Part shown: positions 1 to 64,000 of the stretch, in pieces
Layout: each line of letters starts with the position of its first letter
Numbering within the stretch: the stretch's first letter is position 1
Virus record (IMG/VR): IMGVR_UViG_3300034198_004780
Span: 1 to 64,000 of that record
DNA from: a virus
Strand: one strand, 5' to 3'
DNA: 64,000 nt
The notes under the pieces: model-generated
What the model was told of the DNA's origin: nothing
Databases searched by the model: none
What the model saw: only the letters and a program-made list of their open reading frames with translations
Made by a program: the position numbers and the translations under genes

Positions 1-860
1 ATGTAGAAGACACGACGTTCTGGTGCTCGCTGTACACGATAGATGATGATAGCATCTTCCAGCAGTTCTTTCTGCTTGTAGACCTTGAAAATGCTTTCTA
101 ACAGGCTGTTTCCAAAGGGAAAGTTGTTGTCCAGGCCTTCACTCATAGAAAGGTGAATGACATGTTTAGCGTCAATTGCATATTGATTTTGATTCATTTG
201 GAATCGACCACCAGCAGTTTGCGGAACTGATCCTACCATGCCGCGTTGTTGGGCGCCGGCAGTCATGTAGCTTGTTCCACCTGATGCGCCTGTTACGTTA
301 CTGGGGTTGATCTGTGTTACTGTTAGATTTTGTAGATTGATGTTTAAGTCACGGATAATGTATTGTTCTGGTAATTTACCGTCTGATTCGTTTACAATGA
401 TTTTATCAATCTTTGCCGGATCTAGATACATCCATGCCTGTGTTTCTGGATCACGGATAAAGAAACAATCGCCATATTTGAAACTGTTGCGAACAATTTT
501 AAAAATTCTGTTGCTAAATTTATTCAGTTTGGTCCACTGTTGAAGATACTTTCCCAGTACCTTAACTTCTGTTTGAGTTGCTCCTTCTTTAAATTTAAGG
601 GCAAATGGAGTTCCATTTTCTTCGTTTGACTGTGAGCAAAATTCAGCTAGTATGTCTAAGGCAGCGTTGACTTCGGAGTCAGTGTCCATTGTGTCATATT
701 GCTGATAGCGTTCTAGACGATTTGGGTGTCCTGAATAAACATCAGGCAGATATGAGGAATAGTTAGTACGTGTTGGATTAGCACGACTACTTGTGCTGCC
801 AACAGGACTCATAGTACCTTGGGTATTAACGGGAGTAAAGTACTTGCGCCATCCAGCCAT
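1..860 (-). CDS. gp20: Portal vertex protein gp20 (3' part missing)
   Basis: Forms the dodecameric portal at the capsid vertex through which DNA is packaged and to which the tail joins. My translation of the minus strand starts MAGWRKYFTP and runs 286 residues off the window edge without a stop. It contains DILAEFCSQSNEENG, RIFKIVRNSFKYGDCFF and the ending APERRVFYI, which are typical of T4-type portals (T4 gp20 is 524 residues). About half the protein is therefore present. It lies 14 bases behind the tape-measure-like gene and is probably co-transcribed with it. The family call is firm; the C-terminal half cannot be judged. Confidence 0.9.
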   Translation of the reverse strand, partial: MAGWRKYFTPVNTQGTMSPVGSTSSRANPTRTNYSSYLPDVYSGHPNRLERYQQYDTMDTDSEVNAALDILAEFCSQSNEENGTPFALKFKEGATQTEVKVLGKYLQQWTKLNKFSNRIFKIVRNSFKYGDCFFIRDPETQAWMYLDPAKIDKIIVNESDGKLPEQYIIRDLNINLQNLTVTQINPSNVTGASGGTSYMTAGAQQRGMVGSVPQTAGGRFQMNQNQYAIDAKHVIHLSMSEGLDNNFPFGNSLLESIFKVYKQKELLEDAIIIYRVQRAPERRVFY

Positions 861-874
861 TTTATTATGTGTCC

Positions 875-3280
875 TTATCTTCTTGGTCCAAAACTTCCGC
901 CCACACCATTAATTGCTTTAACTGTATCTTCAGCAGCCTCAGCGGTGCGGGTATTAATTCTTATCAATCTTTCTATGCTGTTATTTAATAAAACAGCGTC
1001 ACTGGGCTTAGAATCCTGGCTTGTAGACGCCGCAGGCGCACTCGGAGCAGACGGAGTTGCGTCAGGCGTACTGCTTTTTTCTGTTTTTTTAGCATCAGCG
1101 GCTTGCTGTTGACGCTGTTCATCTTCACGCTTTTTAGCCGCATCTGCTTTGAACTTTTCAGCCTGCTGTTTAAGTCCAGTATCGTTTTTAAGACTGTTAA
1201 CTTGATCTTTTAGGTTTGCAGGAACATCACGGTCAGTAGCCTGCTGTGTCATTATACGATAGGCTAAATCGCTGGCTGCTTTAAAATTATCTGTTCCATT
1301 AGAGGTCACTGGCTGTCCGTCAGCTCCAACTTTGGCTGCTTTGGCATTATTTGTACCTAGAGGAGTTTCCGGAGTTTCACCTACACCCCCACTTAAATCA
1401 ACTTCGCCAGTTTGTGATACTCCCTCAACTGATCCGCCAGATTCTTTAGATGATGCTTCACCTTCAAATATGCCAAATGTTATTTTATGCATTAGTGCTT
1501 TAAACAATGCTCCGAATAAACTACTTAAACCATCAAGCAGTACAGGCTTTATGTTGTTCCACATTTCTAAAATTACAGGTTTCATCCATGTCCAAACTTT
1601 ACTAAGAGTATTTTTTACCTCTGCCCAAAATTCGTCAACGTTTTTAATCTTGGCAAAGCGGCCAATGGTTTCACTTATCCATCCAACTAATTGTGTGCCT
1701 ATCTTAACCAAAATATCAGTAAATGGTTTAATTTTTTCTATAAAATCGTCGCCGCCTACTAAGAAAGAATCAATTAATTTCATAACAGGACCAATTAGTG
1801 GCGCCAATAGACTACTGATTAGGTCGTCTATTTTTTTACCAAAGTTTTTAAGTTGCTGTTGACGACCAGCAATATCAGCTGCTTCTCCGTCTTTGGCTTT
1901 GGCTTCTTTACCACGAAGTTCCACCATTATCTTTTGATACTCTTCAAAGTTTTTAGCTTCTTTGAATCTATTTGCGTAGGCCGTAGCTTCGGCACTGGTA
2001 ATTTGTTTACCTTGAGAAGCAGCCAGTTGCGCAATGTCCCCTAATGACTCACCGGTTGCTCTAGTGTTTTGAATCATTTTCCAGTTTGCGCCATCCTGCT
2101 GTTTCAAGTATTGTGCATCAGACATGTCTTTAGTTCTAACATATTTGTTCATGTTGGCAAAATATTCATCGGAAGCACCTTGCGTAGTCAACGCAATTCG
2201 CATGCCAGCTTCATTAATAGGAGTTGTAATACCTGTTCTGATAGCAAACTTTGCCTGTTCAGCTCCGTCTTTACCAAATTTAGCCATTGCATCTGCTACT
2301 CCTGCGGTAGCTCGCTTGGCTTCTTCGGGATCAAGGCCTGCTAGAAAGGCCTGGAAGTTAGCTTCTTCTGTTGCCGCTTTAAGTTCGGCTTCTATTGTTG
2401 CTCGCTGCTTGCCGGTAATTTCGCTCAGCTGAGTTAACTGTGATGCTAGTTCTGCGGCTCCTGCGGCCATTACTTTACTGTCTTGCAATCCTGATTTACC
2501 AACGGATCCTTGTGTTCTCATAAACAGCATCATGCTGTCTGCCATTTGCTCGCCGTTAAGTCCTAACCCGCGCATAATCTTGCCAGCATCGCTGTTGACA
2601 TCATTGAGCTCTCTCATGCCTTTACCAAATACTCTCATGCCAGCATCTGTAGACCCTAGTCCCATGGACAATGTATCTCCATTTTTAGCAACTACTCTAG
2701 CAAACTCGTCCATGTTTAACCCGGTAGAGTTGATAAATCCTCGTAGTTCAGTAAGGCTTGATCCAACACCGGCTCCAACAGAACTGATTGTGCGATATAC
2801 TTCCAAATTTTCTTCTTGTCGTACTACTGATAATTTGAATATGTCAAACAACATTCCAAGTGCACCACCTACTAGTGGAACTTGTTTTGCCAGCTCTCCC
2901 ATGACTCCTACGAGATCAGATACCTTCATGTTGCCTTTGCTGACATTAACAGCAAATTCACCAAGTATGCTAGCAACGTTGCCTATCTTGCTAAACAGTC
3001 CAGATATCATTGAGCCCAGCATATTAAAAACTTTACCAGCAGCTTCAACCGCAACAGTTAGTACCGTAAAGGCAGCGCCGGCTTTGCCTAATTGAGGAAT
3101 TACCTTTGACATGCCAGCTGACATGTCATTGATAGATTTAGACGCATTAGCTGCGCCGGCAGCTCCCGAAGGTGCTCCGCTTTTTCCAAGAACAGCAGAC
3201 AGCTTTAGTAATGAAGCGTTCATTGCTTTGGCTTCGTTTAGAAGTTCTTGTAGGGTCGTTTCTGAAGCGTAGTCTGCCAT
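875..3280 (-). CDS. Tape-measure-like tail protein
   Basis: An 801-residue protein likely to set tail-tube length and sit inside the tube until ejection. It is Ala/Gly/Lys-rich and mostly helical. Hydrophobic stretches lie near residues 65-105 (AGAAFTVLTVAVEAAGKVF) and 130-150 (VPLVGGALGMLFDIF), more lie at 490-620, and there is a charged Gln/Lys/Ala-rich helix near 700-750. This matches the general architecture of myovirus tape measures; no enzymatic domain was seen. It is divergent from gp26 and upstream of the portal gene, so it is in a structural context. A TATAAATA element on its strand lies 61 bases before the start codon. T4 gp29 is the functional counterpart, but no sequence motif proves orthology. 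Confidence 0.75.
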   Translation of the reverse strand: MADYASETTLQELLNEAKAMNASLLKLSAVLGKSGAPSGAAGAANASKSINDMSAGMSKVIPQLGKAGAAFTVLTVAVEAAGKVFNMLGSMISGLFSKIGNVASILGEFAVNVSKGNMKVSDLVGVMGELAKQVPLVGGALGMLFDIFKLSVVRQEENLEVYRTISSVGAGVGSSLTELRGFINSTGLNMDEFARVVAKNGDTLSMGLGSTDAGMRVFGKGMRELNDVNSDAGKIMRGLGLNGEQMADSMMLFMRTQGSVGKSGLQDSKVMAAGAAELASQLTQLSEITGKQRATIEAELKAATEEANFQAFLAGLDPEEAKRATAGVADAMAKFGKDGAEQAKFAIRTGITTPINEAGMRIALTTQGASDEYFANMNKYVRTKDMSDAQYLKQQDGANWKMIQNTRATGESLGDIAQLAASQGKQITSAEATAYANRFKEAKNFEEYQKIMVELRGKEAKAKDGEAADIAGRQQQLKNFGKKIDDLISSLLAPLIGPVMKLIDSFLVGGDDFIEKIKPFTDILVKIGTQLVGWISETIGRFAKIKNVDEFWAEVKNTLSKVWTWMKPVILEMWNNIKPVLLDGLSSLFGALFKALMHKITFGIFEGEASSKESGGSVEGVSQTGEVDLSGGVGETPETPLGTNNAKAAKVGADGQPVTSNGTDNFKAASDLAYRIMTQQATDRDVPANLKDQVNSLKNDTGLKQQAEKFKADAAKKREDEQRQQQAADAKKTEKSSTPDATPSAPSAPAASTSQDSKPSDAVLLNNSIERLIRINTRTAEAAEDTVKAINGVGGSFGPRR

Positions 3281-3309
3281 GTGTTTTTTAAGGGTGAGTT
3301 ATCTTGGTA

Positions 3310-3317
3310 TATAAATA
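3310..3317 (+). promoter_or_regulatory. Late promoter for gp26 (TATAAATA)
   Basis: A perfect copy of the T4 late -10 box, TATAAATA, lies 43 bases before the gp26 start. With the oppositely oriented copy at 3341-3348 it forms a symmetric divergent pair centred on the inverted repeat GATGTGA-CA-TCACATC (3320-3335). A gp55-type sigma factor is encoded in this window. Confidence 0.75.
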
Positions 3318-3340
3318 AAGATGTGACATCACATCAAGTT

Positions 3341-3348
3341 TATTTATA
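3341..3348 (-). promoter_or_regulatory. Late promoter for tape measure-portal operon (TATAAATA)
   Basis: TATTTATA on the plus strand is TATAAATA on the minus strand, the T4 late promoter box. It would transcribe the tape-measure and portal genes. The two late promoters face across each other, so the first 20-30 bases of the two transcripts would be complementary. Confidence 0.75.
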
Positions 3349-3360
3349 GGAATTTAAACC

Positions 3361-4227
3361 ATGGCAAAAACAGCAATTAATCAAAACAATCCGTTGACAA
3401 AGTTTATGCGTCAACCAAAAATTTATATATCATTACCAAGCCAAGGGCAATACTGGCCAGCCAACGCCCTGGAAATTCCCGAAAACGGACAATTCCCAGT
3501 GTATTCAATGACTGCCAAGGATGAAATTCTATTTAAAACTCCGGACGCATTGATGAACGGACAGGCAGTTGTAGATGTAATTCAGAGCTGTGTTCCTAAT
3601 ATTAAAAATGCGTGGGCATGTCCAAGTATTGATTTAGACATGTTGTTAATTGCCATTCGTATTGCCACGTATGGCGACAAGATGAGCATAACATATAATA
3701 TTCCTGTTATCAACGAAGAATCAGACTACGAAGTCGATCTACATCGTTTCATCGATCATGCCAACTCTATTCAATGGGTTGAGCAGGTACCTATCGACGA
3801 GGACATGATTATATTTGTCAAACCCTTAAACTACAAACACATGAGTACTATTAGCCAACGTGGGTTTGAAACTAGTAAGATCATGCAGATTGCCAACGAC
3901 GACAAATTATCTGAAAATCAAAAAGCTGATATGATTCGAGCCAGTTTTAACGCACTAACCGATTTGACTACAGACATGATGGTTGGATCAATATTTAAAA
4001 TTAAAACAATCGAAGGTGATGTTACTGAAACTCGGTTTATCAAAGAGTTTATTGAAAATGCTGACCGTATTGTTGTAGATACTATTCAGAAACACATCAA
4101 TGATTTAAAAGTTCAAAACGATATTAAACCTGTGGTGTTTACCACTACTCTGGAACAACAAGAAGCAGGTGCTCCAGAAACATTTGAAGTGCCAATTAAC
4201 TTTGATAATTCTAATTTTTTCGGATAA
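3361..4227 (+). CDS. gp26: Baseplate hub/tail assembly protein gp26
   Basis: Member of the T4 gp26 family of baseplate hub proteins (T4 gp26 is 208 residues; this one is 288). The segment LMNGQAVVDVIQSCVPNI near residues 60-80 and the following RIATYGDKM are the recognisable family core. The start is ATG after GGAATTTAAACC and is preceded by a TATAAATA late promoter. The last codons AAT TTT TTC GGA TAA contain a T_TTT_TTC slippery heptamer at 4215-4221, leading into an open -1 frame. A longer fusion product is therefore likely, as with the lambda G/GT tail chaperones. The family call is confident; whether it is a virion component or a chaperone is open. Confidence 0.85.
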   Translation: MAKTAINQNNPLTKFMRQPKIYISLPSQGQYWPANALEIPENGQFPVYSMTAKDEILFKTPDALMNGQAVVDVIQSCVPNIKNAWACPSIDLDMLLIAIRIATYGDKMSITYNIPVINEESDYEVDLHRFIDHANSIQWVEQVPIDEDMIIFVKPLNYKHMSTISQRGFETSKIMQIANDDKLSENQKADMIRASFNALTDLTTDMMVGSIFKIKTIEGDVTETRFIKEFIENADRIVVDTIQKHINDLKVQNDIKPVVFTTTLEQQEAGAPETFEVPINFDNSNFFG

Positions 4228-4451
4228 GGCTTTTACTGCTAGACAGTGAAGGCATAACAAAATACATCCAGGAATTGGATGATGGAGTAAAAGCCTTAAA
4301 AGAAGAACTTTTTAGATTATGCTGGTTTATGAGAGGCGGTGTGACTCTTGAAGAAGCCTACCATATTGATGTTGCTGACCGTCAAATTATTAATAATATT
4401 ATCAAAGACAATTTGGAAACAACAAAAGAAAGCGGACTGCCTTTCTTTTAA
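4215..4451 (+). CDS. -1 frameshift extension of gp26 (G-T-like)
   Basis: The -1 frame opens exactly at the slippery heptamer (the preceding codon in that frame is TAA at 4212-4214) and stays open to TAA at 4449-4451. The new part reads RIRLLLLDSEGITKYIQELD and continues with KEELFRLCWFMRGGV, EEAYHIDVADRQI and a final SGLPFF. It has no ATG near its beginning and no ribosome binding site, but its composition is protein-like. A -1 slip on T_TTT_TTC would join residues 1-287 of gp26 to 76 new residues, giving a 363-residue protein. This mirrors the conserved frameshift in tail assembly chaperone genes of many long-tailed phages. The slip itself is inferred. Confidence 0.75.
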   Translation, partial: FFRIRLLLLDSEGITKYIQELDDGVKALKEELFRLCWFMRGGVTLEEAYHIDVADRQIINNIIKDNLETTKESGLPFF

Positions 4452-5131
4452 ATATCTATCTTTAAAAAACGACTTTCAAATTTGTAGGACTCAGCAATAC
4501 CAACTGCTTTTTCTAACGCACTAACACGCCCAACTAGTTGACTAATTTGATTGCCTCCAGGGGCGCCGCCTGCTGCACCTCCTTGCGCTACACCTGCTGA
4601 ACCACTTGCGGCCTGAGGGCCACCCACAGCAGCTTTTCCAGCTTGATAGCCTTGTTTCATTTTACCTAGTGCACCTCTAATACCGCCACCCACTGCACCA
4701 ATAGCTTTACTAACACCACCAACTGTATTTGCTAAACCAGTAACAGCACCGTTGACGCCTGCTGGTTGAGTTTGTTGTGTAGTATCAGCGGAAGCCGCAG
4801 TAGCAGGTGCGGCTTGTTGTGCTTGATCAGTTGGAACAGTTTGTGGTTGATTAGGATTAGTTGCAGCTGCTTTGTGTACCTGTCCAGCATTAGTTGGAGT
4901 AGTTGTTCCACCTGTACTACTTGGTGTAGTTGCAGGAGTAGTTACTGGAGCAGAACCGGTTACTTGATTTGCCATAGCAGCCATAGAATTGTTACCGGCT
5001 TTTTTTGCTGCATATGCTTGTGCACCTGCTTGCTTTCTAGCTAGCTCTTGAGCTTTATATTGATCAGGAGTTAATCCTGTAGAATCTAATTTTTCTTCTA
5101 TACTTTGTTCAAATAGCTGTGCAATTTTCAT
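4448..5131 (-). CDS. Low-complexity protein with possible prohead protease site
   Basis: A 227-residue protein of unrecognised function. The N-terminus MKIAQLFEQSIEEKL and the C-terminal 30 residues (SALEKAVGIAESYKFESRF) look folded or helical. The middle (residues ~55-195) is an Ala/Gly/Thr/Gln/Pro-rich linker. The ending contains IAE-S, which fits the (L/I)-x-E cleavage rule of T4 prohead protease gp21, so it could be processed during capsid maturation; this is inference. A TATAAATA box 29 bases upstream points to late expression. The 3' end overlaps the gp26 frameshift extension by four bases, convergently. Confidence 0.6.
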   Translation of the reverse strand: MKIAQLFEQSIEEKLDSTGLTPDQYKAQELARKQAGAQAYAAKKAGNNSMAAMANQVTGSAPVTTPATTPSSTGGTTTPTNAGQVHKAAATNPNQPQTVPTDQAQQAAPATAASADTTQQTQPAGVNGAVTGLANTVGGVSKAIGAVGGGIRGALGKMKQGYQAGKAAVGGPQAASGSAGVAQGGAAGGAPGGNQISQLVGRVSALEKAVGIAESYKFESRFLKIDI

Positions 5132-5159
5132 TTTACTCTAATCCTTAATGATTGTATTC

Positions 5160-5167
5160 TATTTATA
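5160..5167 (-). promoter_or_regulatory. Late promoter (TATAAATA)
   Basis: The plus-strand TATTTATA reads TATAAATA on the minus strand and lies 29 bases before the ATG of the 227-residue low-complexity protein. It matches the T4 late promoter box exactly. Confidence 0.7.
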
Positions 5168-5292
5168 TGTTTAAATGAGCTAAAGCTCATTTGCGTTATC
5201 GCTATCGCTCAACGCATTTTACTTCAAAACAACATTCTAAGAAGATATATGAAACTACAAAGTAGTTTAAACTTTATGTAGATTGTTTGGTC

Positions 5293-5324
5293 AGACGGAA
5301 CCATTTTATAGGTTCCGTCTTCTT
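5293..5324 (+). terminator. Rho-independent terminator-like hairpin
   Basis: A perfect 10-bp stem AGACGGAACC / GGTTCCGTCT closes an 8-base AT loop and is followed by TCTTTA on the plus strand. It could end rightward transcripts coming through gp26 and its extension. The T-run is short, so efficiency is uncertain; no T-run is present in the other direction. Confidence 0.55.
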
Positions 5325-5352
5325 TATGTGAGTTATCTCAGCCAAGACTTTG

Positions 5353-5522
5353 GGAAGTAGGTATTTTATTATACACCGTATATGCTAAAGGACTCTGTGC
5401 TTTTCCTTCCTACCACGATACGCTTTGTGCGCTCTAGACCTCGTTCCTAGTGTCTAGATGTTTATAGCACGGTGTTTTCATATGCTAACAATTCATATTA
5501 TACCAATACTTAACTCACTTCC
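5353..5522. ncRNA. Candidate structured RNA, function unknown
   Basis: Four complementary pairs are nested in order: GGAAGT (5353-5358) with ACTTCC (5517-5522), GTATT (5361-5365) with AATAC (5505-5509), ACACCGT (5373-5379) with ACGGTGT (5469-5475), and TCTAGAC (5433-5439) with GTCTAGA (5452-5458). Together they would fold about 170 bases into one long branched structure. It lies in the only large gene-free stretch of the window. No known RNA family (tRNA, tmRNA, 6S, known riboswitch) was recognised, and the strand cannot be decided. The pairing is visible in the sequence; that it is a transcribed RNA is inferred. Confidence 0.35.
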
Positions 5523-5639
5523 GATTTTTCAGGATACTAGGATCTACCTAGGGGAGTGTCTTGATATGTTACGTGTCCGGTTATTCTCCGGTTTTTCCAC
5601 AGCGGTATTACGACCGGCCCGCTAACCTTATGTGTTAGT

Positions 5640-5909
5640 TTAAAGTGCTTCTTTAGGAAGCCACTTAAGGAATTTATTATTACAAGTTTTACAGATGAGT
5701 TTGCCTGAATGGGGGCCTGAGGATAATTGAATACGATCTAAATCGTGAGTTTGGTGTATGCCTAAAAATTGTTTTTCTTTTTCTGCGTTTGCTTTTTTGT
5801 GTGCCTGTTCTATATGCCATGCCTTATCAAAACCTGTTTTTGGGTTAGTATAGTATTCAGAATTTAAAACACTAGATGTTGGGTGTCTTTCCCAATTTAT
5901 TTTTGTCAT
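5640..5909 (-). CDS. Small protein with a CxxC pair
   Basis: An unrecognised 89-residue protein. It is basic and hydrophilic, and near its C-terminus carries SGPHSGKLICKTCNNKFLKW, a single Cys-x2-Cys with nearby His residues that could bind zinc. The start overlaps the stop of the GIY-YIG gene by ATGA-type coupling, so it is the last gene of the gp47-gp46 operon. Such one-knuckle proteins are common in T4-type early regions; no function is assigned. Confidence 0.6.
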   Translation of the reverse strand: MTKINWERHPTSSVLNSEYYTNPKTGFDKAWHIEQAHKKANAEKEKQFLGIHQTHDLDRIQLSSGPHSGKLICKTCNNKFLKWLPKEAL

Positions 5910-6334
5910 AGTTTATCTTTAATATGATTCTTGTGTACTCTTACTTGTACATGTCCATTGTAGTAGTCATCTGATTCTAGTACTTTTCGGTCGAATTGTT
6001 CGCGGGCCTCAACGTATGACGTTGCTGATTTTGATTTACAGTAGTAAAGAATCTCACGGGTGAACTTGTCTGTGCCTAATATGTCTATGTCTGCTTGTAA
6101 GTTTGGACTAGAACCCCAGTACTCTTGCCAATCGCTTTCTACTTTGCCTCTGATTTTCTTGCGCTTTTTCTTGCCGTTCTTTAACTTCACAGTCTTGTAG
6201 GTCGTCTTTGAAAACTTTGCTAATTTTTTGCCTATATACTTCCTGCCTGACTCTGTGTTGGTTATAATGTAAACATAGCCAACACAGTCTTCAGGTAATT
6301 CTGTTACCACGATGCCTTGATACGACCAAGTCAT
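5906..6334 (-). CDS. GIY-YIG-fold nuclease-like protein
   Basis: A 142-residue protein opening with a GIY-YIG-type signature: VGYVYIITNTESGRKYIGKK at residues ~18-37 (YVY...YIG). A Lys-rich insertion follows (residues ~45-63), then SDWQEYWGSS and KFTREILYYC, as in the GIY-YIG fold, with a Glu in VEAREQFD as a possible metal ligand. It sits inside the recombination operon, coupled on both sides, and lacks the NUMOD repeats seen in the window's two homing enzymes. It may be a resident phage nuclease rather than a mobile one. The fold call is fairly sure; the role is not. Confidence 0.65.
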   Translation of the reverse strand: MTWSYQGIVVTELPEDCVGYVYIITNTESGRKYIGKKLAKFSKTTYKTVKLKNGKKKRKKIRGKVESDWQEYWGSSPNLQADIDILGTDKFTREILYYCKSKSATSYVEAREQFDRKVLESDDYYNGHVQVRVHKNHIKDKL

Positions 6335-6525
6335 TAAGCTGCTTTGGCTTCCTTGCGGGCATTCTTCTCAGCAGTGATTTCATTGCGGCGAGCTTTAACC
6401 AACTTGCCTAGTTCTGCCAATGCCTTACGAGCACGAGTGCCAGCAGCTGAGTTGCCTGCTGTAAATTTTGTATCTTCAGCGATAAACGCTGCCACTGCTT
6501 CATTGATTGCTTGAGTAGTACTCAT
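6334..6525 (-). CDS. Small histone-like basic protein
   Basis: A 63-residue protein when started at ATG 6525 (MSTTQAINEAVAAF), which overlaps the previous stop as ATGA and is preceded by AAGGAAACCAAAG. A longer frame to 6564 lacks a better start. It is Ala/Lys/Arg-rich with a helix AGTRARKALAELGKLVKARR, similar to the short histone-H1-like DNA-binding proteins found in many T4-type phages. It may coat or compact DNA or contact replication forks; this is inference from composition. It is co-translated with its neighbours in the gp46 operon. Confidence 0.6.
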   Translation of the reverse strand: MSTTQAINEAVAAFIAEDTKFTAGNSAAGTRARKALAELGKLVKARRNEITAEKNARKEAKAA

Positions 6526-6773
6526 TCTTTGGTTTCCTTTTTTCCTGGGTGTGCGGCACGCCACTCGACGCTTCGCTCTTTCATTCTCAACTGTGCAATT
6601 TCTTCCATGGCTTTTATGGTCAATCGCATTTCTTTATAAACTTTTCTAAGATCCATTGTTCGTTGAGGACTTTGACGATCCAACCATTTCTCGTGGAGTT
6701 TATAATACTGAGTTACTTTTTCAATAAATTGATCATGTGCTTCAGTATACTTGTTTATAAGATCCGACATCAA
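6522..6773 (-). CDS. Small helical protein of the gp46 operon
   Basis: An unrecognised 83-residue protein beginning MMSDLINKYTEAHDQFIEKV. It is predicted largely helical with heptad-like charge patterning (YKLHEKWLDRQ, KEMRLTIKAMEEIAQL), so it may form a coiled coil. Its ATG overlaps the gp46 stop by four bases and its stop overlaps the histone-like start by four, showing translational coupling. It could be an accessory factor of the nuclease complex, but only position supports this. Confidence 0.6.
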   Translation of the reverse strand: MMSDLINKYTEAHDQFIEKVTQYYKLHEKWLDRQSPQRTMDLRKVYKEMRLTIKAMEEIAQLRMKERSVEWRAAHPGKKETKE

Positions 6774-8560
6774 GCCTCTACGTATTCTGGATTTGTATCG
6801 TAGCTGGTAAAACCGTTTTCCTTAACAACACGTAGTACAGTATTAACTCGCCCAATCAACTCATCTTTATGCGAGATTAAGAAAATATTCTTATTGCGCT
6901 CACGTGCCATCTTCTTGAGAACTGACAACCCAGCTTCGACGCCTGCAGCATCCATGCCTGCATCAATAAGCTCGTCAACAAACAACAGATTGATGTGCTG
7001 ATACAAGTTTTCCCAAACATCACGGAAGGCAAAACTCAAAGACAAAATCAATCGATTACGTTCACCGCGTGATAAATTATCAAAGTCCAAATCCTGTCCT
7101 AACTGTGTGATCTCAACATTAAGATCGTTTAAGAATGTCACACGATGCGGCAAGCCCATCTTGTCAATATAATAGCTCAAACGTTTGTTTAGGTAGCTCA
7201 AGTTTTGATCAATAATCTTCTTACGGATAAACGAATCCTTGTTTGTCAACAACTTATACAAGAACTCTTGGTGCTCTTTGACTTTAGTTAGATCATTTAC
7301 TGCGTCCCAAGTAATTTCCTGTAGAGCAGTATGCTTGAGTTCTTCGATCTGTTCATTGTAGGGATTGGCTTCGTTGAACTTGTGCTCAAGACTCTGTTCC
7401 AAGCTGGCAAGATTGTTCTTGTGACCCAATGCTTCTGCCTCAGAGTCATAGAATGTAGTTGGAGGACGGGGCAAGTCGCCCAACTCTAACAGGCCGGTCT
7501 GAACTAGATCTAAATCATTCTTGACCTTATCATAATACGCACCAGCTTCTTCGCGATGCTTATTGGCTTCGACTATTAGTTCGGTGTGCTTGTGATCGTG
7601 TAGCTCTTGCTCGCAAGCGTGACATTTCTTATTTGCTAGACTTTCTAGGTCTTTTCTATACTTGGTCACTGACTTTTCCGCCTGTCCCAACGCAGATTCT
7701 AGCGTAGCACGTTGTTTGTTAAGTTCTTTGATAGTGCTGTTATTGACGTTCCATAGCTTTAGAGCCGCATGATCGGCAAGCTCTGCTTCGATATCCACAT
7801 CACTCAACTGCATAATGCTCTTGCCCAATTTTTCTAAATCATGTTCCTTTTTAGTCTCCCAAGCAGAGCTTTTAATACCTAGACTGTCAATGCTCTTCTG
7901 CACATTTTCGTTGGCAGTCTTGATACCTGCTATCTTAAATTCTTCAGCTTGTATATTGTCTTTGACAGTTTTTATCATAACTTTGAGATTTTCTGCTTTT
8001 TCTGACAATACTGTAATGCCTAACAACTGTTCAATGACCTCACGCTGATCAGCTGCCTTCATTGATAGAAACGGTTCAGTGTAGGTGTTCAAAGCTACTA
8101 GATGCTTGAACATGGTATGACTCATACCCAACAACTGTTCTATGTGTTTCTGTGTCTCACGACTGTCGCCTTGAGCATCATCTTCTTTTTCATCTGCGGC
8201 CTTTTGTTCTTCGTTATTGACATATAGACGCAATAGGTTAGGTTTTCGACCACGCTCAATACGATAGTCAACACCTCCTACTTCAAACTCTACTGTGACT
8301 AACATGGCCTTGGCATTTGTTTTGTTAATCAAGTTCTCTTTGCGGATATTTGTAAGAGCATTACCATACAATGCGTAACTTAGGGCATTGATCATGGTAG
8401 TCTTACCTGTGCCGTTGCGTGATCCGCTGTCGTCACCGCCTAGGTCTAAGTTCTCACCTAAGACTAAAGTCAAGTGCTCTTTGTCGAAGTCTACTGCCTG
8501 TGTTTGATTTCCTACTGACAGGAAATTTTTAACAGTTATATTGCGGATTTTAAATGACAT
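6770..8560 (-). CDS. gp46: Recombination nuclease subunit gp46 (Rad50/SbcC-like)
   Basis: ATPase subunit of the gp46/gp47 complex that resects DNA ends for recombination-dependent replication and degrades host DNA. It has 596 residues (T4: 560). Walker A is GSRNGTGKTT at residues ~46-55, a Cys-x2-Cys zinc hook (KKCHACEQEL) lies in the middle of a long coiled coil, the ABC signature is LSRGERNRL, and Walker B is LLFVDELIDAGMD near the C-terminus. All key motifs are intact. It lies six bases behind gp47, the usual order of the SMC-nuclease pair, and is served by the promoter at 9606-9634. Confidence 0.95.
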   Translation of the reverse strand: MSFKIRNITVKNFLSVGNQTQAVDFDKEHLTLVLGENLDLGGDDSGSRNGTGKTTMINALSYALYGNALTNIRKENLINKTNAKAMLVTVEFEVGGVDYRIERGRKPNLLRLYVNNEEQKAADEKEDDAQGDSRETQKHIEQLLGMSHTMFKHLVALNTYTEPFLSMKAADQREVIEQLLGITVLSEKAENLKVMIKTVKDNIQAEEFKIAGIKTANENVQKSIDSLGIKSSAWETKKEHDLEKLGKSIMQLSDVDIEAELADHAALKLWNVNNSTIKELNKQRATLESALGQAEKSVTKYRKDLESLANKKCHACEQELHDHKHTELIVEANKHREEAGAYYDKVKNDLDLVQTGLLELGDLPRPPTTFYDSEAEALGHKNNLASLEQSLEHKFNEANPYNEQIEELKHTALQEITWDAVNDLTKVKEHQEFLYKLLTNKDSFIRKKIIDQNLSYLNKRLSYYIDKMGLPHRVTFLNDLNVEITQLGQDLDFDNLSRGERNRLILSLSFAFRDVWENLYQHINLLFVDELIDAGMDAAGVEAGLSVLKKMARERNKNIFLISHKDELIGRVNTVLRVVKENGFTSYDTNPEYVEA

Positions 8561-8566
8561 AGGTTC

Positions 8567-9583
8567 TTATAAGTTATGGTAAATGTCTAACAGTAATTTT
8601 TTGTCAAACGAATCAGAATCAATATTAACCATTTGGTCTGTTACAATTTGATCAACTGATTCAAACTCTGCGTCTAAACTATCGTCAATATTGCCTTCTA
8701 ACGTGTTCTTTTCTTGTATTAGGCTAATTTCACGAATATCGTATTGTTGGATAAACGTTTCTTTTAAGAAGTTTGCTTCTTCGTAGCTGATGTCAATGTC
8801 AAGATTTACCTTCAAATACATCTTTGACTTCATGATGTCGTCTTTCTGATCAATCAGTGTTGACAGTTTAACGTTTCTGTACTTGGGTGCATCTGGCCAA
8901 GATTTATATTCAGGCTTACCACCCCAATCCATATACATCATTCCGCGATCATCGTCCCATACGTCTGCAAAGTTATGCGGAAAAGCATTGCCAATATAAA
9001 CAACATTGCCGTTGTGCTGACGTTTGTGGAAGTGTCCTGAGAATACATATTCTGGACTGGCTAGATCACTTCGTTGAATCTCACCGTGATCTGGCATTTG
9101 CACCATGGCGTTCATGTAAAAGCTAGGAAGTTCAAAGTGACCAAATACATATCGGCTCTTTAATTCTTTCATCTTTTTCCATTCATCACCTACTAACCAA
9201 GGAACCAGCGTGACGTCGCCAATCGTAGTTACATGATCCACAACGGTTACACCGGGAATATGTCGACCGAACATTGAGCTATGAACGTCACGCTTGTCTT
9301 TATAGAACAGATCATGGTTACCTGGAAACCAATAGAACTGTTCAAATGCCGCGCCTAGCTTCTCTAGACAGCGCAAACTGGTATCCAAGGTAATTAGGTT
9401 GATACTATTTCTATTGTGATGCCAATCACCTAGAAAGATACAGGTCTCCGCGCCTTCTGTTTTGGCCTCAGCAATAAACCAATCAACAAAATCTTCACAG
9501 TCTTGATTGTGTGTCAGGCTGTTGGACTTTAGGCCATAATGTATGTCGGTAAAACATGCAACTCTCTTGAATAGATTGCTCAT
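8567..9583 (-). CDS. gp47: Recombination nuclease subunit gp47 (Mre11/SbcD-like)
   Basis: Catalytic subunit partnering gp46 in end resection. The calcineurin-type phosphoesterase motifs appear in order: FTDIHYGLK (D-x-H), FLGDWHHNR (GD-x-x-x), FPGNHDLFY (GNHD), FGHFE and FSGHFHKRQ (GH-x-H). The C-terminal acidic tail fits the capping region that binds gp46. I chose ATG 9583 (MSNLFKRV) because AGGAGA lies nine bases upstream; the in-frame ATG at 9592 directly abuts that site. Length is 338 residues against 339 for T4 gp47. Confidence 0.95.
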   Translation of the reverse strand: MSNLFKRVACFTDIHYGLKSNSLTHNQDCEDFVDWFIAEAKTEGAETCIFLGDWHHNRNSINLITLDTSLRCLEKLGAAFEQFYWFPGNHDLFYKDKRDVHSSMFGRHIPGVTVVDHVTTIGDVTLVPWLVGDEWKKMKELKSRYVFGHFELPSFYMNAMVQMPDHGEIQRSDLASPEYVFSGHFHKRQHNGNVVYIGNAFPHNFADVWDDDRGMMYMDWGGKPEYKSWPDAPKYRNVKLSTLIDQKDDIMKSKMYLKVNLDIDISYEEANFLKETFIQQYDIREISLIQEKNTLEGNIDDSLDAEFESVDQIVTDQMVNIDSDSFDKKLLLDIYHNL

Positions 9584-9605
9584 TGATATCATTCTCCTAA
9601 TAGTT

Positions 9606-9634
9606 AGTATACACTACTGCCCGGAGAAAATCAA
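9606..9634 (-). promoter_or_regulatory. Sigma-70 promoter for gp47-gp46 operon
   Basis: TTGATT and TATACT are separated by exactly 17 bases on the minus strand, followed by AGGAGA and the gp47 start. The -35 box lies in the last codons of gp55. Confidence 0.7.
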
Positions 9635-10545
9635 GCCTCTTCTTCTCCATCTTCAACTGACTCAGCTTCAGACTTTGGCATACGCATCTTTTTGTAGAGT
9701 TCTGCTTGCCGTGCTACTTCTTCTGCAAACTCTTGACTGTTCTGTCGTGTCATACTAGGGGTTAAACCATTTTCTTCTAATAGATCATCGCGAATATTCT
9801 GCATCTTCTTTTCCAAGTTTAGGATACGAGTAAACGAGTTGGTAACTGCGGCAGTATAATAGGCAAACGGATTCTCTGATTTACTTTCATCAAACTGTAG
9901 TCCAATCTGACTCAACTGTAGGATCGCCTGACCTTTCATTTCTTCAATGTAGGTATAACCACGCCAGTTGCTTCGCTGTGCATAACGCTCTGACAACTTG
10001 ATATACATTTTACCAAGATTCTCAGTAATGCGTCCATGGTCTTTGCTAAACTTACCTGTTTTAATCCCACCCTTCCAATGACTCTTACCTACACACTCTA
10101 GATTATCATTCTCATCAAACTTCCAATGTTGGTATGGAGGAAAGTTTACCTTTTCGTGAGCGTCTGCTGTGGTTTTTGTAGTTTTCTTACGACCTGGCGC
10201 TAGCGGAATATGATCAAATGTCATAATTCGAATAACTAGATCGGTTTTTTTAATTGTTTTGTAATCTGGAGTAACTTCTGCTAATTTAACTTTTTTATCT
10301 CCAGCTAGTCTAGCTATTACAAATGCCGCTAACCCTTGTCTTTTTGCCCGCATACGCTTGGCATCTGCAAGTGTACGTATGTTTATCTTGTCTAAAGATG
10401 GCAAAATAATGTCATGTTGAATGTAATCTTTGCTGACATAGCTACTGAAACTTGCTTTGCTTTTGTGTATTTCCGCAAGTAAATCTTTATTATTTAGGTA
10501 CTTTTGTTTACGACCTGACGGCTGTATGATTACTGAATTGGGCAT
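9631..10545 (-). CDS. gp55: Late sigma factor gp55
   Basis: Directs RNA polymerase to TATAAATA late promoters, in T4 together with gp33 and the gp45 clamp. The family core is in the C-terminal half: YIEEMKGQAILQL, then KSENPFAYYTAAVTNSF and RILNLEKKMQNIRDDLL, matching sigma region 2. At 304 residues it is far longer than T4 gp55 (185). The extra N-terminal ~150 residues are basic and contain ADAKRMRAKRQGLAAFVIAR and PPYQHWKFDENDNLEC. The start follows AAGGAGGG. Late boxes found in this window agree with its role, and it has its own consensus sigma-70 promoter. Confidence 0.88.
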   Translation of the reverse strand: MPNSVIIQPSGRKQKYLNNKDLLAEIHKSKASFSSYVSKDYIQHDIILPSLDKINIRTLADAKRMRAKRQGLAAFVIARLAGDKKVKLAEVTPDYKTIKKTDLVIRIMTFDHIPLAPGRKKTTKTTADAHEKVNFPPYQHWKFDENDNLECVGKSHWKGGIKTGKFSKDHGRITENLGKMYIKLSERYAQRSNWRGYTYIEEMKGQAILQLSQIGLQFDESKSENPFAYYTAAVTNSFTRILNLEKKMQNIRDDLLEENGLTPSMTRQNSQEFAEEVARQAELYKKMRMPKSEAESVEDGEEEA

Positions 10546-10568
10546 CTTAGCGCACCCTCCTTTTGTAT

Positions 10569-10597
10569 ATTATACTTGAAATGGTTGGTTGTGTCAA
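10569..10597 (-). promoter_or_regulatory. Consensus sigma-70 promoter for gp55
   Basis: TTGACA, 17 bases, TATAAT: a perfect consensus on the minus strand, followed by AAGGAGGG and the gp55 ATG. It implies early expression of the late sigma factor by unmodified host polymerase. Confidence 0.8.
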
Positions 10598-10632
10598 CCA
10601 AAGATTAATTAAGTTAGCATTTTATTTATCTG

Positions 10633-10640
10633 GTTAAATA
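10633..10640 (+). promoter_or_regulatory. Weak late promoter-like box before structural operon
   Basis: GTTAAATA followed by CT resembles the T4 late consensus TATAAATACT with mismatches at the first positions. It lies 20 bases before the first gene of the 31-kb plus-strand operon, where a late promoter is expected. No better match is present in the intergenic space. Confidence 0.4.
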
Positions 10641-10660
10641 CTGCACAGGGGAATAATTTA

Positions 10661-11719
10661 ATGGCCGACAATACAATTGTAACAACATCGGAAGACGCAG
10701 TAGCAACGTCTGATCCGTCTATTCAATTTTTTGACGACGGTTCCTCAATTCAATCTTTTGAAGATGGATCCACGTTAGCAACAGATGAAGAGGGCAATGT
10801 AACGTCATCTCCAGCTACAGAAGAACCAGCAGTTACAGAAGAATACACAACGGATAGTCTTGGCAATACATTTAAGAATGGATTTCTATACCGTGCTGCT
10901 GAAATAAATGATTCTATTGACGAAAGTGCAGAATACACAACTGATAGTCTTGGCAATACATTTAAGAATGGATCTCTATACCGTGCTGCTGAAGTAGATG
11001 ATACTACTGGGGAAAGTCTAAGCAGTACCACCGATAGTAGTGGACGATCAATTCCTGTTCCAAAAGGAGCACAGCCTGCTATTCCTCCAGCAGCACAGGC
11101 ACAATGGGGCCAAGCTAAAGATCTAAGAGTTAAACTTAAAGTACCTTCTGAGTATCTCAAAGGTCCAGGAGCAGGCCCTGCTAAAATACTACAAAAGAAC
11201 GGCGGAATATTATTTCCGTATACTCCTACTATATCGATGTCTAACCAAGCACGATACGCAACTCAAACACCGATGCACTCAAATTATCCTCTGTACTTTT
11301 ATCAATCCAGTTCATCAGGTCCAATTAAAGTCAGCGCAAAATTCACAGTGCAGAATGAATTTGAAGGTGCGGTATTGCTGGGAGTAATACATCTATTAAG
11401 AGGATTGACTAAAATGAAATTTGGTAACGATCCGGATGCCGGAGCACCTCCCCCTGTCTGTCGATTTGATGCCTACGGTGATTACATGTTCCACAACGTA
11501 CCGGTTGCAATATCTAGCTGGTCGCACGAGCTTCCAGACAATGTAGATTATATTGCCATTGGCCGTCCAGGTAGTCCAACAACCTATGGCCGCAGTATGG
11601 TTCCAGTAATTAGTACAATAACATTAGATCTCAATATCATGTACAGTAGACAAGAAATGTTAAATTACAATGTTAAAGATTGGATCAGCGGCGGCCTTCG
11701 ATATAAAGGATATCTATAA
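10661..11719 (+). CDS. Tail tube/baseplate structural protein (gp48/gp54-like candidate)
   Basis: A 352-residue protein and first gene of the late structural operon. The N-terminal ~145 residues are acidic, Ser/Thr-rich and repetitive, with two 30-residue repeats. The rest (from LRVKLKVPSEYL) looks like a beta-rich folded domain found in marine T4-type phages, with ILFPYTPTISMSN, FTVQNEFEGAVLLGVIHLLR, PPPVCRFDAYGDYMF and IMYSRQEM. Position directly before gp53 and a length near T4 gp48 (364) suggest a tube-cap or tube-initiator role; this is inferred from context, not from a diagnostic motif. The stop overlaps the gp53 start by one base. Confidence 0.6.
   Translation: MADNTIVTTSEDAVATSDPSIQFFDDGSSIQSFEDGSTLATDEEGNVTSSPATEEPAVTEEYTTDSLGNTFKNGFLYRAAEINDSIDESAEYTTDSLGNTFKNGSLYRAAEVDDTTGESLSSTTDSSGRSIPVPKGAQPAIPPAAQAQWGQAKDLRVKLKVPSEYLKGPGAGPAKILQKNGGILFPYTPTISMSNQARYATQTPMHSNYPLYFYQSSSSGPIKVSAKFTVQNEFEGAVLLGVIHLLRGLTKMKFGNDPDAGAPPPVCRFDAYGDYMFHNVPVAISSWSHELPDNVDYIAIGRPGSPTTYGRSMVPVISTITLDLNIMYSRQEMLNYNVKDWISGGLRYKGYL
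10840..11019 (+). repeat. Two tandem 90-base coding repeats
   Basis: Two copies of a 90-base unit begin at 10840 and 10930. They encode EYTTDSLGNTFKNG-(F/S)-LYRAAE followed by a variable acidic tail. The first ~65 bases are almost identical between copies, which points to a recent in-frame duplication in the N-terminal extension of the tail protein. Confidence 0.85.
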
Positions 11720-12018
11720 TGGATCAGTACAATAAATCAAGTCCTTACGCAGACACACAACTGACCTCGGGGTATCTTGATGTTATTAATTTTATTGATA
11801 TCCCGTCTCAGAATGATGATATTCAATTTACCATAACCTCTTTATACATGCATCGCCCAGATTTATTGGCCTACGATCTTTATGGAGATAGTCAACTATG
11901 GTGGGTATTTGCAGTTCGCAACAAAGATGTAATCCTTGATCCGTTGTACGATTTTGTACCGGGACAGGTAATATTTCTACCTAAACTAGAAACAATTAAA
12001 TTAGTTATGGGATTCTAA
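11719..12018 (+). CDS. gp53: Baseplate wedge protein gp53
   Basis: Joins the wedge (gp6/gp25) around the hub. The 99 residues contain the family signature MHRPDLLAYDLYGDSQLWWV, then NKDVILDPLYDFVPG and a C-terminal LysM-like strand IFLPKLETIK. T4 gp53 is about twice as long (196), but short forms of this core are usual in cyanophage-type relatives. The start overlaps the previous stop (TAATGG), and the next gene begins directly after the stop. Confidence 0.9.
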   Translation: MDQYNKSSPYADTQLTSGYLDVINFIDIPSQNDDIQFTITSLYMHRPDLLAYDLYGDSQLWWVFAVRNKDVILDPLYDFVPGQVIFLPKLETIKLVMGF

Positions 12019-15000
12019 ATGGCCGATACAGTATATACAACTGCTGACACCGCTCGCCGCCGCGCCGAAGACCCAGAAATTCAACAAACAATCAACGCTG
12101 CTTATGAGCGATTTAAAGCAGGTGCGCAAGACGGAACAATATACACTGATCCCAATGGTAGAGTTGTAAATTTTGCCCCCTCATCAAACGCAAACGACGG
12201 TGTTGTCCAATCAAAGACAGATAAACCGTCTGCAGGTCAAATAGAAACAACTCCAAAAAAAGAAGACCCCTCCTCAGCAAAAACTGTAGGATTTAATTCT
12301 AAAGAAAAATATAAATCTGCCACTGAAAAAAACATTCTTCATAATTATCGATCTTGGACATATAATTTTGCACTTGGTCCAATAACTCGAGAAGCAATAT
12401 CAAATCAAGCTCTGCTAGGTATTGACGTTAAAAAATTTGCCATAATTAATACCGCTGGTAAAGGCACCGCAGGTATGGGTATTCATCAAGGCGGCGAAAA
12501 TGCCAAGGGTTCTAACATGACGTCGGCGAGTCAGTTGGTTGCAGGATTCAATACAAACAGTCCTGGACGATTTGACATGTTTATGGATAATGTACAGATT
12601 ACCAGTTTGATCACAGGCGGAAGTCCTGCATCAGGAACATCGATTGCATCAAATATTACATTTGATGTGTTTGAACCTTATAGTATGAACGGATTTATTG
12701 AGTCTCTACAGGTATCGTCTAAGGCAGCTGGCTATGTAGATTATACAAAGGCAGTATTTGCTCTGCGTGTGCAATTTCAAGGATACCCCGACACCGGGTT
12801 AGCCGCTGAAACCAAAGCTGAAATTATTCCACAGAGTACTAGATACTTTACCATGAAGATTTCAAAAGTAGACGTTGATGTAAACGAAACTGGTACTAGA
12901 TATCGATGCGAAGCAATTCCCTTTACACAAATGGGATTTGGTATTGCCAATAAGCTAACGTCGGATATCAAGGTATCAGGTAACACCGTAGGCGAGGTAT
13001 TAAAAACCTTTATTAAAGCAGTTAATGACAAGGTTAAAGATGCAACTAAAAACACTACAGATGAGCAAGGGTATGATACCTACGAAATATCAGTTCCCAA
13101 GTTATCTACAGTTGGGACCCCACAGAATACCAAAAGCGCAATACTGACCAGCGGCACTGGAACAAATGCTTTTCAAAATGTTGAAATGCTCAACAAGGTA
13201 ATGAATGAAGAATTGAAGGAAGTTACCGTATTTCAAATGCCTACCCCAGCAGACGTAGATAAAACCAATAAGTCTCGAGGAACAGCCGCACCAGCGACTC
13301 CTGTAAGATTAAATCCTAAAACAGGTACAGTGGTATTTGGCACAGGTGCAAACATACATGATTGTATTGCGGCAGTAATTCGAGACAGTGCCTATACAAG
13401 AGATCTTCTTACAGTCGAAGCAATAGAAAAAGCTAAAAAAAGTTCTGATGGTATGTTAACCTACTTTACCATTAGAATGGAAAGCGATCTTAAAAGATTT
13501 GACAGTGCTAACAACAAATATTTTTGCAATTATCGATATGTAATAGAGCCATACAAAATTCACTTTACAAAAATTCCTGGAGAAGAAATTGCTTCAATTA
13601 ATGTGGAAGGGATTAAAGCAAAGCTAAAAAGAGAATACAATTATATATACACGGGAAAAAATGAAGATGTAATTAAATTTAATCTAAATTTTAACAACTT
13701 ATACTATACTGCTATTCCTGCAATGATGGGTAATAAACCTTCTTCAAATAACAAAGAATTTGGAGCCTCGCCTAATAACGGAGTTGAAGTCCGTGCAACA
13801 AAAGCAACAAGTGAAGCAGAAGGCAAGGATTCCAAAGGATCACCAACTGCTTCACAAGCAACTGATCCTACCGAAAGCAATGATCTTAAACAGGCTGCAA
13901 AAGCTGGCCAGACACAAAATTCAGCTTATTACAAGTTGGCGCAAAATTTACACGAAGCAGTATTAAATACCACGGCATTAATTACTGGCAATCTTGATAT
14001 ACTTGGAGATCCATATTTTTTATGTAATGGCGGAATGGGCAATCAGGATCTTGTATTAGCTGAACCAATGAAAACCAAAGACGGGCAAGCACCTTATACT
14101 CAAGGACCTGTTTATGTTAATATAAATTTTAGAAATCCTATTGACATTGATCCAGCAACTGGTTTATTAAAATTCGATCCTAATCTAATTCCTTATAGCG
14201 GCATTTATCAAGTAACTACACTTAAGAATAGTTTTGTCAACGGTGAGTTTAAACAAAGTTTAGCAATATTAAGACTACCAGGACAGATTGTTGGAAAAGG
14301 TGAAACGGTATCTACCACGAAGACAAAGACTCGTCCACAGATTGGACAGCAAGTGGTTAAAGACAGTGCACCAGCAGACGTGTTAACCGCTGGATTTAGA
14401 CCCAGCGATTTTAATCTAGCAACATTATTGAGTAGGGGATTGCCAAGTACTGGCTTACCGGGAGTGTTGAGTAATTTCACCAATGCGGCCTCTGGAATAG
14501 GCAGCACCGTGCAAGGGGTTTTAAAACAGGCTGCCGGAGCGACTGGTGCCTTGAGTAACATAACTAGTCAATTGGGAGCCAGTCCGATTGGTGGGGTGAA
14601 TCAATTGACTAGTGGAGTTAGACTAGCGGCATCTGGATTAAGTGCAATAACCAACGTTACAAATATTGGAGCCACTACGGTTAATGCCATTGGTAATACA
14701 ATTGGTAATGTTGCAAATATTCCCAACGCAGTTACAGGCCTTGCTAACAACATGACAACTTCATTAACTGCTGTTCCGGGTCAAGCAGTTGATCTAGTAA
14801 ACAATTTATTCAACAATGCCGTTGGTCAAGTTAGTGGAGTAAAAACTCTTGTACAAAACACAGTTGATCTTGGCACCAACGCTGCTAAACAGGTAGGCGG
14901 AGTTGTTGACAAAATAGCTAGCTTACAAAATTCAGGAATCAATGATACCAACGATATTACAACAAAATTAGGAATAGATCCAGCTAAATTATCTGGACTG

Positions 15001-15633
15001 GGCCCCGAACTTGCTAGTCAGATTTCTAGTCAGTTGTCTACAGTTGCCAGTCTAGTTCCAGAAAATTCTAATCTAGGCGATCTAGCTGACCAAGGTGTAT
15101 CTTTTGCTAAACTGACTGGCGACAAGATAAAAAATCTATTTGCAATACAGGCAAAAGCCACAGCACCAGAGGCAATAGACCCCGAAGTTGCGTCAATAGT
15201 TTCTTCAGTCAACGGCAGCGTCAAGAGTTTATTAGGCGGTGCCGCAAATCTCGCCGCGCTTACTGACATTAATTCTGTAGGCAATCCGTTAGGTGCTGTA
15301 ACTGCTGGCCTTAACGCTGGACTACAATCAAGTCAAGCAGTCTTTGGTAGTATTTCAGCAGTTCAAAATCAGGTGAAAAATGTTATTGGCACTAGTTTGG
15401 GTGTTGCTAATAATGTTGGATCACTAGCACAAAATTCACTTAACTCATTTTCACCAGCCGGCGTTAATCTAGGATCTGTCGAAAGCAACATTACCAGCGT
15501 TAATTCAATAATTCAAAATACAACAAAAATAACCAACATGGCTTCTGCTGTGACGACACAGTTTGGAAGTTTGCGCCAGGCTAGTCCTTTAGATAAATTA
15601 ATACAAAGCAGTAACATACAAAGGAGCGTCTAA
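12019..15633 (+). CDS. Large baseplate hub-like protein
   Basis: A 1204-residue protein between gp53 and gp5, where the gp27 hub function is expected. Residues ~85-780 look folded, with FDMFMDNVQITSLI, ITFDVFEPYSMNGFIESL, TRYFTMKISKVDVDV and HDCIAAVIRDSAYTRDLL, suggestive of tube/hub-type beta domains. Residues ~790-1204 are a low-complexity, Asn/Gly/Ala/Ser-rich helical region of loosely repeated TNIxNxVxxL-type segments. T4 gp27 is only 391 residues, so the tail is an unusual addition. The stop overlaps the gp5 start. Role by context and partial resemblance only. Confidence 0.55.
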   Translation: MADTVYTTADTARRRAEDPEIQQTINAAYERFKAGAQDGTIYTDPNGRVVNFAPSSNANDGVVQSKTDKPSAGQIETTPKKEDPSSAKTVGFNSKEKYKSATEKNILHNYRSWTYNFALGPITREAISNQALLGIDVKKFAIINTAGKGTAGMGIHQGGENAKGSNMTSASQLVAGFNTNSPGRFDMFMDNVQITSLITGGSPASGTSIASNITFDVFEPYSMNGFIESLQVSSKAAGYVDYTKAVFALRVQFQGYPDTGLAAETKAEIIPQSTRYFTMKISKVDVDVNETGTRYRCEAIPFTQMGFGIANKLTSDIKVSGNTVGEVLKTFIKAVNDKVKDATKNTTDEQGYDTYEISVPKLSTVGTPQNTKSAILTSGTGTNAFQNVEMLNKVMNEELKEVTVFQMPTPADVDKTNKSRGTAAPATPVRLNPKTGTVVFGTGANIHDCIAAVIRDSAYTRDLLTVEAIEKAKKSSDGMLTYFTIRMESDLKRFDSANNKYFCNYRYVIEPYKIHFTKIPGEEIASINVEGIKAKLKREYNYIYTGKNEDVIKFNLNFNNLYYTAIPAMMGNKPSSNNKEFGASPNNGVEVRATKATSEAEGKDSKGSPTASQATDPTESNDLKQAAKAGQTQNSAYYKLAQNLHEAVLNTTALITGNLDILGDPYFLCNGGMGNQDLVLAEPMKTKDGQAPYTQGPVYVNINFRNPIDIDPATGLLKFDPNLIPYSGIYQVTTLKNSFVNGEFKQSLAILRLPGQIVGKGETVSTTKTKTRPQIGQQVVKDSAPADVLTAGFRPSDFNLATLLSRGLPSTGLPGVLSNFTNAASGIGSTVQGVLKQAAGATGALSNITSQLGASPIGGVNQLTSGVRLAASGLSAITNVTNIGATTVNAIGNTIGNVANIPNAVTGLANNMTTSLTAVPGQAVDLVNNLFNNAVGQVSGVKTLVQNTVDLGTNAAKQVGGVVDKIASLQNSGINDTNDITTKLGIDPAKLSGLGPELASQISSQLSTVASLVPENSNLGDLADQGVSFAKLTGDKIKNLFAIQAKATAPEAIDPEVASIVSSVNGSVKSLLGGAANLAALTDINSVGNPLGAVTAGLNAGLQSSQAVFGSISAVQNQVKNVIGTSLGVANNVGSLAQNSLNSFSPAGVNLGSVESNITSVNSIIQNTTKITNMASAVTTQFGSLRQASPLDKLIQSSNIQRSV

Positions 15634-17732
15634 TGGCGGTAAACAGTAGAACCAGTGACATAAGAATCAGTCCTGGTCCCTATCTTGCTAAGGTAGCAAA
15701 TCATCTAGACCCTACGTATATGGGCTCATTAGAAGTTACTATCATGCGAGCAATTCCTGGAATTGGTGATACAGAAAGCACCAATGTTATTGTGAGATAT
15801 TGCAGTCCGTTCCTTGGATCCACCTCTGCAAAATTTGAAGGTAATGATTCGTCAGACTTCAATGATGTACAAAAAAGCTATGGCTTCTGGATGATCCCAC
15901 CCGACATCGGTGCAACAGTGATGGTGCTGTTTGTTGACGGCGATGTCAATCAAGGATACTGGTTTGGTTGCGTATCGGACATCTATCAAAACCAAATGAT
16001 ACCCGGACTGGCAGCCAGCCGTCATTCAGCAATGACCAAAGAAGAAAGAGACAAATATGGAACAGACTATGTTCCGGTTGCTGAGTATCTAAAAGGTACT
16101 AGAAATTTAAAAATTCCAACAGGGCCTGATACACAGAATAAACCAGTGCATCCTTTTGCCGATCGATTACTACAGCAAGGATTACTAGCAGACACTATTC
16201 GTGGAGTAACATCCAGCGGCGCCCGAAGAGAGGTGCCGAGTCGAGTATTTGGAATATCAACCCCAGGCCCGCTAGACACCAGTGTTAACGCACCAAGAAA
16301 AAACATAGGTTTTAATAATAGTCAGTTTAGAGCGCCAATAAGTCGACTGGGCGGAACTACATTTGTTATGGATGACGGTGATGAAGAAGGCAAGAATGAA
16401 TTAGTAAGAATCCGTACAAGAACTGGGCACCAAATACTTTTACATAATTCTTCAGACTTAATTTATATTGCCAACAGCAAGGGTACAGCATGGATTGAAT
16501 TGACCAGCAATGGTAAAATAGATATGTATGCGGAAGATTCTGTGTCCATTCATACACAAAACGATTTTAACTTTAGAGCTGATAGAGATATCAACATGGA
16601 AGCTGGTCGCAACATTAATATTTCTGCAATTGGTGATTGGCATCTTGATGCGTTTGGAGACTTTGTTGTTAACGTAGCAAACAAAGCAAAAATGACTGTT
16701 GGTAGCGATTACGACATTAAAGTAGGATCAACTATTCGCCAAGAAGCTGCAGGTGAAATGCATCTAAAAGCCAAGACCATATATGAAGGAGCCGCAAATA
16801 TTCACGTTAACGCATCTGGTAGTTTATATCTACAAGCTGGTGCAAAAATGAGCAGTGTAGCAGCAACTTGGGCGGTCAGTGCCAGCGGTAATTCTAATAT
16901 ATCTGCTGGCGGAGAACATCGAGAAACTGCTGGTCGTATTGAAATGAACGGACCGTCCGCAGAGGCAGCAGACAGCGCAACACCAGCCACTACAGCAATC
17001 GAAGCAACTCCACTTCCAACATTCAGCTTGCCTAACCGTAGTAGCACGGCCGGTTGGGCAAATGGTAGATGGTATAAAGCAGAAGATATTATTTCTATAA
17101 TGAAACGTGTGCCAACACACGAACCATGGGATCAGCATGAAAGTATCAATCCTACACAATTTAGTGCAAGTGCCACTGACATCGGTGGTAAAGAAAAAAT
17201 ACAGCCAAGCAAAAATCCTTCAGTGGCCTATACAAAAGTGCCTGCAACTGCTGGTACCCCACCGACCCCTACAGGAAATACAGAAGAGGACAATATTGCA
17301 GCCTTCTTGTGGATGATTCGAGTATGCGAAGGTACAAGTGGTCCGACTGGTTACAACACAATGTTTACTGGCAAATTATTTGAAGGTTTTGCCGATCATC
17401 CAAGGCAGGCCATTTCTGCAAGCGTTAGTGGTGCTGGCTTAACATCTACAGCAGCCGGCGCATATCAGTTCCTAAGTAAAACTTGGGATCAATGCCAAAA
17501 GACTTTATCATTGCCTGACTTTAGTCCTGCAAGTCAAGACAAAGCCTGTATTTTATTATTAAAACAAGCTCGAGCATTGGACTTGATTAAGTCTGGTGAC
17601 TTTACCGCAGCAATTAAACGAACCAATAAAATTTGGGCCAGCTTGCCTGATAGTCCTTACAATCAAAACCCCAAAGATTATAATACTGCTCTTGCGTTCT
17701 ATAAACAGGGCGGCGGAACAGCACTGGCTTAA
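15633..17732 (+). CDS. gp5: Central spike gp5 with C-terminal lambda-R-like lytic domain
   Basis: Trimeric spike that pierces the envelope. Residues ~15-140 form the OB-fold domain (NHLDPTYMGSLEVTI...GYWFGCVSDIYQ). Residues ~260-440 form a beta-helix of VgrG/gp5 type, with short repeats such as SNGKIDMYAEDSVSIH and DRDINMEAGRNINI. After a linker, residues ~552-690 closely match phage lambda endolysin R (GH104 lytic transglycosylase): MIRVCEGT with catalytic-type Glu566, LFEGFADHPR, STAAGAYQFLSKTWD, LPDFSPASQDKA and NKIWASLPDSPY. In T4 gp5 the enzyme is a GH24 lysozyme placed between OB domain and beta-helix, so both type and place differ here. Confidence 0.9.
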   Translation: MAVNSRTSDIRISPGPYLAKVANHLDPTYMGSLEVTIMRAIPGIGDTESTNVIVRYCSPFLGSTSAKFEGNDSSDFNDVQKSYGFWMIPPDIGATVMVLFVDGDVNQGYWFGCVSDIYQNQMIPGLAASRHSAMTKEERDKYGTDYVPVAEYLKGTRNLKIPTGPDTQNKPVHPFADRLLQQGLLADTIRGVTSSGARREVPSRVFGISTPGPLDTSVNAPRKNIGFNNSQFRAPISRLGGTTFVMDDGDEEGKNELVRIRTRTGHQILLHNSSDLIYIANSKGTAWIELTSNGKIDMYAEDSVSIHTQNDFNFRADRDINMEAGRNINISAIGDWHLDAFGDFVVNVANKAKMTVGSDYDIKVGSTIRQEAAGEMHLKAKTIYEGAANIHVNASGSLYLQAGAKMSSVAATWAVSASGNSNISAGGEHRETAGRIEMNGPSAEAADSATPATTAIEATPLPTFSLPNRSSTAGWANGRWYKAEDIISIMKRVPTHEPWDQHESINPTQFSASATDIGGKEKIQPSKNPSVAYTKVPATAGTPPTPTGNTEEDNIAAFLWMIRVCEGTSGPTGYNTMFTGKLFEGFADHPRQAISASVSGAGLTSTAAGAYQFLSKTWDQCQKTLSLPDFSPASQDKACILLLKQARALDLIKSGDFTAAIKRTNKIWASLPDSPYNQNPKDYNTALAFYKQGGGTALA

Positions 17733-17747
17733 TAGGGTAAATATACC

Positions 17748-18188
17748 ATGGCATATAAAAATCTTGTAATTTCCCCTACAAACGTCAGCAGTCAAGCATA
17801 CGTACAAAAGAGCCAGTTTTATAAAGGGTTTAGTACAGTTAATGACTCTAGCATGACTAGCAAAATCTATGATTTTGAACTTATACAGCAGGATATTATG
17901 AATATGTTTCAGACTAAAAAGGGAGAAAGAGTAATGAATCCCGAGTTTGGAACTGTCATATGGAGCTTAATTTACGAGCCATTTACTGATGATGTTAAAC
18001 AGCTAATCAGTGATGATGTGACTCGTATCTTGAATTATGACCCAAGAGTTACTCCTACTGAGATTCAAATTACTGAAGCAGAGTATGGCATGATTATCGC
18101 TGCAACTTTATATTACAAAAAACAAGACGTAAGCAAACAAATGAGCCTAGCCTTTGACAAGGATTTAGGCTTAGTTCGACAACAATAA
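17748..18188 (+). CDS. gp25: Baseplate wedge protein gp25
   Basis: Sheath-initiator wedge protein of the gp25/GPW family, 146 residues (T4: 132). The family signature KKGERVMNPEFGTVIWSLIY lies at residues ~58-77, followed by DDVTRILNYDPRVTPTEI. It starts 15 bases after gp5 and is followed by the gp6 leader, the usual gp5-gp25-gp6 context. Confidence 0.95.
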   Translation: MAYKNLVISPTNVSSQAYVQKSQFYKGFSTVNDSSMTSKIYDFELIQQDIMNMFQTKKGERVMNPEFGTVIWSLIYEPFTDDVKQLISDDVTRILNYDPRVTPTEIQITEAEYGMIIAATLYYKKQDVSKQMSLAFDKDLGLVRQQ

Positions 18189-18209
18189 TATACCCACTTA
18201 ACTTTTTTC

Positions 18210-18217
18210 ATAAATAT
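18210..18217 (+). promoter_or_regulatory. Late promoter-like box before gp6 (CATAAATA)
   Basis: CATAAATA differs from the late box only at its first base and lies 24 bases before the gp6 ATG, in the one sizeable spacer inside the structural operon. It would give gp6 and the giant gene an internal late start. Confidence 0.5.
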
Positions 18218-18241
18218 GTTATCTAGGATATAGTATAGCAT

Positions 18242-21200
18242 ATGATACCATCAACAAAATCACAACTTTTAGTCGCCGAAGATTGGACTAAGATCTACCA
18301 AAGTTTCCGCAACGCAGACTTTCAAAGCTACGACTTCGACACCCTGCGTCGCACAATGATTACATATCTACGTGAAACCTATCCAGAAGAATTTAATGAC
18401 TATATTGATTCAAGCGAATATATTGCTCTTATTGATCTTATTGCGTACCTGGGGCAAAATTTAAGTTTCCGTATTGATTTAAATGCTCGTGAAAACTTTC
18501 TAGAAACAGCACAGCGTAAGGATTCAGTACTGCGTCTAGCACAGTTAATCAGTTACAACCCTAAACGTAATGTTCCTGCTAACGGAATGTTAAAAATTTC
18601 TGCACTTAGTACAACAGAGGATGTTATTGATGCTAATGGTTTTAATTTATCCAATCAAATTATTGGTTGGAATGATCCTACAAACACAAACTGGTATCAG
18701 CAATTTATTAGCGTGATGAATTCAACAATGCCGGGTAGCGGAGCATTTGGTCAACCAAACGACCAAGCAGTAATTAGTGGTATCACAACAGACCTATATC
18801 AAATTAATAGTCAAGGCAGTGACCTTCCAATCTATACTATAAACAAAGCAATTAACGGTGTTCCGATGACATTTGAAATCACCGGCGCAACATTTTCTGA
18901 AAAAGATTATATCTATGAAGTTCCACCAGTTCCGGGCGGTGCTCTAGGCGTTATTTTTCAAAACGACAATCAAGGAGCAGGATCAATCAACTCTGGGTTC
19001 TTTGTGCATTTCCGTCAAGGTACTATGGCATCAAGCGGATTTACAGTTAGCAATCCAGTGCCAAATGAAATCATTGGAATCAATGCTAACGGTATCAACA
19101 ATACCGACGTTTGGTTATGGCAAATAGGTGCAAGCGGCACGTATGACTCGTTATGGACTAAGGTTGATGCATTGGTCGGTAACAATGTAATTTACAATAA
19201 TCTATCAAACAACTTGAGAAAATTTTATTCAGTTAGTTCTAGATCTAACGATCAAATTGATTTAGCATTTGCCGACGGATCATTTGGTGACTTGCCTAAA
19301 GGCAACTTCCGTTTGTTCTATCGTCAAAGTAACGGACAGACGTATTCTATTACCCCTGATCAATTGTCAGGTATTAATATTATTATTCCTTACGCAAACA
19401 AAGCAGGAAATATTCATCAATTAACTTTAACACTTAGTCTACAGTACACAGTTAACAATAGCTCAGGACCAGAGTCAATTGCTAGTATTAAACAAAAAGC
19501 TCCGCAGACATACTACTTGCAAAATCGTATGATCACTGCTGAAGATTACAACATCGGCCCATTAACTGCGGGCAATAATGTATTGAAAGTAACCAGTGTT
19601 AATCGTATCTCAAGCGGTATCTCAAAGTATTTTGAATTAAGTGATGTTAGTGGAAAATACTCCAGCACAGATATCTATGCTCACGACGGTGCTTTATATA
19701 AAGAAAATAAACTTCCAAACTTTGATTTCAAATTTCAGTCACGCAATCAGGTTTTTGCCGCTGTAAAAAATCAATTAGCTCCAATTGTTGCATTAAATAG
19801 TTTTAAGAATTTTTACTTTGAAAATTATCCAAGACCATTATTCAACGCACTAAATTATTCTTGGAATCGAGTATCTAAAAAATCAGATCAGACAACTGGG
19901 TATTTTCAAAATGCACTTCTAGAACCAGTACAGACTGGTTACTTTAGCAGTACAACCGCTGCCTATATAACTGCCGGCGCCTTAATAAAATTTATTGCCC
20001 CCGTTGACAAATTTTTTGATCAAAATAATGTTCTTAGAAATACTCCGTTGACTGGTATTCCAGAGGATGGAAAAACGTATATCTGGTCAAAGGTAATTCA
20101 AGTTATTGGCGACGGCTCTAACCAACTTACGGGTGCTCTAAATGACGGAACTGGCCCGGTTATTCTCTCAGGTAAAGTACCAAGTGAAGCAATTCCTGAA
20201 ACAATTATTCCAGCATTTGTTACAGTATTCAGCTATGCCTTAGAAACACAGATGGTCAATCTATGTATGGCTCAGCGCAACTTTGGTCTAAGTTTTGATA
20301 AAACTACACGTCAGTGGTTTATCATTACTGATTCTAATTTGGATACAGTTTCTAAATTTAACCTAACATTTCAAGGCGATACGACTAATATACAGAAAGA
20401 CTCCAGTTGGTTAATAGCGTTTGAATGGACCGGAGAGGCCTACAAAGTTACCTATAGATTATTAGAATATATATTTGAAAGCGACAAACAGACTGCGTTT
20501 TTTGTAGACTATTCAAACACCAATTACGACTTTACCACAAACACGGTAATTAAAGATCAAATTAACGTACTAGGAATTAATAAAAAGCCATCAGCTTCTG
20601 CAGAATTGGGCGCAGACTACCGTTGGCAAATTGACAGCTCCATTGTAGAATCAGACGGATACATTGAGCCTAAAAAAGTTGTTGTCAGTTTTTATGATGC
20701 TAATAATGATGGACAAATTGATAATCCAGATTCTTTTCAAGAAATTGTTGATCCTAATGCCGAGCGTAACGGCTACCTAAAGAATTTTGTTTATTTTAAA
20801 ATTTCAAACGATGGAAACAGATACGATATTGTTGACACTGGCCTAACCACAATTGAAGCCTACCCAACCGAATCAGCAGTTGTAGATAAAGATGTTAATG
20901 TACTATATTATTTTTATGAATTAGATGTAGTTAAGAACTACGACGCAGTAACTGACACATTTGTATTGAATACTCAATACTTTGCTAGATCGGGTCGTTC
21001 AAAAATCAAATTTCATTATATACACAACAGCGGAGAAGAGCGTCGCATTGATCCAAGCAAGTCTAACATCATTGACATTTATGTTCTAACTTCAGAATAT
21101 GATATTGCGTTTAGAAATTGGTTAAGATCCGGAAGCGGCCCTTCCCCACTTGCTCCAACTAGTCAAAGTTTAGAAAATAATTTTGCAGCAGCATTAGAAC

Positions 21201-21649
21201 CAATTAAGTCTATATCAGATACACTTGTGTTTCATCCAGCTTCTTATAAAATATTATTTGGCACACAAGCAACTCCAAATTTACAAGGGACATTTAAGGC
21301 TGTACGTAATCCCGCAAGAACTAACAGTGACAACGATTTAATTACTAAAATTGTTACAGCAATTAATCAATTCTTTAGTTTAGACAATTGGGAATTTGGT
21401 CAATCATTTAATTTTACAGAACTGTCAACGTATGTGTTAAATCAAATGACCCCGGACATTGTTAACTTTATTATTGTTCCAAAAAATCCTAGTTTGCCGT
21501 TTGGTAGTTTATTTGAAATAGCATGTCAGTCTACTGAGATTCTTATCAATGGAGCAACAGCAGATGATATAGAAATTATTGATTCGTTAACTGCTTCAGA
21601 ACTTAATGTAGCTTCTCCAATAATTAATAATACTAATGCGAGCGTTTAA
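18242..21649 (+). CDS. gp6: Baseplate wedge protein gp6
   Basis: Core wedge protein forming the inner baseplate ring. The N-terminus (QSYDFDTLRRTMITYLRETYPEEF, SSEYIALIDLIAYLGQNLSFR, ARENFLETA, then LAQLISYNPKR) is the hallmark of gp6 in T4-type phages, and AEDYNIGPL near residue 430 is also typical. At 1135 residues it is well above T4 gp6 (660), with the extra length in the C-terminal half, as in cyanophage-type relatives. Position after gp25 supports the call. Confidence 0.9.
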   Translation: MIPSTKSQLLVAEDWTKIYQSFRNADFQSYDFDTLRRTMITYLRETYPEEFNDYIDSSEYIALIDLIAYLGQNLSFRIDLNARENFLETAQRKDSVLRLAQLISYNPKRNVPANGMLKISALSTTEDVIDANGFNLSNQIIGWNDPTNTNWYQQFISVMNSTMPGSGAFGQPNDQAVISGITTDLYQINSQGSDLPIYTINKAINGVPMTFEITGATFSEKDYIYEVPPVPGGALGVIFQNDNQGAGSINSGFFVHFRQGTMASSGFTVSNPVPNEIIGINANGINNTDVWLWQIGASGTYDSLWTKVDALVGNNVIYNNLSNNLRKFYSVSSRSNDQIDLAFADGSFGDLPKGNFRLFYRQSNGQTYSITPDQLSGINIIIPYANKAGNIHQLTLTLSLQYTVNNSSGPESIASIKQKAPQTYYLQNRMITAEDYNIGPLTAGNNVLKVTSVNRISSGISKYFELSDVSGKYSSTDIYAHDGALYKENKLPNFDFKFQSRNQVFAAVKNQLAPIVALNSFKNFYFENYPRPLFNALNYSWNRVSKKSDQTTGYFQNALLEPVQTGYFSSTTAAYITAGALIKFIAPVDKFFDQNNVLRNTPLTGIPEDGKTYIWSKVIQVIGDGSNQLTGALNDGTGPVILSGKVPSEAIPETIIPAFVTVFSYALETQMVNLCMAQRNFGLSFDKTTRQWFIITDSNLDTVSKFNLTFQGDTTNIQKDSSWLIAFEWTGEAYKVTYRLLEYIFESDKQTAFFVDYSNTNYDFTTNTVIKDQINVLGINKKPSASAELGADYRWQIDSSIVESDGYIEPKKVVVSFYDANNDGQIDNPDSFQEIVDPNAERNGYLKNFVYFKISNDGNRYDIVDTGLTTIEAYPTESAVVDKDVNVLYYFYELDVVKNYDAVTDTFVLNTQYFARSGRSKIKFHYIHNSGEERRIDPSKSNIIDIYVLTSEYDIAFRNWLRSGSGPSPLAPTSQSLENNFAAALEPIKSISDTLVFHPASYKILFGTQATPNLQGTFKAVRNPARTNSDNDLITKIVTAINQFFSLDNWEFGQSFNFTELSTYVLNQMTPDIVNFIIVPKNPSLPFGSLFEIACQSTEILINGATADDIEIIDSLTASELNVASPIINNTNASV

Positions 21650-21651
21650 TA

Positions 21652-24600
21652 ATGGCCGGTAAAGATATCAGCAATCCAGTAGATGTTAACAATCCTTCAA
21701 GCACTCGTAGGTCTTCAGATTTACTTCCTGGATACATACGAACAGATAGAAATTCTAAATTTTTAGCCAGTACACTAGATCAGTTTATTCAACCTCCGCA
21801 GCTGGAAAGAATTGACGGATTTGTTGGTAGCAAATTAAGTTTAAATTATAAACCTAGTAACGATCAGTATATTGCCGGTACAACTAAATTAAGAACCGAT
21901 TATCAGCTCGAGCCATCACTAATTATTAATGATGATAAGCAACAAGTAAACTATGCGTTAGGATATGATGATTTAATAAATCAATTGGCATTTAACAACG
22001 CCGATGTATCAAATTTAAATCGATTGTTTAAATCTAAATCTTATTCATACGACCCGATGATTAATTGGGACAAATTTGTAAATTTTCGTCAATACTACTG
22101 GTTGCCTACAGGTCCGGATACTATTGAAATAACCGGTCGTCAAAAATCAACAGTCAGTACCTATACAGTTTCTGATAGCCCAGTCGATGGGTCTTTAATA
22201 TTCACACCAGACGGTACATCAAATAATCCTTTATTGACATTATATAGGGGTATGACCTATGTGTTCAACGTCAACAGTGCGCATCCATTTTATATTAAGA
22301 CAGCCTATTCTCAAGGTCCTCAAGATCTATACAGTGGCGTTACAAATAATGGCACACGCAACGGGCAACTAATTCTTACTGTTGACGAATTTACTCCAAA
22401 CACTTTATTTTATTTTGCTGACGGAAATCTAGCAGGCATAGGACAATTTGTTATTAAAACAATAACAGAAAATACCACAATAGATATTGAAAACGATGTA
22501 TTAGGGAAACAGACGTATACTTCAGAAACAGGTGTTACGTTTTCTAATGGAATGAAAGTGCGATTTGTTGGTACAGTAACACCAACAGAATATTTAGATA
22601 AAGAATTTATTGTTGAAGGGGTTGGTTCTAAGATTGTATTAGTTGACTATGCTAGTTTACAACCGGTTGGTGTTGAAACTACAAATCTAGATCCAAACTT
22701 TGATGCAACACCGTTTGACCTATACCCGTTTGACAATTTTAGTTTTATTCCGTTGACGCCTGAATATGTAACAATTAATCGTGCTGCGCCAGACAAAAAT
22801 CCGTGGGCAAGATTTAATTGCTGGGTCCATGCCGATGTCATTGCGGCTACGGCCAAAGCCAACGGTGTCCAAGGTGAATATCCTACAAAACTGCGAGCAC
22901 AACGTCCTATTATTGAATTTGCCGCTGGCCTGCAATTATATAATTATGGATCTAAATCAAAGAAGACAGTTAACCTAATAGATAACATTACTACAAATGC
23001 CTTTAAAATAGTTGAAGGTGCATCGGGATTTTATGTTGACGGAGTATTGTTAGAAGCAGGGCATCGCGTAATTTTTAATGCTGATACAGATTTGCTAGTC
23101 CGTGGTAAAATATATGAAGTGAAAATCTCAATAGTTAACAATAAACAATTAATTAACCTAGAGGAAGTATTAGACAGCGAACCATCTGTATACGATGCTG
23201 TAATGACTAGCCAGGGCGTACAATATGCTGGTGTTGCTTGGTGGTTTAATGGATCCACATGGACGTATGCTCAACAAAAAACATCATTGAATCAAGCACC
23301 GCTTTTTGATTTATATGATTCTAAAGGTAATCGATATGCTGACCAGACAGTGTATCGTTCTTCTTTCGCCGGCTCTCGATTGTTTGGATATACTGTAGGC
23401 ACTGGGGTAGTAGATCCTGTTTTAGGTTTTTCATTAGACTATCGAAATGTATCTAATGTTGGAGAATATTTGTTCTCCAACTATTTTATGACTGATACAT
23501 TTACCAATTTCAATAATAATACAATTGAAGTATTAAATGTTGCCGATGGTTTTTTTAAAGTGAATCTCCCAACCGAAGAAGTTTATCGTACAGTATGGGT
23601 TAAAACAATTGATCATCCTATTCCTATTTTACAATTTCAGGTATTAGACGCTGATTCAGAATATGTTGAGATCACCTCTATTGACAGTCCTGGCTATGCA
23701 AAAGATTTAGAAGTTGAGCTATTTGTAAACGATATTAAACAAATACGAAATGTCGAGTATATAATCACAGCATCAGATCGTCGCTTGTTTGCTGTGGCTA
23801 CTGATAAGTTTTCAAGCAACGATCGAGTATTGATTAAATTATATACTGCTAGTGTGCCAACCGCTAACGGGTACTACGAACCGCCTATTAACTTAACAAA
23901 TAACCCATTAAACGGTTCAGTTAAAAACTTTACCTTTACTGAACTTAGTGATCATGTAAAGACTATTGCAGATTTTAATGACCAGTTTGCAGGTACATTT
24001 CCAGGAGCCGGAAATTTAAGAGATCTTGGAGATGTTAGCGCATACGGCTCAAGACTGGTTACGCATGACAATCCAATGAGCTTTGCTCATTATTTCTTAG
24101 GAACTCAAGAAAATAATATTGTCAACGCTGTACGAAAGGTCTCAAACGATTATAATCTATTCAAAGCTAATTTAATTAAACAGATTACTGAATTACGTGG
24201 ATTATACACTCCGTCTCAAAGTTTAGATATTGCGTTAACTGCTTTAAATCGTAATAAAGAAGAATCAGCCAGTTACGGTTATTCAGATATGCTTGCTTAT
24301 GGAAAAAATTATTCAACCAGAACTTTTACAGTTACTGATGCTCGCAACGTTCAATATAGCCTAGCTAGTATTTTTGATACTACCGTACTAAGCGAAAGAT
24401 CTGTTTTAGTTTATTTAGAAAATGTATTATTAGTTGCCGGATATGATTATATTGTTAGCCAGTACGAACCTAATATTGTTATCAAGAAAGAATTGGCAGT
24501 TGGCGATAAAATTGTTATCCTTGATTATCCTAACACAGTTGGCAGTTATGTTCCACCCACTCCTACTAAACTTGGTCTCTATCCCAAGTTTAAGCCTGCA

Positions 24601-27600
24601 ATCTATATTGACGATACGTATGCATCAGCTCCACAGCGAGTAATTCAAGGTCATGATGGCAGCATCACAGTCGCCTTTACCAGCATGGAAGAATTTGCCG
24701 CTGGACAAATTGACTATCGTGATGCGGTTATTTTAGAATATGAAACTCGAGTTTTTAATAATCTAAAAGTAAAATATAATCCTGATTTATTAGATATTAG
24801 CACAGTATTACCAGGAGCTTTTAGAGACAACTCTTACTCTCAAACTGAAGTTACTGATCTAGTAACAGCTGACTTTTTAAGATGGGCCGGATCGTTTGGA
24901 GTTGATTATCAAACCAATAATACACTTGACGAATTGAATTCGTTTACATTTAATTACACAGGATCCGTTGATACCTTACGTAAAAATTCACTAACAGGAT
25001 ATTGGAGATCGATATACAAATATTTCTATGACACTGATCGTCCCCACACACATCCGTGGGAAATGCTAGGTTTTTCAGAAGAACCAGTGTGGTGGACCAA
25101 TGTCTACGGACCAGCTCCGTATACTAGCGGTAATCTTGTGCTATGGGATGATTTAGAAGCGGGTCGAATTGTTCAAGGTGATCGTGCTGGCATTAATATT
25201 GCGTATGCTCGTCCTGGTCTAAGCAAAATAATCCCAGTTAATGAAAGCGGAGTATTATTAAGCCCTACCGATTCGGGCCTTGCTGCTACACCTATTGTTA
25301 ATCCTAATGATCCAAGACGTTTAGTGGTGTTACGCAGCGATCAAATTGCCAACAGATGGGCGGTAGGAGATCAGGGTCCTGCTGAAACTGCTTGGCGTAG
25401 AAGTAGCTATTGGCCGTTTGCTTGCCAAGTATTAATGGCATTGGCTTATCCAGCCACCTATGCCGCACAATTATTTGATACAAGTCGCATAAAGAAAAAC
25501 ATTGCAGGCCAATACAAATATGGCGATACTAAAACGTTTTTAAATCCTTCAAAGGTCTTAATTTATAGAGATGTAATAGATAGCCAGCGTGTTTTAGCAT
25601 CGGGCTACAGTGTATTTGTTATTGAAGCTGGAATTTCTAAAAATATAAATTATTTGAATTCATTAAAAGTTGATCTAACAAATTTAGATTATCGTCTAAT
25701 GGTTAAACTTGGCGGTTTTGCCAGCAAAGAAAAATTACAAGTGGGAATAGATGCTGTAGACCCAACTAGCCCATATCCCGGTGCATTAATTCCATCTGAA
25801 GACTACAACATATTCTTCAACAAAAGCAATCCTATTGAAAGTCTTGAAATCTCGGGCCTTATTATTCAAAAAACGGGCCTCGGCTATTCAATTCGAGGAT
25901 ATGACAAATATAAACCATACTTTACTATTTTAAAACCATTTGCGTCCAATCTTGATCAAATAGAGCGAGTGGGCGGACGTAGCGAATCTTATGTAACCTG
26001 GTCACAGAATACAACGTATAATATTGGACAGATAGTATTTTATACTGATAGATATTATAGAGTAACACAGCGGCATAATAGCGATGTTTCGTTTAATCTG
26101 TCATATTATCAAAGTTTACCATACCTACCAACAGTGGGCGGAGTAGGCGTTTCAAGACGCACTGCATTTGACACAAGCGAAACTGTTGTTCCATATGGTG
26201 TAGAATACAAAACAATACAAGAAGTGTACGACTTAATTGTTGGATACGGGCAATGGTTGGAATCAAAAGGATTTATATTTGAAGAATTTAATTCTACATT
26301 GGAGCAAATACTTGATTGGAAATTCACGGCTAAAGAATTCTTATATTGGACTACTCAAAACTGGGATGTAAACTCTATTATCACGTTAAGTCCGTTTGCT
26401 AATAAACTTACATTGAGATCAGATCAGGGTGTTGTTGAAAACATTATGAATGAATTCTACGAATACAGTTTATTAAAAGCCGACGGCAACATGTTTTCTA
26501 AAAATAATTTTACATTAGTAAGATTGGATGGCGAATTTTCAATTACAACAATGAATACACAAGATGGAATGTTCTTTGCTAGATTAAATTTAGTGCAAAA
26601 AGAGCATGCAGTGGTAATGAATAATTTTACCCTATTCAAAGACGTGGTGTATGCTGTAGAAACTGGCTACCGCCAACGGCGTGTTAAATTAAAAGGATTT
26701 CGAACAGCCAACTGGAATGGAGATTTTTTCAGTCCAGGATTTGTGTTTGATCAAGCAGTTGTTAGCGATTGGCAGAAGTTTGTGGATTATGGTATTGGTT
26801 CGGTGATTCGCTTCTCTGGAAAATATTATTCGGCAATTAAATCAATCATTGGATCGAGTGCCTTTGATATTACTCAGTGGGCGCCACTAAATGAAAAACC
26901 AGAAGCTCAATTATTACCAAACTTTGATTATAAGATTAATCAGTTTGAAGATTTCTATTCGTTAGACATTGACAACTTTGATGTTGGCCAACAGTCAATG
27001 GCACAACATTTAATTGGGTATACCCCGCGACCATATTTAAATTATATTATTTCTGATCCAACTGCACAGTACAAATTTTATCAAGGATTCATACGAGATA
27101 AAGGCAGTAAGAAATCTCTAACTAATCTAAGTAAAGCTAGCTTTAATAACTTCCGTAGTTCTATTGATTTTAACGAAGAATGGGCGTTCCGTATTGGCTA
27201 CTATGGTGGATACAACACATACCAAGAATTAGAAACATCGTTAGAATCTACAGGATTTATTGAGAATCCGCAGATTTTACAATTTGTTGAAAATAAACCT
27301 GTAGGTAAATCAGATACTGTTTATTACAAAGATGAAGCAGATGCAATTATTAAACCTGAAAATTTTAATATTAATTTGATATTTCCTACAATTGAAACAA
27401 CGCTAGCTGAAAATAATTTTAAATTACCAGTGGCGGGATACGTGAGATTTGATGATGTCACCTCCACCGCCTATAATAAAAACAGCATATTAGACATTGC
27501 TAATAACAGCTTGTTAAAAGTTGGAACTACCATTTGGTTAGGATTTAGAGAAGACGGTGAATGGGATGTTCTTCGATTAACTGAAGTTCCCACAATTATT

Positions 27601-30600
27601 ACTGCGGTTGCTATTAATGTTGTTGGAGAATCGTTAACAATTAGCACTTACTATCCGCATCAACAATCGGTAGGTGACTTAATTAGCATTACAAGAATAG
27701 CTAGAGATATTGATCGATGCTATGTTATTGATGAGGTACTAGGTCCAAATCAGTTTGTTGTTCGATCAACAATAAAATCAATGCCTCCGTTACCAAACAC
27801 TATAAGGGGGTTAATGTTCTCATTTGATTCTTCAAGATTAAGAACATTCGATGATCTTTCTGATATTAAATTTTTAGATCGCTGGGCACTTGGTGAAAAA
27901 GTTTGGGTAGATGATGACGGAACCGGCAAATGGGTAGTTTATAAAAAGAGTAATAACTACCAAGCAACTGTTTATAGCTCTATAATTCCTAAGTCTGGAC
28001 AACATTATGCCAGCACCATAGTAACTGATGATAAAATTGTTGACGGTAGAACAGTAACAGTGGTTGTTGCATCTGCACCTGATTTTCAAGAAATTAACTT
28101 AGATGGTGATGATCTTCGAGGCAGAGTGTTTATATCAGTTAAAGACAGTTTTGGTGAAATCCAGTCATTTAATAATTACAATCTAAACGAAGATGTAACT
28201 TATTATAGTACTGCCACAAGTAGCCTTACTAATTTTGGTCAGAGTCTAGCATTTAATGCGACAGCCAATTTAGTAGTGGCAGGCGCTCCAGCAACCTCAA
28301 ATGTCAAAACCGCACAATCTAGCAACGGCTTTATTGTTAATACCGACTCTGAAGCAATTGAGCCTTTTGCAAAACAAGGTGTAGTAAAACTTTCAGTTCT
28401 AAATGCCGGATATAGAGAAATTGACAGTGCTCGAGTAGTTATTACAACTCCAATCCCTCAAACAGGCGCGGAATTTGGAACAAGCATTGCTCTTTCGTCA
28501 ACATCGACTACAAACTTTAAATTATTAGTTGGTGCTCCGGGGCAAACAGTTAATAATGTTAGTTCTGCTGGTGCCGTTTACATATACAATGTTGTAGTTT
28601 CTACGGCAACAATAGCAGTTACTACCAGCACACAATCCGCTCTATTACAAGATTCAACGAACCCATTAATTGCTAATAGTGAATTTGGTACATCAATTTC
28701 TGGAAACGCTAGTCTAACCAGAGTTGCGGTATCTGCTCCTGGTTACTTTTCTAACAGCACTACATCAACAGGGGCTGTATTTGTTTATGATTTTGCAACC
28801 ACATCAACTCCCACTATAATTACAGGCGAGGACGCAGCTATTAAATTTGGATCAGGAGATCAATTTGGTCCTAAAGTTACAATGACCAAGGACGGCGAAT
28901 ATCTCATAGTGGCAAGCTATAATGCACTTGACCCGGATCTCGGAATACGGTCAGGGGTTGTTGATATTTTTAAATGGAATTCTGTTGCCAAGAAGTTTAA
29001 GCACCATCAACGCATCGGAGCGCCAATATCGGCAGTCAACTCAACATTTGTTTATGGCTACGATATTTCTATTAGCGAGTCCGGTGATACTCTAGTTATT
29101 TCGTCAGTTGGCAATTCTAGAACTCCGCCACCAACATTTGACAAGTATACTGAACGATACAGTACATCAACAATCCTTGCTAAGAATTTTGAATCAATTT
29201 ATGTAAATAATCTCACTTCAGATGAGCGGAATTCTCCAACAACGTTTGACAGTGGCGCAACAACATTTTCTTCTAACGTTATTAATGCAGGTACTGTGCA
29301 TGTTTATAACCGGTTAGGGACCGGTGCAACTAAATGGGCCCATGCACAAAGTCTTTACAGTTCAGATATTGTATCTAATAGCATGTTTGGCCGCTCTGTA
29401 TTTGCGACAAATAATTCAGTGTATGTCGGAGCTCCGGCCAAGTTATTAAACGGTAATGACGGAGCTAATCTTGGAATTGGACAATTGTTTTCGTTTGATA
29501 AAATTGATAATTCTATTAACAGTTGGGCACTGTATAGAAATCAAGCGCCATCGGTTGACCTTGAACCAATTACAAGAGCAATTACAATAGATTCTAATTC
29601 GGAGCAGATACAATATTATATTGATATCATTGATCCCATTAAAGGTAAAGTCTTAGGAACAGCTGCAGAAGAATTGCGATACGTGACTTCTTATGATCCT
29701 GCAATATATAGTTTAGGAATATTAGGAGTTAATGTTAATTCTAATACCAACTGGCTTGATGAACACGTTGGCGAGTTATGGTGGGATCTATCATCAGTTA
29801 AGTACGTGTGGTATGAACAAGGTGAGCTAGAGTATAGAAAAAATAACTGGAATAATATATTCCCAGGTAGTTCTATTGATGTATATGAATGGGTAAGATC
29901 AGAGTATCTTCCAGCCGAATGGAGTCAGTTAGCAGATACAGCCGACGGACTAACACAAGGAGTAAGTGGACAACCTAAGTTTGTAGATAATTCAGTTATT
30001 AGTGTAAAACAAGTTTATAACTCTGTTTCAAATGCGTTTACTAATGTTTATTACTATTGGGTTAAGAATAAGGTCACAGTACCGACTAAAGTTGCTAACC
30101 GCAATAGATCTGCATTTGATATTGCTAATCAAATTGCTGATCCATTAAGTTCTGGACTACAATTTTTAGCAGTTATTAGTCCAACGTCGGTAATGTTGGC
30201 AAATATAAAATCTGTCATTGCCTCGGAACAGATTAATCTAAATATTTCGTTTGATCTAATTAATGATTCTGCAAACCGTCACACTGAATGGTTATTGCTA
30301 GAAGAAAACAATGCCAATAGTAAACCAAACTGGTTGTTAGAAAAGAAATTAATAGATAGTTTGTTAGGACACGATTCACTGGGAAATCCAGTGCCGGACC
30401 CCACATTGCCAAACAAATTACAATATGGTATTGAAGTTCGCCCTCGTCAAAGTTTATTTGTTAATCGTCGAGAAGCGTTAAGAAACATAATTGAATTTGT
30501 TAATGACATACTCAGCAAGCAGTTAATTACGGGGCAAATTAACTTTGCTAATTTAAATGCGGTTGACGATTTACCTAATGCGTCAACGTACGATTCTATC

Positions 30601-33600
30601 GTTGAGGATATTTTTACTTTAGAATTAATATCTACGAAATCTTTAATCACAGCAGAATTACAGCCAGTTATAGATTCTAATGGAAAAATTACCAACGTAA
30701 CTATAGTAAATGCTGGATATGGTTATCTAACAACCCCAACTGTATCTATTAATGGTACTGGCTTTGGAGCAGAAATTAGCTTAACTATTAACTCGTTTGG
30801 CAGTATTACAGAAGTCAATATTATAAATGCCGGCACAAATTATACAGCAGATACAGAATTTGTTGTTCGCCCATATACCACAGTAGTACAGACAGATTCA
30901 AACTCAGCAAATAAATGGGCAGTATATGAGTGGTCCGCAAATAAATCTGAATGGATTAAAATTCGTACACAAGATTTCAATACTACTTTATTCTGGAAAT
31001 ATATCGATTGGTCTGCTACCGATTACGACCCATTAAAAGAAATTATTTCTACCGTTTCGTCTGTTTATGCTTTAGAAGCACTACAGGTATTATCCGAGGG
31101 CAGCTATGTTAAGGTTTTGAACGGCGGTGATGGCCGTTATCTAATTTTGAAAAAAACAAATGGAGCAGGCGGATCGTTTGAGCCAGATTGGGATGTTGTA
31201 TATTCCGAAAAAGGAACAATTAAATTTTTAGAAACCATCTGGAACTTATCCGGAACACTATATGCTTGGGATGAAATAGTTGGATTTGATCAAACACAAT
31301 ATGATCAAGCACCCGATAAAGAGATTGAATTTATCTTAACTGCGCTTAAAGATGATATCTTTATTAGTGATCGTAAGGTTTACTGGAATCAACTATTCTT
31401 TAAAGCAGTTCGTTATGCAATGAGCGAACAGAAGTTTCTCGATTGGGCATTTAAAACAACATTTATTAGTGTTGTTAATAATTCTGGAAGTTTGGATCAA
31501 GTAGCTACTTATAAATTAGAAAATGTCAAGTATTATGAAGATTTCTTAAAAGAAATTAAACCATACCATACTAAGATTAGAAAATTCACCGAACAATACA
31601 CTACTACAGAATTAACGAATACATTCTCAACTGACTTTGATTTACCAAGCTATTACAATACATCTACTTTAAACTTTAATAAAGTTGAATTTGGAAATAA
31701 TCTACTATTGCAATATCCGTGGAAAGCGTGGTATGACAATTATGCCTACGGTGTGTCTACCATTGAATTATATGATAGCGGAGTTGGATATACAGAAACT
31801 CCTATAGTTAACATTGTAGCCGCAGCCGGTGATACAGGACATAGTGCAACAGCGGTGGCCTTTATATCGTTAGGTAGAATTTCACGAATTATTGTTACCA
31901 ATCCTGGTAAGGGATACACAGCAACGCCAACAATATCTATTAACGGTGGCGGCAGTACTGTGCTGACTCCTGCTAGAGCTTATGCTCAATTGGGTGGCAG
32001 TCCGGTGAGATCTAATTCTATTACAATGAAGTTTGATAGAACAACAGGTAACAGAGAAATTGGTGAGCAGTACTACACAGATACATTTGTTGCGCAAGGT
32101 GAAAATTTATTGTTTAATTTAACTTGGGTACCTGTACCTAATAAAGAATTAATTGTAATAACTCGAAATGGTATACTACAATTAGATGACTCGTATACTA
32201 TATTATATAGTACAGCAAAATATAATCCTCAACCTAATACTGAATATACTAAACAATCTGCAACACTGCGTTTAGAATTTATTCCAACAACTGGTGATGT
32301 GATAAAAATTACATATCCTAAGAGTTTGAATTTATATAACGCTGCAAGTCGTATTGAAGATTATTATCAACCTGGACCAGGCATGCCTGGAAAGGATCTC
32401 TCACAATTAATGACTGGTCTAGAATATTCTGGTTTAATTGTTGACGGGCTACCATTTAACTTTGCTGGCGGCTGGGATGCAATGCCGTATGCCTCCACTG
32501 GCTGGGATAATTATGCTTTAGAAAATGGCTATACATCCTTTGTAACTACACAAACATCTACGCAAACTTTTGTTCTTCCTACATTGATTACTACGGGTAC
32601 TGAGGTTAATGTCTATGTTAAGAGCATGGGCGATTCTAAAATTAATGGTCAGAGAATTGACAGCACTTCGACAACCTCATTAGTGCAGACATTGATTGGA
32701 TTAGGAACAGGCGCTGTTGATAAGATTGAAGTATTGATCCCGGGGATCGGCTATTCAAATACATACACAACATTTTCAATCTCCGCACCAAATACTGTAG
32801 GCGGAACAAATGCCGCGGCAACTATGGTTATTAATAGCGGATCTGTTACAAGTTTCGTAATTACCAATCCTGGAAGTGGATACACTGAGCCTCCAACAGT
32901 TACTATTGTTGAATCTATTAATCCAAATAATTCAACAAGCACTATAACTCTGCCAGCTATTGCTAGAGCAGTTCTAAAAGCAGAGTTTACCGCAGTAGGT
33001 TCAACAGCAACAACATCAACTGTGACAATACCTGACGCTGCGTTTACTACAACTTCAACATTGGTGATGTTTAGATACGCTGACAGCGACGGCACGGTAT
33101 TGCCAACAGACCAAGACAGTTTAGATGCGGTAGTTAGTGGCGGTAATTTAGCCTACACTACAGCATTGGGATTATCTCCTTCAGAAATTATTCTAGACGG
33201 CGGCTCACAAGCTACTCGCAGTATTACTGGAATGATGGATGATGGATTCTTAAATAGTATTAACAGTCACGCACCAGAAGAATGTGTACCGGGACAGATT
33301 CAAGAGGCTGTAGGAATTAGCGTGTATACTCAACCATCTAGTGCCGCACCAATAATTACCAATAGAAAATATTGGGCTGACGGAACTACATTAACCTACA
33401 AGTTAGGAGTTAAACCAGCCAATGCTGATTCGGTGATTGCAATCTTTAATAATCAATTAGTTCCTTCTAATGATTATACAATTGATTATGTTAATAATAC
33501 ATTCACATTCAATTCAAACACCGTTGGAACAGGTTGGCTAAGTCTAACATCAATGCAGTTGGGTACTTTAACACTACTAGGCACGTTTAACACTAGCACC

Positions 33601-35232
33601 TCTGCAGCCAGTGCGGTCTATACATCAGTGGTAAAATTTGCCGATGTAGGCAGTGTTTATGTTACAGTAAATGGGATCTCAACAACTAATTATACATTAA
33701 GTAGCTACCGTCGTCGTGCAAGATTAACAATTAACGAGCCAGGAACTATTCAGGCGTATTTGTTTAATGGAGTAGAAAAATCGTTCAGTGAAGTAACGGA
33801 TCAAATAATAGTAACAACGTCGACAACTTCTACATTTGTCCTAAGTCAACCTCCAGGTAAAGTAGAACCATTTCATAGTCAAGTAATTGTAACTAAAAAT
33901 GGATTAAGATTGCAACCTCCAGTTACTACCTATTATAAAGTTTCTAATTCTCAATCAGTTTATGATATAAGTCAGTCTATTGTATATCCTGCAGGTTTGA
34001 TCGATTTACAGCGAATTGAAGTTTATGTTAACGGCGCAAAAATACCAGTTGGACAAGATTGGAATCTTGATCAAGGTGCGGGCCAGATTATTTTTAATAA
34101 TAGTGTTATTTTTGATAATGACGTAATAGCAATCGTAGTTAAGCAAGAAAACGATTATCTAATCGAAAATAACAAATTAATTTTAATCAACGCTGTACCA
34201 ACCGGAACCAAGATAGAAATCACTACATTTACCAATCACGATCCTAATTTTATAAGAACAGAAACATTCAAAGGAGCAGTCAGCAACCAATACACAATGC
34301 AACGTCCTATATTAGATTCTGCGTATGTATGGGCATCCTATAATGGAGAACCATTAATTGTCAATCTAGACTACACTATTGATATTGATAATCGAACTGT
34401 TGTTTTAAGAAATGGCCTGTATCAAGGTCCAGATGATATTGCGGTAATAACAAGTTTTGCAGATATATCGGCAAAAGAACTAATTGCCTATAGAATCTTT
34501 AAAGACATGCTAGGCCGCACTCATTACAAACGATTAAGCGCACAAAATTCTACAGAGTTGGTTCAAGATTTAACAATGACTGCAACATCAATTACGGTTC
34601 AAGACAGCAGCGTTTTAACTAAACCTGATCCATTACATAATCTTCCAGGCATAGTGTTGATTGACGGTGAAAGAATAGAATTCTTTACAATTGTAGGCAA
34701 CACATTAGGACAACTTCGCAGAAGCACATTAGGTACAGCACCTAAGAATATTTACACAGCAGGAACTCCTGTAATTGATCAAGGAACGCATCAAACAGTG
34801 CCGTTCAAAGAAACTGTGGTTAAATACACCACTGCTACAACTACTGTAACAAATGCGTATTCGTTGTTGGATTCGATTAAATTTGATCCTAGTGTAGCAT
34901 ATAGTGATCAAGTAGAAGTCCGCTATCAGGGTCGTCCGTTGTTAAAACCTGGCCTTAATACAACCGAACATCAAATTGAATTGGGCTACGACTCTACATC
35001 AACGACTACAGTTGATGTTCCTGTTCCTTATGGATTTACAATTTCATCAACAAGCAGCGTATTAACACTCAACTTTACTCCGGTTGAAGGGGCACGATTA
35101 GAGGTTATAAAACGCACATCTAGGTCTTGGTATAATGTCCCACAGACATTATTAGAAAATACCACAGATCAAGCTAAATTTTTACTAGAAAGGCCGGCCA
35201 CGTTGCCAGATAAATATCGTTATGGACAATAA
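21652..35232 (+). CDS. Giant 4526-residue baseplate/fibre protein with propeller and repeats
   Basis: One open frame covering 21% of the window, two bases after gp6. The N-terminus (DLLPGYIRTDRNSKFLASTL, LERIDGFVGSK) matches the start of very large structural proteins behind gp6 in marine T4-type phages. Seen in order: a cupredoxin-like beta domain at residues ~179-270; an FG-GAP-type beta-propeller at ~2180-2620 (FGQSLAF, FGTSIAL, FGTSISG, FGPKVTM, YGYDISI, FGRSVFA); three groups of G-x-GY-x2-xP beta repeats at ~3000-3080, ~3365-3450 and ~3685-3785; and near the C-terminus IDGERIEFFTIVGNTLGQL and RRSTLGT. No enzyme motif was recognised. It takes the gp7 place of T4, probably linking baseplate and fibres and contacting the host; the role is inferred. 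Confidence 0.7.
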   Translation: MAGKDISNPVDVNNPSSTRRSSDLLPGYIRTDRNSKFLASTLDQFIQPPQLERIDGFVGSKLSLNYKPSNDQYIAGTTKLRTDYQLEPSLIINDDKQQVNYALGYDDLINQLAFNNADVSNLNRLFKSKSYSYDPMINWDKFVNFRQYYWLPTGPDTIEITGRQKSTVSTYTVSDSPVDGSLIFTPDGTSNNPLLTLYRGMTYVFNVNSAHPFYIKTAYSQGPQDLYSGVTNNGTRNGQLILTVDEFTPNTLFYFADGNLAGIGQFVIKTITENTTIDIENDVLGKQTYTSETGVTFSNGMKVRFVGTVTPTEYLDKEFIVEGVGSKIVLVDYASLQPVGVETTNLDPNFDATPFDLYPFDNFSFIPLTPEYVTINRAAPDKNPWARFNCWVHADVIAATAKANGVQGEYPTKLRAQRPIIEFAAGLQLYNYGSKSKKTVNLIDNITTNAFKIVEGASGFYVDGVLLEAGHRVIFNADTDLLVRGKIYEVKISIVNNKQLINLEEVLDSEPSVYDAVMTSQGVQYAGVAWWFNGSTWTYAQQKTSLNQAPLFDLYDSKGNRYADQTVYRSSFAGSRLFGYTVGTGVVDPVLGFSLDYRNVSNVGEYLFSNYFMTDTFTNFNNNTIEVLNVADGFFKVNLPTEEVYRTVWVKTIDHPIPILQFQVLDADSEYVEITSIDSPGYAKDLEVELFVNDIKQIRNVEYIITASDRRLFAVATDKFSSNDRVLIKLYTASVPTANGYYEPPINLTNNPLNGSVKNFTFTELSDHVKTIADFNDQFAGTFPGAGNLRDLGDVSAYGSRLVTHDNPMSFAHYFLGTQENNIVNAVRKVSNDYNLFKANLIKQITELRGLYTPSQSLDIALTALNRNKEESASYGYSDMLAYGKNYSTRTFTVTDARNVQYSLASIFDTTVLSERSVLVYLENVLLVAGYDYIVSQYEPNIVIKKELAVGDKIVILDYPNTVGSYVPPTPTKLGLYPKFKPAIYIDDTYASAPQRVIQGHDGSITVAFTSMEEFAAGQIDYRDAVILEYETRVFNNLKVKYNPDLLDISTVLPGAFRDNSYSQTEVTDLVTADFLRWAGSFGVDYQTNNTLDELNSFTFNYTGSVDTLRKNSLTGYWRSIYKYFYDTDRPHTHPWEMLGFSEEPVWWTNVYGPAPYTSGNLVLWDDLEAGRIVQGDRAGINIAYARPGLSKIIPVNESGVLLSPTDSGLAATPIVNPNDPRRLVVLRSDQIANRWAVGDQGPAETAWRRSSYWPFACQVLMALAYPATYAAQLFDTSRIKKNIAGQYKYGDTKTFLNPSKVLIYRDVIDSQRVLASGYSVFVIEAGISKNINYLNSLKVDLTNLDYRLMVKLGGFASKEKLQVGIDAVDPTSPYPGALIPSEDYNIFFNKSNPIESLEISGLIIQKTGLGYSIRGYDKYKPYFTILKPFASNLDQIERVGGRSESYVTWSQNTTYNIGQIVFYTDRYYRVTQRHNSDVSFNLSYYQSLPYLPTVGGVGVSRRTAFDTSETVVPYGVEYKTIQEVYDLIVGYGQWLESKGFIFEEFNSTLEQILDWKFTAKEFLYWTTQNWDVNSIITLSPFANKLTLRSDQGVVENIMNEFYEYSLLKADGNMFSKNNFTLVRLDGEFSITTMNTQDGMFFARLNLVQKEHAVVMNNFTLFKDVVYAVETGYRQRRVKLKGFRTANWNGDFFSPGFVFDQAVVSDWQKFVDYGIGSVIRFSGKYYSAIKSIIGSSAFDITQWAPLNEKPEAQLLPNFDYKINQFEDFYSLDIDNFDVGQQSMAQHLIGYTPRPYLNYIISDPTAQYKFYQGFIRDKGSKKSLTNLSKASFNNFRSSIDFNEEWAFRIGYYGGYNTYQELETSLESTGFIENPQILQFVENKPVGKSDTVYYKDEADAIIKPENFNINLIFPTIETTLAENNFKLPVAGYVRFDDVTSTAYNKNSILDIANNSLLKVGTTIWLGFREDGEWDVLRLTEVPTIITAVAINVVGESLTISTYYPHQQSVGDLISITRIARDIDRCYVIDEVLGPNQFVVRSTIKSMPPLPNTIRGLMFSFDSSRLRTFDDLSDIKFLDRWALGEKVWVDDDGTGKWVVYKKSNNYQATVYSSIIPKSGQHYASTIVTDDKIVDGRTVTVVVASAPDFQEINLDGDDLRGRVFISVKDSFGEIQSFNNYNLNEDVTYYSTATSSLTNFGQSLAFNATANLVVAGAPATSNVKTAQSSNGFIVNTDSEAIEPFAKQGVVKLSVLNAGYREIDSARVVITTPIPQTGAEFGTSIALSSTSTTNFKLLVGAPGQTVNNVSSAGAVYIYNVVVSTATIAVTTSTQSALLQDSTNPLIANSEFGTSISGNASLTRVAVSAPGYFSNSTTSTGAVFVYDFATTSTPTIITGEDAAIKFGSGDQFGPKVTMTKDGEYLIVASYNALDPDLGIRSGVVDIFKWNSVAKKFKHHQRIGAPISAVNSTFVYGYDISISESGDTLVISSVGNSRTPPPTFDKYTERYSTSTILAKNFESIYVNNLTSDERNSPTTFDSGATTFSSNVINAGTVHVYNRLGTGATKWAHAQSLYSSDIVSNSMFGRSVFATNNSVYVGAPAKLLNGNDGANLGIGQLFSFDKIDNSINSWALYRNQAPSVDLEPITRAITIDSNSEQIQYYIDIIDPIKGKVLGTAAEELRYVTSYDPAIYSLGILGVNVNSNTNWLDEHVGELWWDLSSVKYVWYEQGELEYRKNNWNNIFPGSSIDVYEWVRSEYLPAEWSQLADTADGLTQGVSGQPKFVDNSVISVKQVYNSVSNAFTNVYYYWVKNKVTVPTKVANRNRSAFDIANQIADPLSSGLQFLAVISPTSVMLANIKSVIASEQINLNISFDLINDSANRHTEWLLLEENNANSKPNWLLEKKLIDSLLGHDSLGNPVPDPTLPNKLQYGIEVRPRQSLFVNRREALRNIIEFVNDILSKQLITGQINFANLNAVDDLPNASTYDSIVEDIFTLELISTKSLITAELQPVIDSNGKITNVTIVNAGYGYLTTPTVSINGTGFGAEISLTINSFGSITEVNIINAGTNYTADTEFVVRPYTTVVQTDSNSANKWAVYEWSANKSEWIKIRTQDFNTTLFWKYIDWSATDYDPLKEIISTVSSVYALEALQVLSEGSYVKVLNGGDGRYLILKKTNGAGGSFEPDWDVVYSEKGTIKFLETIWNLSGTLYAWDEIVGFDQTQYDQAPDKEIEFILTALKDDIFISDRKVYWNQLFFKAVRYAMSEQKFLDWAFKTTFISVVNNSGSLDQVATYKLENVKYYEDFLKEIKPYHTKIRKFTEQYTTTELTNTFSTDFDLPSYYNTSTLNFNKVEFGNNLLLQYPWKAWYDNYAYGVSTIELYDSGVGYTETPIVNIVAAAGDTGHSATAVAFISLGRISRIIVTNPGKGYTATPTISINGGGSTVLTPARAYAQLGGSPVRSNSITMKFDRTTGNREIGEQYYTDTFVAQGENLLFNLTWVPVPNKELIVITRNGILQLDDSYTILYSTAKYNPQPNTEYTKQSATLRLEFIPTTGDVIKITYPKSLNLYNAASRIEDYYQPGPGMPGKDLSQLMTGLEYSGLIVDGLPFNFAGGWDAMPYASTGWDNYALENGYTSFVTTQTSTQTFVLPTLITTGTEVNVYVKSMGDSKINGQRIDSTSTTSLVQTLIGLGTGAVDKIEVLIPGIGYSNTYTTFSISAPNTVGGTNAAATMVINSGSVTSFVITNPGSGYTEPPTVTIVESINPNNSTSTITLPAIARAVLKAEFTAVGSTATTSTVTIPDAAFTTTSTLVMFRYADSDGTVLPTDQDSLDAVVSGGNLAYTTALGLSPSEIILDGGSQATRSITGMMDDGFLNSINSHAPEECVPGQIQEAVGISVYTQPSSAAPIITNRKYWADGTTLTYKLGVKPANADSVIAIFNNQLVPSNDYTIDYVNNTFTFNSNTVGTGWLSLTSMQLGTLTLLGTFNTSTSAASAVYTSVVKFADVGSVYVTVNGISTTNYTLSSYRRRARLTINEPGTIQAYLFNGVEKSFSEVTDQIIVTTSTTSTFVLSQPPGKVEPFHSQVIVTKNGLRLQPPVTTYYKVSNSQSVYDISQSIVYPAGLIDLQRIEVYVNGAKIPVGQDWNLDQGAGQIIFNNSVIFDNDVIAIVVKQENDYLIENNKLILINAVPTGTKIEITTFTNHDPNFIRTETFKGAVSNQYTMQRPILDSAYVWASYNGEPLIVNLDYTIDIDNRTVVLRNGLYQGPDDIAVITSFADISAKELIAYRIFKDMLGRTHYKRLSAQNSTELVQDLTMTATSITVQDSSVLTKPDPLHNLPGIVLIDGERIEFFTIVGNTLGQLRRSTLGTAPKNIYTAGTPVIDQGTHQTVPFKETVVKYTTATTTVTNAYSLLDSIKFDPSVAYSDQVEVRYQGRPLLKPGLNTTEHQIELGYDSTSTTTVDVPVPYGFTISSTSSVLTLNFTPVEGARLEVIKRTSRSWYNVPQTLLENTTDQAKFLLERPATLPDKYRYGQ

Positions 35233-35875
35233 TAAAAAAACACAAGAAATCCCAGTAGTGGTGGATACTCAACCAAACGAGCAGAGTTCTCTACATGTTC
35301 GTGGGCATATTAAGATTTTTGACCCCGAGACTAAAGAAGTCTTCATTGATAAGCCAAACGCTATTCACTACGAAAATTTTAGCATTGGATTAGCACAGGC
35401 TATGAGCAATCAGGGCAAAGGCTTTATTGCTGAAATGTGCTTTGGCAACGGCGGAAGTCGAATTGACCCAACGGGTATTATAACATATCTTACTCCCAAC
35501 GCAGTAGGATTAAATGCTGGACTTTATAATCAACGATACGTTAAAAATATTGATTCGTCTAATGTACAAAATTTAGATCCGGCTAGAAATTTTATGGAAG
35601 TTCGTCATATCACTGGAACAGCATATACTGATATTCTAGTAAGTTGCTTATTAGACTTTGGTGAGCCATCGGGGCAGCAAGCCTTTGACAACAGTACTAG
35701 CGTTAATGGCGACTTTGTGTTTGACGAATTGGGACTACGAAGTTATAGTCCAGAAGGTCCAGGAGAAGGCATGCTGCTAACTCACGTTATTTTCCACCCT
35801 GTACAAAAGTCATTAAATCGTTTACTACAAATAGATTACACAGTTAGAATTCAAAGTCTAACCAACGGGGCATAA
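35222..35875 (+). CDS. Conserved tail structural protein
   Basis: A 217-residue protein starting inside the last codons of the giant gene (overlap of 11 bases). It carries segments recognisable from cyanophage-type structural proteins: HIKIFDPETKEVFIDKPNAI, FIAEMCFGNGGSRIDPTG, MEVRHITGTAYTDILVSCLL, FDELGLRS and IFHPVQKSLNRLLQIDYTVR. No T4 gene equivalent is recognised. Location between the wedge genes and the fibre genes suggests a baseplate-fibre connector. Confidence 0.6.
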   Translation: MDNNKKTQEIPVVVDTQPNEQSSLHVRGHIKIFDPETKEVFIDKPNAIHYENFSIGLAQAMSNQGKGFIAEMCFGNGGSRIDPTGIITYLTPNAVGLNAGLYNQRYVKNIDSSNVQNLDPARNFMEVRHITGTAYTDILVSCLLDFGEPSGQQAFDNSTSVNGDFVFDELGLRSYSPEGPGEGMLLTHVIFHPVQKSLNRLLQIDYTVRIQSLTNGA

Positions 35876-35878
35876 TAA

Positions 35879-37042
35879 ATGAGCTATACCATATACTACT
35901 CAGATCCATCAAAAGTCAATTTTCCTATCATTGTTCAAGATGATGTAAAATACAATAGTGTTGGTTCTGGCGGATTAACTTTAGTAGGTAGAAGTTATCC
36001 AGGATATGGCCAATCTCTTGCAGAAAATTTTGTTCACCTACTAGAAAATTTTGCTAGTCCGGTACCTCCTTCTAATCCTATTGAAGGTCAGTTATGGTAT
36101 GATTCTAATACCAGTAAGTTGAGATTAAACGATGGGTCAGCTACAGTTGCTAGATGGAAACCAGTTAATGGTATATTTCAGCAAGCAAATGAACCAGACA
36201 ACGCTATTGCCGGCGATGTTTGGGTTGACACTAATACACAAAAATTAAGTATCTATAATGGCAACACAAACTTGTTTGTTCCAGTATCAACCGGCTATTC
36301 CGAAGACACCGACACTGGGAGCAGTTTTGAAACAATAACAGATACGTTAGGTAGTTTTCATCAAGTAGTTGTAAACAAGATAGACGGTACAATAATTTCA
36401 GTTGTTGCTGGTGAGGATTTTAATCCAAACCCACAGTTTGACGGCTTTACTAATTTACGTGCTGGAGTTAATATTGCTAATACTCGAGTATTCAACGGAA
36501 CCGCGGTACGGTCTAATGCCTTAATCCAGAATAATATTGCAATTAACGGCAACAACTTCTTAAGAAAAGATACAAGCCAGGGCATAAACGGGCAGTTTAG
36601 TATTCTTCAAGACGGATCTGCATTAAAAATTGGATCAGATTCTAGTTTTATTATTGAAAGAGAATCTGAATATAAAGCTAATTTCATTAATACGTATCCC
36701 GATGATGGACAATTTAATTTTAAAGTTACAAATAATGAACTACAAACAACCGTATTAGAAATCAACGGAGCTACGGTATCACAAGGCATTAAGGTTCGTT
36801 CAACCACGGCGGCAACATCGACACTGACGGGTGCGTTACAAGTAGTAGGTGGTGTAGGAATTGGCGGCAACTTATTCGTTGGAGGCTGGACAGTACTGAA
36901 GTCAACGACTACTTCAGCAGTTAATTCTTTTATAGGAACTCCAACCGGAGCAACAGTTTACTTTACTAATTTGACCCCTAAAAAGATTGGAGTTTATAGC
37001 GGAACTGCTTGGACAGACGCTATTGGAAATGTTTTAATTTAA
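35879..37042 (+). CDS. Tail fibre-like paralog 1
   Basis: A 387-residue protein, first of four adjacent paralogs sharing an N-terminal module of about 130 residues: a short beta start, LVGRSYPGYGQSLAENFVHL, then LLENFASPVPPSNPIEGQLW and YDSNTSKLRL. The module is repeated inside (GDVWVDTNTQKLSIYNG). The C-terminus is Gly/Thr/Val-rich (GALQVVGGVGIGGNLFVGGW), typical of fibre shafts. It lacks the C-terminal cap seen in paralogs 3 and 4, so it may be an attachment or adaptor fibre segment. Confidence 0.6.
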   Translation: MSYTIYYSDPSKVNFPIIVQDDVKYNSVGSGGLTLVGRSYPGYGQSLAENFVHLLENFASPVPPSNPIEGQLWYDSNTSKLRLNDGSATVARWKPVNGIFQQANEPDNAIAGDVWVDTNTQKLSIYNGNTNLFVPVSTGYSEDTDTGSSFETITDTLGSFHQVVVNKIDGTIISVVAGEDFNPNPQFDGFTNLRAGVNIANTRVFNGTAVRSNALIQNNIAINGNNFLRKDTSQGINGQFSILQDGSALKIGSDSSFIIERESEYKANFINTYPDDGQFNFKVTNNELQTTVLEINGATVSQGIKVRSTTAATSTLTGALQVVGGVGIGGNLFVGGWTVLKSTTTSAVNSFIGTPTGATVYFTNLTPKKIGVYSGTAWTDAIGNVLI

Positions 37043-37053
37043 TAGAGAAATAA

Positions 37054-38976
37054 ATGGCATATACACTAAAATTAACAGACGGTAAAATATTAACAACGCT
37101 ACCTGATCAACAATCGGATAATCTTACCACCAGCTTGACATTAATAGGTAAGAATGTAAATGCCTACGGTACTGACATTAATCAAAACTATATAAGACTG
37201 TTAGAAAATTTTGCTTTTACTTCTCAGCCGCGTAGTCCGTTAGAAGGACAACTATGGTTCAGTACGGTAGAACAGAGAATTAAAGTTTACACAAGATCTG
37301 GGCAATTTAAGCCAGTCGGTGGACCAATTATCTCAGCTACTCAACCTATTACAGTAGTCCCAGGAGACTTTTGGTTTGATTCTGATGCAAGACAACTAAA
37401 TCTTATAGATCAAAATAACGAACCAATTGTCATTGGACCGTCATACGATTCTAGCATAGGAAAATCAGGATGGGTAACCGAACAATTTACTGCAAGTGAT
37501 CTTTCAACTCAGACTGTTGTAAATTTATATGCTAACAATACCCTACTTGGCATATTAAGTGATAGAGCGTTTACTATGTCAAGTACGCTTACTAGCATAA
37601 CAAATGTGGGTGTTGGATTTAACGCAAATTATAATTCAACCGCTAAGACACAATTTTATGGAACAGCAACTAGCGCACTAACACTAACAGGCCGCTTTGG
37701 TACAATCCTGCCTGAGACAATTTTAGTTGATGCTCCGGGACTAACAATCACTAATGCGCTATCGATCAGTACCAATACACAATCATTATCAATTGGTAAA
37801 AATAAAGATTTTCAATTTTATGTACAAGGCGCCAATACCACAGCAACAATGCTGATCGGCGGACAGAATGAAGATTTTCAATTAAGAATCAATTCTGCAA
37901 ATAACGTCAATAAACCACCGGTGTTTAACGTCAACGGAAGCACCGCTAGGCTTGGTATTTTTAATACTAATCCAACTGTAGATGTAGATATAAACGGCAG
38001 CGTTAATATCAACGGAAATTTATCAGTATCGGGCTCGTCAACTTTTATTACTTCTAGTAATTTATTGATTTCTGATAAAACAGTTGAGCTAGCTTATTCT
38101 ACCGAAACCTACAGCAATGCACTGGCCGACGGCGGCGGCATAATATTACACGCCGGAGTTGACAAAACAATAACTTGGGGGTCAACATACGATGCCTGGA
38201 CATTCTCTACTCATGTTGATTTGCAAAATACGTCACTGGCATACAAGATTGGCGGAGTAGATGTTCTTACTCAAGGTACGTTAGCTGCATCTGTAACACA
38301 AGCTCCAGGATTAATACAGGTTGGCCCGTTAACTACAGCAACAATTGGCCAACTTAAATTTGATAATTCAACAATTGGCGCAACAGTATTCGGTACTGTA
38401 ATAACCGTAGGCGACAGCAATACTGCAAATATTAATTTTGCCGGTAAAAAATTATTTAATGCACTAGGACCATCTTCCAGCGATTCACGTAGTACCGTAG
38501 CAACAAAAGGATATGTTGATGATACAGCAGGAGTTGCGGCTAATCAAAAGCCAGTAGTAACTATTGACGTAACTGGAATAGCAGACAGTCCGGAAGATCC
38601 TCGATTAGATGCTTACGTAATTGACATGTTAACACGTCTGTTGCCACCGGGGGATGATGAGCCTGACCCAGCATTCCGTACTCCGAATGGTTCTAGAGCT
38701 CGAGTACTTGCAATTAGATATACAACTCCTGAACAATTAAATGTACCTAGTGAATTTATAGATTTAGGATTACGAGTATTAGTTGATAGCGGCGGCATTC
38801 AAAATTCTGCCAGTGTTGTTGGATATTCTACTGCTATTAGAGCATCTACAAACATACCAGGAACAAACTTAGGAATTAATAGATGCATTAAACAATATAT
38901 TGTATCTGGTGGAATTTGGGCTGGGCTGATTTATTCTGGCTCCTCTAACATTGTTTATACCGACGGCACTTGGTAA
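37054..38976 (+). CDS. Tail fibre-like paralog 2 with unique C-terminal domain
   Basis: A 640-residue protein. It has the shared N-terminal module (SLTLIGKNVNAYGTDINQNY, LLENFAFTSQPRSPLEGQLW) followed by a long Thr/Asn/Gly-rich beta region and NFAGKKLFNALGPSSSDSRS leading into TVATKGYVDD, a common fibre motif. The last ~130 residues (from PVVTIDVTGIADSPEDPRLD) look like a separate folded domain ending ...NIVYTDGTW, absent from the other three paralogs. This makes it the best candidate here for a receptor-binding tip; that role is inferred. Confidence 0.6.
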   Translation: MAYTLKLTDGKILTTLPDQQSDNLTTSLTLIGKNVNAYGTDINQNYIRLLENFAFTSQPRSPLEGQLWFSTVEQRIKVYTRSGQFKPVGGPIISATQPITVVPGDFWFDSDARQLNLIDQNNEPIVIGPSYDSSIGKSGWVTEQFTASDLSTQTVVNLYANNTLLGILSDRAFTMSSTLTSITNVGVGFNANYNSTAKTQFYGTATSALTLTGRFGTILPETILVDAPGLTITNALSISTNTQSLSIGKNKDFQFYVQGANTTATMLIGGQNEDFQLRINSANNVNKPPVFNVNGSTARLGIFNTNPTVDVDINGSVNINGNLSVSGSSTFITSSNLLISDKTVELAYSTETYSNALADGGGIILHAGVDKTITWGSTYDAWTFSTHVDLQNTSLAYKIGGVDVLTQGTLAASVTQAPGLIQVGPLTTATIGQLKFDNSTIGATVFGTVITVGDSNTANINFAGKKLFNALGPSSSDSRSTVATKGYVDDTAGVAANQKPVVTIDVTGIADSPEDPRLDAYVIDMLTRLLPPGDDEPDPAFRTPNGSRARVLAIRYTTPEQLNVPSEFIDLGLRVLVDSGGIQNSASVVGYSTAIRASTNIPGTNLGINRCIKQYIVSGGIWAGLIYSGSSNIVYTDGTW

Positions 38977-38986
38977 GGGAAAGATA

Positions 38987-40588
38987 ATGTCATATACTAT
39001 AAGCAAGACAAACGGCACAACATTGATAGTTTTAAACGACGGGTTGGTTGACAAAAATGCAACATCGTTGTCTTTAGTTGGAAAAAATGTCAGCAGTTTT
39101 GGGGATGCGCAAAATGAAAATTTTGTTCATCTATTAGAAAACTTTGCTGGCGAGTTACAACCAAGAAGTCCGTTACAAGGACAGTTATGGTTTGACTCCT
39201 CGGCCAATGTAGCTCGTCCTGCTGTGTTTGATGGTGTTAAATGGCGTCCTCTAGCAGTCAGTCTTTACAGCAACACGTCCACTAACGCTATTATAGACAG
39301 CAACGGAGCAGTATTTACAGCCAACCAGCCTGGCGATTTTTGGTTTGATAGTGTTAACAAACAACTACATGTAGTTTCAGGCACATCAAATGAAACAACA
39401 ATAATCGGTCCAGAAGCTGTAAAAGACTTCGGTACTACAAAATTAGCATCAGTTAAAATGATTGATACTGCTAATCAAGGCCATCCAGTAATTCAAATGG
39501 TACTTGACGGCGAAATAATTGGAATACTTAGTAATACTACTTTTAATTCTACAGCTACTGGATTTACTAAAGTTTTCCGCGGGCTAACATTTAAAAATTA
39601 TAGTTCAAGTACTCTTTATACAACAACAAGCTCGGACGTAGTTCTACACGGATTACACGAACAATTAGATCGATCTTTTACTAGACGTTCAATTAACGAA
39701 CATATTCAAGCAGACTGGTATATTGACAACAGCTATACATTAAACTTTGGCACAACGGGCCAGTCGTCAGTGACTTGGAGTACTGCAACTTCTAGATTAT
39801 TGCTTACTTCGTTGGGCAGTATTAGATTACAATCTGCAACCACTGCTGTTACATTTGACGGAAGTTCTGTCACTGCTTCTGCTAACACGGTTAATATAGG
39901 ATCAACTTCTACAAGATTTAACATAGTTTATGCTAACACAGTAGATGCAAATACTGTTACTGCAAATGTTTTTAACGGTGTTGCAATATTTGACAATGGA
40001 GCTCGCGTACTTACAACTGCAACTATTGGAGACTTTGGTACACAATTTATCAAAGGCACTGAAAATCAAATTACAGTTACTCCAAATACTGGTACAGTTA
40101 CACTTAGCTTGTCTAACATAGTTGATATTAAACGACTACGTGGAGGCAATGCAGGCAATGCGGGAACTATATCAGGTACTTGGACATTAGAAAGCGGATC
40201 AAGTTTACAAGCTACCTATGCTGACTTGGCCGAGTGTTATCAAGCTGATACAGAATACGAACCAGGTACTGTGTTAGAATTTGGCGGTGAGTTCGAAGTA
40301 ACAATAGCCGAGGATGGTACAAGAAGAGTCGCCGGAGTAGTGTCTACTGCGCCTGCATACTTAATGAATAGACAGTTAATGGGTGCAAATGTTGTTTCTG
40401 TAGCACTATCTGGACGAGTTCCTTGTAAGGTTCGTGGAAAAATATGCAAAGGAGACATGATGGTTTCTGCTGGTAGCGGGTATGCCCGGGCTGAATATTC
40501 ACCCATCATGGGCAGTGTTATAGGCAAGGCACTTGAAAACTTTGAAGGCGTTGAAGGCGTAATCGAAGTAGTAGTAGGACGTCTATAA
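38987..40588 (+). CDS. Tail fibre-like paralog 3 with YADLAE-type C-terminal cap
   Basis: A 533-residue protein when started at ATG 38987 (MSYTISKTNGTTLIVLNDG), preceded by AAGGGAAAG; a longer frame from 38951 would run into the previous gene and adds no conserved sequence. It has the shared N-terminal module with SLVGKNVSSFGDAQNENFVH. The C-terminal ~125 residues begin TYADLAECYQADTEYEPG and contain VAGVVSTAPAYLMN, SGRVPCKVRGKICKGDM and GRL. They resemble the C-terminal cap/autoprocessing domains at the ends of phage fibre proteins (Peptidase_G2-like); cleavage is not proven. Confidence 0.6.
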   Translation: MSYTISKTNGTTLIVLNDGLVDKNATSLSLVGKNVSSFGDAQNENFVHLLENFAGELQPRSPLQGQLWFDSSANVARPAVFDGVKWRPLAVSLYSNTSTNAIIDSNGAVFTANQPGDFWFDSVNKQLHVVSGTSNETTIIGPEAVKDFGTTKLASVKMIDTANQGHPVIQMVLDGEIIGILSNTTFNSTATGFTKVFRGLTFKNYSSSTLYTTTSSDVVLHGLHEQLDRSFTRRSINEHIQADWYIDNSYTLNFGTTGQSSVTWSTATSRLLLTSLGSIRLQSATTAVTFDGSSVTASANTVNIGSTSTRFNIVYANTVDANTVTANVFNGVAIFDNGARVLTTATIGDFGTQFIKGTENQITVTPNTGTVTLSLSNIVDIKRLRGGNAGNAGTISGTWTLESGSSLQATYADLAECYQADTEYEPGTVLEFGGEFEVTIAEDGTRRVAGVVSTAPAYLMNRQLMGANVVSVALSGRVPCKVRGKICKGDMMVSAGSGYARAEYSPIMGSVIGKALENFEGVEGVIEVVVGRL

Positions 40589-40595
40589 ATTTTAC

Positions 40596-40603
40596 GATAA
40601 ATA
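40596..40603 (+). promoter_or_regulatory. Late promoter-like box (GATAAATA)
   Basis: GATAAATA lies 12 bases before the ATG of fibre paralog 4. The same variant box stands before both GIY-YIG homing genes, which supports it as an accepted late box in this phage. The short distance leaves little untranslated leader. Confidence 0.35.
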
Positions 40604-40615
40604 GTTGAAAATAAT

Positions 40616-42247
40616 ATGCCATATACAATAAACAGAACCAACGGATTAAAAATAACAGTAGTTCAGGACGGTACAATCAATACTTCTGCGCTTGACATTA
40701 CTCTTATCGGAAAAAATTATACAGGGTATGGTGAAACATTTAACGAAAATTTTGTAAAACTATTAGAAAATTTTTCAAATACTACTCCTCCCAAAAAGCC
40801 GTTGTCCGGGCAACTATTTTTTAATTCTAGTACCAAGTCTTTAAAAGTTTACGACGGCACTAAATTTAAATCAATCGGAGTTGTTGAAAGCAGTGACACT
40901 AAACCGACAGGTATGAATGCTGGCGATCTATGGTATAAAACATCAGAAAAACGTTTATATGCCTATAGCGGAGTTGGATCTGATTGGATATTAGTAGGGC
41001 CCATATCAACTAAAGCATCTGTCAGTGGGGCAATTGAAGCAACTATCACTGCTACTAACTTAGTTTCACAAACAATTTTGAAACAAATTGTAGCAGGCCA
41101 AAATACATTTATATCATCCGCGGATCGATTTGATGTTTCCCCAACCGATGATGCGTATTCTGTATTTCCTAGAATTAAACAAGGAATAACATTTCCAAGC
41201 GCAGACGCTAACGGAATAAGTTATTCTCCTAATGTGTTTGGACATATTCTATGGGGTACCAGTGCCACTGCATTAGGGCTTGTTAAAAATAATGGAGATT
41301 ATGTATCGGCTGATGATTATTTAAGAAGGTCAGAACTTGCGTCTATAACCGGATCAATTACAGTTAATAATGATGATGGTATTTTAATCGGTTCTCAGGA
41401 TGTGTTAAAATTGCACATTACTGATAGTAATGTAGCCAACGCCAGTGTTATTAATGGATCAATTTTAAAAATCAATGCAAGATATAATGGCAATCAATAT
41501 TATAACATTATTAGTTTAACTACAGGAACTAATAACGATCCTAAAGTACTACCTAATCCTGCAGCAACGGTTTATATTGGAACATCATCAAATCCATTTA
41601 GCTACGCATATGTTAATACGGTTACTTCTAATGCTATTTACGATAATGGTGCACGAGTACTTACTACTTCGACAATTGCCGGAACTGCTAATCAAATTAA
41701 CGTAACTGCAGGTATTGGCGCTATTACACTTAGCCTTCCGCAAAATATTCATGCTAGTGCAAGCCCAAGATTTAATGGAATGACATTAAGTAGTTTAACT
41801 GCTGGATCATCTCCCTCAATTATTAACGGAGCTTGGCAATTAGCTGCCGGCGCAACTTTTCAAGCAACCTATGCCGACTTAGCAGAACGCTATGCCGCTG
41901 ATGCTGAATATACTCCAGGAACTGTTTTAATCATTGGTGGAATTGCAGAAGTTACCACAACTGATCGCCACGGAAATACTGCGGTTGCTGGCATAGTATC
42001 TACTAACCCAGCGTACACACTAAATGAAACTGCTGGTGATAATTCTACACATCCGTATGTTGCTCTTAAAGGTCGAGTTCCCTGTAAAGTAACAGGATCA
42101 ATTAGCAAGGGAGATTTGCTAGTTACTTCATATAAAACAGGATACGCAGAACGTGCTCATGCTAATGATAACCCAAATGCTATCCTAGGACGAGCATTAG
42201 CAGATTTTGATGGTGATGACGGAGTTATCGAAGTAATGATTGCCTAA
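40616..42247 (+). CDS. Tail fibre-like paralog 4 with YADLAE-type C-terminal cap
   Basis: A 543-residue protein and last gene of the late operon. Its shared N-terminal module contains ITLIGKNYTGYGETFNENFV and LLENFSNTTPPKKPLSGQLF. Its C-terminus is homologous to that of paralog 3: TYADLAERYAADAEYTPG, VAGIVSTNPAYTLN, LKGRVPCKVTGSISKGDLLV and a closing DDGVIEVMIA. The pair seems to come from a whole-gene duplication, while paralogs 1 and 2 carry other ends. It is followed at once by a strong bidirectional terminator. Confidence 0.6.
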   Translation: MPYTINRTNGLKITVVQDGTINTSALDITLIGKNYTGYGETFNENFVKLLENFSNTTPPKKPLSGQLFFNSSTKSLKVYDGTKFKSIGVVESSDTKPTGMNAGDLWYKTSEKRLYAYSGVGSDWILVGPISTKASVSGAIEATITATNLVSQTILKQIVAGQNTFISSADRFDVSPTDDAYSVFPRIKQGITFPSADANGISYSPNVFGHILWGTSATALGLVKNNGDYVSADDYLRRSELASITGSITVNNDDGILIGSQDVLKLHITDSNVANASVINGSILKINARYNGNQYYNIISLTTGTNNDPKVLPNPAATVYIGTSSNPFSYAYVNTVTSNAIYDNGARVLTTSTIAGTANQINVTAGIGAITLSLPQNIHASASPRFNGMTLSSLTAGSSPSIINGAWQLAAGATFQATYADLAERYAADAEYTPGTVLIIGGIAEVTTTDRHGNTAVAGIVSTNPAYTLNETAGDNSTHPYVALKGRVPCKVTGSISKGDLLVTSYKTGYAERAHANDNPNAILGRALADFDGDDGVIEVMIA

Positions 42248-42263
42248 TCATTTTTTGGTTAAC

Positions 42264-42291
42264 GAAAAGGGACACCTCGGTGTCCCTTTTC
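42264..42291. terminator. Strong bidirectional rho-independent terminator
   Basis: A 13-bp perfect stem GAAAAGGGACACC / GGTGTCCCTTTTC with a two-base TC loop. A-runs and T-runs flank it on both strands, so it ends the rightward fibre operon and the leftward small-gene operon, which converge here. Confidence 0.9.
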
Positions 42292-42305
42292 TTTGGAGAT
42301 AAAAA

Positions 42306-42890
42306 TTAAACAGTTTCTTTAGTCTTCTTTTTAGGAGGATCTAATTCATCTGCTGTTTTACGGAGTTTAGCAGCTTCTTTATATAAAGCATCTGCGCGAG
42401 ACCGCATTTCAGTTGGAGATAATTCAACATTATTACTAATTGTTTCTTCTACTATTGCTGGAATCTTAGTACCTAATCCATCGTCAATTGTGGGTACTAC
42501 TGAATTAGACCCGTCTTTTATGGTCAAATCATTTAGGGTTATTCCCTGTTGTTGAGCAATGATATTGTTCAACTCGTCCAATGGAATTGATGTTTTAGTA
42601 TCTGGAGTAACCAGGACTGAGGTTGTTGCAACTTTTTTTAACATTCCGTTGGTATGCACAAACTGTAACATGTTTGAACCATCTGGAAATTTACGGACAG
42701 ACATAATATCAGCTAGTTCGTTAGCCTGCTGGCCTGCCTCTGATTCCAAAAGAGTCATTAAAGAATCATGATAACTATCTGGGAGACCTTGTGTACCGAT
42801 TACTAGAGCAGAGTATGGGTCTCCTGGAATTGTTCGATATGCAATAACAACCCTTGCGGCATTGTTTTTCATTTTACCAACGTGTTTCAT
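42306..42890 (-). CDS. Conserved T4-type phage protein, unknown function
   Basis: A 194-residue protein with segments I recognise from marine T4-type phages: MKHVGKMKNNAARVVIAYRT, IPGDPYSALVIGTQGLPDSY, HDSLMTLLESEAGQQANEL and RKFPDGSNMLQFVH. The C-terminal quarter is a Lys-rich helix. It has a clean ribosome binding site (AGGAGATTAAA-ATG) identical to that of the next gene upstream. Function unknown; the strong binding sites of this group fit abundant virion or assembly proteins. Confidence 0.65.
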   Translation of the reverse strand: MKHVGKMKNNAARVVIAYRTIPGDPYSALVIGTQGLPDSYHDSLMTLLESEAGQQANELADIMSVRKFPDGSNMLQFVHTNGMLKKVATTSVLVTPDTKTSIPLDELNNIIAQQQGITLNDLTIKDGSNSVVPTIDDGLGTKIPAIVEETISNNVELSPTEMRSRADALYKEAAKLRKTADELDPPKKKTKETV

Positions 42891-42902
42891 TTTAATCTCC
42901 TA

Positions 42903-43154
42903 TTAGGCTTCTGTAGTTTCAGCAGCAGGTTGTTGGGTAGCCACAGCATTTAGGAATCCATCTAATTTATTAAATGCACTTCCTACTGCTGCCATTTCAG
43001 CTGCCTTAAATGCACCACGCTGACTTGCTACGTCGATAATAGCACGTAGATTGCCTAGGTCCTGGATTGTTAATTCTGGACTAGCTGATGCCTGTGATTC
43101 TGGTGTTTGCTCTGCTGATGTTGTTTCTACTGCTGCTTGTTGTTTTGTAGACAT
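42903..43154 (-). CDS. Conserved small T4-type phage protein, unknown function
   Basis: An 83-residue protein with acidic, Ser/Thr/Gln/Ala-rich ends and a conserved core LTIQDLGNLRAIIDVASQRG then AFKAAEMAAVGSAFNKLDGF, which I know from cyanophage-type genomes without an assigned role. Start ATG follows AGGAGATTAAA. It lies between two other late-type genes behind the TATAAATA box at 43459-43466. Confidence 0.65.
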   Translation of the reverse strand: MSTKQQAAVETTSAEQTPESQASASPELTIQDLGNLRAIIDVASQRGAFKAAEMAAVGSAFNKLDGFLNAVATQQPAAETTEA

Positions 43155-43163
43155 TTTAATCTC

Positions 43164-43445
43164 CTATGTGTTCTTGTCTAAGTAAGGACATGTTAGACTC
43201 AATATAGTTAGTTCTTTTGCATCCTCGACTCCAATTTCTTGAATCTCTAACATTTTGTTACTTGAATCTACTTTTAACGATTTGGTAATTGAATACCTGC
43301 TATCTAAGTTATGATAAATCCAAGCATCTATTGCGTCAATACTATGTGTCTTAACGATCATTTTAGCAAAGTGTTGAGGTATGTAAGTTAAACGTCTTGC
43401 GCCCAAGATATTGAGCGGATTTACAGACCCTTTTCCTAAAGCCAT
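43164..43445 (-). CDS. Small late protein, unknown function
   Basis: A 93-residue protein beginning MALGKGSVNPLNILGARRLT. It contains FAKMIVKTHSIDAIDAWIYH, LDSRYSITKSL and a Cys near the end. No family is recognised. It is the first gene behind a TATAAATA box and precedes two conserved late-type genes, so it is probably expressed late. Confidence 0.55.
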   Translation of the reverse strand: MALGKGSVNPLNILGARRLTYIPQHFAKMIVKTHSIDAIDAWIYHNLDSRYSITKSLKVDSSNKMLEIQEIGVEDAKELTILSLTCPYLDKNT

Positions 43446-43457
43446 AATGTACCTACT

Positions 43458-44717
43458 TTATTTATAATATGCAACCTGGCCATATGGTGGAATTATGGAT
43501 TCCGTACCGTGAATAATAAACAGTGTTTCGCAGAACTCTTCTGGACCCCAACTGCCGCATGGATATCCGTCTGTAAACATAATAAAACGTTTTGGATCAA
43601 TATCGTTTTCTTCCATAAAACGGAAGTTGGCTTCAAAGTCTGTACCGCCCCCGCCCTTAACTTCGTAGCTCAAAATGTCACTGGCAGTATCTGCTGTAAA
43701 CTCGGCAAAATTATAAACATCAGTGTCAAAGCACCAAAGTTTGAGTTTAAAATCTACATATTCGTCCATAATGCCTTTAACTTCGCTGATAAAGTCTTTG
43801 GCCTGCTTGTCCGAAATACTGCCGCTCATATCAATAGCACAACATACATCCACTGTTTCGTCATTGATCATACCTGGTAAAATAGCACCAGTCATTTGGC
43901 TTTTACGATTTGGACGGCTAAAGCTGAAGTTGCTCTTAAGAATACTTTGGATATTCATACGCAACAGTTCACGCCAATCCATTTTAGGTTCTGTAAAATC
44001 TTTAATCATACGTGCTACACCTGCTGGAATCTTACCAGCACCTGCGGCCTGTGCGGCACTGACCATAGCTTCTTTGATCTCATCGCGGATCTGCTTCTTT
44101 TCTTCAGCAGTTAGTTTAGGACGACCTTTGCCCTTGCCTTCTTGATCCCCACCGTCGTCATCCTCACCTTCTCCATCGCCTTCACCATCCAAATGCTCAT
44201 CAAGCAATTCGCCTAGTGAACCGATGTCAATCTTTTCTGCTTTTTCATAAACATCATCATAAATCTGCTCATATGACCAACCACGATATTTGTTGTCTTG
44301 GAAGATTTTGATCCATTCTGGAACTTCGCCAATGCGTTCATCTTTGAGGATTTGATTAGCGGCATAGTCAGCGGCAATGTTTGACAATGTTGGGTCACGG
44401 CTATCACGACGACCCATATGATCAAATACGTTATGTAGGACCTCGTGAGCAAATCCAAACTCTGCTTGTTTTGGAGTAAGACGATCTACAAATCCTACAT
44501 TGTAATAAAATGTACGACCATCTGTAGCAAGTGTAGGACACCAATCACTAGCATCAACTAATTTCAAACGAGTAGCAAGATTGCCAAAGAACGGATGACG
44601 CAACAAAAGACCAACACGAGCCGTAGTTAACTTTTCGATAACCTTGTTCTTTTCCTCGTTGGTAAAAACACGAGTCTTGTCAATTTTTTTAGTACGCTCT
44701 TGCTTCATTGTAGTCAT
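43458..44717 (-). CDS. VWA-domain metallopeptidase-like protein
   Basis: A 419-residue partner of the MoxR-type ATPase. The N-terminal part has a zincin-type HExxH within FGFAHEVLHNVFDHMGRR at residues ~87-104, and TLSNIAADYAANQIL after it. The middle is an acidic Gly/Glu/Asp linker (residues ~172-198). The C-terminal VWA domain holds the MIDAS motif AIDMSGSIS, plus FDTDVYNF, GGGGTDF and FTDGYPCG. This matches the bacterial VWA-like metallopeptidase group that works with MoxR AAA ATPases to remodel protein complexes. The target in the phage cycle is unknown. It has its own consensus sigma-70 promoter. Confidence 0.85.
   Translation of the reverse strand: MTTMKQERTKKIDKTRVFTNEEKNKVIEKLTTARVGLLLRHPFFGNLATRLKLVDASDWCPTLATDGRTFYYNVGFVDRLTPKQAEFGFAHEVLHNVFDHMGRRDSRDPTLSNIAADYAANQILKDERIGEVPEWIKIFQDNKYRGWSYEQIYDDVYEKAEKIDIGSLGELLDEHLDGEGDGEGEDDDGGDQEGKGKGRPKLTAEEKKQIRDEIKEAMVSAAQAAGAGKIPAGVARMIKDFTEPKMDWRELLRMNIQSILKSNFSFSRPNRKSQMTGAILPGMINDETVDVCCAIDMSGSISDKQAKDFISEVKGIMDEYVDFKLKLWCFDTDVYNFAEFTADTASDILSYEVKGGGGTDFEANFRFMEENDIDPKRFIMFTDGYPCGSWGPEEFCETLFIIHGTESIIPPYGQVAYYK
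43459..43466 (-). promoter_or_regulatory. Late promoter (TATAAATA)
   Basis: A perfect TATAAATA on the minus strand, embedded in the last codons of the VWA gene. It lies 14 bases before the ATG at 43445 and would serve the three small genes down to the terminator at 42264. Confidence 0.7.
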
Positions 44718-44749
44718 TTTGGGTTCCTAGTATTTCAGTGTATGTATAT

Positions 44750-44778
44750 ATTATACAGTTATTCTTTGGTTTTGTCAA
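44750..44778 (-). promoter_or_regulatory. Consensus sigma-70 promoter for VWA gene
   Basis: TTGACA, 17 bases, TATAAT on the minus strand: a perfect consensus, lying across the 3' end of the 61-residue gene. The VWA gene start is 33 bases beyond the -10 box, behind AGGAA. Confidence 0.8.
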
Positions 44779-44944
44779 GTCCAAAATGAGCCAGAATCAT
44801 CTCGTCTAAAACCAAACAACTGCATGTAGTTCTGTTAAATTCAGCTGCCTCTTCAATGATCAGTTTGGCAAATAAGTCCAATCCCTCTTGATCTGGATTA
44901 TCTTCAATTCCGGCTTTTTGTTTAAGTTCAGTTAAGTTTGTCAT
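44759..44944 (-). CDS. Small acidic protein, unknown function
   Basis: A 61-residue protein (MTNLTELKQKAGI...FGLDKTKE). It is acidic and helical, with a CSC pair in the middle. Its ATG overlaps the stop of the 23-residue micro-gene as ATGA. Such coupling supports real translation although the function is unknown. Confidence 0.55.
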   Translation of the reverse strand: MTNLTELKQKAGIEDNPDQEGLDLFAKLIIEEAAEFNRTTCSCLVLDEMILAHFGLDKTKE

Positions 44945-45012
44945 TCGCTAGTGTCTACAGCTACAATAATAGCAACTAGAGCAATCAAGATCAAAGCAAT
45001 CCACATATCCAT
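44941..45012 (-). CDS. 23-residue single-pass membrane micropeptide
   Basis: MDMWIALILIALVAIIVAVD plus TSE: nearly the whole peptide is one hydrophobic helix with an acidic tail. Its ATG overlaps the stop of the 55-residue gene (TAATG), and its TGA overlaps the next start (ATGA). The tight coupling on both sides makes translation likely despite the size. A role at the inner membrane is inferred. Confidence 0.5.
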   Translation of the reverse strand: MDMWIALILIALVAIIVAVDTSE

Positions 45013-45179
45013 TAGTAATTTTCTTTAACCAAATAGTATTGTGGCTTTGGATATTTCTCTAAAATTTCTTCGCTTTTGATAAATGCGTTCATAACTGGAG
45101 CAGTAAAAAACATTTTATTGAGTACTGGTTTATGTGTTTCTGAATCGATCACGCTTAGATACCATGATTTTACAGCCAT
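45012..45179 (-). CDS. 55-residue protein, unknown function
   Basis: My translation gives MAVKSWYLSVIDSETHKPVL continuing to EKYPKPQYYLVKENY, 55 residues. It is preceded by AAGAGAATATAAT. It has mixed charge, no membrane segment and no known motif. It heads a three-gene coupled string (55, 23 and 61 residues) between the MoxR terminator and the VWA promoter. Confidence 0.5.
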   Translation of the reverse strand: MAVKSWYLSVIDSETHKPVLNKMFFTAPVMNAFIKSEEILEKYPKPQYYLVKENY

Positions 45180-45214
45180 ATTATATTCTCTTTTCTTTTA
45201 TTGTGTGTTAAGTG

Positions 45215-45235
45215 AAAAAGGACCCCGTAGGGTCC
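45215..45235 (-). terminator. Rho-independent terminator after MoxR gene
   Basis: On the minus strand GGACCC-TACG-GGGTCC is followed by five T, five bases beyond the stop of the ATPase gene. It separates this gene from the small-gene string that follows. Confidence 0.8.
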
Positions 45236-45239
45236 AATT

Positions 45240-46322
45240 TTAATTCTCCATTGCTGAGATAATGTACTTGCCGTATTTGGCGTGGAACTCATCAAAGCTC
45301 TTGAGCTTGCTGGCATCAAACGGTAAGCTGTATTGTGTAAGGGCAACTTTGGCACCCATAACAACCAACTCGGTTGGGAAATTATCCATCATAAAACGGA
45401 AGAAACAATCAGCCATGTCATTCCAGTTCTTGACTTTCTTTTCATGTGCTGTTTGTAATTCATAGCACATACTAATAGTCAAAGAATACATTGCTGAAAT
45501 CTCTTTAATCTCCAACTTTGTAACCTCACCATTTAAAATAGCTTCAGGCTTTGGCAACTGATTGGCAATTTTGCGATGTGCCATAAACTTCACTGCCAGA
45601 CCATCCCCGATAGCGCCAGCTACGAGATCAGTGAGCGTGTTCTCCGGCAAGTCATCGTCACCGAGGAGGTCTGACACGAAGCTCCATGAACGAGGCGTGG
45701 CAAACGCACGACTCGAACTTTTTGGATCAAAGTCGTAGAGGTCTTGTTTAGCAAAACCACAGTAACCTACAACTTGTTCGTGAATCTTATTTTTAACAGC
45801 CCATTCTTGCCAATCATCATAATTAGTTTTAAGTTCTAAATGTAAGAAACGATTAGCTAACGGAGCAGGCATACGATATGTAACACCTTTGTCGCTTTCG
45901 CGGTTACCAGCGGCAACAATACTAACACCTTTTGGTAAATGATATGTACCTACTCGACCATTAAGAATCAGTTGATACGCCGCGGCCTGCGTAGCCGGGG
46001 CCGCGGAATTTAATTCGTCTAAGAATAGAACTGCGGTACTATCTGGATCACTTGGCAACTCGCTCGGAGCCGCCCATTGCATTGTTTGTGCTTCTGGATT
46101 AAAGAATGGAATACCTTTAATATCTGTAGGTTCCCAAAGTGATAAACGGACGTCAACAACTTCACGGTCTGTTTCTTCTGCAATCTGTTTAACAATGTCT
46201 GATTTGCCAATACCAGGAGCTCCCCAAAGGAATACTGGACGGCTCACTTTAAAGCATTTACGAATAGCCGCTTTGGCTTCGTTAGGTGTTTGTGTACGAT
46301 TAGAACTGATTGACTCTGCCAT
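45240..46322 (-). CDS. MoxR-type AAA+ ATPase
   Basis: A 360-residue ATPase that probably remodels a protein complex together with the VWA protein encoded next. Walker A is GAPGIGKS at residues 34-41, Walker B AVLFLDELN near residue 95, the sensor-1 region IVAAGNRESDKG, and an arginine-finger region MPAPLANRF. DIKGIPFF after strand 2 is typical of the MoxR/RavA branch. Expression is from its own sigma-70-type promoter and ends at a terminator, so levels can differ from the VWA partner. Confidence 0.88.
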   Translation of the reverse strand: MAESISSNRTQTPNEAKAAIRKCFKVSRPVFLWGAPGIGKSDIVKQIAEETDREVVDVRLSLWEPTDIKGIPFFNPEAQTMQWAAPSELPSDPDSTAVLFLDELNSAAPATQAAAYQLILNGRVGTYHLPKGVSIVAAGNRESDKGVTYRMPAPLANRFLHLELKTNYDDWQEWAVKNKIHEQVVGYCGFAKQDLYDFDPKSSSRAFATPRSWSFVSDLLGDDDLPENTLTDLVAGAIGDGLAVKFMAHRKIANQLPKPEAILNGEVTKLEIKEISAMYSLTISMCYELQTAHEKKVKNWNDMADCFFRFMMDNFPTELVVMGAKVALTQYSLPFDASKLKSFDEFHAKYGKYIISAMEN

Positions 46323-46373
46323 TTTATGTCTCTTTCTATAAAAGTTAGTTTACAACGCTCACTGCATACATAT

Positions 46374-46402
46374 AGTATAGCGTCAACTAGCAAAAAGGTC
46401 AA
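46374..46402 (-). promoter_or_regulatory. Sigma-70 promoter for MoxR gene
   Basis: TTGACC, 17 bases, TATACT on the minus strand, in the spacer before the ATPase gene. The -35 box touches the stop codon of the preceding gene. Confidence 0.7.
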
Positions 46403-46809
46403 GTGGTGGTTTGTCCAGCGTCTTCGGTGTTGTTTTTCAGCGACATGGCCTTGGCAATTCCAAACTTTTGGACATCACCGCTAAACAGTACCAATTGGAC
46501 AGCAGTTTTTTCTTTGAATACAATTATAGATTTTTTGGTTATATAGTATGGACCATCAATAAACCGATCTAGCCAAATGGTAACTTGATTTGTAAGTGTA
46601 AATTCTTTTGGAAACTCTATATTGTAGCTTTTCATATCCATTCGTTCAGTGAATACACTAAATCCCTCATCAGTAAGACGCATGCCGCCTGTTTCTTTCT
46701 TACGGGGATTTTGCCAAATAACAACGTGATTTTTGTTTAAACTTTTTAGATCTGATGGCCAACCTAACTGCTCGCTGACTATTTTGGTTAAAGAATGTTT
46801 AACATCCAT
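46399..46809 (-). CDS. Hypothetical protein
   Basis: An unrecognised 136-residue protein starting MDVKHSLTKIVSEQLGWPSD. It has alternating charged and aromatic segments (HVVIWQNPRKKETGGMRLTD, VTIWLDRFIDGPYYITKKSI) suggesting a small alpha/beta fold. Its start lies three bases after the previous stop, so it belongs to the operon running down from the exonuclease gene. Confidence 0.6.
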   Translation of the reverse strand: MDVKHSLTKIVSEQLGWPSDLKSLNKNHVVIWQNPRKKETGGMRLTDEGFSVFTERMDMKSYNIEFPKEFTLTNQVTIWLDRFIDGPYYITKKSIIVFKEKTAVQLVLFSGDVQKFGIAKAMSLKNNTEDAGQTTT

Positions 46810-46811
46810 TA

Positions 46812-47093
46812 TTAGAGTCGAGTACCTGTGGTCAATTTATATACAGCAAAATCGGCGCAGTTAAATAATTCGTTTAATTTTTTAGCAAGATTTATAGCAT
46901 GCCCAGAATTTGAAAAAGAAATCTTCTTGTATTTTGGACCTAATTGTTGTGCTACTAAACTTGTGGTTTTTAGATTAACCGGCTTGTCTTTATAAAAAAC
47001 AGCCCAAATGGCTTCAGCCTCAAGTACCTGTTCAGTCTTGTAGGTTTTCTTACTGGTTATTTCTAGAAGCACAATTGGCTTAGGGCGGCTCAT
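46812..47093 (-). CDS. Hypothetical protein
   Basis: An unrecognised 93-residue basic protein (MSRPKPIVLLEITSKKTYKT...KLTTGTRL). It contains AEAIWAVFYKDKPVNLK and GHAINLAKKLNELFNCADF. It is in the exonuclease operon, with a 45-base gap upstream that holds an AT-rich stretch with an imperfect AATAAATA. Confidence 0.55.
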   Translation of the reverse strand: MSRPKPIVLLEITSKKTYKTEQVLEAEAIWAVFYKDKPVNLKTTSLVAQQLGPKYKKISFSNSGHAINLAKKLNELFNCADFAVYKLTTGTRL

Positions 47094-47138
47094 TCTACGT
47101 ATCCTTTTATATATACGCAGTTATTTATTCAAAAACCG

Positions 47139-47363
47139 CTATAAACTGCCACCATCCATTTTAACAGTAACATCGCCTGATTGTTGTACAGACAGCGCAA
47201 TAGCATCTAAATCACCGGCTAAACGAGTCATTACCACTGCTAGACTTTCTTCTAGTAAGGTTGCTTCATCTATTGACAAATTAACTGTCTTTTGACTACT
47301 TTTTCGAGCAATTCGAGCCTTTTCGAGGAACAATTCGATAGGTAAAGTATTGAGTGGTTTCAT
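47139..47363 (-). CDS. Hypothetical protein
   Basis: An unrecognised 74-residue protein, helical in the first 50 residues (LPIELFLEKARIARKSSQKT, LSIDEATLLEESLAVVMTRL) with a polar Val/Thr/Gly-rich end. It begins one base after the stop of the upstream gene, consistent with co-translation. No motif supports a function. Confidence 0.55.
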   Translation of the reverse strand: MKPLNTLPIELFLEKARIARKSSQKTVNLSIDEATLLEESLAVVMTRLAGDLDAIALSVQQSGDVTVKMDGGSL

Positions 47364-47364
47364 T

Positions 47365-47847
47365 CTAGTCCTTGCTTACAGAGTTAAGTATCGAACGCAT
47401 TTCTAATTCGGTCTTAAATGGGCCTTGAAATGGATAGCGTTCCAGTGTAATCAGTTTGGGACAAAATGATTTAACCCAACCTTTACGGAATTTAATTACA
47501 TAATACCCAGCACAATACAAGCTCTTGCTCTTTGAGCTTTTGGCATAAATTGGCAACTTTTTCTTAACGTTCCATAGTGGACTAAACGCTCGTCCGTTCA
47601 TTGGAAAACCATAAATGTCTTGAGAAGTTATAGTTGGCCGTGTTGTCTTTTCTTTTTTAATAGCATCTTCTGTGATAGTGATGCCGAATCGTTCTTTAAT
47701 TTCTGTAAGATCACCTACTTCAATTTTTTGACCTCGACAAAGAACGCTGTAGCCTTTTTTCTCTTTGCTAAGAGTGCCAACTTTTTCACCATCGGTCTCT
47801 AGAATCCAAAATTTATTTGGAATTAATACTTTGGCAGTTGTTATCAT
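47365..47847 (-). CDS. Conserved hypothetical protein coupled to exonuclease
   Basis: A 160-residue protein. Its N-terminus (KFWILETDGEKVGTLSKEKK, GYSVLCRGQKIEV) reads as a small beta domain, and its C-terminal half has GFPMNGRAFSPLWNVKKKLP and SKSLYCAGYYVIKFRKGWVK. The Gly/Lys/Trp-rich pattern resembles proteins of unknown role beside the RnH gene in cyanophage-type genomes. ATG overlaps the exonuclease stop as ATGA. Confidence 0.6.
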   Translation of the reverse strand: MITTAKVLIPNKFWILETDGEKVGTLSKEKKGYSVLCRGQKIEVGDLTEIKERFGITITEDAIKKEKTTRPTITSQDIYGFPMNGRAFSPLWNVKKKLPIYAKSSKSKSLYCAGYYVIKFRKGWVKSFCPKLITLERYPFQGPFKTELEMRSILNSVSKD

Positions 47848-48836
47848 TTATGATACCTCGCATTTAATGGATCTGAATAACTCTGTGCCTGTTCACTTAC
47901 CTTAATCAAATCGTAGGTAGCACAGAATTTAATAAGTCTAATACCCACTTGACTGATATTCTTTTCTTTAGCAATTTCTGCTTTAATAGTATCTTCAATC
48001 CACATTTTTGGTTCTGCTGGATGTGCCTTAAGATCGCATAAGGTAACATTGCGAGCGTAGTCATCTAACACACGATGCTCTTTACCTTCATGATCGGTCC
48101 AACGCTGCAGCATCATGTTATTCCATGCCCAGCCTTTAGTGTTGCGATCAGCATAGGCCTCTTGCAATCCTACTTTGTTTTTTGTGCCTTTTGTGCGGAC
48201 ACCCGGATACGCTGAGAAGACGTTATCGCTAGTATCCCCTCGCATGCATTTTTCAAAGAGAAGCCATTCAGGATCCGGCGCTGGTTTTTCTTCATTAGTT
48301 TTTTTATCTTTAACTCTTTTGCCTTTTTCATCAAAGTACCCTTCGTGTGTAGTAGTAACTCCAGTAACGCCATTATACTGTTTTACGTTAGGTGCAATAA
48401 GTTGTGCAAAGTCGCCATCTGTACTAATGATAACATGATTGTCATCGGGATGTGCAGCAACCCAACCTGCAATTAGATCATCTGCTTCTAGATTAGCGTG
48501 TTGTAGAACTGTACAGTTTGTCTTTTCGTGTATGTAATCTTTAAAATCATCAAAGGTTTCCCAAAAGATTTTATCTTCTTCTGCATCTCTAGGACTCAGC
48601 GCATCACGAGCAACTTGTCGATTACGCTTGTATGGCTCGTAGTAATCCTTACGCCATGAGCGCCCCTCTAAACAAAAGATCACATGACTACCGTCAAAGT
48701 CTTTCCACGCTTTGCGTACAGAGTTTAGAATTACATGTAGACTCATTCCTACCTTTTCGCTAATGTCGCCACGTACTACATGACGAGCTCTAAAAAAAAC
48801 ATTTGCAGTATCGATTAATAAGTAAGTTTTATTCAT
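47844..48836 (-). CDS. rnh: 5'-3' exonuclease / RNase H (FEN family, T4 RnH-like)
   Basis: Removes RNA primers and flaps on the lagging strand. It has 330 residues (T4 RnH: 305). Acidic metal-binding positions of the FEN fold are visible: LLIDTANVFFRARH (Asp8), EGRSWRKDYYEPYKRNR, NLEADDLIAGW, ISTDGDFAQL and RGDTSDNV. The helical gateway region matches the T4 group. Its promoter (TTGACA-N17-TACAAT) lies just beside the inserted GIY-YIG gene, which points the other way. Confidence 0.88.
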   Translation of the reverse strand: MNKTYLLIDTANVFFRARHVVRGDISEKVGMSLHVILNSVRKAWKDFDGSHVIFCLEGRSWRKDYYEPYKRNRQVARDALSPRDAEEDKIFWETFDDFKDYIHEKTNCTVLQHANLEADDLIAGWVAAHPDDNHVIISTDGDFAQLIAPNVKQYNGVTGVTTTHEGYFDEKGKRVKDKKTNEEKPAPDPEWLLFEKCMRGDTSDNVFSAYPGVRTKGTKNKVGLQEAYADRNTKGWAWNNMMLQRWTDHEGKEHRVLDDYARNVTLCDLKAHPAEPKMWIEDTIKAEIAKEKNISQVGIRLIKFCATYDLIKVSEQAQSYSDPLNARYHK

Positions 48837-48842
48837 TCTTTT

Positions 48843-48871
48843 ATTGTACTAGATTTCTCAAATAATGTCAA
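48843..48871 (-). promoter_or_regulatory. Sigma-70 promoter for exonuclease operon
   Basis: TTGACA, 17 bases, TACAAT on the minus strand. The -35 box ends four bases from the leader of the plus-strand homing gene. Confidence 0.7.
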
Positions 48872-48875
48872 TAAC

Positions 48876-48949
48876 ATTGATAAATAAAGGTGCCCCTCGC
48901 GATACTCGAAATATCCAGGAGCTCTAACAGTTAAAAGGAACTATCAGCA
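48876..48949 (+). repeat. Shared leader of GIY-YIG gene, copy 1
   Basis: A leader of 74 bases closely matching 53260-53333: a late-type GATAAATA box (48879-48886), then GTGCCCCTCGCGAT, a short variable part, ATCCAGGAGCTCTAACAGTT and AAGGAACTATCAGCA before the ATG. The conservation of untranslated sequence shows that leader and gene moved together. Confidence 0.85.
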
Positions 48950-49552
48950 ATGACTATTTACACCCTCTACATAAAGACCCATAATAAAACCGGTCTTAAA
49001 TACCTTGGTCAAACTACATCAAAAGATCCACACAAATATCCTGGATCTGGATTATATTGGAAAGCTCATTTGAATAAACATGGATATGATTATAACACGG
49101 AAATCCTACACGAATGCCAATCTAAAGAAGAATTAAAAGAACGAGGTTTATATTACAGTAATCTTTGGAATATAGTAGAAAGTAATAACTGGGCTAATCT
49201 TAAAGAAGAACAAGGCGACGGTGGTAGGCAAAGTGAAGCAGTTAGAAAACGAATTAGTGAAACAGGCAAAGGTAGAATACCTTGGAACAAAGGCAAACAA
49301 ATATGGTCCGAAGAAGAAAAGATCAAAATCGGAGAACGCAATAAAGCACGTGGACCGCAATCTGCAGAAACTATTGCTAAACGTGTAGAAAAAACTACAG
49401 GTAAAAAAAGAACTGATGAACAAAAACAGCGATCTTCTGATGCACAAAAAGGAAGAGAATTAACTGAAGAGCACAAGGCTAAATTAAAAGCGGCGGCACA
49501 AAATAGAATTGCACCGCCGTGGAACAAGGGACTTAAAAAAAAGTCTAGCTAA
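48950..49552 (+). CDS. GIY-YIG homing endonuclease with NUMOD3 repeats (copy 1)
   Basis: A 200-residue free-standing homing endonuclease. The N-terminal GIY-YIG domain reads IYTLYIKTHNKTGLKYLGQT (residues 3-22), with ECQSKEELKERGLYYSNLWN as helix region and Asn/Glu positions after it. The C-terminal DNA-binding part carries NUMOD3-type repeats (RKRISETGKGRIPWNKGK, SAETIAKRVEKTTGKKR, TEEHKAKLKAAAQNR). It is oriented against all neighbours, between the exonuclease promoter and the convergent gene at 49545, which it overlaps by eight bases. Its N-terminal half is strongly similar to the second copy at 53334. Confidence 0.9.
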   Translation: MTIYTLYIKTHNKTGLKYLGQTTSKDPHKYPGSGLYWKAHLNKHGYDYNTEILHECQSKEELKERGLYYSNLWNIVESNNWANLKEEQGDGGRQSEAVRKRISETGKGRIPWNKGKQIWSEEEKIKIGERNKARGPQSAETIAKRVEKTTGKKRTDEQKQRSSDAQKGRELTEEHKAKLKAAAQNRIAPPWNKGLKKKSS

Positions 49553-49922
49553 TCTCTGACTTTCCGTTAGGCAATTTGTTTACATTAATATAACCCGAAC
49601 CTCTACGATCCATTCCGGGTACGTTTTCTTCACTGCCTACTTCACGACATAAATCACTAAACCACTGATCTACAAGTTCTTCATCTGTAGTGCCAGTGTA
49701 TCCATTGTTTCTTAACATCGACACAAAATACTCATTCCAGTCAAGTTCAAAAAAGCCATTCTTTGGATTTTCTGGATTTACGTGAGTTTGTAAAACGGTT
49801 ACCCACGGCTCCTTATTGGCAGTTGCTGCCGTCTTCGGATCTGCTGGACTAGCGTCTACTCGATACTTTTCAGCTTCTTTTGTTTTTTTTGACTTGAACA
49901 AGTCTTTAATTTTTTCTAACAT
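49545..49922 (-). CDS. Hypothetical protein
   Basis: A 125-residue protein with a Lys-rich start (MLEKIKDLFKSKKTKEAEKY) and a folded-looking remainder (PWVTVLQTHVNPENPKNGFF, ELDWNEYFVSMLRNNGYTG, EELVDQWFSDLCREVG). No family is named, but the aromatic/acidic pattern is like small conserved proteins of T4-type phages. It is the last gene of the queE operon; its 3' end meets the GIY-YIG insertion. Confidence 0.6.
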   Translation of the reverse strand: MLEKIKDLFKSKKTKEAEKYRVDASPADPKTAATANKEPWVTVLQTHVNPENPKNGFFELDWNEYFVSMLRNNGYTGTTDEELVDQWFSDLCREVGSEENVPGMDRRGSGYINVNKLPNGKSEIS

Positions 49923-50152
49923 ATCTTACCTTTTATTATTGCTACCAAAAATTCTTCTTTAGTCAACCAGTAATTTTCAAAAACTGGTGTACCTGGTCCT
50001 GTCCAAACAGCTTCACCATGATACCCCAATTTTAACCAAATCCAGCAACCACTTATTAAACAGCGATGCGGCCACCATGCAAATGTTAATCGCCATTGTG
50101 CTTTTCTAAAAAAAGCATCATACCAATCTCTTGTTTCAAATGGGATCGGCAT
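49916..50152 (-). CDS. Hypothetical Trp-rich protein
   Basis: 78 residues from ATG 50152 (MPIPFETRDWYDAFFRKAQW), one base after the stop of the membrane protein gene; a longer frame from 50185 would overlap that gene. It has eight Trp, with WWPHRCLISGCWIWLKLGYH and VFENYWLTKEEFLVAII. The central part is moderately hydrophobic and may touch the membrane. No known family. Confidence 0.55.
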   Translation of the reverse strand: MPIPFETRDWYDAFFRKAQWRLTFAWWPHRCLISGCWIWLKLGYHGEAVWTGPGTPVFENYWLTKEEFLVAIIKGKIC

Positions 50153-50153
50153 A

Positions 50154-50417
50154 TTATATCCAACTAGCCGCTCTAGCAATTCCAACTAATCCAACTAAAA
50201 TCCAAAATGCGTTTAATAATGTATAAGCCGCATCTTTTTTCAAGGTAGCACAATATGTTAATAATATTGCATCTATGGTATTAAACACCCACACAAACAT
50301 AAATGGACTATCTGGTCCTAACCAAGATACTAAGCTAAAACTAATGATACGCATAACAACCCCAATCATTTCAAATTGAGGGATATGCGTATTAATATAA
50401 TTTAAAACAAATTTCAT
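50154..50417 (-). CDS. Small membrane protein, three predicted helices
   Basis: An 87-residue hydrophobic protein with segments at ~16-32, ~38-56 (FMFVWVFNTIDAILLTYCA) and ~66-84 (YTLLNAFWILVGLVGIARA). The middle motif NTIDAILLTYCATLKKDAAY is familiar from other T4-type phage membrane proteins of unknown role. It begins directly after the queE stop (TAAATG). Possible roles are transport or membrane remodelling; nothing distinguishes them. Confidence 0.6.
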   Translation of the reverse strand: MKFVLNYINTHIPQFEMIGVVMRIISFSLVSWLGPDSPFMFVWVFNTIDAILLTYCATLKKDAAYTLLNAFWILVGLVGIARAASWI

Positions 50418-51290
50418 TTAAGTTCCCCACTCATTCTTGAAAAGCGGCACCTGAAGCCTATCACTATATCTTAGGCCATTTTTCATAGCTATCAACGCCA
50501 CTGCCTTATTATTCAGAGCGTATACACTTTCAACGCCTCCGACCGGCATTAAGTAGACATGACCTGTAAATCCAGCGGCACGATATTCACTTGCGGCTTT
50601 AAGAGCATAATCACAATCTTCTTCAGTAGCAATAACAAATTTAAGATAGGTAGTACCTACTTGTTCATACTCACATACAACTTCTGGGCGAATAGCTTCT
50701 TCCCACTTTTCACCACTGCAAGGAAGTTTAGCACTGACACTAAATGTAATCTCACGATCAATGCCATAAGCGTTGCGCCATTTAGTTAGATAGTCTTTAA
50801 ATTCTGGAGTTAGCTTTTGAGTACCATTTGTTTCAAAAGTAATCTCTTTTAATCCCTTCATTTTAAGATTGTCAAGCAGGTCTGGATAAGCACGTTGCCA
50901 GCCTAGCAAAGGTTCACCGCCTGTAATAACCAAATGTTCATCTAACCATTCATTGTGCGGTAGAATTTCCATAATGCGATCTGCAAGTTCATTTGAACTT
51001 TCTTTAATAACAAATTTTTTAAATTCGGGATATATAGAACTATAACTATCGCATCCAGTTTTTGCCAACGGTAAATCTTTAAATGTTTTATATTGATCAA
51101 TATTTTTAATAAACTCAACAACTTCTGGATTATGCGTTTCGTCAACACCGAGAATGTCTTTTTCGTATCTTCCAAAATTTTTACAACGGAAGTTGCAACC
51201 AAACATACGAAGGAACACACTCGGGACACCCATATATCGACCTTCTCCTTGTATGCTGTAAAATAGCTCTGTATAATGTAATTTTGACAT
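50418..51290 (-). CDS. queE: 7-carboxy-7-deazaguanine synthase QueE
   Basis: Radical SAM enzyme converting 6-carboxytetrahydropterin to 7-carboxy-7-deazaguanine (CDG). It has 290 residues. FYSIQGEGRYMGVPSVFLRM at ~10-29 is the QueE substrate/cap region, followed by FGCNFRC (Cys32, Cys36) and GGEP at 124-127. The third cluster cysteine is not at the usual +3; instead TGCDS follows at Cys80-Asp81, which looks like the normal CD(T/S) after a 43-residue insertion. The ATG lies immediately behind the stop of the HNH gene, with AAGGA inside that gene. It supplies the base for DpdA-type DNA modification. Confidence 0.88.
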   Translation of the reverse strand: MSKLHYTELFYSIQGEGRYMGVPSVFLRMFGCNFRCKNFGRYEKDILGVDETHNPEVVEFIKNIDQYKTFKDLPLAKTGCDSYSSIYPEFKKFVIKESSNELADRIMEILPHNEWLDEHLVITGGEPLLGWQRAYPDLLDNLKMKGLKEITFETNGTQKLTPEFKDYLTKWRNAYGIDREITFSVSAKLPCSGEKWEEAIRPEVVCEYEQVGTTYLKFVIATEEDCDYALKAASEYRAAGFTGHVYLMPVGGVESVYALNNKAVALIAMKNGLRYSDRLQVPLFKNEWGT

Positions 51291-52076
51291 TCAAATCCTT
51301 TTTTGTTTAATGATACCATAATCTTCAAACGTCTTTCCAATATACGGAAAAAAATCTTTATGAAAATAGCAAAATCGTTTAGTTATTATAGCATTATTAT
51401 CTAACACAGTCAATGTATTTTTAGTAAATGTTGGATACAATTTTAACAAATCATCGCTGTTTTCACAAAACCCTAACGGTGTTTTATATGAATACTTCGA
51501 TGCGGCTAAACTCCTACTTCGTAATCCCTGTTTTACTTTTCTTGGCCGTTTGCTTGCGGCCTGTTTTTTAAGTTTGGTTTCTTTTGAGTCTTTTCTATTT
51601 TTGGCCAACGCTTCATATAAAATTCCATTATACATGTCAAATAATTTTTTAGGAATTCTTTTAACTTCGTTCGTATATAGGTGTTTTGCTACTACTGTAT
51701 TTTTGCTATAATTACTAACAACCTTTGCGTGTTCCTCTCTAATATAAGCATAAACCCTGCTGGTAATTTTATAATCACGTTGAACATCACCGGTTGTTGA
51801 ATACACCATTTTGTGTAACGCTTTAATCATTTTAGGACTGTTAGTTGCCCTTGCCAATAACAGATGAGCAATATAGTGTTGTCTAGCACCTAATTTAATA
51901 AGATTGTTTTTATTGTTGGTACCATTAAAAGAACGAGGAATGATATGATGATTTTCAATGTAACCATCAAATTTAATATTTTTATAATAGTTGATAAATT
52001 TTAGATAGCGTTCTATGATGTATTCTTTGGGAAGAATAGAATTTTTGAGAAGGTATTGTTTAATGTCATCAGACAT
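51291..52076 (-). CDS. HNH homing endonuclease
   Basis: 261 residues from ATG 52076 (MSDDIKQYLLKNSIL), with GGAG eight bases upstream; an upstream extension to 52151 is unlikely. The HNH core is ENHHIIPRSFNGTNNKNNLI and KLGARQHYIAHLLLARAT near residues 40-80. The C-terminal part has a Lys/Arg-rich linker and PLGFCENSDDLLKLYP, like NUMOD-type DNA-binding modules. It is inserted between the CDGSH-like gene and queE, abutting the latter. Its ribosome binding site lies next to a hairpin. Confidence 0.85.
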   Translation of the reverse strand: MSDDIKQYLLKNSILPKEYIIERYLKFINYYKNIKFDGYIENHHIIPRSFNGTNNKNNLIKLGARQHYIAHLLLARATNSPKMIKALHKMVYSTTGDVQRDYKITSRVYAYIREEHAKVVSNYSKNTVVAKHLYTNEVKRIPKKLFDMYNGILYEALAKNRKDSKETKLKKQAASKRPRKVKQGLRSRSLAASKYSYKTPLGFCENSDDLLKLYPTFTKNTLTVLDNNAIITKRFCYFHKDFFPYIGKTFEDYGIIKQKRI

Positions 52077-52086
52077 ATAAGATACT

Positions 52087-52121
52087 CCAGTAAAGTAATA
52101 AGGGGCTATCTGCGTTACTGG
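52087..52121 (-). promoter_or_regulatory. Hairpin overlapping the HNH ribosome binding site
   Basis: CCAGTAA and TTACTGG form a 7-bp stem around a 21-base loop; the right arm runs into the GGAG of the HNH gene. In T4 several homing genes are kept silent in early read-through transcripts by such hairpins. The pairing is visible; the regulation is inferred. Confidence 0.4.
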
Positions 52122-52160
52122 CACAGAAGGAGGATCAGTCCGTTCACCCAATATTATTTA

Positions 52161-52358
52161 TTATTCTGCCCTTCCGCTAGTGCATGAATCACTCCACGTA
52201 TCTGCCGCTTGTTTTTGATACTGCGCCAAATCCCATTTATCCTTAGCCGCTTTGTAGGCATCTTCAGTTAATCCATGCCAACCGCAACAATCACCTGTGG
52301 GGCTACGGCCACAACCACAAGATCCAATCTTACCATTTTCATTTGCTCTAACCTGCAT
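52161..52358 (-). CDS. Small CDGSH-like cysteine-rich protein
   Basis: A 65-residue protein with the cluster CGCGRSPTGDCCGWHGL at residues 14-30. It resembles the CDGSH iron-sulfur motif (C-x-C-x2-S-x3-P-x-C-D-G-S-H) but is one residue shorter and has Cys for Asp and Trp for Ser. It could bind a 2Fe-2S cluster or zinc. A second Cys pair is absent except one near the C-terminus. The start overlaps the upstream stop (TAATG). Similar short proteins occur in marine T4-type phages; function unknown. Confidence 0.6.
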   Translation of the reverse strand: MQVRANENGKIGSCGCGRSPTGDCCGWHGLTEDAYKAAKDKWDLAQYQKQAADTWSDSCTSGRAE

Positions 52359-52810
52359 TATTTTTCACCTTTTAAGCTGTCCATAATTACTCTGCGTTCT
52401 TTATTATACACTTGTTTTTGAAGAAAAGCAACAAACTCGTCGTGTTCCATTTTCTCTGCTTTATTTAGAATATTTTGGCAAGCCCGCAAATAATACCTAC
52501 GACGAGCGGCTTTGGTAACACCTTTTTCATTTTCTACCGTAAATTGAAAAGTTCGAACCAACGCCTCTGCTGCCTCACTGGGTTTACCGTGCCATTCCAC
52601 GTCACCGTCATTGGTAATAATTAGTACTTCTTTATTTCCAGATGTAGTAAATGTAATTGCATTTTTAGCAGGAGCAAGATTACCAATAGTTATTCCAGAA
52701 TTGGCCCAGTTATATCCAGATCCTGCTCCGCTTAATGTATATGCCGGCAACGATGATATAGTTGTTCCTACTGCTCCAGTGCTGCACCAAGTAAACTCTA
52801 TAGGTTTAAT
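52358..52810 (-). CDS. Conserved hypothetical protein, probable non-AUG start
   Basis: The frame is open far upstream but overlaps the HIT gene, and residues encoded there look random. The plausible protein begins after the HIT stop: (I)KPIEFTWCSTGAVGTTISSL, a Gly/Ser/Thr-rich beta section, KEVLIITNDGDVEWHGKPSE at ~57-76, then a helical end (AARRRYYLRACQNILNKAE). No ATG, GTG or well-placed TTG exists; an AUU at 52808-52810 overlapping the HIT stop (GATTAA) would give 150 residues. A frameshift from the HIT frame or a sequence error are alternatives. The N-terminal style resembles small phage structural proteins. Confidence 0.5.
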   Translation of the reverse strand: MKPIEFTWCSTGAVGTTISSLPAYTLSGAGSGYNWANSGITIGNLAPAKNAITFTTSGNKEVLIITNDGDVEWHGKPSEAAEALVRTFQFTVENEKGVTKAARRRYYLRACQNILNKAEKMEHDEFVAFLQKQVYNKERRVIMDSLKGEK

Positions 52811-53204
52811 CTGCTCGATAGTTCGGCGATTTATAGTTTCCCTTCCCCGGGATCGTATTGCGGACACCACCAATCGGATCTTCAACATCACCCTTTCTGC
52901 GAGGGATAAGATGGATATGGGGCCATCCAACAGTTTGACCAGCAGTTTCGCCTTGATTAAGTCCAACATTGAAACCGTCCCATTCTCCGGCCGCCACCAT
53001 TCTTTTACCTTCTCTAACAGCATCTTCAAATGCATCATTTAACAACTCCATTGAATTATATTTAGGTACGAATAATAAATGTCCAGGGGTACAGGGATAT
53101 TTGTCATAATACACTACAACATGAAAATCTTCACGAAACACATTATCCCACGGTGCGCTACTTTCCTCTAGCGTATCTGGACCGTCAAATATCTTATTGT
53201 TCAT
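52806..53204 (-). CDS. HIT-family nucleotide hydrolase/transferase
   Basis: A 132-residue histidine-triad protein. The core is TPGHLLFVPKY followed by the triad GWPHIHLIPRRKGD near residues 98-111 (H-x-H-x-x-P here, close to the HIT H-x-H-x-H). NQGETAGQTVGWPHIH is the typical Gln-rich lead-in. I chose ATG 53204 (MNNKIFDGPD), with AAGGTGG upstream, over the GTG nine bases before it. It may act on dinucleotide or AMP-type substrates. Confidence 0.85.
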   Translation of the reverse strand: MNNKIFDGPDTLEESSAPWDNVFREDFHVVVYYDKYPCTPGHLLFVPKYNSMELLNDAFEDAVREGKRMVAAGEWDGFNVGLNQGETAGQTVGWPHIHLIPRRKGDVEDPIGGVRNTIPGKGNYKSPNYRAD

Positions 53205-53226
53205 TTTGTCCACCTTAATTTACTTT

Positions 53227-53255
53227 ATTATTACATAGAACTAAAAACAAGTCAA
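53227..53255 (-). promoter_or_regulatory. Possible sigma-70 promoter for HIT operon
   Basis: TTGACT followed after 17 bases by AATAAT (or after 16 by TAATAA) on the minus strand, just before the HIT ribosome binding site. The -35 box is five bases from the leader of the second GIY-YIG gene. Confidence 0.5.
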
Positions 53256-53259
53256 ATAT

Positions 53260-53333
53260 ATTGATAAATAAAAGTGCCCCTCGCGATGCGCCAACATCCA
53301 GGAGCTCTAACAGTTTATAAGGAACTATCAGCA
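53260..53333 (+). repeat. Shared leader of GIY-YIG gene, copy 2
   Basis: Matches 48876-48949 along its length, including GATAAATA (53263-53270), GTGCCCCTCGCGAT, ATCCAGGAGCTCTAACAGTT and AAGGAACTATCAGCA-ATG. The short variable middle is the main difference. Confidence 0.85.
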
Positions 53334-54065
53334 ATGACTATTTACAACCTCTATGTAAAGACCCATAATAAAACCGGTCTTAAATATCTCGGACAAACTA
53401 CCAAAAAAGATCCCCATAAGTATCCCGGTTCGGGAAAGTATTGGACAGCTCATTTAAACAAGCATGGTTATGATTATACTACAGAAGTTCTTCACGAGTG
53501 TCAATCTAAAGAGGAATTAAAAGAACAAGGATTGCATTACAGCAATATTTGGAATGTTGTAGAAAGTGCCGAATGGGCCAACCTAAAACCTGAAAGCGGC
53601 GACGGTGGTGACATGTCTATGTGTAAATCTTTTATTGAGGGAATTAAAAATAGAAAGATGCCATCGAGAAAAGGTATACCAAGGACTAAAGAGACTTGTG
53701 CTAATATAAGCAAGGCAAAAAAAGGTAAAATGCCAAAAAATCTAGATTTATTTACCCAATCATCAACAGATACCATATGGTATCATAATCCAATTACTGG
53801 AGAACACAGTAGGATTAAACAAGGTAATATTGCTCCTCGAGGATTTATAAAAGGAAACATTCGAGGTTCAAAAAGTAATACCGATAATCCACGCAACCCT
53901 ACTCCGGTACGTTGTGTTGAACTTTCTATGGATTTTCCTACCCTTAAATCAGCCGCTCAGTTTGCTAATCTAAAATGTCCGAGAGATATTGTTGATTCTA
54001 TAATAGGTCGAAATCAAAGAAAAACCGCCGGAGGATACCATTGGCAGTTTTTATCTAAAGATTAA
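53334..54065 (+). CDS. GIY-YIG homing endonuclease (copy 2)
   Basis: 243 residues from ATG 53334 (MTIYNLYVKTHNKTGLKYLG); a longer frame from 53274 would translate the shared leader and is rejected. The first ~95 residues are nearly the same as copy 1 (GIY-YIG domain), then the proteins diverge. Here the C-terminus has a NUMOD3-like stretch (KGIPRTKETCANISKAKKGK), a WYHNPITGEHSRIKQGN motif and a helix-turn-helix-like end (TLKSAAQFANLKCPRDIVDS). It runs against its neighbours and stops one base before the phosphoribosyltransferase stop. Confidence 0.9.
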   Translation: MTIYNLYVKTHNKTGLKYLGQTTKKDPHKYPGSGKYWTAHLNKHGYDYTTEVLHECQSKEELKEQGLHYSNIWNVVESAEWANLKPESGDGGDMSMCKSFIEGIKNRKMPSRKGIPRTKETCANISKAKKGKMPKNLDLFTQSSTDTIWYHNPITGEHSRIKQGNIAPRGFIKGNIRGSKSNTDNPRNPTPVRCVELSMDFPTLKSAAQFANLKCPRDIVDSIIGRNQRKTAGGYHWQFLSKD

Positions 54066-54617
54066 TTATTTCATCCAGAAGTTTTCATAAGGGAAGTCGA
54101 CCCAGACATCATCCTCAGCTTTATTAACTTCAATGCCCCAGTAGTCCATTTTAACATCGCACTTGCTGGCAAGATTATCTACAACTACTGCAAAACGTAC
54201 ATTGTTATTCCAAATGTTATTCCAACGCGGATCTGACGGTAAACAACCACTGCGCCAATCTTCCATAATCCAATTAAGTGTGGCGCCACTGTCGTTGATG
54301 TCATCTACTATGAGAATATTTTTGCCTCTCGTGCTACGTGGAGTATCACCGTCGTAGGTGTCACCGGTATATCCAAACGCATCTTCCGCCATCCAAAGAT
54401 TGCTTTCTGGCCCAAGTTCAGAGGCATTATCTCGTAGACTAACACCCAAAGCAAACATAGGTACATTGAAATAATGACTGATCATAACAGCAGGCAATAA
54501 CCCACCACGGGTAAGACCTACTACATAGTCGGGACGCCATTCGCTGACGGCAATATCTCTACAGATTTTACCCATTTGAAATTGAAACTCTTGCCAACTG
54601 ATTTTATTTTTGTTCAT
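54066..54617 (-). CDS. Phosphoribosyltransferase
   Basis: A 183-residue type I PRTase, probably for nucleobase salvage. PDYVVGLTRGGLLPAVMISH (residues ~29-48) is the first loop, and ILIVDDINDSGAT (~100-112) is the PRPP-binding motif with the DD pair. The flexible loop region lies between. The closest general class is xanthine/hypoxanthine-type PRTases. In this operon it might recycle guanine released by DpdA exchange, but that link is only inference. It overlaps the cupin gene by 14 bases. Confidence 0.85.
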   Translation of the reverse strand: MNKNKISWQEFQFQMGKICRDIAVSEWRPDYVVGLTRGGLLPAVMISHYFNVPMFALGVSLRDNASELGPESNLWMAEDAFGYTGDTYDGDTPRSTRGKNILIVDDINDSGATLNWIMEDWRSGCLPSDPRWNNIWNNNVRFAVVVDNLASKCDVKMDYWGIEVNKAEDDVWVDFPYENFWMK

Positions 54618-55098
54618 TTTTGCTCTTTCGCATTTTCATATAATATTCGTTTTGAATCCATATGTTGTTTACTAGAAAGCCCCAATCACGCACTTTCTTA
54701 AATGGCATAAACAAGGTCCAGGCCGTAACACCTGGTTTTAATTCAATACGATGATAGCTGTTGGGACTGCATATACGGAAGTGTCCAGGGCCTCTCCATT
54801 TTTGTACTTCGCAGGTCATTTCGCCCATTTCATTAAAGAACGGAATCCACTCCCAATATCCGCCACGCAAAATTAGTGTACAGTATCCCCATGGATGATC
54901 ATGAGGGGTTTCCTCGTCGCTTTTATGAAATCGATGAAGGAAAATATTAAACAAAAATTTATTCCTATTTTTAAGAAATAAGTAATATCTAGTCAAGTAT
55001 AGCTCGTTATCTACTCTATCATATATTAAATTCTTACGACCCAATATTATCATAAATTTATCAAATAGCTTAAATAATTTTTTTATCATTAAATTCAT
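54604..55098 (-). CDS. Cupin-fold protein
   Basis: A 164-residue protein with a basic, hydrophobic N-terminal helix and a cupin core: FLHRFHKSDEETPHDHPWGY, with the H-x-H pair HDH at ~75-77, then LILRGGYWEW and SPNSYHRIEL with a further His, followed by AWTLFMPF. The metal-binding His set is present. The product is unknown; phage cupins of this type occur in several large phages. Its start (ATG 55098 or 55089) lies inside the last codons of the preceding endonuclease gene. Confidence 0.65.
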   Translation of the reverse strand: MNLMIKKLFKLFDKFMIILGRKNLIYDRVDNELYLTRYYLFLKNRNKFLFNIFLHRFHKSDEETPHDHPWGYCTLILRGGYWEWIPFFNEMGEMTCEVQKWRGPGHFRICSPNSYHRIELKPGVTAWTLFMPFKKVRDWGFLVNNIWIQNEYYMKMRKSKNEQK

Positions 55099-56002
55099 TT
55101 TCCCAAATGGTTACCAATTTAAACCCTAAATTTTTTAATATCTCTTCTCGTTTTATAGTGTTATTATACAACGTTCCAAACGATAAATCAACTGATGAAT
55201 TAATCATTTTAGAATCAAATATATTTGGATTTCCGTGCCAGTAATCTCCATAAAATTCATATATAGTATTTGTTTTAGGATCATACCCATCTACAACAAA
55301 GTATCCTACATCATATCGAATTTCGTGTTCTCTCATAAATTCTATATCAAATGAATCTAACCACTGTTGAGATATAGGACTTACTGACGTGCCGGCACAT
55401 AGTTTACACCCAGACCCCTGAATATGGTCTCTTGGCGCCTGTTTAAATACTCCGTGCTCTTTACAAATAATTTCTACTTGGTTAATAAGTGTTTTGTAAT
55501 CCACTAAAGAATAATCGTATCTATCATTATGGATGATCTTAGATCTTTTTACAAACTCATCAGTACCTAATCTTTTCTTGTTTGAAATTTTATCTTTTTT
55601 ACATAAAGGACATCCTTGCCCTCTTATAATATGGTATGCTGTATTGTTAAACACAGTATTGTGTACTTTACATAAAACGGTTAATCTACTACCGGTATTA
55701 TAAAATACTGATGATAAAAAATCAAATTTATCACCAAATTTTTTAAAACATTTAAGTTTTAAATCTTCAATATCTTGAATTAAAATTTTTGAAGATTTTT
55801 CTTTTTTTCTTTGTAACCCACATTTAGGACAACCTGCAGATAAGTGATCGTAATGATGTTGTAAAAATTTTCCATGTATCGGACAAATTATAGTAACCTT
55901 ACCATTAATTTTATTACAAATATCAAGTGTTGCATAATCATACTTGTTTCCGTGTTTTAGTTTATATTTTTCTAACAACTCTTCTTTGCTATATGCTTTC
56001 AT
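55070..56002 (-). CDS. Vsr-like (EDxHD-type) homing endonuclease with zinc repeats
   Basis: 310 residues from ATG 56002 (MKAYSKEELLEKYKLKHGNK), with GGAG nine bases upstream; the frame to 56017 begins with GTG. There are three tandem units of a Cys/His repeat, each F...K.G.KYDY ... VTIICPIHG.F....H...GCP.C, at ~5-70, ~80-140 and ~150-205. A nuclease domain follows with YFVVDGYDPKTNTIYEFYGD and YWHGNP, the very-short-patch-repair-type fold seen in phage homing enzymes. The 3' end overlaps the cupin gene by 29 bases. Confidence 0.82.
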   Translation of the reverse strand: MKAYSKEELLEKYKLKHGNKYDYATLDICNKINGKVTIICPIHGKFLQHHYDHLSAGCPKCGLQRKKEKSSKILIQDIEDLKLKCFKKFGDKFDFLSSVFYNTGSRLTVLCKVHNTVFNNTAYHIIRGQGCPLCKKDKISNKKRLGTDEFVKRSKIIHNDRYDYSLVDYKTLINQVEIICKEHGVFKQAPRDHIQGSGCKLCAGTSVSPISQQWLDSFDIEFMREHEIRYDVGYFVVDGYDPKTNTIYEFYGDYWHGNPNIFDSKMINSSVDLSFGTLYNNTIKREEILKNLGFKLVTIWENEFNDKKII

Positions 56003-56027
56003 ACTGATGATCTCCACATCTATCGTT

Positions 56028-56035
56028 TATTTATG
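56028..56035 (-). promoter_or_regulatory. Late promoter-like box before endonuclease gene (CATAAATA)
   Basis: CATAAATA on the minus strand, 25 bases before the ATG at 56002 and overlapping the end of the upstream small gene. The same variant stands before gp6. It suggests separate late expression of this homing gene. Confidence 0.45.
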
Positions 56036-56240
56036 TAGATTGTCTATCAATATCATCTTGACTCCTTGCTATATCATACATTAGTTTAAATTGTTCCCAG
56101 CTATGATGTAATGCTGGGTATTTTTCACACATACGACCTAGACGGATTGAATCAATTTTATAAGTAGTCATCCAACTGTGTTGTCTGTCTAATTTTAAAT
56201 CTGAGGCAATTTTTGCCAATTCATCTACAACGCTTTTCAT
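56031..56240 (-). CDS. Small hypothetical protein
   Basis: An unrecognised 69-residue protein, all-helical by composition (MKSVVDELAKIASDLKLDRQ, LGRMCEKYPALHHSWEQFKL). ATG overlaps the stop of the 110-residue gene by four bases, so it is translated with the folE group. No function can be given. Confidence 0.55.
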   Translation of the reverse strand: MKSVVDELAKIASDLKLDRQHSWMTTYKIDSIRLGRMCEKYPALHHSWEQFKLMYDIARSQDDIDRQST

Positions 56241-56569
56241 AACTTTAGTGTTTCTATTGTGATGATCTTGCCTAGCTCCTTGCCGATATCCTTGTCATCC
56301 GTGATAACATGTAGACTATTATGGTGACGATCCTTCTGCCGGTCATAAAAACTAGTTTCAATAACAGTTCCACCCGATGCTTTAAAGACTTTAAAATTAA
56401 TACCGCGATCGTTGTCTATTGATAGGCTAGGCATTACAGCAACAGCATAACTGTCTTGTTCTACTATATCTTCGCCACTATCATTAAGCCAATCGCGAAA
56501 CCTTTGTTTCCACGTTTTTTTATAATTAAAGTTGCCTGGGTTAATGCTTACATTATATGGTGATCTCAT
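56237..56569 (-). CDS. Hypothetical protein coupled to folE
   Basis: A 110-residue protein starting MRSPYNVSINPGNFNYKKTW. It contains RFRDWLNDSGEDIVEQDSYA, FKVFKASGGTVIETSFYDRQ and a Thr/Ile-rich end, suggesting a small alpha/beta fold. ATGA overlap with folE. It may be an accessory of the same pathway or simply a passenger. Confidence 0.58.
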   Translation of the reverse strand: MRSPYNVSINPGNFNYKKTWKQRFRDWLNDSGEDIVEQDSYAVAVMPSLSIDNDRGINFKVFKASGGTVIETSFYDRQKDRHHNSLHVITDDKDIGKELGKIITIETLKL

Positions 56570-57333
56570 TTACCTGCGTGTCCTTGCTGTAGTTTAATGT
56601 TATCAAAAAACTCTTTTTTAGTATCCATGTCGCTTTGAAATGCTCCAGTTAATACTGTAGTTTGAGTCATGGAACTACCTGCCATAATTCCCCTATTGGT
56701 ACAGCAACCGTGTTCGGCCTGTATATAAACTGCAATATTCTTGCTTCCTGTAGCGTTGCTTATTTCTCTTGCGATGTCGTTACACAGTTCTTCCTGTAAA
56801 GTGCCACGGCGAGCACACCACTGAGCAATACGAGTGTACTTGCTGAGACCAATAAGCCTGTCGGCAGCAATAATACCAATATAAGCAACACCCACCACAG
56901 GCTGGTGATGATGACTACACATGCTACGAAGCTCACTACGCACAACCAACATACCTTTGTATCCATCATCTACCTCATTAGGAAAACTTGTTGCATCGGG
57001 CGCTTCATCATACCGCCCTGCCATAATTTCGTTAAAATACATCTTAGCTAGTCGTTTAGCAGTACCTTGACTATTAGGATCATTTTCACGGTCAATAAGT
57101 AATGCATCAAGAACGCCTTCAAATGCTATAGTTGCGTTTGCAATTAGTTCATCTCTATGTCCAACTACATATTCGCTAATATTATCTCCGGCCCAAAAGC
57201 GTTTCTTATTGCGTCGCATATTGAAGCGAATAGCATCTGCTAGGTTACCTTCTTTATAATCTTTGTTGTCATCGCCTTGCATGTCTGCACCAGCAAGGAC
57301 GTTTTTTAAATCTTCTGTTGTAAATGTTGTCAA
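56566..57333 (-). CDS. folE: GTP cyclohydrolase I (FolE), TTG start
   Basis: Converts GTP to 7,8-dihydroneopterin triphosphate, the first step toward 7-deazaguanine. It has 255 residues. The zinc ligands are in place: MCSHHHQP (Cys139, His142) and AEHGCCTNRG (Cys210), and GLSKYTRIAQWCARR matches the family. The frame begins with TTG at 57331-57333, seven bases after CGGAG; no ATG precedes the conserved region. With queD-like and queE genes nearby it completes the route to CDG. Confidence 0.95.
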   Translation of the reverse strand: MTTFTTEDLKNVLAGADMQGDDNKDYKEGNLADAIRFNMRRNKKRFWAGDNISEYVVGHRDELIANATIAFEGVLDALLIDRENDPNSQGTAKRLAKMYFNEIMAGRYDEAPDATSFPNEVDDGYKGMLVVRSELRSMCSHHHQPVVGVAYIGIIAADRLIGLSKYTRIAQWCARRGTLQEELCNDIAREISNATGSKNIAVYIQAEHGCCTNRGIMAGSSMTQTTVLTGAFQSDMDTKKEFFDNIKLQQGHAGK

Positions 57334-57374
57334 TTCTATTCTCCGAGTTTATGCCGTGGATGGCTTGTATAGTA

Positions 57375-58478
57375 CTATTTTATATTCTTTAGCAGATTAT
57401 TACAATTAAAAAATTGCTCAGTTAAATCTTGTGCTTGTTTATTTAGGCTAGGTAATAACTTACTATAATTCTCCATGTGCTGGATAATTTTATTACATAG
57501 TTCTGGGCGATGTGCGGTATATGACTCAAATGATTCTGTCCATTCACTTGGATATTTAAAAGCGTCATAATACATTTCAGTATATGATAAACGATCCGGA
57601 ACCATTGGAATAGCATCTACAATAGCACCCTCATAACAACTAATGCCCAGTGTTTCCTGTAGGTTAGCTGAAAACACCAACTTGGCCTCACCTAGTAAAT
57701 TATGGTATTCATTCTTTGACAATTGTTGATCCTGACAAACAACGAACTCATATTGTGGTAAATGTTCTTTTAGATCACGGAATATTTCAACTTGTTTCTC
57801 TGGAGCAATACGATGTGGAAATAATATTAGATCACGCTTGGGCATATTTTTATATGCGGCAAGGGTACCATCCATATATTCCATAGGCCACCCTGTGCGT
57901 ACAATCTTGTCTGTAAGCGTACCTGCACGTAACTCTGCTAGCTCGTCATCAAACCAAGGATTCTCACTAATGGGTCCATTTTGTAATAGATTGGTAAAAA
58001 ACATTTCAATATGAAACTCAGTAGCAAAGTAGTTGTAGTCAAATGCGTGATAAAAACTCTTCTCAGCGTATCTAACCCAAGGCTTATCACCTACAAGACG
58101 TCCTAAAAAATCTTGAGGATCATAACTACCAGCATGCCACAGACCGTGAGTCGTTACAGGAATCTGTAACAGTTCACTCATATATTTTAGGTTGATGATG
58201 CCAGGGTGCCAAGCATCAGTAAAAATAAAGTGATCGCCAGGGCTAATTGCTCCGGAGCAAAATAGCCTGCCCATTTTTTCAACTTGACTAGACTTATATA
58301 TATTGGTGCCACCAAAATTAAGGAAAGCGCCAGGAGTAGTGGCTGTAGGGATGTCCGTAGGGCCAGAGATAATTTCGACATGATGTCCTTTTTTTCGTAA
58401 GAGACTAGGTACATGAGTTTTCCATTCACCTGTGTACCTTGTTTCAACACTTTCTAAGTCGACTAAAAATATAGTCAT
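57375..58478 (-). CDS. GT-B glycosyltransferase (GT4-like)
   Basis: A 367-residue glycosyltransferase-like protein. The N-terminal Rossmann half begins MTIFLVDLESVETRYTGEWK; TDAWHPGIINLKYM and LWHAGSYDPQDFLGR follow. The C-terminal half has ILFPHRIAPEKQVEIFRDLK, FVVCQDQQL and the E-x7-E nucleotide-sugar motif in SANLQETLGISCYEGAI. The target is unknown. Location between the queD-like gene and folE suggests that it might decorate a modified base; virion or host glycans are alternatives. Start overlaps the previous stop (TAATG). Confidence 0.82.
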   Translation of the reverse strand: MTIFLVDLESVETRYTGEWKTHVPSLLRKKGHHVEIISGPTDIPTATTPGAFLNFGGTNIYKSSQVEKMGRLFCSGAISPGDHFIFTDAWHPGIINLKYMSELLQIPVTTHGLWHAGSYDPQDFLGRLVGDKPWVRYAEKSFYHAFDYNYFATEFHIEMFFTNLLQNGPISENPWFDDELAELRAGTLTDKIVRTGWPMEYMDGTLAAYKNMPKRDLILFPHRIAPEKQVEIFRDLKEHLPQYEFVVCQDQQLSKNEYHNLLGEAKLVFSANLQETLGISCYEGAIVDAIPMVPDRLSYTEMYYDAFKYPSEWTESFESYTAHRPELCNKIIQHMENYSKLLPSLNKQAQDLTEQFFNCNNLLKNIK

Positions 58479-58699
58479 TAGGCTTCTCTACGTTCCTTAG
58501 CTTCACGACGGGCTTTGCGCTGTAGATACTCTTGAGTACGCTGCCAATCCTTGTAAGCCTTAGACCTGTAAAGATCTGCAGGGTTAAAATCGATCAATTC
58601 CAAACGGCAATGATCGTGCCATGTTTCTAGGTCACTAAAGATCTTCGATACTTCAGGTTTCATAGTTAGATACTTCGCTAACCACTTTGGCTGTGCCAT
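58478..58699 (-). CDS. Small conserved hypothetical protein
   Basis: A 73-residue protein: MAQPKWLAKYLTMKPEVSKI, then FSDLETWHDHCRLELIDFNP and ADLYRSKAYKDWQ, and an Arg/Lys/Glu-rich helix at the end. The block FNPADLYRS after a His/Cys pair is familiar from small early proteins in T4-type phages. It lies between the queD-like gene and the glycosyltransferase. Function unknown. Confidence 0.6.
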   Translation of the reverse strand: MAQPKWLAKYLTMKPEVSKIFSDLETWHDHCRLELIDFNPADLYRSKAYKDWQRTQEYLQRKARREAKERREA

Positions 58700-58717
58700 T
58701 TTATTTCCTTTTAATAC

Positions 58718-59095
58718 TTAAGGTTTATATTCAACGATTCCATCGGATTCGCCGTCTTCGGATACAACTACTTCATAATATCTCTCGCCGTACTTTGGCA
58801 GGAGATGATTATTTAGGATATCTGTAGCAATCATTTCACATGACTTGTGATTTTGATTCCCAGATTGAATAAATTCTTGTAATGCCCACTTGACCAAGAA
58901 AAACTCTAGTTCACGATCTAAGTGTGTAACACCAATCTTTACATCAACTTTGAACATATGACGATGTTCATTTTCTAAGAATTTAATACGAGGATCAATA
59001 GTTCCAGCATGTGGATAGTAGTGAAATCCTTCAAACTCTGTACGTACTTTAATAAAAGTACTTGTGCAAGGTCTTATGTCTTGTTTAATATTCAT
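58718..59095 (-). CDS. queD: 6-pyruvoyl-tetrahydropterin synthase / QueD-like
   Basis: A 125-residue member of the QueD/PTPS family, expected to make 6-carboxytetrahydropterin from FolE product. The zinc ligands are visible as FHYYPHA (His25) and EHRHMF (His44, His46), and GVTHLDRELEFFLVKW leads to the long helix. The catalytic cysteine four residues before the H-x-H pair in E. coli QueD is Leu40 here, with Glu41 next to it, so chemistry may differ. ATG overlaps the upstream stop as ATGA. Confidence 0.8.
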   Translation of the reverse strand: MNIKQDIRPCTSTFIKVRTEFEGFHYYPHAGTIDPRIKFLENEHRHMFKVDVKIGVTHLDRELEFFLVKWALQEFIQSGNQNHKSCEMIATDILNNHLLPKYGERYYEVVVSEDGESDGIVEYKP

Positions 59096-59619
59096 TTAAT
59101 AATCTCATCTTTACCATATTCGTCCCAGCTTGTAAACTGATCACGACCTGTTAGGCTGTGAAGTGTATGACACCAAACTCCTGGATTTGTTGCCTTGAAG
59201 TCTTTGTCGTCTAGTTTAATTGTAGCATTATATCCTAGCTGTGTCAAGTGGGGAATCTTTACAGATAGTTGAGGAATAAATTTCCTTTGTTCAACTAGTG
59301 AGCTTTCCAAAAGACCTTCAACCAAACTAACGTCTAAATCTAAGGTACACCACAAGTCATGTTCCAAGCAATCCAAAATCATCATCTCCCAATCACGCCA
59401 GCCGTCACCATCATTAGTTTCTAATTTTGGAAAACTTTGATTGGCACCAAAATAAACGTGTGTACAATCGTTATTCTTGACCAAATTAAGTATAACGCTG
59501 GCATCTTGGATGCCTACTACAAATAGTGTACGCATACCAAACGCAGGAGTCTTTTCAATTTCGGTACCAACAAAGAATGTTACTTCTTCGCTGACGCCTG
59601 TGTCGTAATCACGTTTCAT
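59092..59619 (-). CDS. DpdA-associated protein of unknown function
   Basis: A 175-residue protein coupled by ATGA overlap on both sides, to dpdA and to the queD-like gene. It begins MKRDYDTGVSEEVTFFVGTE. It contains PAFGMRTLFVVGIQD, NDCTHVYFGANQSF, HDLWCTLDLDV and KDFKATNPGVWCHTLHSL. Alternating strands and helices suggest an alpha/beta protein, perhaps half a barrel. It does not match folE, queC, queF or known Dpd accessory enzymes as far as I can tell. Strict coupling argues for a role in base modification or as DpdA partner. Confidence 0.65.
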   Translation of the reverse strand: MKRDYDTGVSEEVTFFVGTEIEKTPAFGMRTLFVVGIQDASVILNLVKNNDCTHVYFGANQSFPKLETNDGDGWRDWEMMILDCLEHDLWCTLDLDVSLVEGLLESSLVEQRKFIPQLSVKIPHLTQLGYNATIKLDDKDFKATNPGVWCHTLHSLTGRDQFTSWDEYGKDEIIK

Positions 59620-61250
59620 TCTGCTATACTTTCCTCAAGAGCTCGTAAGTCGTCATCATCTGGATTCTCAAGATCAACTTCTGATGAATTAGTAATTTGT
59701 TCAAGTTCAAATAAACTACCAAAAGTATTTGCCGCAGGACCGCCTTGTAATCGAGCACCTTCTAATGATTTTAAAAACGGGCCAGCTTGCTCGATCATTT
59801 CAAATGCTTCTTCTTTGGTAGTAGTATTAAACAGGTCTTCGATAAAAGAACTAAAATACAGAATGTTACGTGGAACCCAGTCTGAATACTCATCGCTCAT
59901 GTCTTGTGCTTTAACTTTCTTCCAATGTTTCCATGAAAGTTTATCTTTAGTTTTAGCAATCTCAATGTCCATCAACTGTTGAGCACGTTGAACTGCACGA
60001 ATATGACATTCAACGTTATGACCCATCATAAGTGCATAGGCAAAACTATCCCACGATGTTTTGTTAGGAATCTTACCTAACTTGTTAAGTCTTGGAACTT
60101 CGACATAATGTTCCGGATTCAAATGATCAAACTTTACACCTTCGCCTAACTGTGCTTGTGTCTTTGGAGTTCCGAGATTATAGTAGGCAATATCGCCCAT
60201 CGTTAATCTGCGTCCAATTTCTGATTCGAATGGGAACGGAATGTCTGATCCTGAAAGTGCTTTGTTATCTGGGGCTTTGTCCATAATAACACTCCACCGC
60301 TTGGGCGTGTGGACTGCTGTTGTATAGACGAGTCCGTGTGCTGTTGCGATGAACGGTGAGGCGCAGTCAAAAGATACGGTAAAGTTTTCATTAATATGCT
60401 TTCTAATTTGTCGTTGAATTAAAGTCAAGTAGCATGACCAATCTAATTGGGCAGTGCCCAAGAAGTGCATCCAGTCTTTACCTTTGAGTAAATTATCTTC
60501 ACGTAATGTAACTAGGCGCTTTAATGTGATATCCATCTTACACATATTAGCACCGCCCATTGCCCAACCTTCTGCTTCCTTACCAGCATATTTGCCTTTA
60601 GGATCGGAGAATTCTTTTACACCTTGATACCACTTTTCAGCGGTATCCCAATCACCACCTTGTAGAACGTTAAGCCATTTGGTCTGACCTAAACGATTTT
60701 CTAAGAAGTAGTCATTGTTGAAGCGTGTCTTATCCAAACAATCTTCAAATGTTTTTAATCCAGTTTTAGGTGAGTGAATGTGATCACAGGCCCATGTTGG
60801 CACGTCCAACATCATTGACCAATCTGCTGTAAGCTCAAGCCACTCGAGAATCTTTTGACGAGTCTTGTTGGCTTCCTTGCCTTCAAAGTTTAACCAGTCA
60901 AATTTGAGAACACCCTTACCAATCTGATATCCACCTGAGTCCCCCAAGATCATGGTGTTGCTACGATCTCGTTGTTGAATCATAGACTCTTGTTCCATGC
61001 TCTTGACAAGATCCAACTGAGCGTGACCTGCTGAATACAGACCATATTTGTAGGTAAAGTAGCCGTCTTCTGGATTTAGAAAGTTCATGCCTTCTACTCC
61101 GCGATCAAAGCCTACAGGAATGCGATCATCTGCGATAAACTTTTCTAATCGTTGTTTAGCAATATATGTGGAATAGAAAGAGGAGATTGCTGGCAAATAT
61201 ATTGCATAATCTTTCTGTAGTGGGGTTAGGTTGACTGGCGGAGTCTTCAT
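59616..61250 (-). CDS. dpdA: DpdA-type DNA transglycosylase (TGT-like)
   Basis: A 544-residue enzyme expected to exchange guanine in phage DNA for a 7-deazaguanine, by analogy to tRNA-guanine transglycosylase. The TGT hallmark DSGGYQ lies at residues 104-109, with MMLDVPTWA (Asp149), NVLQGGDW (194-201), EGWAMGGAN (227-235) and VSFDCASPF with Asp295 as the likely nucleophile. The TGT C-x-C-x2-C zinc cluster is not seen. It starts three bases behind the clamp gene gp45, linking modification to replication. The long C-terminal part (residues ~400-544) is helical and acidic at the end. Confidence 0.85.
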   Translation of the reverse strand: MKTPPVNLTPLQKDYAIYLPAISSFYSTYIAKQRLEKFIADDRIPVGFDRGVEGMNFLNPEDGYFTYKYGLYSAGHAQLDLVKSMEQESMIQQRDRSNTMILGDSGGYQIGKGVLKFDWLNFEGKEANKTRQKILEWLELTADWSMMLDVPTWACDHIHSPKTGLKTFEDCLDKTRFNNDYFLENRLGQTKWLNVLQGGDWDTAEKWYQGVKEFSDPKGKYAGKEAEGWAMGGANMCKMDITLKRLVTLREDNLLKGKDWMHFLGTAQLDWSCYLTLIQRQIRKHINENFTVSFDCASPFIATAHGLVYTTAVHTPKRWSVIMDKAPDNKALSGSDIPFPFESEIGRRLTMGDIAYYNLGTPKTQAQLGEGVKFDHLNPEHYVEVPRLNKLGKIPNKTSWDSFAYALMMGHNVECHIRAVQRAQQLMDIEIAKTKDKLSWKHWKKVKAQDMSDEYSDWVPRNILYFSSFIEDLFNTTTKEEAFEMIEQAGPFLKSLEGARLQGGPAANTFGSLFELEQITNSSEVDLENPDDDDLRALEESIAE

Positions 61251-61253
61251 AGA

Positions 61254-61988
61254 TTATGCCTGTGCTGGAATGATATACTTGTAAGTAGCAATACCACTAT
61301 CTAATTCAATTTGCATAGCACCGTCATTACTAATACTCAACTTAGTGTTGTTTGCATCTGCAATTTTTAAGATACTTAATACTTGACTAACCGGCCATGT
61401 CCAAGACTTGCTCAATGTTCCTGCAACTCCTGTGGCAAATACAAATTCACCACCGTGGGTTGATTGATCACCAAATACAAATTTAAGATTACCATTTTCA
61501 GTCTTAGTTAGGAATGTTGCGTGTTCTGCATTGGCGGCCGCCTGAAAGTTGAAACGCTGGATAGCGGCAACTGTGGGACTAACTTCAACGTGCCAATTAA
61601 CACCGCGGAATTTAACTGTTTTAAGTTTCTCGTTGATAATTTCTGTGTTCATAAAACGATAATCGTTTTTAAAATCACCTACGTCATTTTCAAAGTGGAT
61701 ACCAACTGGAACTGTATCACCATTGCGATCAGCGGTAACAATGTCAAGTTTAGCATTTTCTTTGTAAACTGGGCAGTCTAAATGAATCTTCAACTTGTTA
61801 AGTTGTGGCATACCAAAGACGCCCTTCATTTCCGGTACTGCTGTGTTTACTTCTCCGTACATGATTACAGAACGGTCATCAGCCATACTATCAATCTTAG
61901 TAGCGGAGTCATCACCTGTAATTTTAACGGTATCTAGGAATCCTAGATTATGTGTATGTCCTACAATGTCTTTAAGCAAATCAAGCAT
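61254..61988 (-). CDS. gp45: Sliding clamp gp45
   Basis: Ring-shaped processivity factor for DNA polymerase and, in T4, the mobile enhancer of late transcription with gp55. It has 244 residues (T4: 228). Clamp-type features include VKFRGVNWHVEVSPTVAAIQ and the C-terminal strand LSISNDGAMQIELDSG. Start ATG follows AAGGAG, and a consensus sigma-70 promoter lies just upstream. Genes for the clamp loader (gp44/gp62) do not follow; the DNA modification genes take their place. Confidence 0.88.
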   Translation of the reverse strand: MLDLLKDIVGHTHNLGFLDTVKITGDDSATKIDSMADDRSVIMYGEVNTAVPEMKGVFGMPQLNKLKIHLDCPVYKENAKLDIVTADRNGDTVPVGIHFENDVGDFKNDYRFMNTEIINEKLKTVKFRGVNWHVEVSPTVAAIQRFNFQAAANAEHATFLTKTENGNLKFVFGDQSTHGGEFVFATGVAGTLSKSWTWPVSQVLSILKIADANNTKLSISNDGAMQIELDSGIATYKYIIPAQA

Positions 61989-62006
61989 ATAATTCTCCTT
62001 TGTTAT

Positions 62007-62035
62007 ATTATATTTAGGTTTTTGGTCTTTGTCAA
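62007..62035 (-). promoter_or_regulatory. Consensus sigma-70 promoter for clamp-dpdA operon
   Basis: TTGACA, 17 bases, TATAAT on the minus strand between the polymerase stop and the gp45 ribosome binding site (AAGGAG). It would drive gp45, dpdA and the coupled genes behind them. Confidence 0.8.
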
Positions 62036-62041
62036 GTAATT

Positions 62042-64000
62042 TTATTCAAAGCTGAATAAATTACCAAAATTATTGTCTTGCGTTGTGGATTCCAAATCCC
62101 ACTCTAGTACACCGATAAGATTATCTAGTTTATTGTTGATAATGGCAGTTTCCATAGCACTATCATCAAAAGGCAATTCCTTAAACCACTGTGGCAAGCG
62201 CATCTCATCGACCGGATAAGCAACTGAAGTATAGCCCAAGGGATTCTCCTTTACCTTACACACAATTACTTTCATACCATCAACAACCTGTTGACTGTAT
62301 TTGTCACCATTCATGCGCTTGAGAGTGTTCCAATTGATACTTGCTCTAACGTGACCTGGCATATTGGCTTTACCGGCTTTCTTTTCCTTGGCTTCGTATT
62401 CGGCAATATTGTTGGCACGTTTTGGGCTTCCTTTCTCCCAACCCGGCCGACTCTTAAACTCGGTGCGGAACTGACTGATACGATCGAGGATTTCAGTTTC
62501 GCCAGAACCATTTAATACCTTGGTTAGAAGTTCACTTAAAAAGTTCTGCATGAACTCTGGAGTATCTGAACGTTTCAAGTCTAGACCCATGGCTTTGATC
62601 TTACCTGGGCTGTCTTCTGTATCCTGTCTCTTACCATCTTTGTCGTAGTACAGTACAGCATAGCGTTTCTTGGTAATAAACAGGCCTTTAATAGCAACAA
62701 TCTCACGACCTGCTTTGATAACTTCTCCTCGCGACTTTGGACAGTGAAAATCATCCAGCATAAACTGCGGGAATGTATCATTGACTTCTTCAGAGATCTG
62801 ATCATATAACTGTACTACTGATTCTTTATTCCACGGAATGAGTCCCTTGTTGATATCATTCTTCAGCACAGGCCAAGCAGTAAAATATACAGAGTCAGTA
62901 TCACCGTAGATGATGCTCTTACCTGTGTAGTCATACTCACCTGCAATGTATTCATTTACCTTTGCAGCCATATGACGGGCAATGCGGCGTCCTGTAAGAG
63001 TGGTTGATTGACCAATACGCTTGTCAAAGAAACGACAACCAGGATTAAGAATAGCACCATACAGACTGTTGAGGTTAATCTTTTTAACCAATTGACGCTT
63101 GTCCCAATATTCTTCTTCAATTTTATTCTCCGCTTTAATACATTCTTTTAATTTGGCCTGCATGTCTTTACGTTCACTATACCATCGTTTCAGCAATCCA
63201 GGAATAACACCTTCTTTTTCGTAACTAAAGATAGTACCGTTAGCTGATAACATCCAAGGTTGATTACTGTCAAAAAATACATCATGTAATTGAGCACCAC
63301 TTAGTACATCAGTCGACCCGTCTTCCCAATCAACAATAATATCGTGACTGATATCTTTACTCATGACAAGTTCATATTCATTACTGCCGAACTTGCCTTC
63401 CCATGCTGACGCAAAGCTACTGCCCTTGGCCATTTTAGCTTCAATTTCATCTTTGGTATAGTCTTGACGCAACTGTCCAACAATGGTCTCAGGACCCATA
63501 TTAAGTGCTCTAATGGCACTGGGATATAGTGAGTTGATGTCCATGCTTCCAATCCAGTCGTGAAGACCTTTCTTTGGATACGCTACATATGCACCCGCTG
63601 CTTGATTATCACCGCGGTCATCCATTCTAGGCCGGCTTGGAACAATAAGACCCTTGTGATGGGCTTCATTGATAATGGCCTGTTCAGTAACAGCCACAGC
63701 ACCCATTGTTGTTTGGATCAATACAGTATTCTCATGAGCGACGGTATTAGCAAGGTCGATAAACTTCAGTTTCTTATCCAGATCATCAAGTAGTTTACAG
63801 TCATTAATGTTGTATTCAATAAACTTACGGAAGTCATTGTTGTACAACTGATCAAGTGTGCCTTCGTATTGTGTCTTACGTTGACCCAACTCATATTCAG
63901 CAATAGCATCTAGTCGATATGAATGACGTTCTTCGTAGGTGTACTTGCGATACAGTTCTAGTGAGTCAACGTGTACACGACCAATCAAGTCATATGTAAC
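62042..64000 (-). CDS. gp43: DNA polymerase gp43 (5' part outside window)
   Basis: Family B replicative polymerase. The frame is open to the window edge (first codons visible GTT ACA TAT GAC), so the apparent TTG start at 63988 is not real. 653 residues are present. Seen in order: the end of the exonuclease domain with EYNINDCKLLDDLD (Exo III, Y-x3-D), motif A MDINSLYPSAIRALN, motif B KKINLNSLYGAI and motif C YGDTDSVYF. About 250 N-terminal residues are missing by comparison with T4 gp43 (898). No intein or intron is seen in this part. Confidence 0.95.
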   Translation of the reverse strand, partial: VTYDLIGRVHVDSLELYRKYTYEERHSYRLDAIAEYELGQRKTQYEGTLDQLYNNDFRKFIEYNINDCKLLDDLDKKLKFIDLANTVAHENTVLIQTTMGAVAVTEQAIINEAHHKGLIVPSRPRMDDRGDNQAAGAYVAYPKKGLHDWIGSMDINSLYPSAIRALNMGPETIVGQLRQDYTKDEIEAKMAKGSSFASAWEGKFGSNEYELVMSKDISHDIIVDWEDGSTDVLSGAQLHDVFFDSNQPWMLSANGTIFSYEKEGVIPGLLKRWYSERKDMQAKLKECIKAENKIEEEYWDKRQLVKKINLNSLYGAILNPGCRFFDKRIGQSTTLTGRRIARHMAAKVNEYIAGEYDYTGKSIIYGDTDSVYFTAWPVLKNDINKGLIPWNKESVVQLYDQISEEVNDTFPQFMLDDFHCPKSRGEVIKAGREIVAIKGLFITKKRYAVLYYDKDGKRQDTEDSPGKIKAMGLDLKRSDTPEFMQNFLSELLTKVLNGSGETEILDRISQFRTEFKSRPGWEKGSPKRANNIAEYEAKEKKAGKANMPGHVRASINWNTLKRMNGDKYSQQVVDGMKVIVCKVKENPLGYTSVAYPVDEMRLPQWFKELPFDDSAMETAIINNKLDNLIGVLEWDLESTTQDNNFGNLFSFE

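Follow-up and report, generated by a model that had tools for sequence, protein, structure and literature searches.

The locus analyzed here raises the question of whether a single gp26-like gene gives rise to two proteins through a programmed -1 frameshift at its 3' end, in the way known for the tail chaperones G and GT of phage lambda. The gene lies in the window, i.e., the whole stretch of 64,000 nucleotides taken from the IMG/VR virus record IMGVR_UViG_3300034198_004780, and its features are collected in Table 1. The gp26 reading frame ends with AAT TTT TTC GGA TAA, so that the heptamer T_TTT_TTC is in phase, and the position assigned to it by the initial annotation agreed with our reading of the sequence. 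The -1 frame is closed by a TAA at 4212-4214 and its open stretch starts at the heptamer. A -1 slip at TTC would join 287 gp26 residues to 76 new residues in a fusion of 363 aa; the opening of the frame, the number of new codons and the length of the fusion had all been given correctly. A 227-aa ORF rich in A, G, T and Q (4448-5131, minus strand) converges on the -1 extension with a 4 nt overlap at the stops, and no homologue of it was found in the fetched relatives.

Table 1. Positions in the window of the gp26-like gene, its putative frameshift signals and the divergent neighbour.
Feature	Position	Strand	Remark
gp26-like gene, putative short tail-assembly chaperone (TAC-N)	3361-4227	+	288 aa zero-frame product
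Slippery heptamer T_TTT_TTC	4215-4221	+	read from sequence
Zero-frame stop TAA of the gp26-like gene	4225-4227	+	inside the 5' arm of the stem
-1 frame extension, putative TAC-C of the long form	4215-4451	+	76 new codons from 4221
Probable stimulatory stem, 5' arm	4225-4237	+	3 nt after the heptamer, 6 nt to the G-C core
Probable stimulatory stem, 3' arm	4286-4298	+	pairs with 4225-4237
Candidate tape measure protein, 801 aa	875-3280	-	same divergent position in relatives

Across 20 ORFs of the window, with 14,839 codon positions in total, 73 in-phase heptamers of the form X_XXY_YYZ were counted, two of them TTTTTTC. The heptamer by itself is weak evidence. An open -1 run of 76 codons was obtained with p ~0.003 in Markov simulations. 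Judged by the sequences, the frameshift site is not a product of chance, because both the heptamer and the -1 peptide are conserved across relatives, and this conservation is decisive.

Searching IMG/VR with the window protein identified 34 loci of 40-56% identity, all of which (34/34) carried TTTTTTC at the same place. The search pattern of this first scan overlapped the NFF residues, and the result was therefore open to ascertainment bias. Because one search peptide overlapped the heptamer site, the scan was repeated with an internal search motif near residue 50, far from the heptamer, and the alignment then comprised 80 loci, of which 72 were distinct and scorable; the two scans share some contigs. 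TTTTTTC was again present in every distinct evaluable relative (72/72), and an ascertainment artefact could be rejected as the source of the conservation. The alignment of related gp26 loci, which the initial annotation had proposed as a check, thus recovered both the heptamer and the -1 peptide in every evaluable close relative. Counted from the heptamer, the -1 ORF was 78 codons long in 70 of the 72 sequences and 77 or 79 codons in the other two. The base preceding TTT TTC was always T, although across the first 32 sequences the codon that it closes specified eight different residues (N, T, S, D, H, A, Y or R). Among the relatives of the first scan the -1 peptides were 46-61% identical, and divergence at the three codon positions of the -1 frame (0.39/0.22/0.55) was that of coding sequence. 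The same heptamer followed by a homologous -1 peptide was also found in eight jumbo-phage records, namely Atu_ph07, Phosso, Vibrio 2.275.O, PA5oct, 121Q, RaK2, BF and XaC1. From this distribution, the heptamer of the window almost certainly constitutes a functional -1 frameshift site. In most gp26 proteins of the window sub-clade two CxxC pairs, one at about residue 115 and one just before the C-terminal FF, are missing, and among the compared loci (L001-L043) both pairs are kept in the sister clades L024-L031 and in most of L036-L043. It is possible that a zinc ribbon was lost in the window lineage.

The most probable of the alternatives, although still an improbable one, is that the extension forms a small gene of its own, on which ribosomes would reinitiate at a TTG or ATG after terminating nearby at the end of gp26. 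In the -1 frame of many relatives, codon 7 is indeed TTG or an ATG falls within codons 4-14. None of the examined jumbo-phage records annotates a frameshift at this locus; they list a separate small CDS or nothing instead, and a separate CDS for the extension appears in those of 121Q, BF, XaC1, Phosso and Vibrio 2.275.O. However, these starts are missing from the window, in which codon 7 is TTA and a TTG first appears at codon 21. In L029 the earliest in-frame start is codon 36, and the first 45 codons of PA5oct contain none. Most candidate starts are also without a Shine-Dalgarno match. The initial annotation had described the extension as having neither a start codon nor a binding site. The absence of a Shine-Dalgarno sequence held, but that of a start did not, since in the window extension codon 21 is TTG and codon 39 is ATG, both of them deep within the conserved peptide. 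A separate gene would moreover not explain an invariant heptamer, and peptide conservation begins at the heptamer itself, upstream of any candidate start, with a conserved RxRLL peptide directly after it. The separate-gene reading was rejected on the lack of starts and on the conservation running from the heptamer onward.

Downstream of the heptamer the window can form a stem of 13 bp (-24.3 kcal/mol, z -4.3), and none of 200 shuffled sequences folded as well. In 26 sequences aligned over a 17-pair helix, 84.8% of the cells were paired, compared with 27-55% when the partner was slid, and 39 cells were changed on both sides of the helix, i.e., by compensatory changes. Extending the comparison to 89 gap-free sequences gave 76.9% paired cells versus 29-55% in the slid controls, with the full 8-bp core formed by 73 of the 89. 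Both arms are coding, and the control for this consisted of shuffling synonymous codons with the peptide kept. The window stem was reached in none of 400 such shuffles, by which an origin of the stem as a by-product of the encoded peptide was rejected. The in-register core was missing from 16 sequences. Seven of these (L142, L159, L160, L171, L175, L177 and L180) used the same 5' arm with a partner located elsewhere (p<0.01 in codon-preserving shuffles), and three others (L164, L169 and L126) had a relocated partner for this arm at p 0.01-0.03. Without selection on the stem as such, this relocation of the partner would be difficult to account for; together with the covariation, it argues for a stem maintained by selection.

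A significant stem was absent in L011, L134, L151, L156, L174 and L181, and most members of the RaK2/121Q/PA5oct group likewise had none. As the stem is missing in some members, it is not strictly required. Its position just behind the heptamer suggests that, where present, it probably stimulates the frameshift. A more speculative and rather doubtful proposal is that the long-loop stem, with its 5' arm fixed at the zero-frame stop, its 3' arm ~60 nt further on and a shifted partner in several sub-lineages, represents an undescribed and evolutionarily mobile stimulator of T4-type chaperone genes, whose strength would be adjusted to how much long chaperone the tape measure of each lineage requires.

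The stem and the phase of the heptamer also bear on whether the fusion could be made by transcriptional rather than ribosomal slippage. The slippery site consists of consecutive T, and in HTVC008M this run reaches eight T. In nearly all members, however, it consists of six, and six T is short for efficient slippage of RNA polymerase. The invariant in-phase T_TTT_TTC, followed by a stem at about the ribosomal spacing, fits slippage of the ribosome, and a transcriptional origin is very improbable. A chance or decayed feature, in which one gene was broken in two by misassembly or by a recently acquired frameshift mutation, hardly deserves consideration. In-phase heptamers are by no means rare in a genome this rich in A+T (see the above count), but this reading is refuted by the conservation of the same junction in ~100 contigs and 16 named phage genomes, and codon-preserving shuffles do not yield the stem.

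The window gp26 protein matched PF12322 (E 1e-8, 35.5 bits against a cut-off of 24.5) and phrog_150, annotated as 'baseplate hub' (E 8e-13). Both T4 gp26 and T4 gp51 belong to these two families. On the phrog_150 profile of 282 positions, T4 gp26 spans 14-235 and T4 gp51 spans 13-280, and therefore gp51 comprises a gp26-type domain plus a C-terminal extension. An hhalign comparison of the clade extension with the extensions of T4-like phages, including that of T4 gp51, gave E 4e-6 and a probability of 87% over just 34 columns. The window-clade extension thus seems to resemble the C-terminus of T4 gp51; the match is modest and is supported by the identical gene position. The short form, modelled with AlphaFold (pLDDT 86), matched 'Baseplate hub assembly protein, bacteriophage T4-like' with TM 0.83 and E 1e-22, this fold match being to predicted T4-like baseplate hub assembly proteins. 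The gp26 model had no fold match in the PDB at E<=0.001, and a BFVD fold search with a model of the extension returned nothing useful. The gp26 model also matched uncharacterised proteins of ~490-550 aa from the jumbo phages RP12, RSF1, Special G and Eowyn (E 1e-4 to 3e-6, TM ~0.5), which may possibly be distant chaperones.

Whole genomes were searched with phrog_150 and phrog_634. The C-terminal part of phrog_150 matched a second frame beside gp26 in S-PM2, P-SSM2, HTVC008M, phiM12 and Aeh1, while phrog_634 matched beside gp26 in KVP40, phiW-14 and P10VF. As in the window, gp26 of these eight phages ends in a heptamer, and the -1 frame encodes a homologous extension. Their in-phase heptamers were TTTTTTC, TTTTTTT (HTVC008M and phiM12) or TTTTTTG (P10VF). 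Their extensions are only ~60 residues long, whereas the window has 76 new codons. P-SSM2 and S-PM2 display short-loop hairpins downstream of the site, in contrast to the long-loop stem of the window, and no significant downstream structure was detected in HTVC008M or P10VF.

T4 itself is organized differently. As predicted for the window locus, it has a short form and a long form with a C-terminal extension, gp26 and gp51 being members of the same family, but these are encoded by two separate, divergent genes and not by one gene with a heptamer. A location of T4 gene 51 downstream of gene 26 was considered and rejected, as the two are divergent in T4. Other differences from T4 are the strong divergence of the extension in the window clade and the long-range stem downstream. 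One phrog_150 gene was detected in each of the eight jumbo-phage records and two in T4. The window record, which covers only 88.7 kb, contains one. CP220 (FN667788) carries separate long and short family genes at 2343-3035 and 11158-11790, and the two-gene arrangement of T4 and CP220 may have arisen more than once. These counts agree with the expectation that a frameshifting genome carries a single family gene and a genome without the frameshift carries two. The proposal that the gp26 family is the T4-type equivalent of G/GT was supported by the T4 proteins, which belong to one family and differ by the C-terminal extension, and by the second-frame extensions in several T4-like phages.

The neighbouring gene had been described as a divergent tape measure gene. 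Its divergent position was confirmed, and in relatives the homologues are likewise divergent and found at the equivalent place, their open frames measuring 718-1142 aa. Its identity is likely, and it rests on the counterpart in L011, the window protein having no family match in Pfam or PHROGs. The L011 protein matched the tape-measure family phrog_58 (E 3e-16) and also phrog_167, being the only copy with a strong tape-measure match; a further match was to the family that includes the neighbours in 121Q and RaK2. The window neighbour is treated here as the likely tape measure gene. The candidate tape measure of L011 (474-3899, minus strand) has an open frame of 1142 aa, compared with 718-967 aa in the other intact relatives of the first scan. 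L011 is also the sole relative of that scan without the stem, so that the longest candidate tape measure coincides with a missing stem in this single case. Elsewhere in the window, a single ORF of 4526 aa (21652-35232) is located within a baseplate gene cluster.

The lambda gpG/gpGT pair follows the same logic as proposed here, a -1 frameshift at the 3' end of the gene producing a rare, C-terminally extended tail chaperone (PMC5009743). The neighbouring gene is downstream of lambda G/GT but divergent in the window, and no link to the lambda G/GT proteins was found by sequence in Pfam or PHROGs or by fold in the PDB (E<=0.001). The window locus is therefore an analogue of lambda G/GT in its logic only, and not a homologue by the searches made. 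Both the programmed -1 frameshift and the G/GT-like reading are well supported by the comparative sequence evidence. The gene, a member of the tail-assembly chaperone family of T4-superfamily phages, very probably makes a short and a long tail-assembly chaperone form through a -1 slip that the stem probably aids, and the identification of the two products as short and long tail-assembly chaperones is itself quite likely to be correct.

We infer that slippage occurs at this site and that its rate leaves the extended product in the minority. Most ribosomes would terminate at 4225 and release the 288-aa short form, the putative equivalent of T4 gp26 (TAC-N). A minority would be held by the stem 3-6 nt downstream and would slip back by one base on U_UUU_UUC, both tRNA-Phe re-pairing with UUU during the slip. 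The slipped ribosomes would produce the 363-aa long form, the putative equivalent of T4 gp51 (TAC-NC). If lambda G/GT is taken as the model, the tape measure protein would be coated by the domain common to both forms, and recruitment of the tube protein would fall to the C-terminal domain carried by the rare long form.

A frameshifted TAC gene in T4-like phages is of a kind that has already been published, and the window locus adds a new case. The abstract of the 2022 study by Vladimirov and co-workers reportedly names T4 genes 26 and 51 and describes frameshifting as conserved in several T4-like groups. In the PRFect paper (PMC10885494), Vladimirov, Gautam and Davidson 2022 (Virology 566:9-15) are cited for frameshifting T4-like TAC genes, some phages having separate short and long genes. 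PMC12846349 likewise cites Vladimirov et al. (2022) for poly-T slippery sequences in the TAC-N genes of T4-like phages. An older statement has T4 as the exception to an otherwise widespread conservation of the G-T frameshift (PMC5009743). Among the open papers searched, none dealt with the stem or with cases from RaK2/Atu_ph07-like jumbo phages; as this search covered open papers only, it is weak evidence for novelty. With this analysis the published idea comes to cover numerous uncultivated phages as well as the jumbo isolates in which the heptamer and its -1 peptide were found (Atu_ph07, Phosso, 121Q, RaK2, PA5oct, BF, XaC1 and Vibrio 2.275.O). As the stem covaries, the mechanism would be directly testable with a short reporter.
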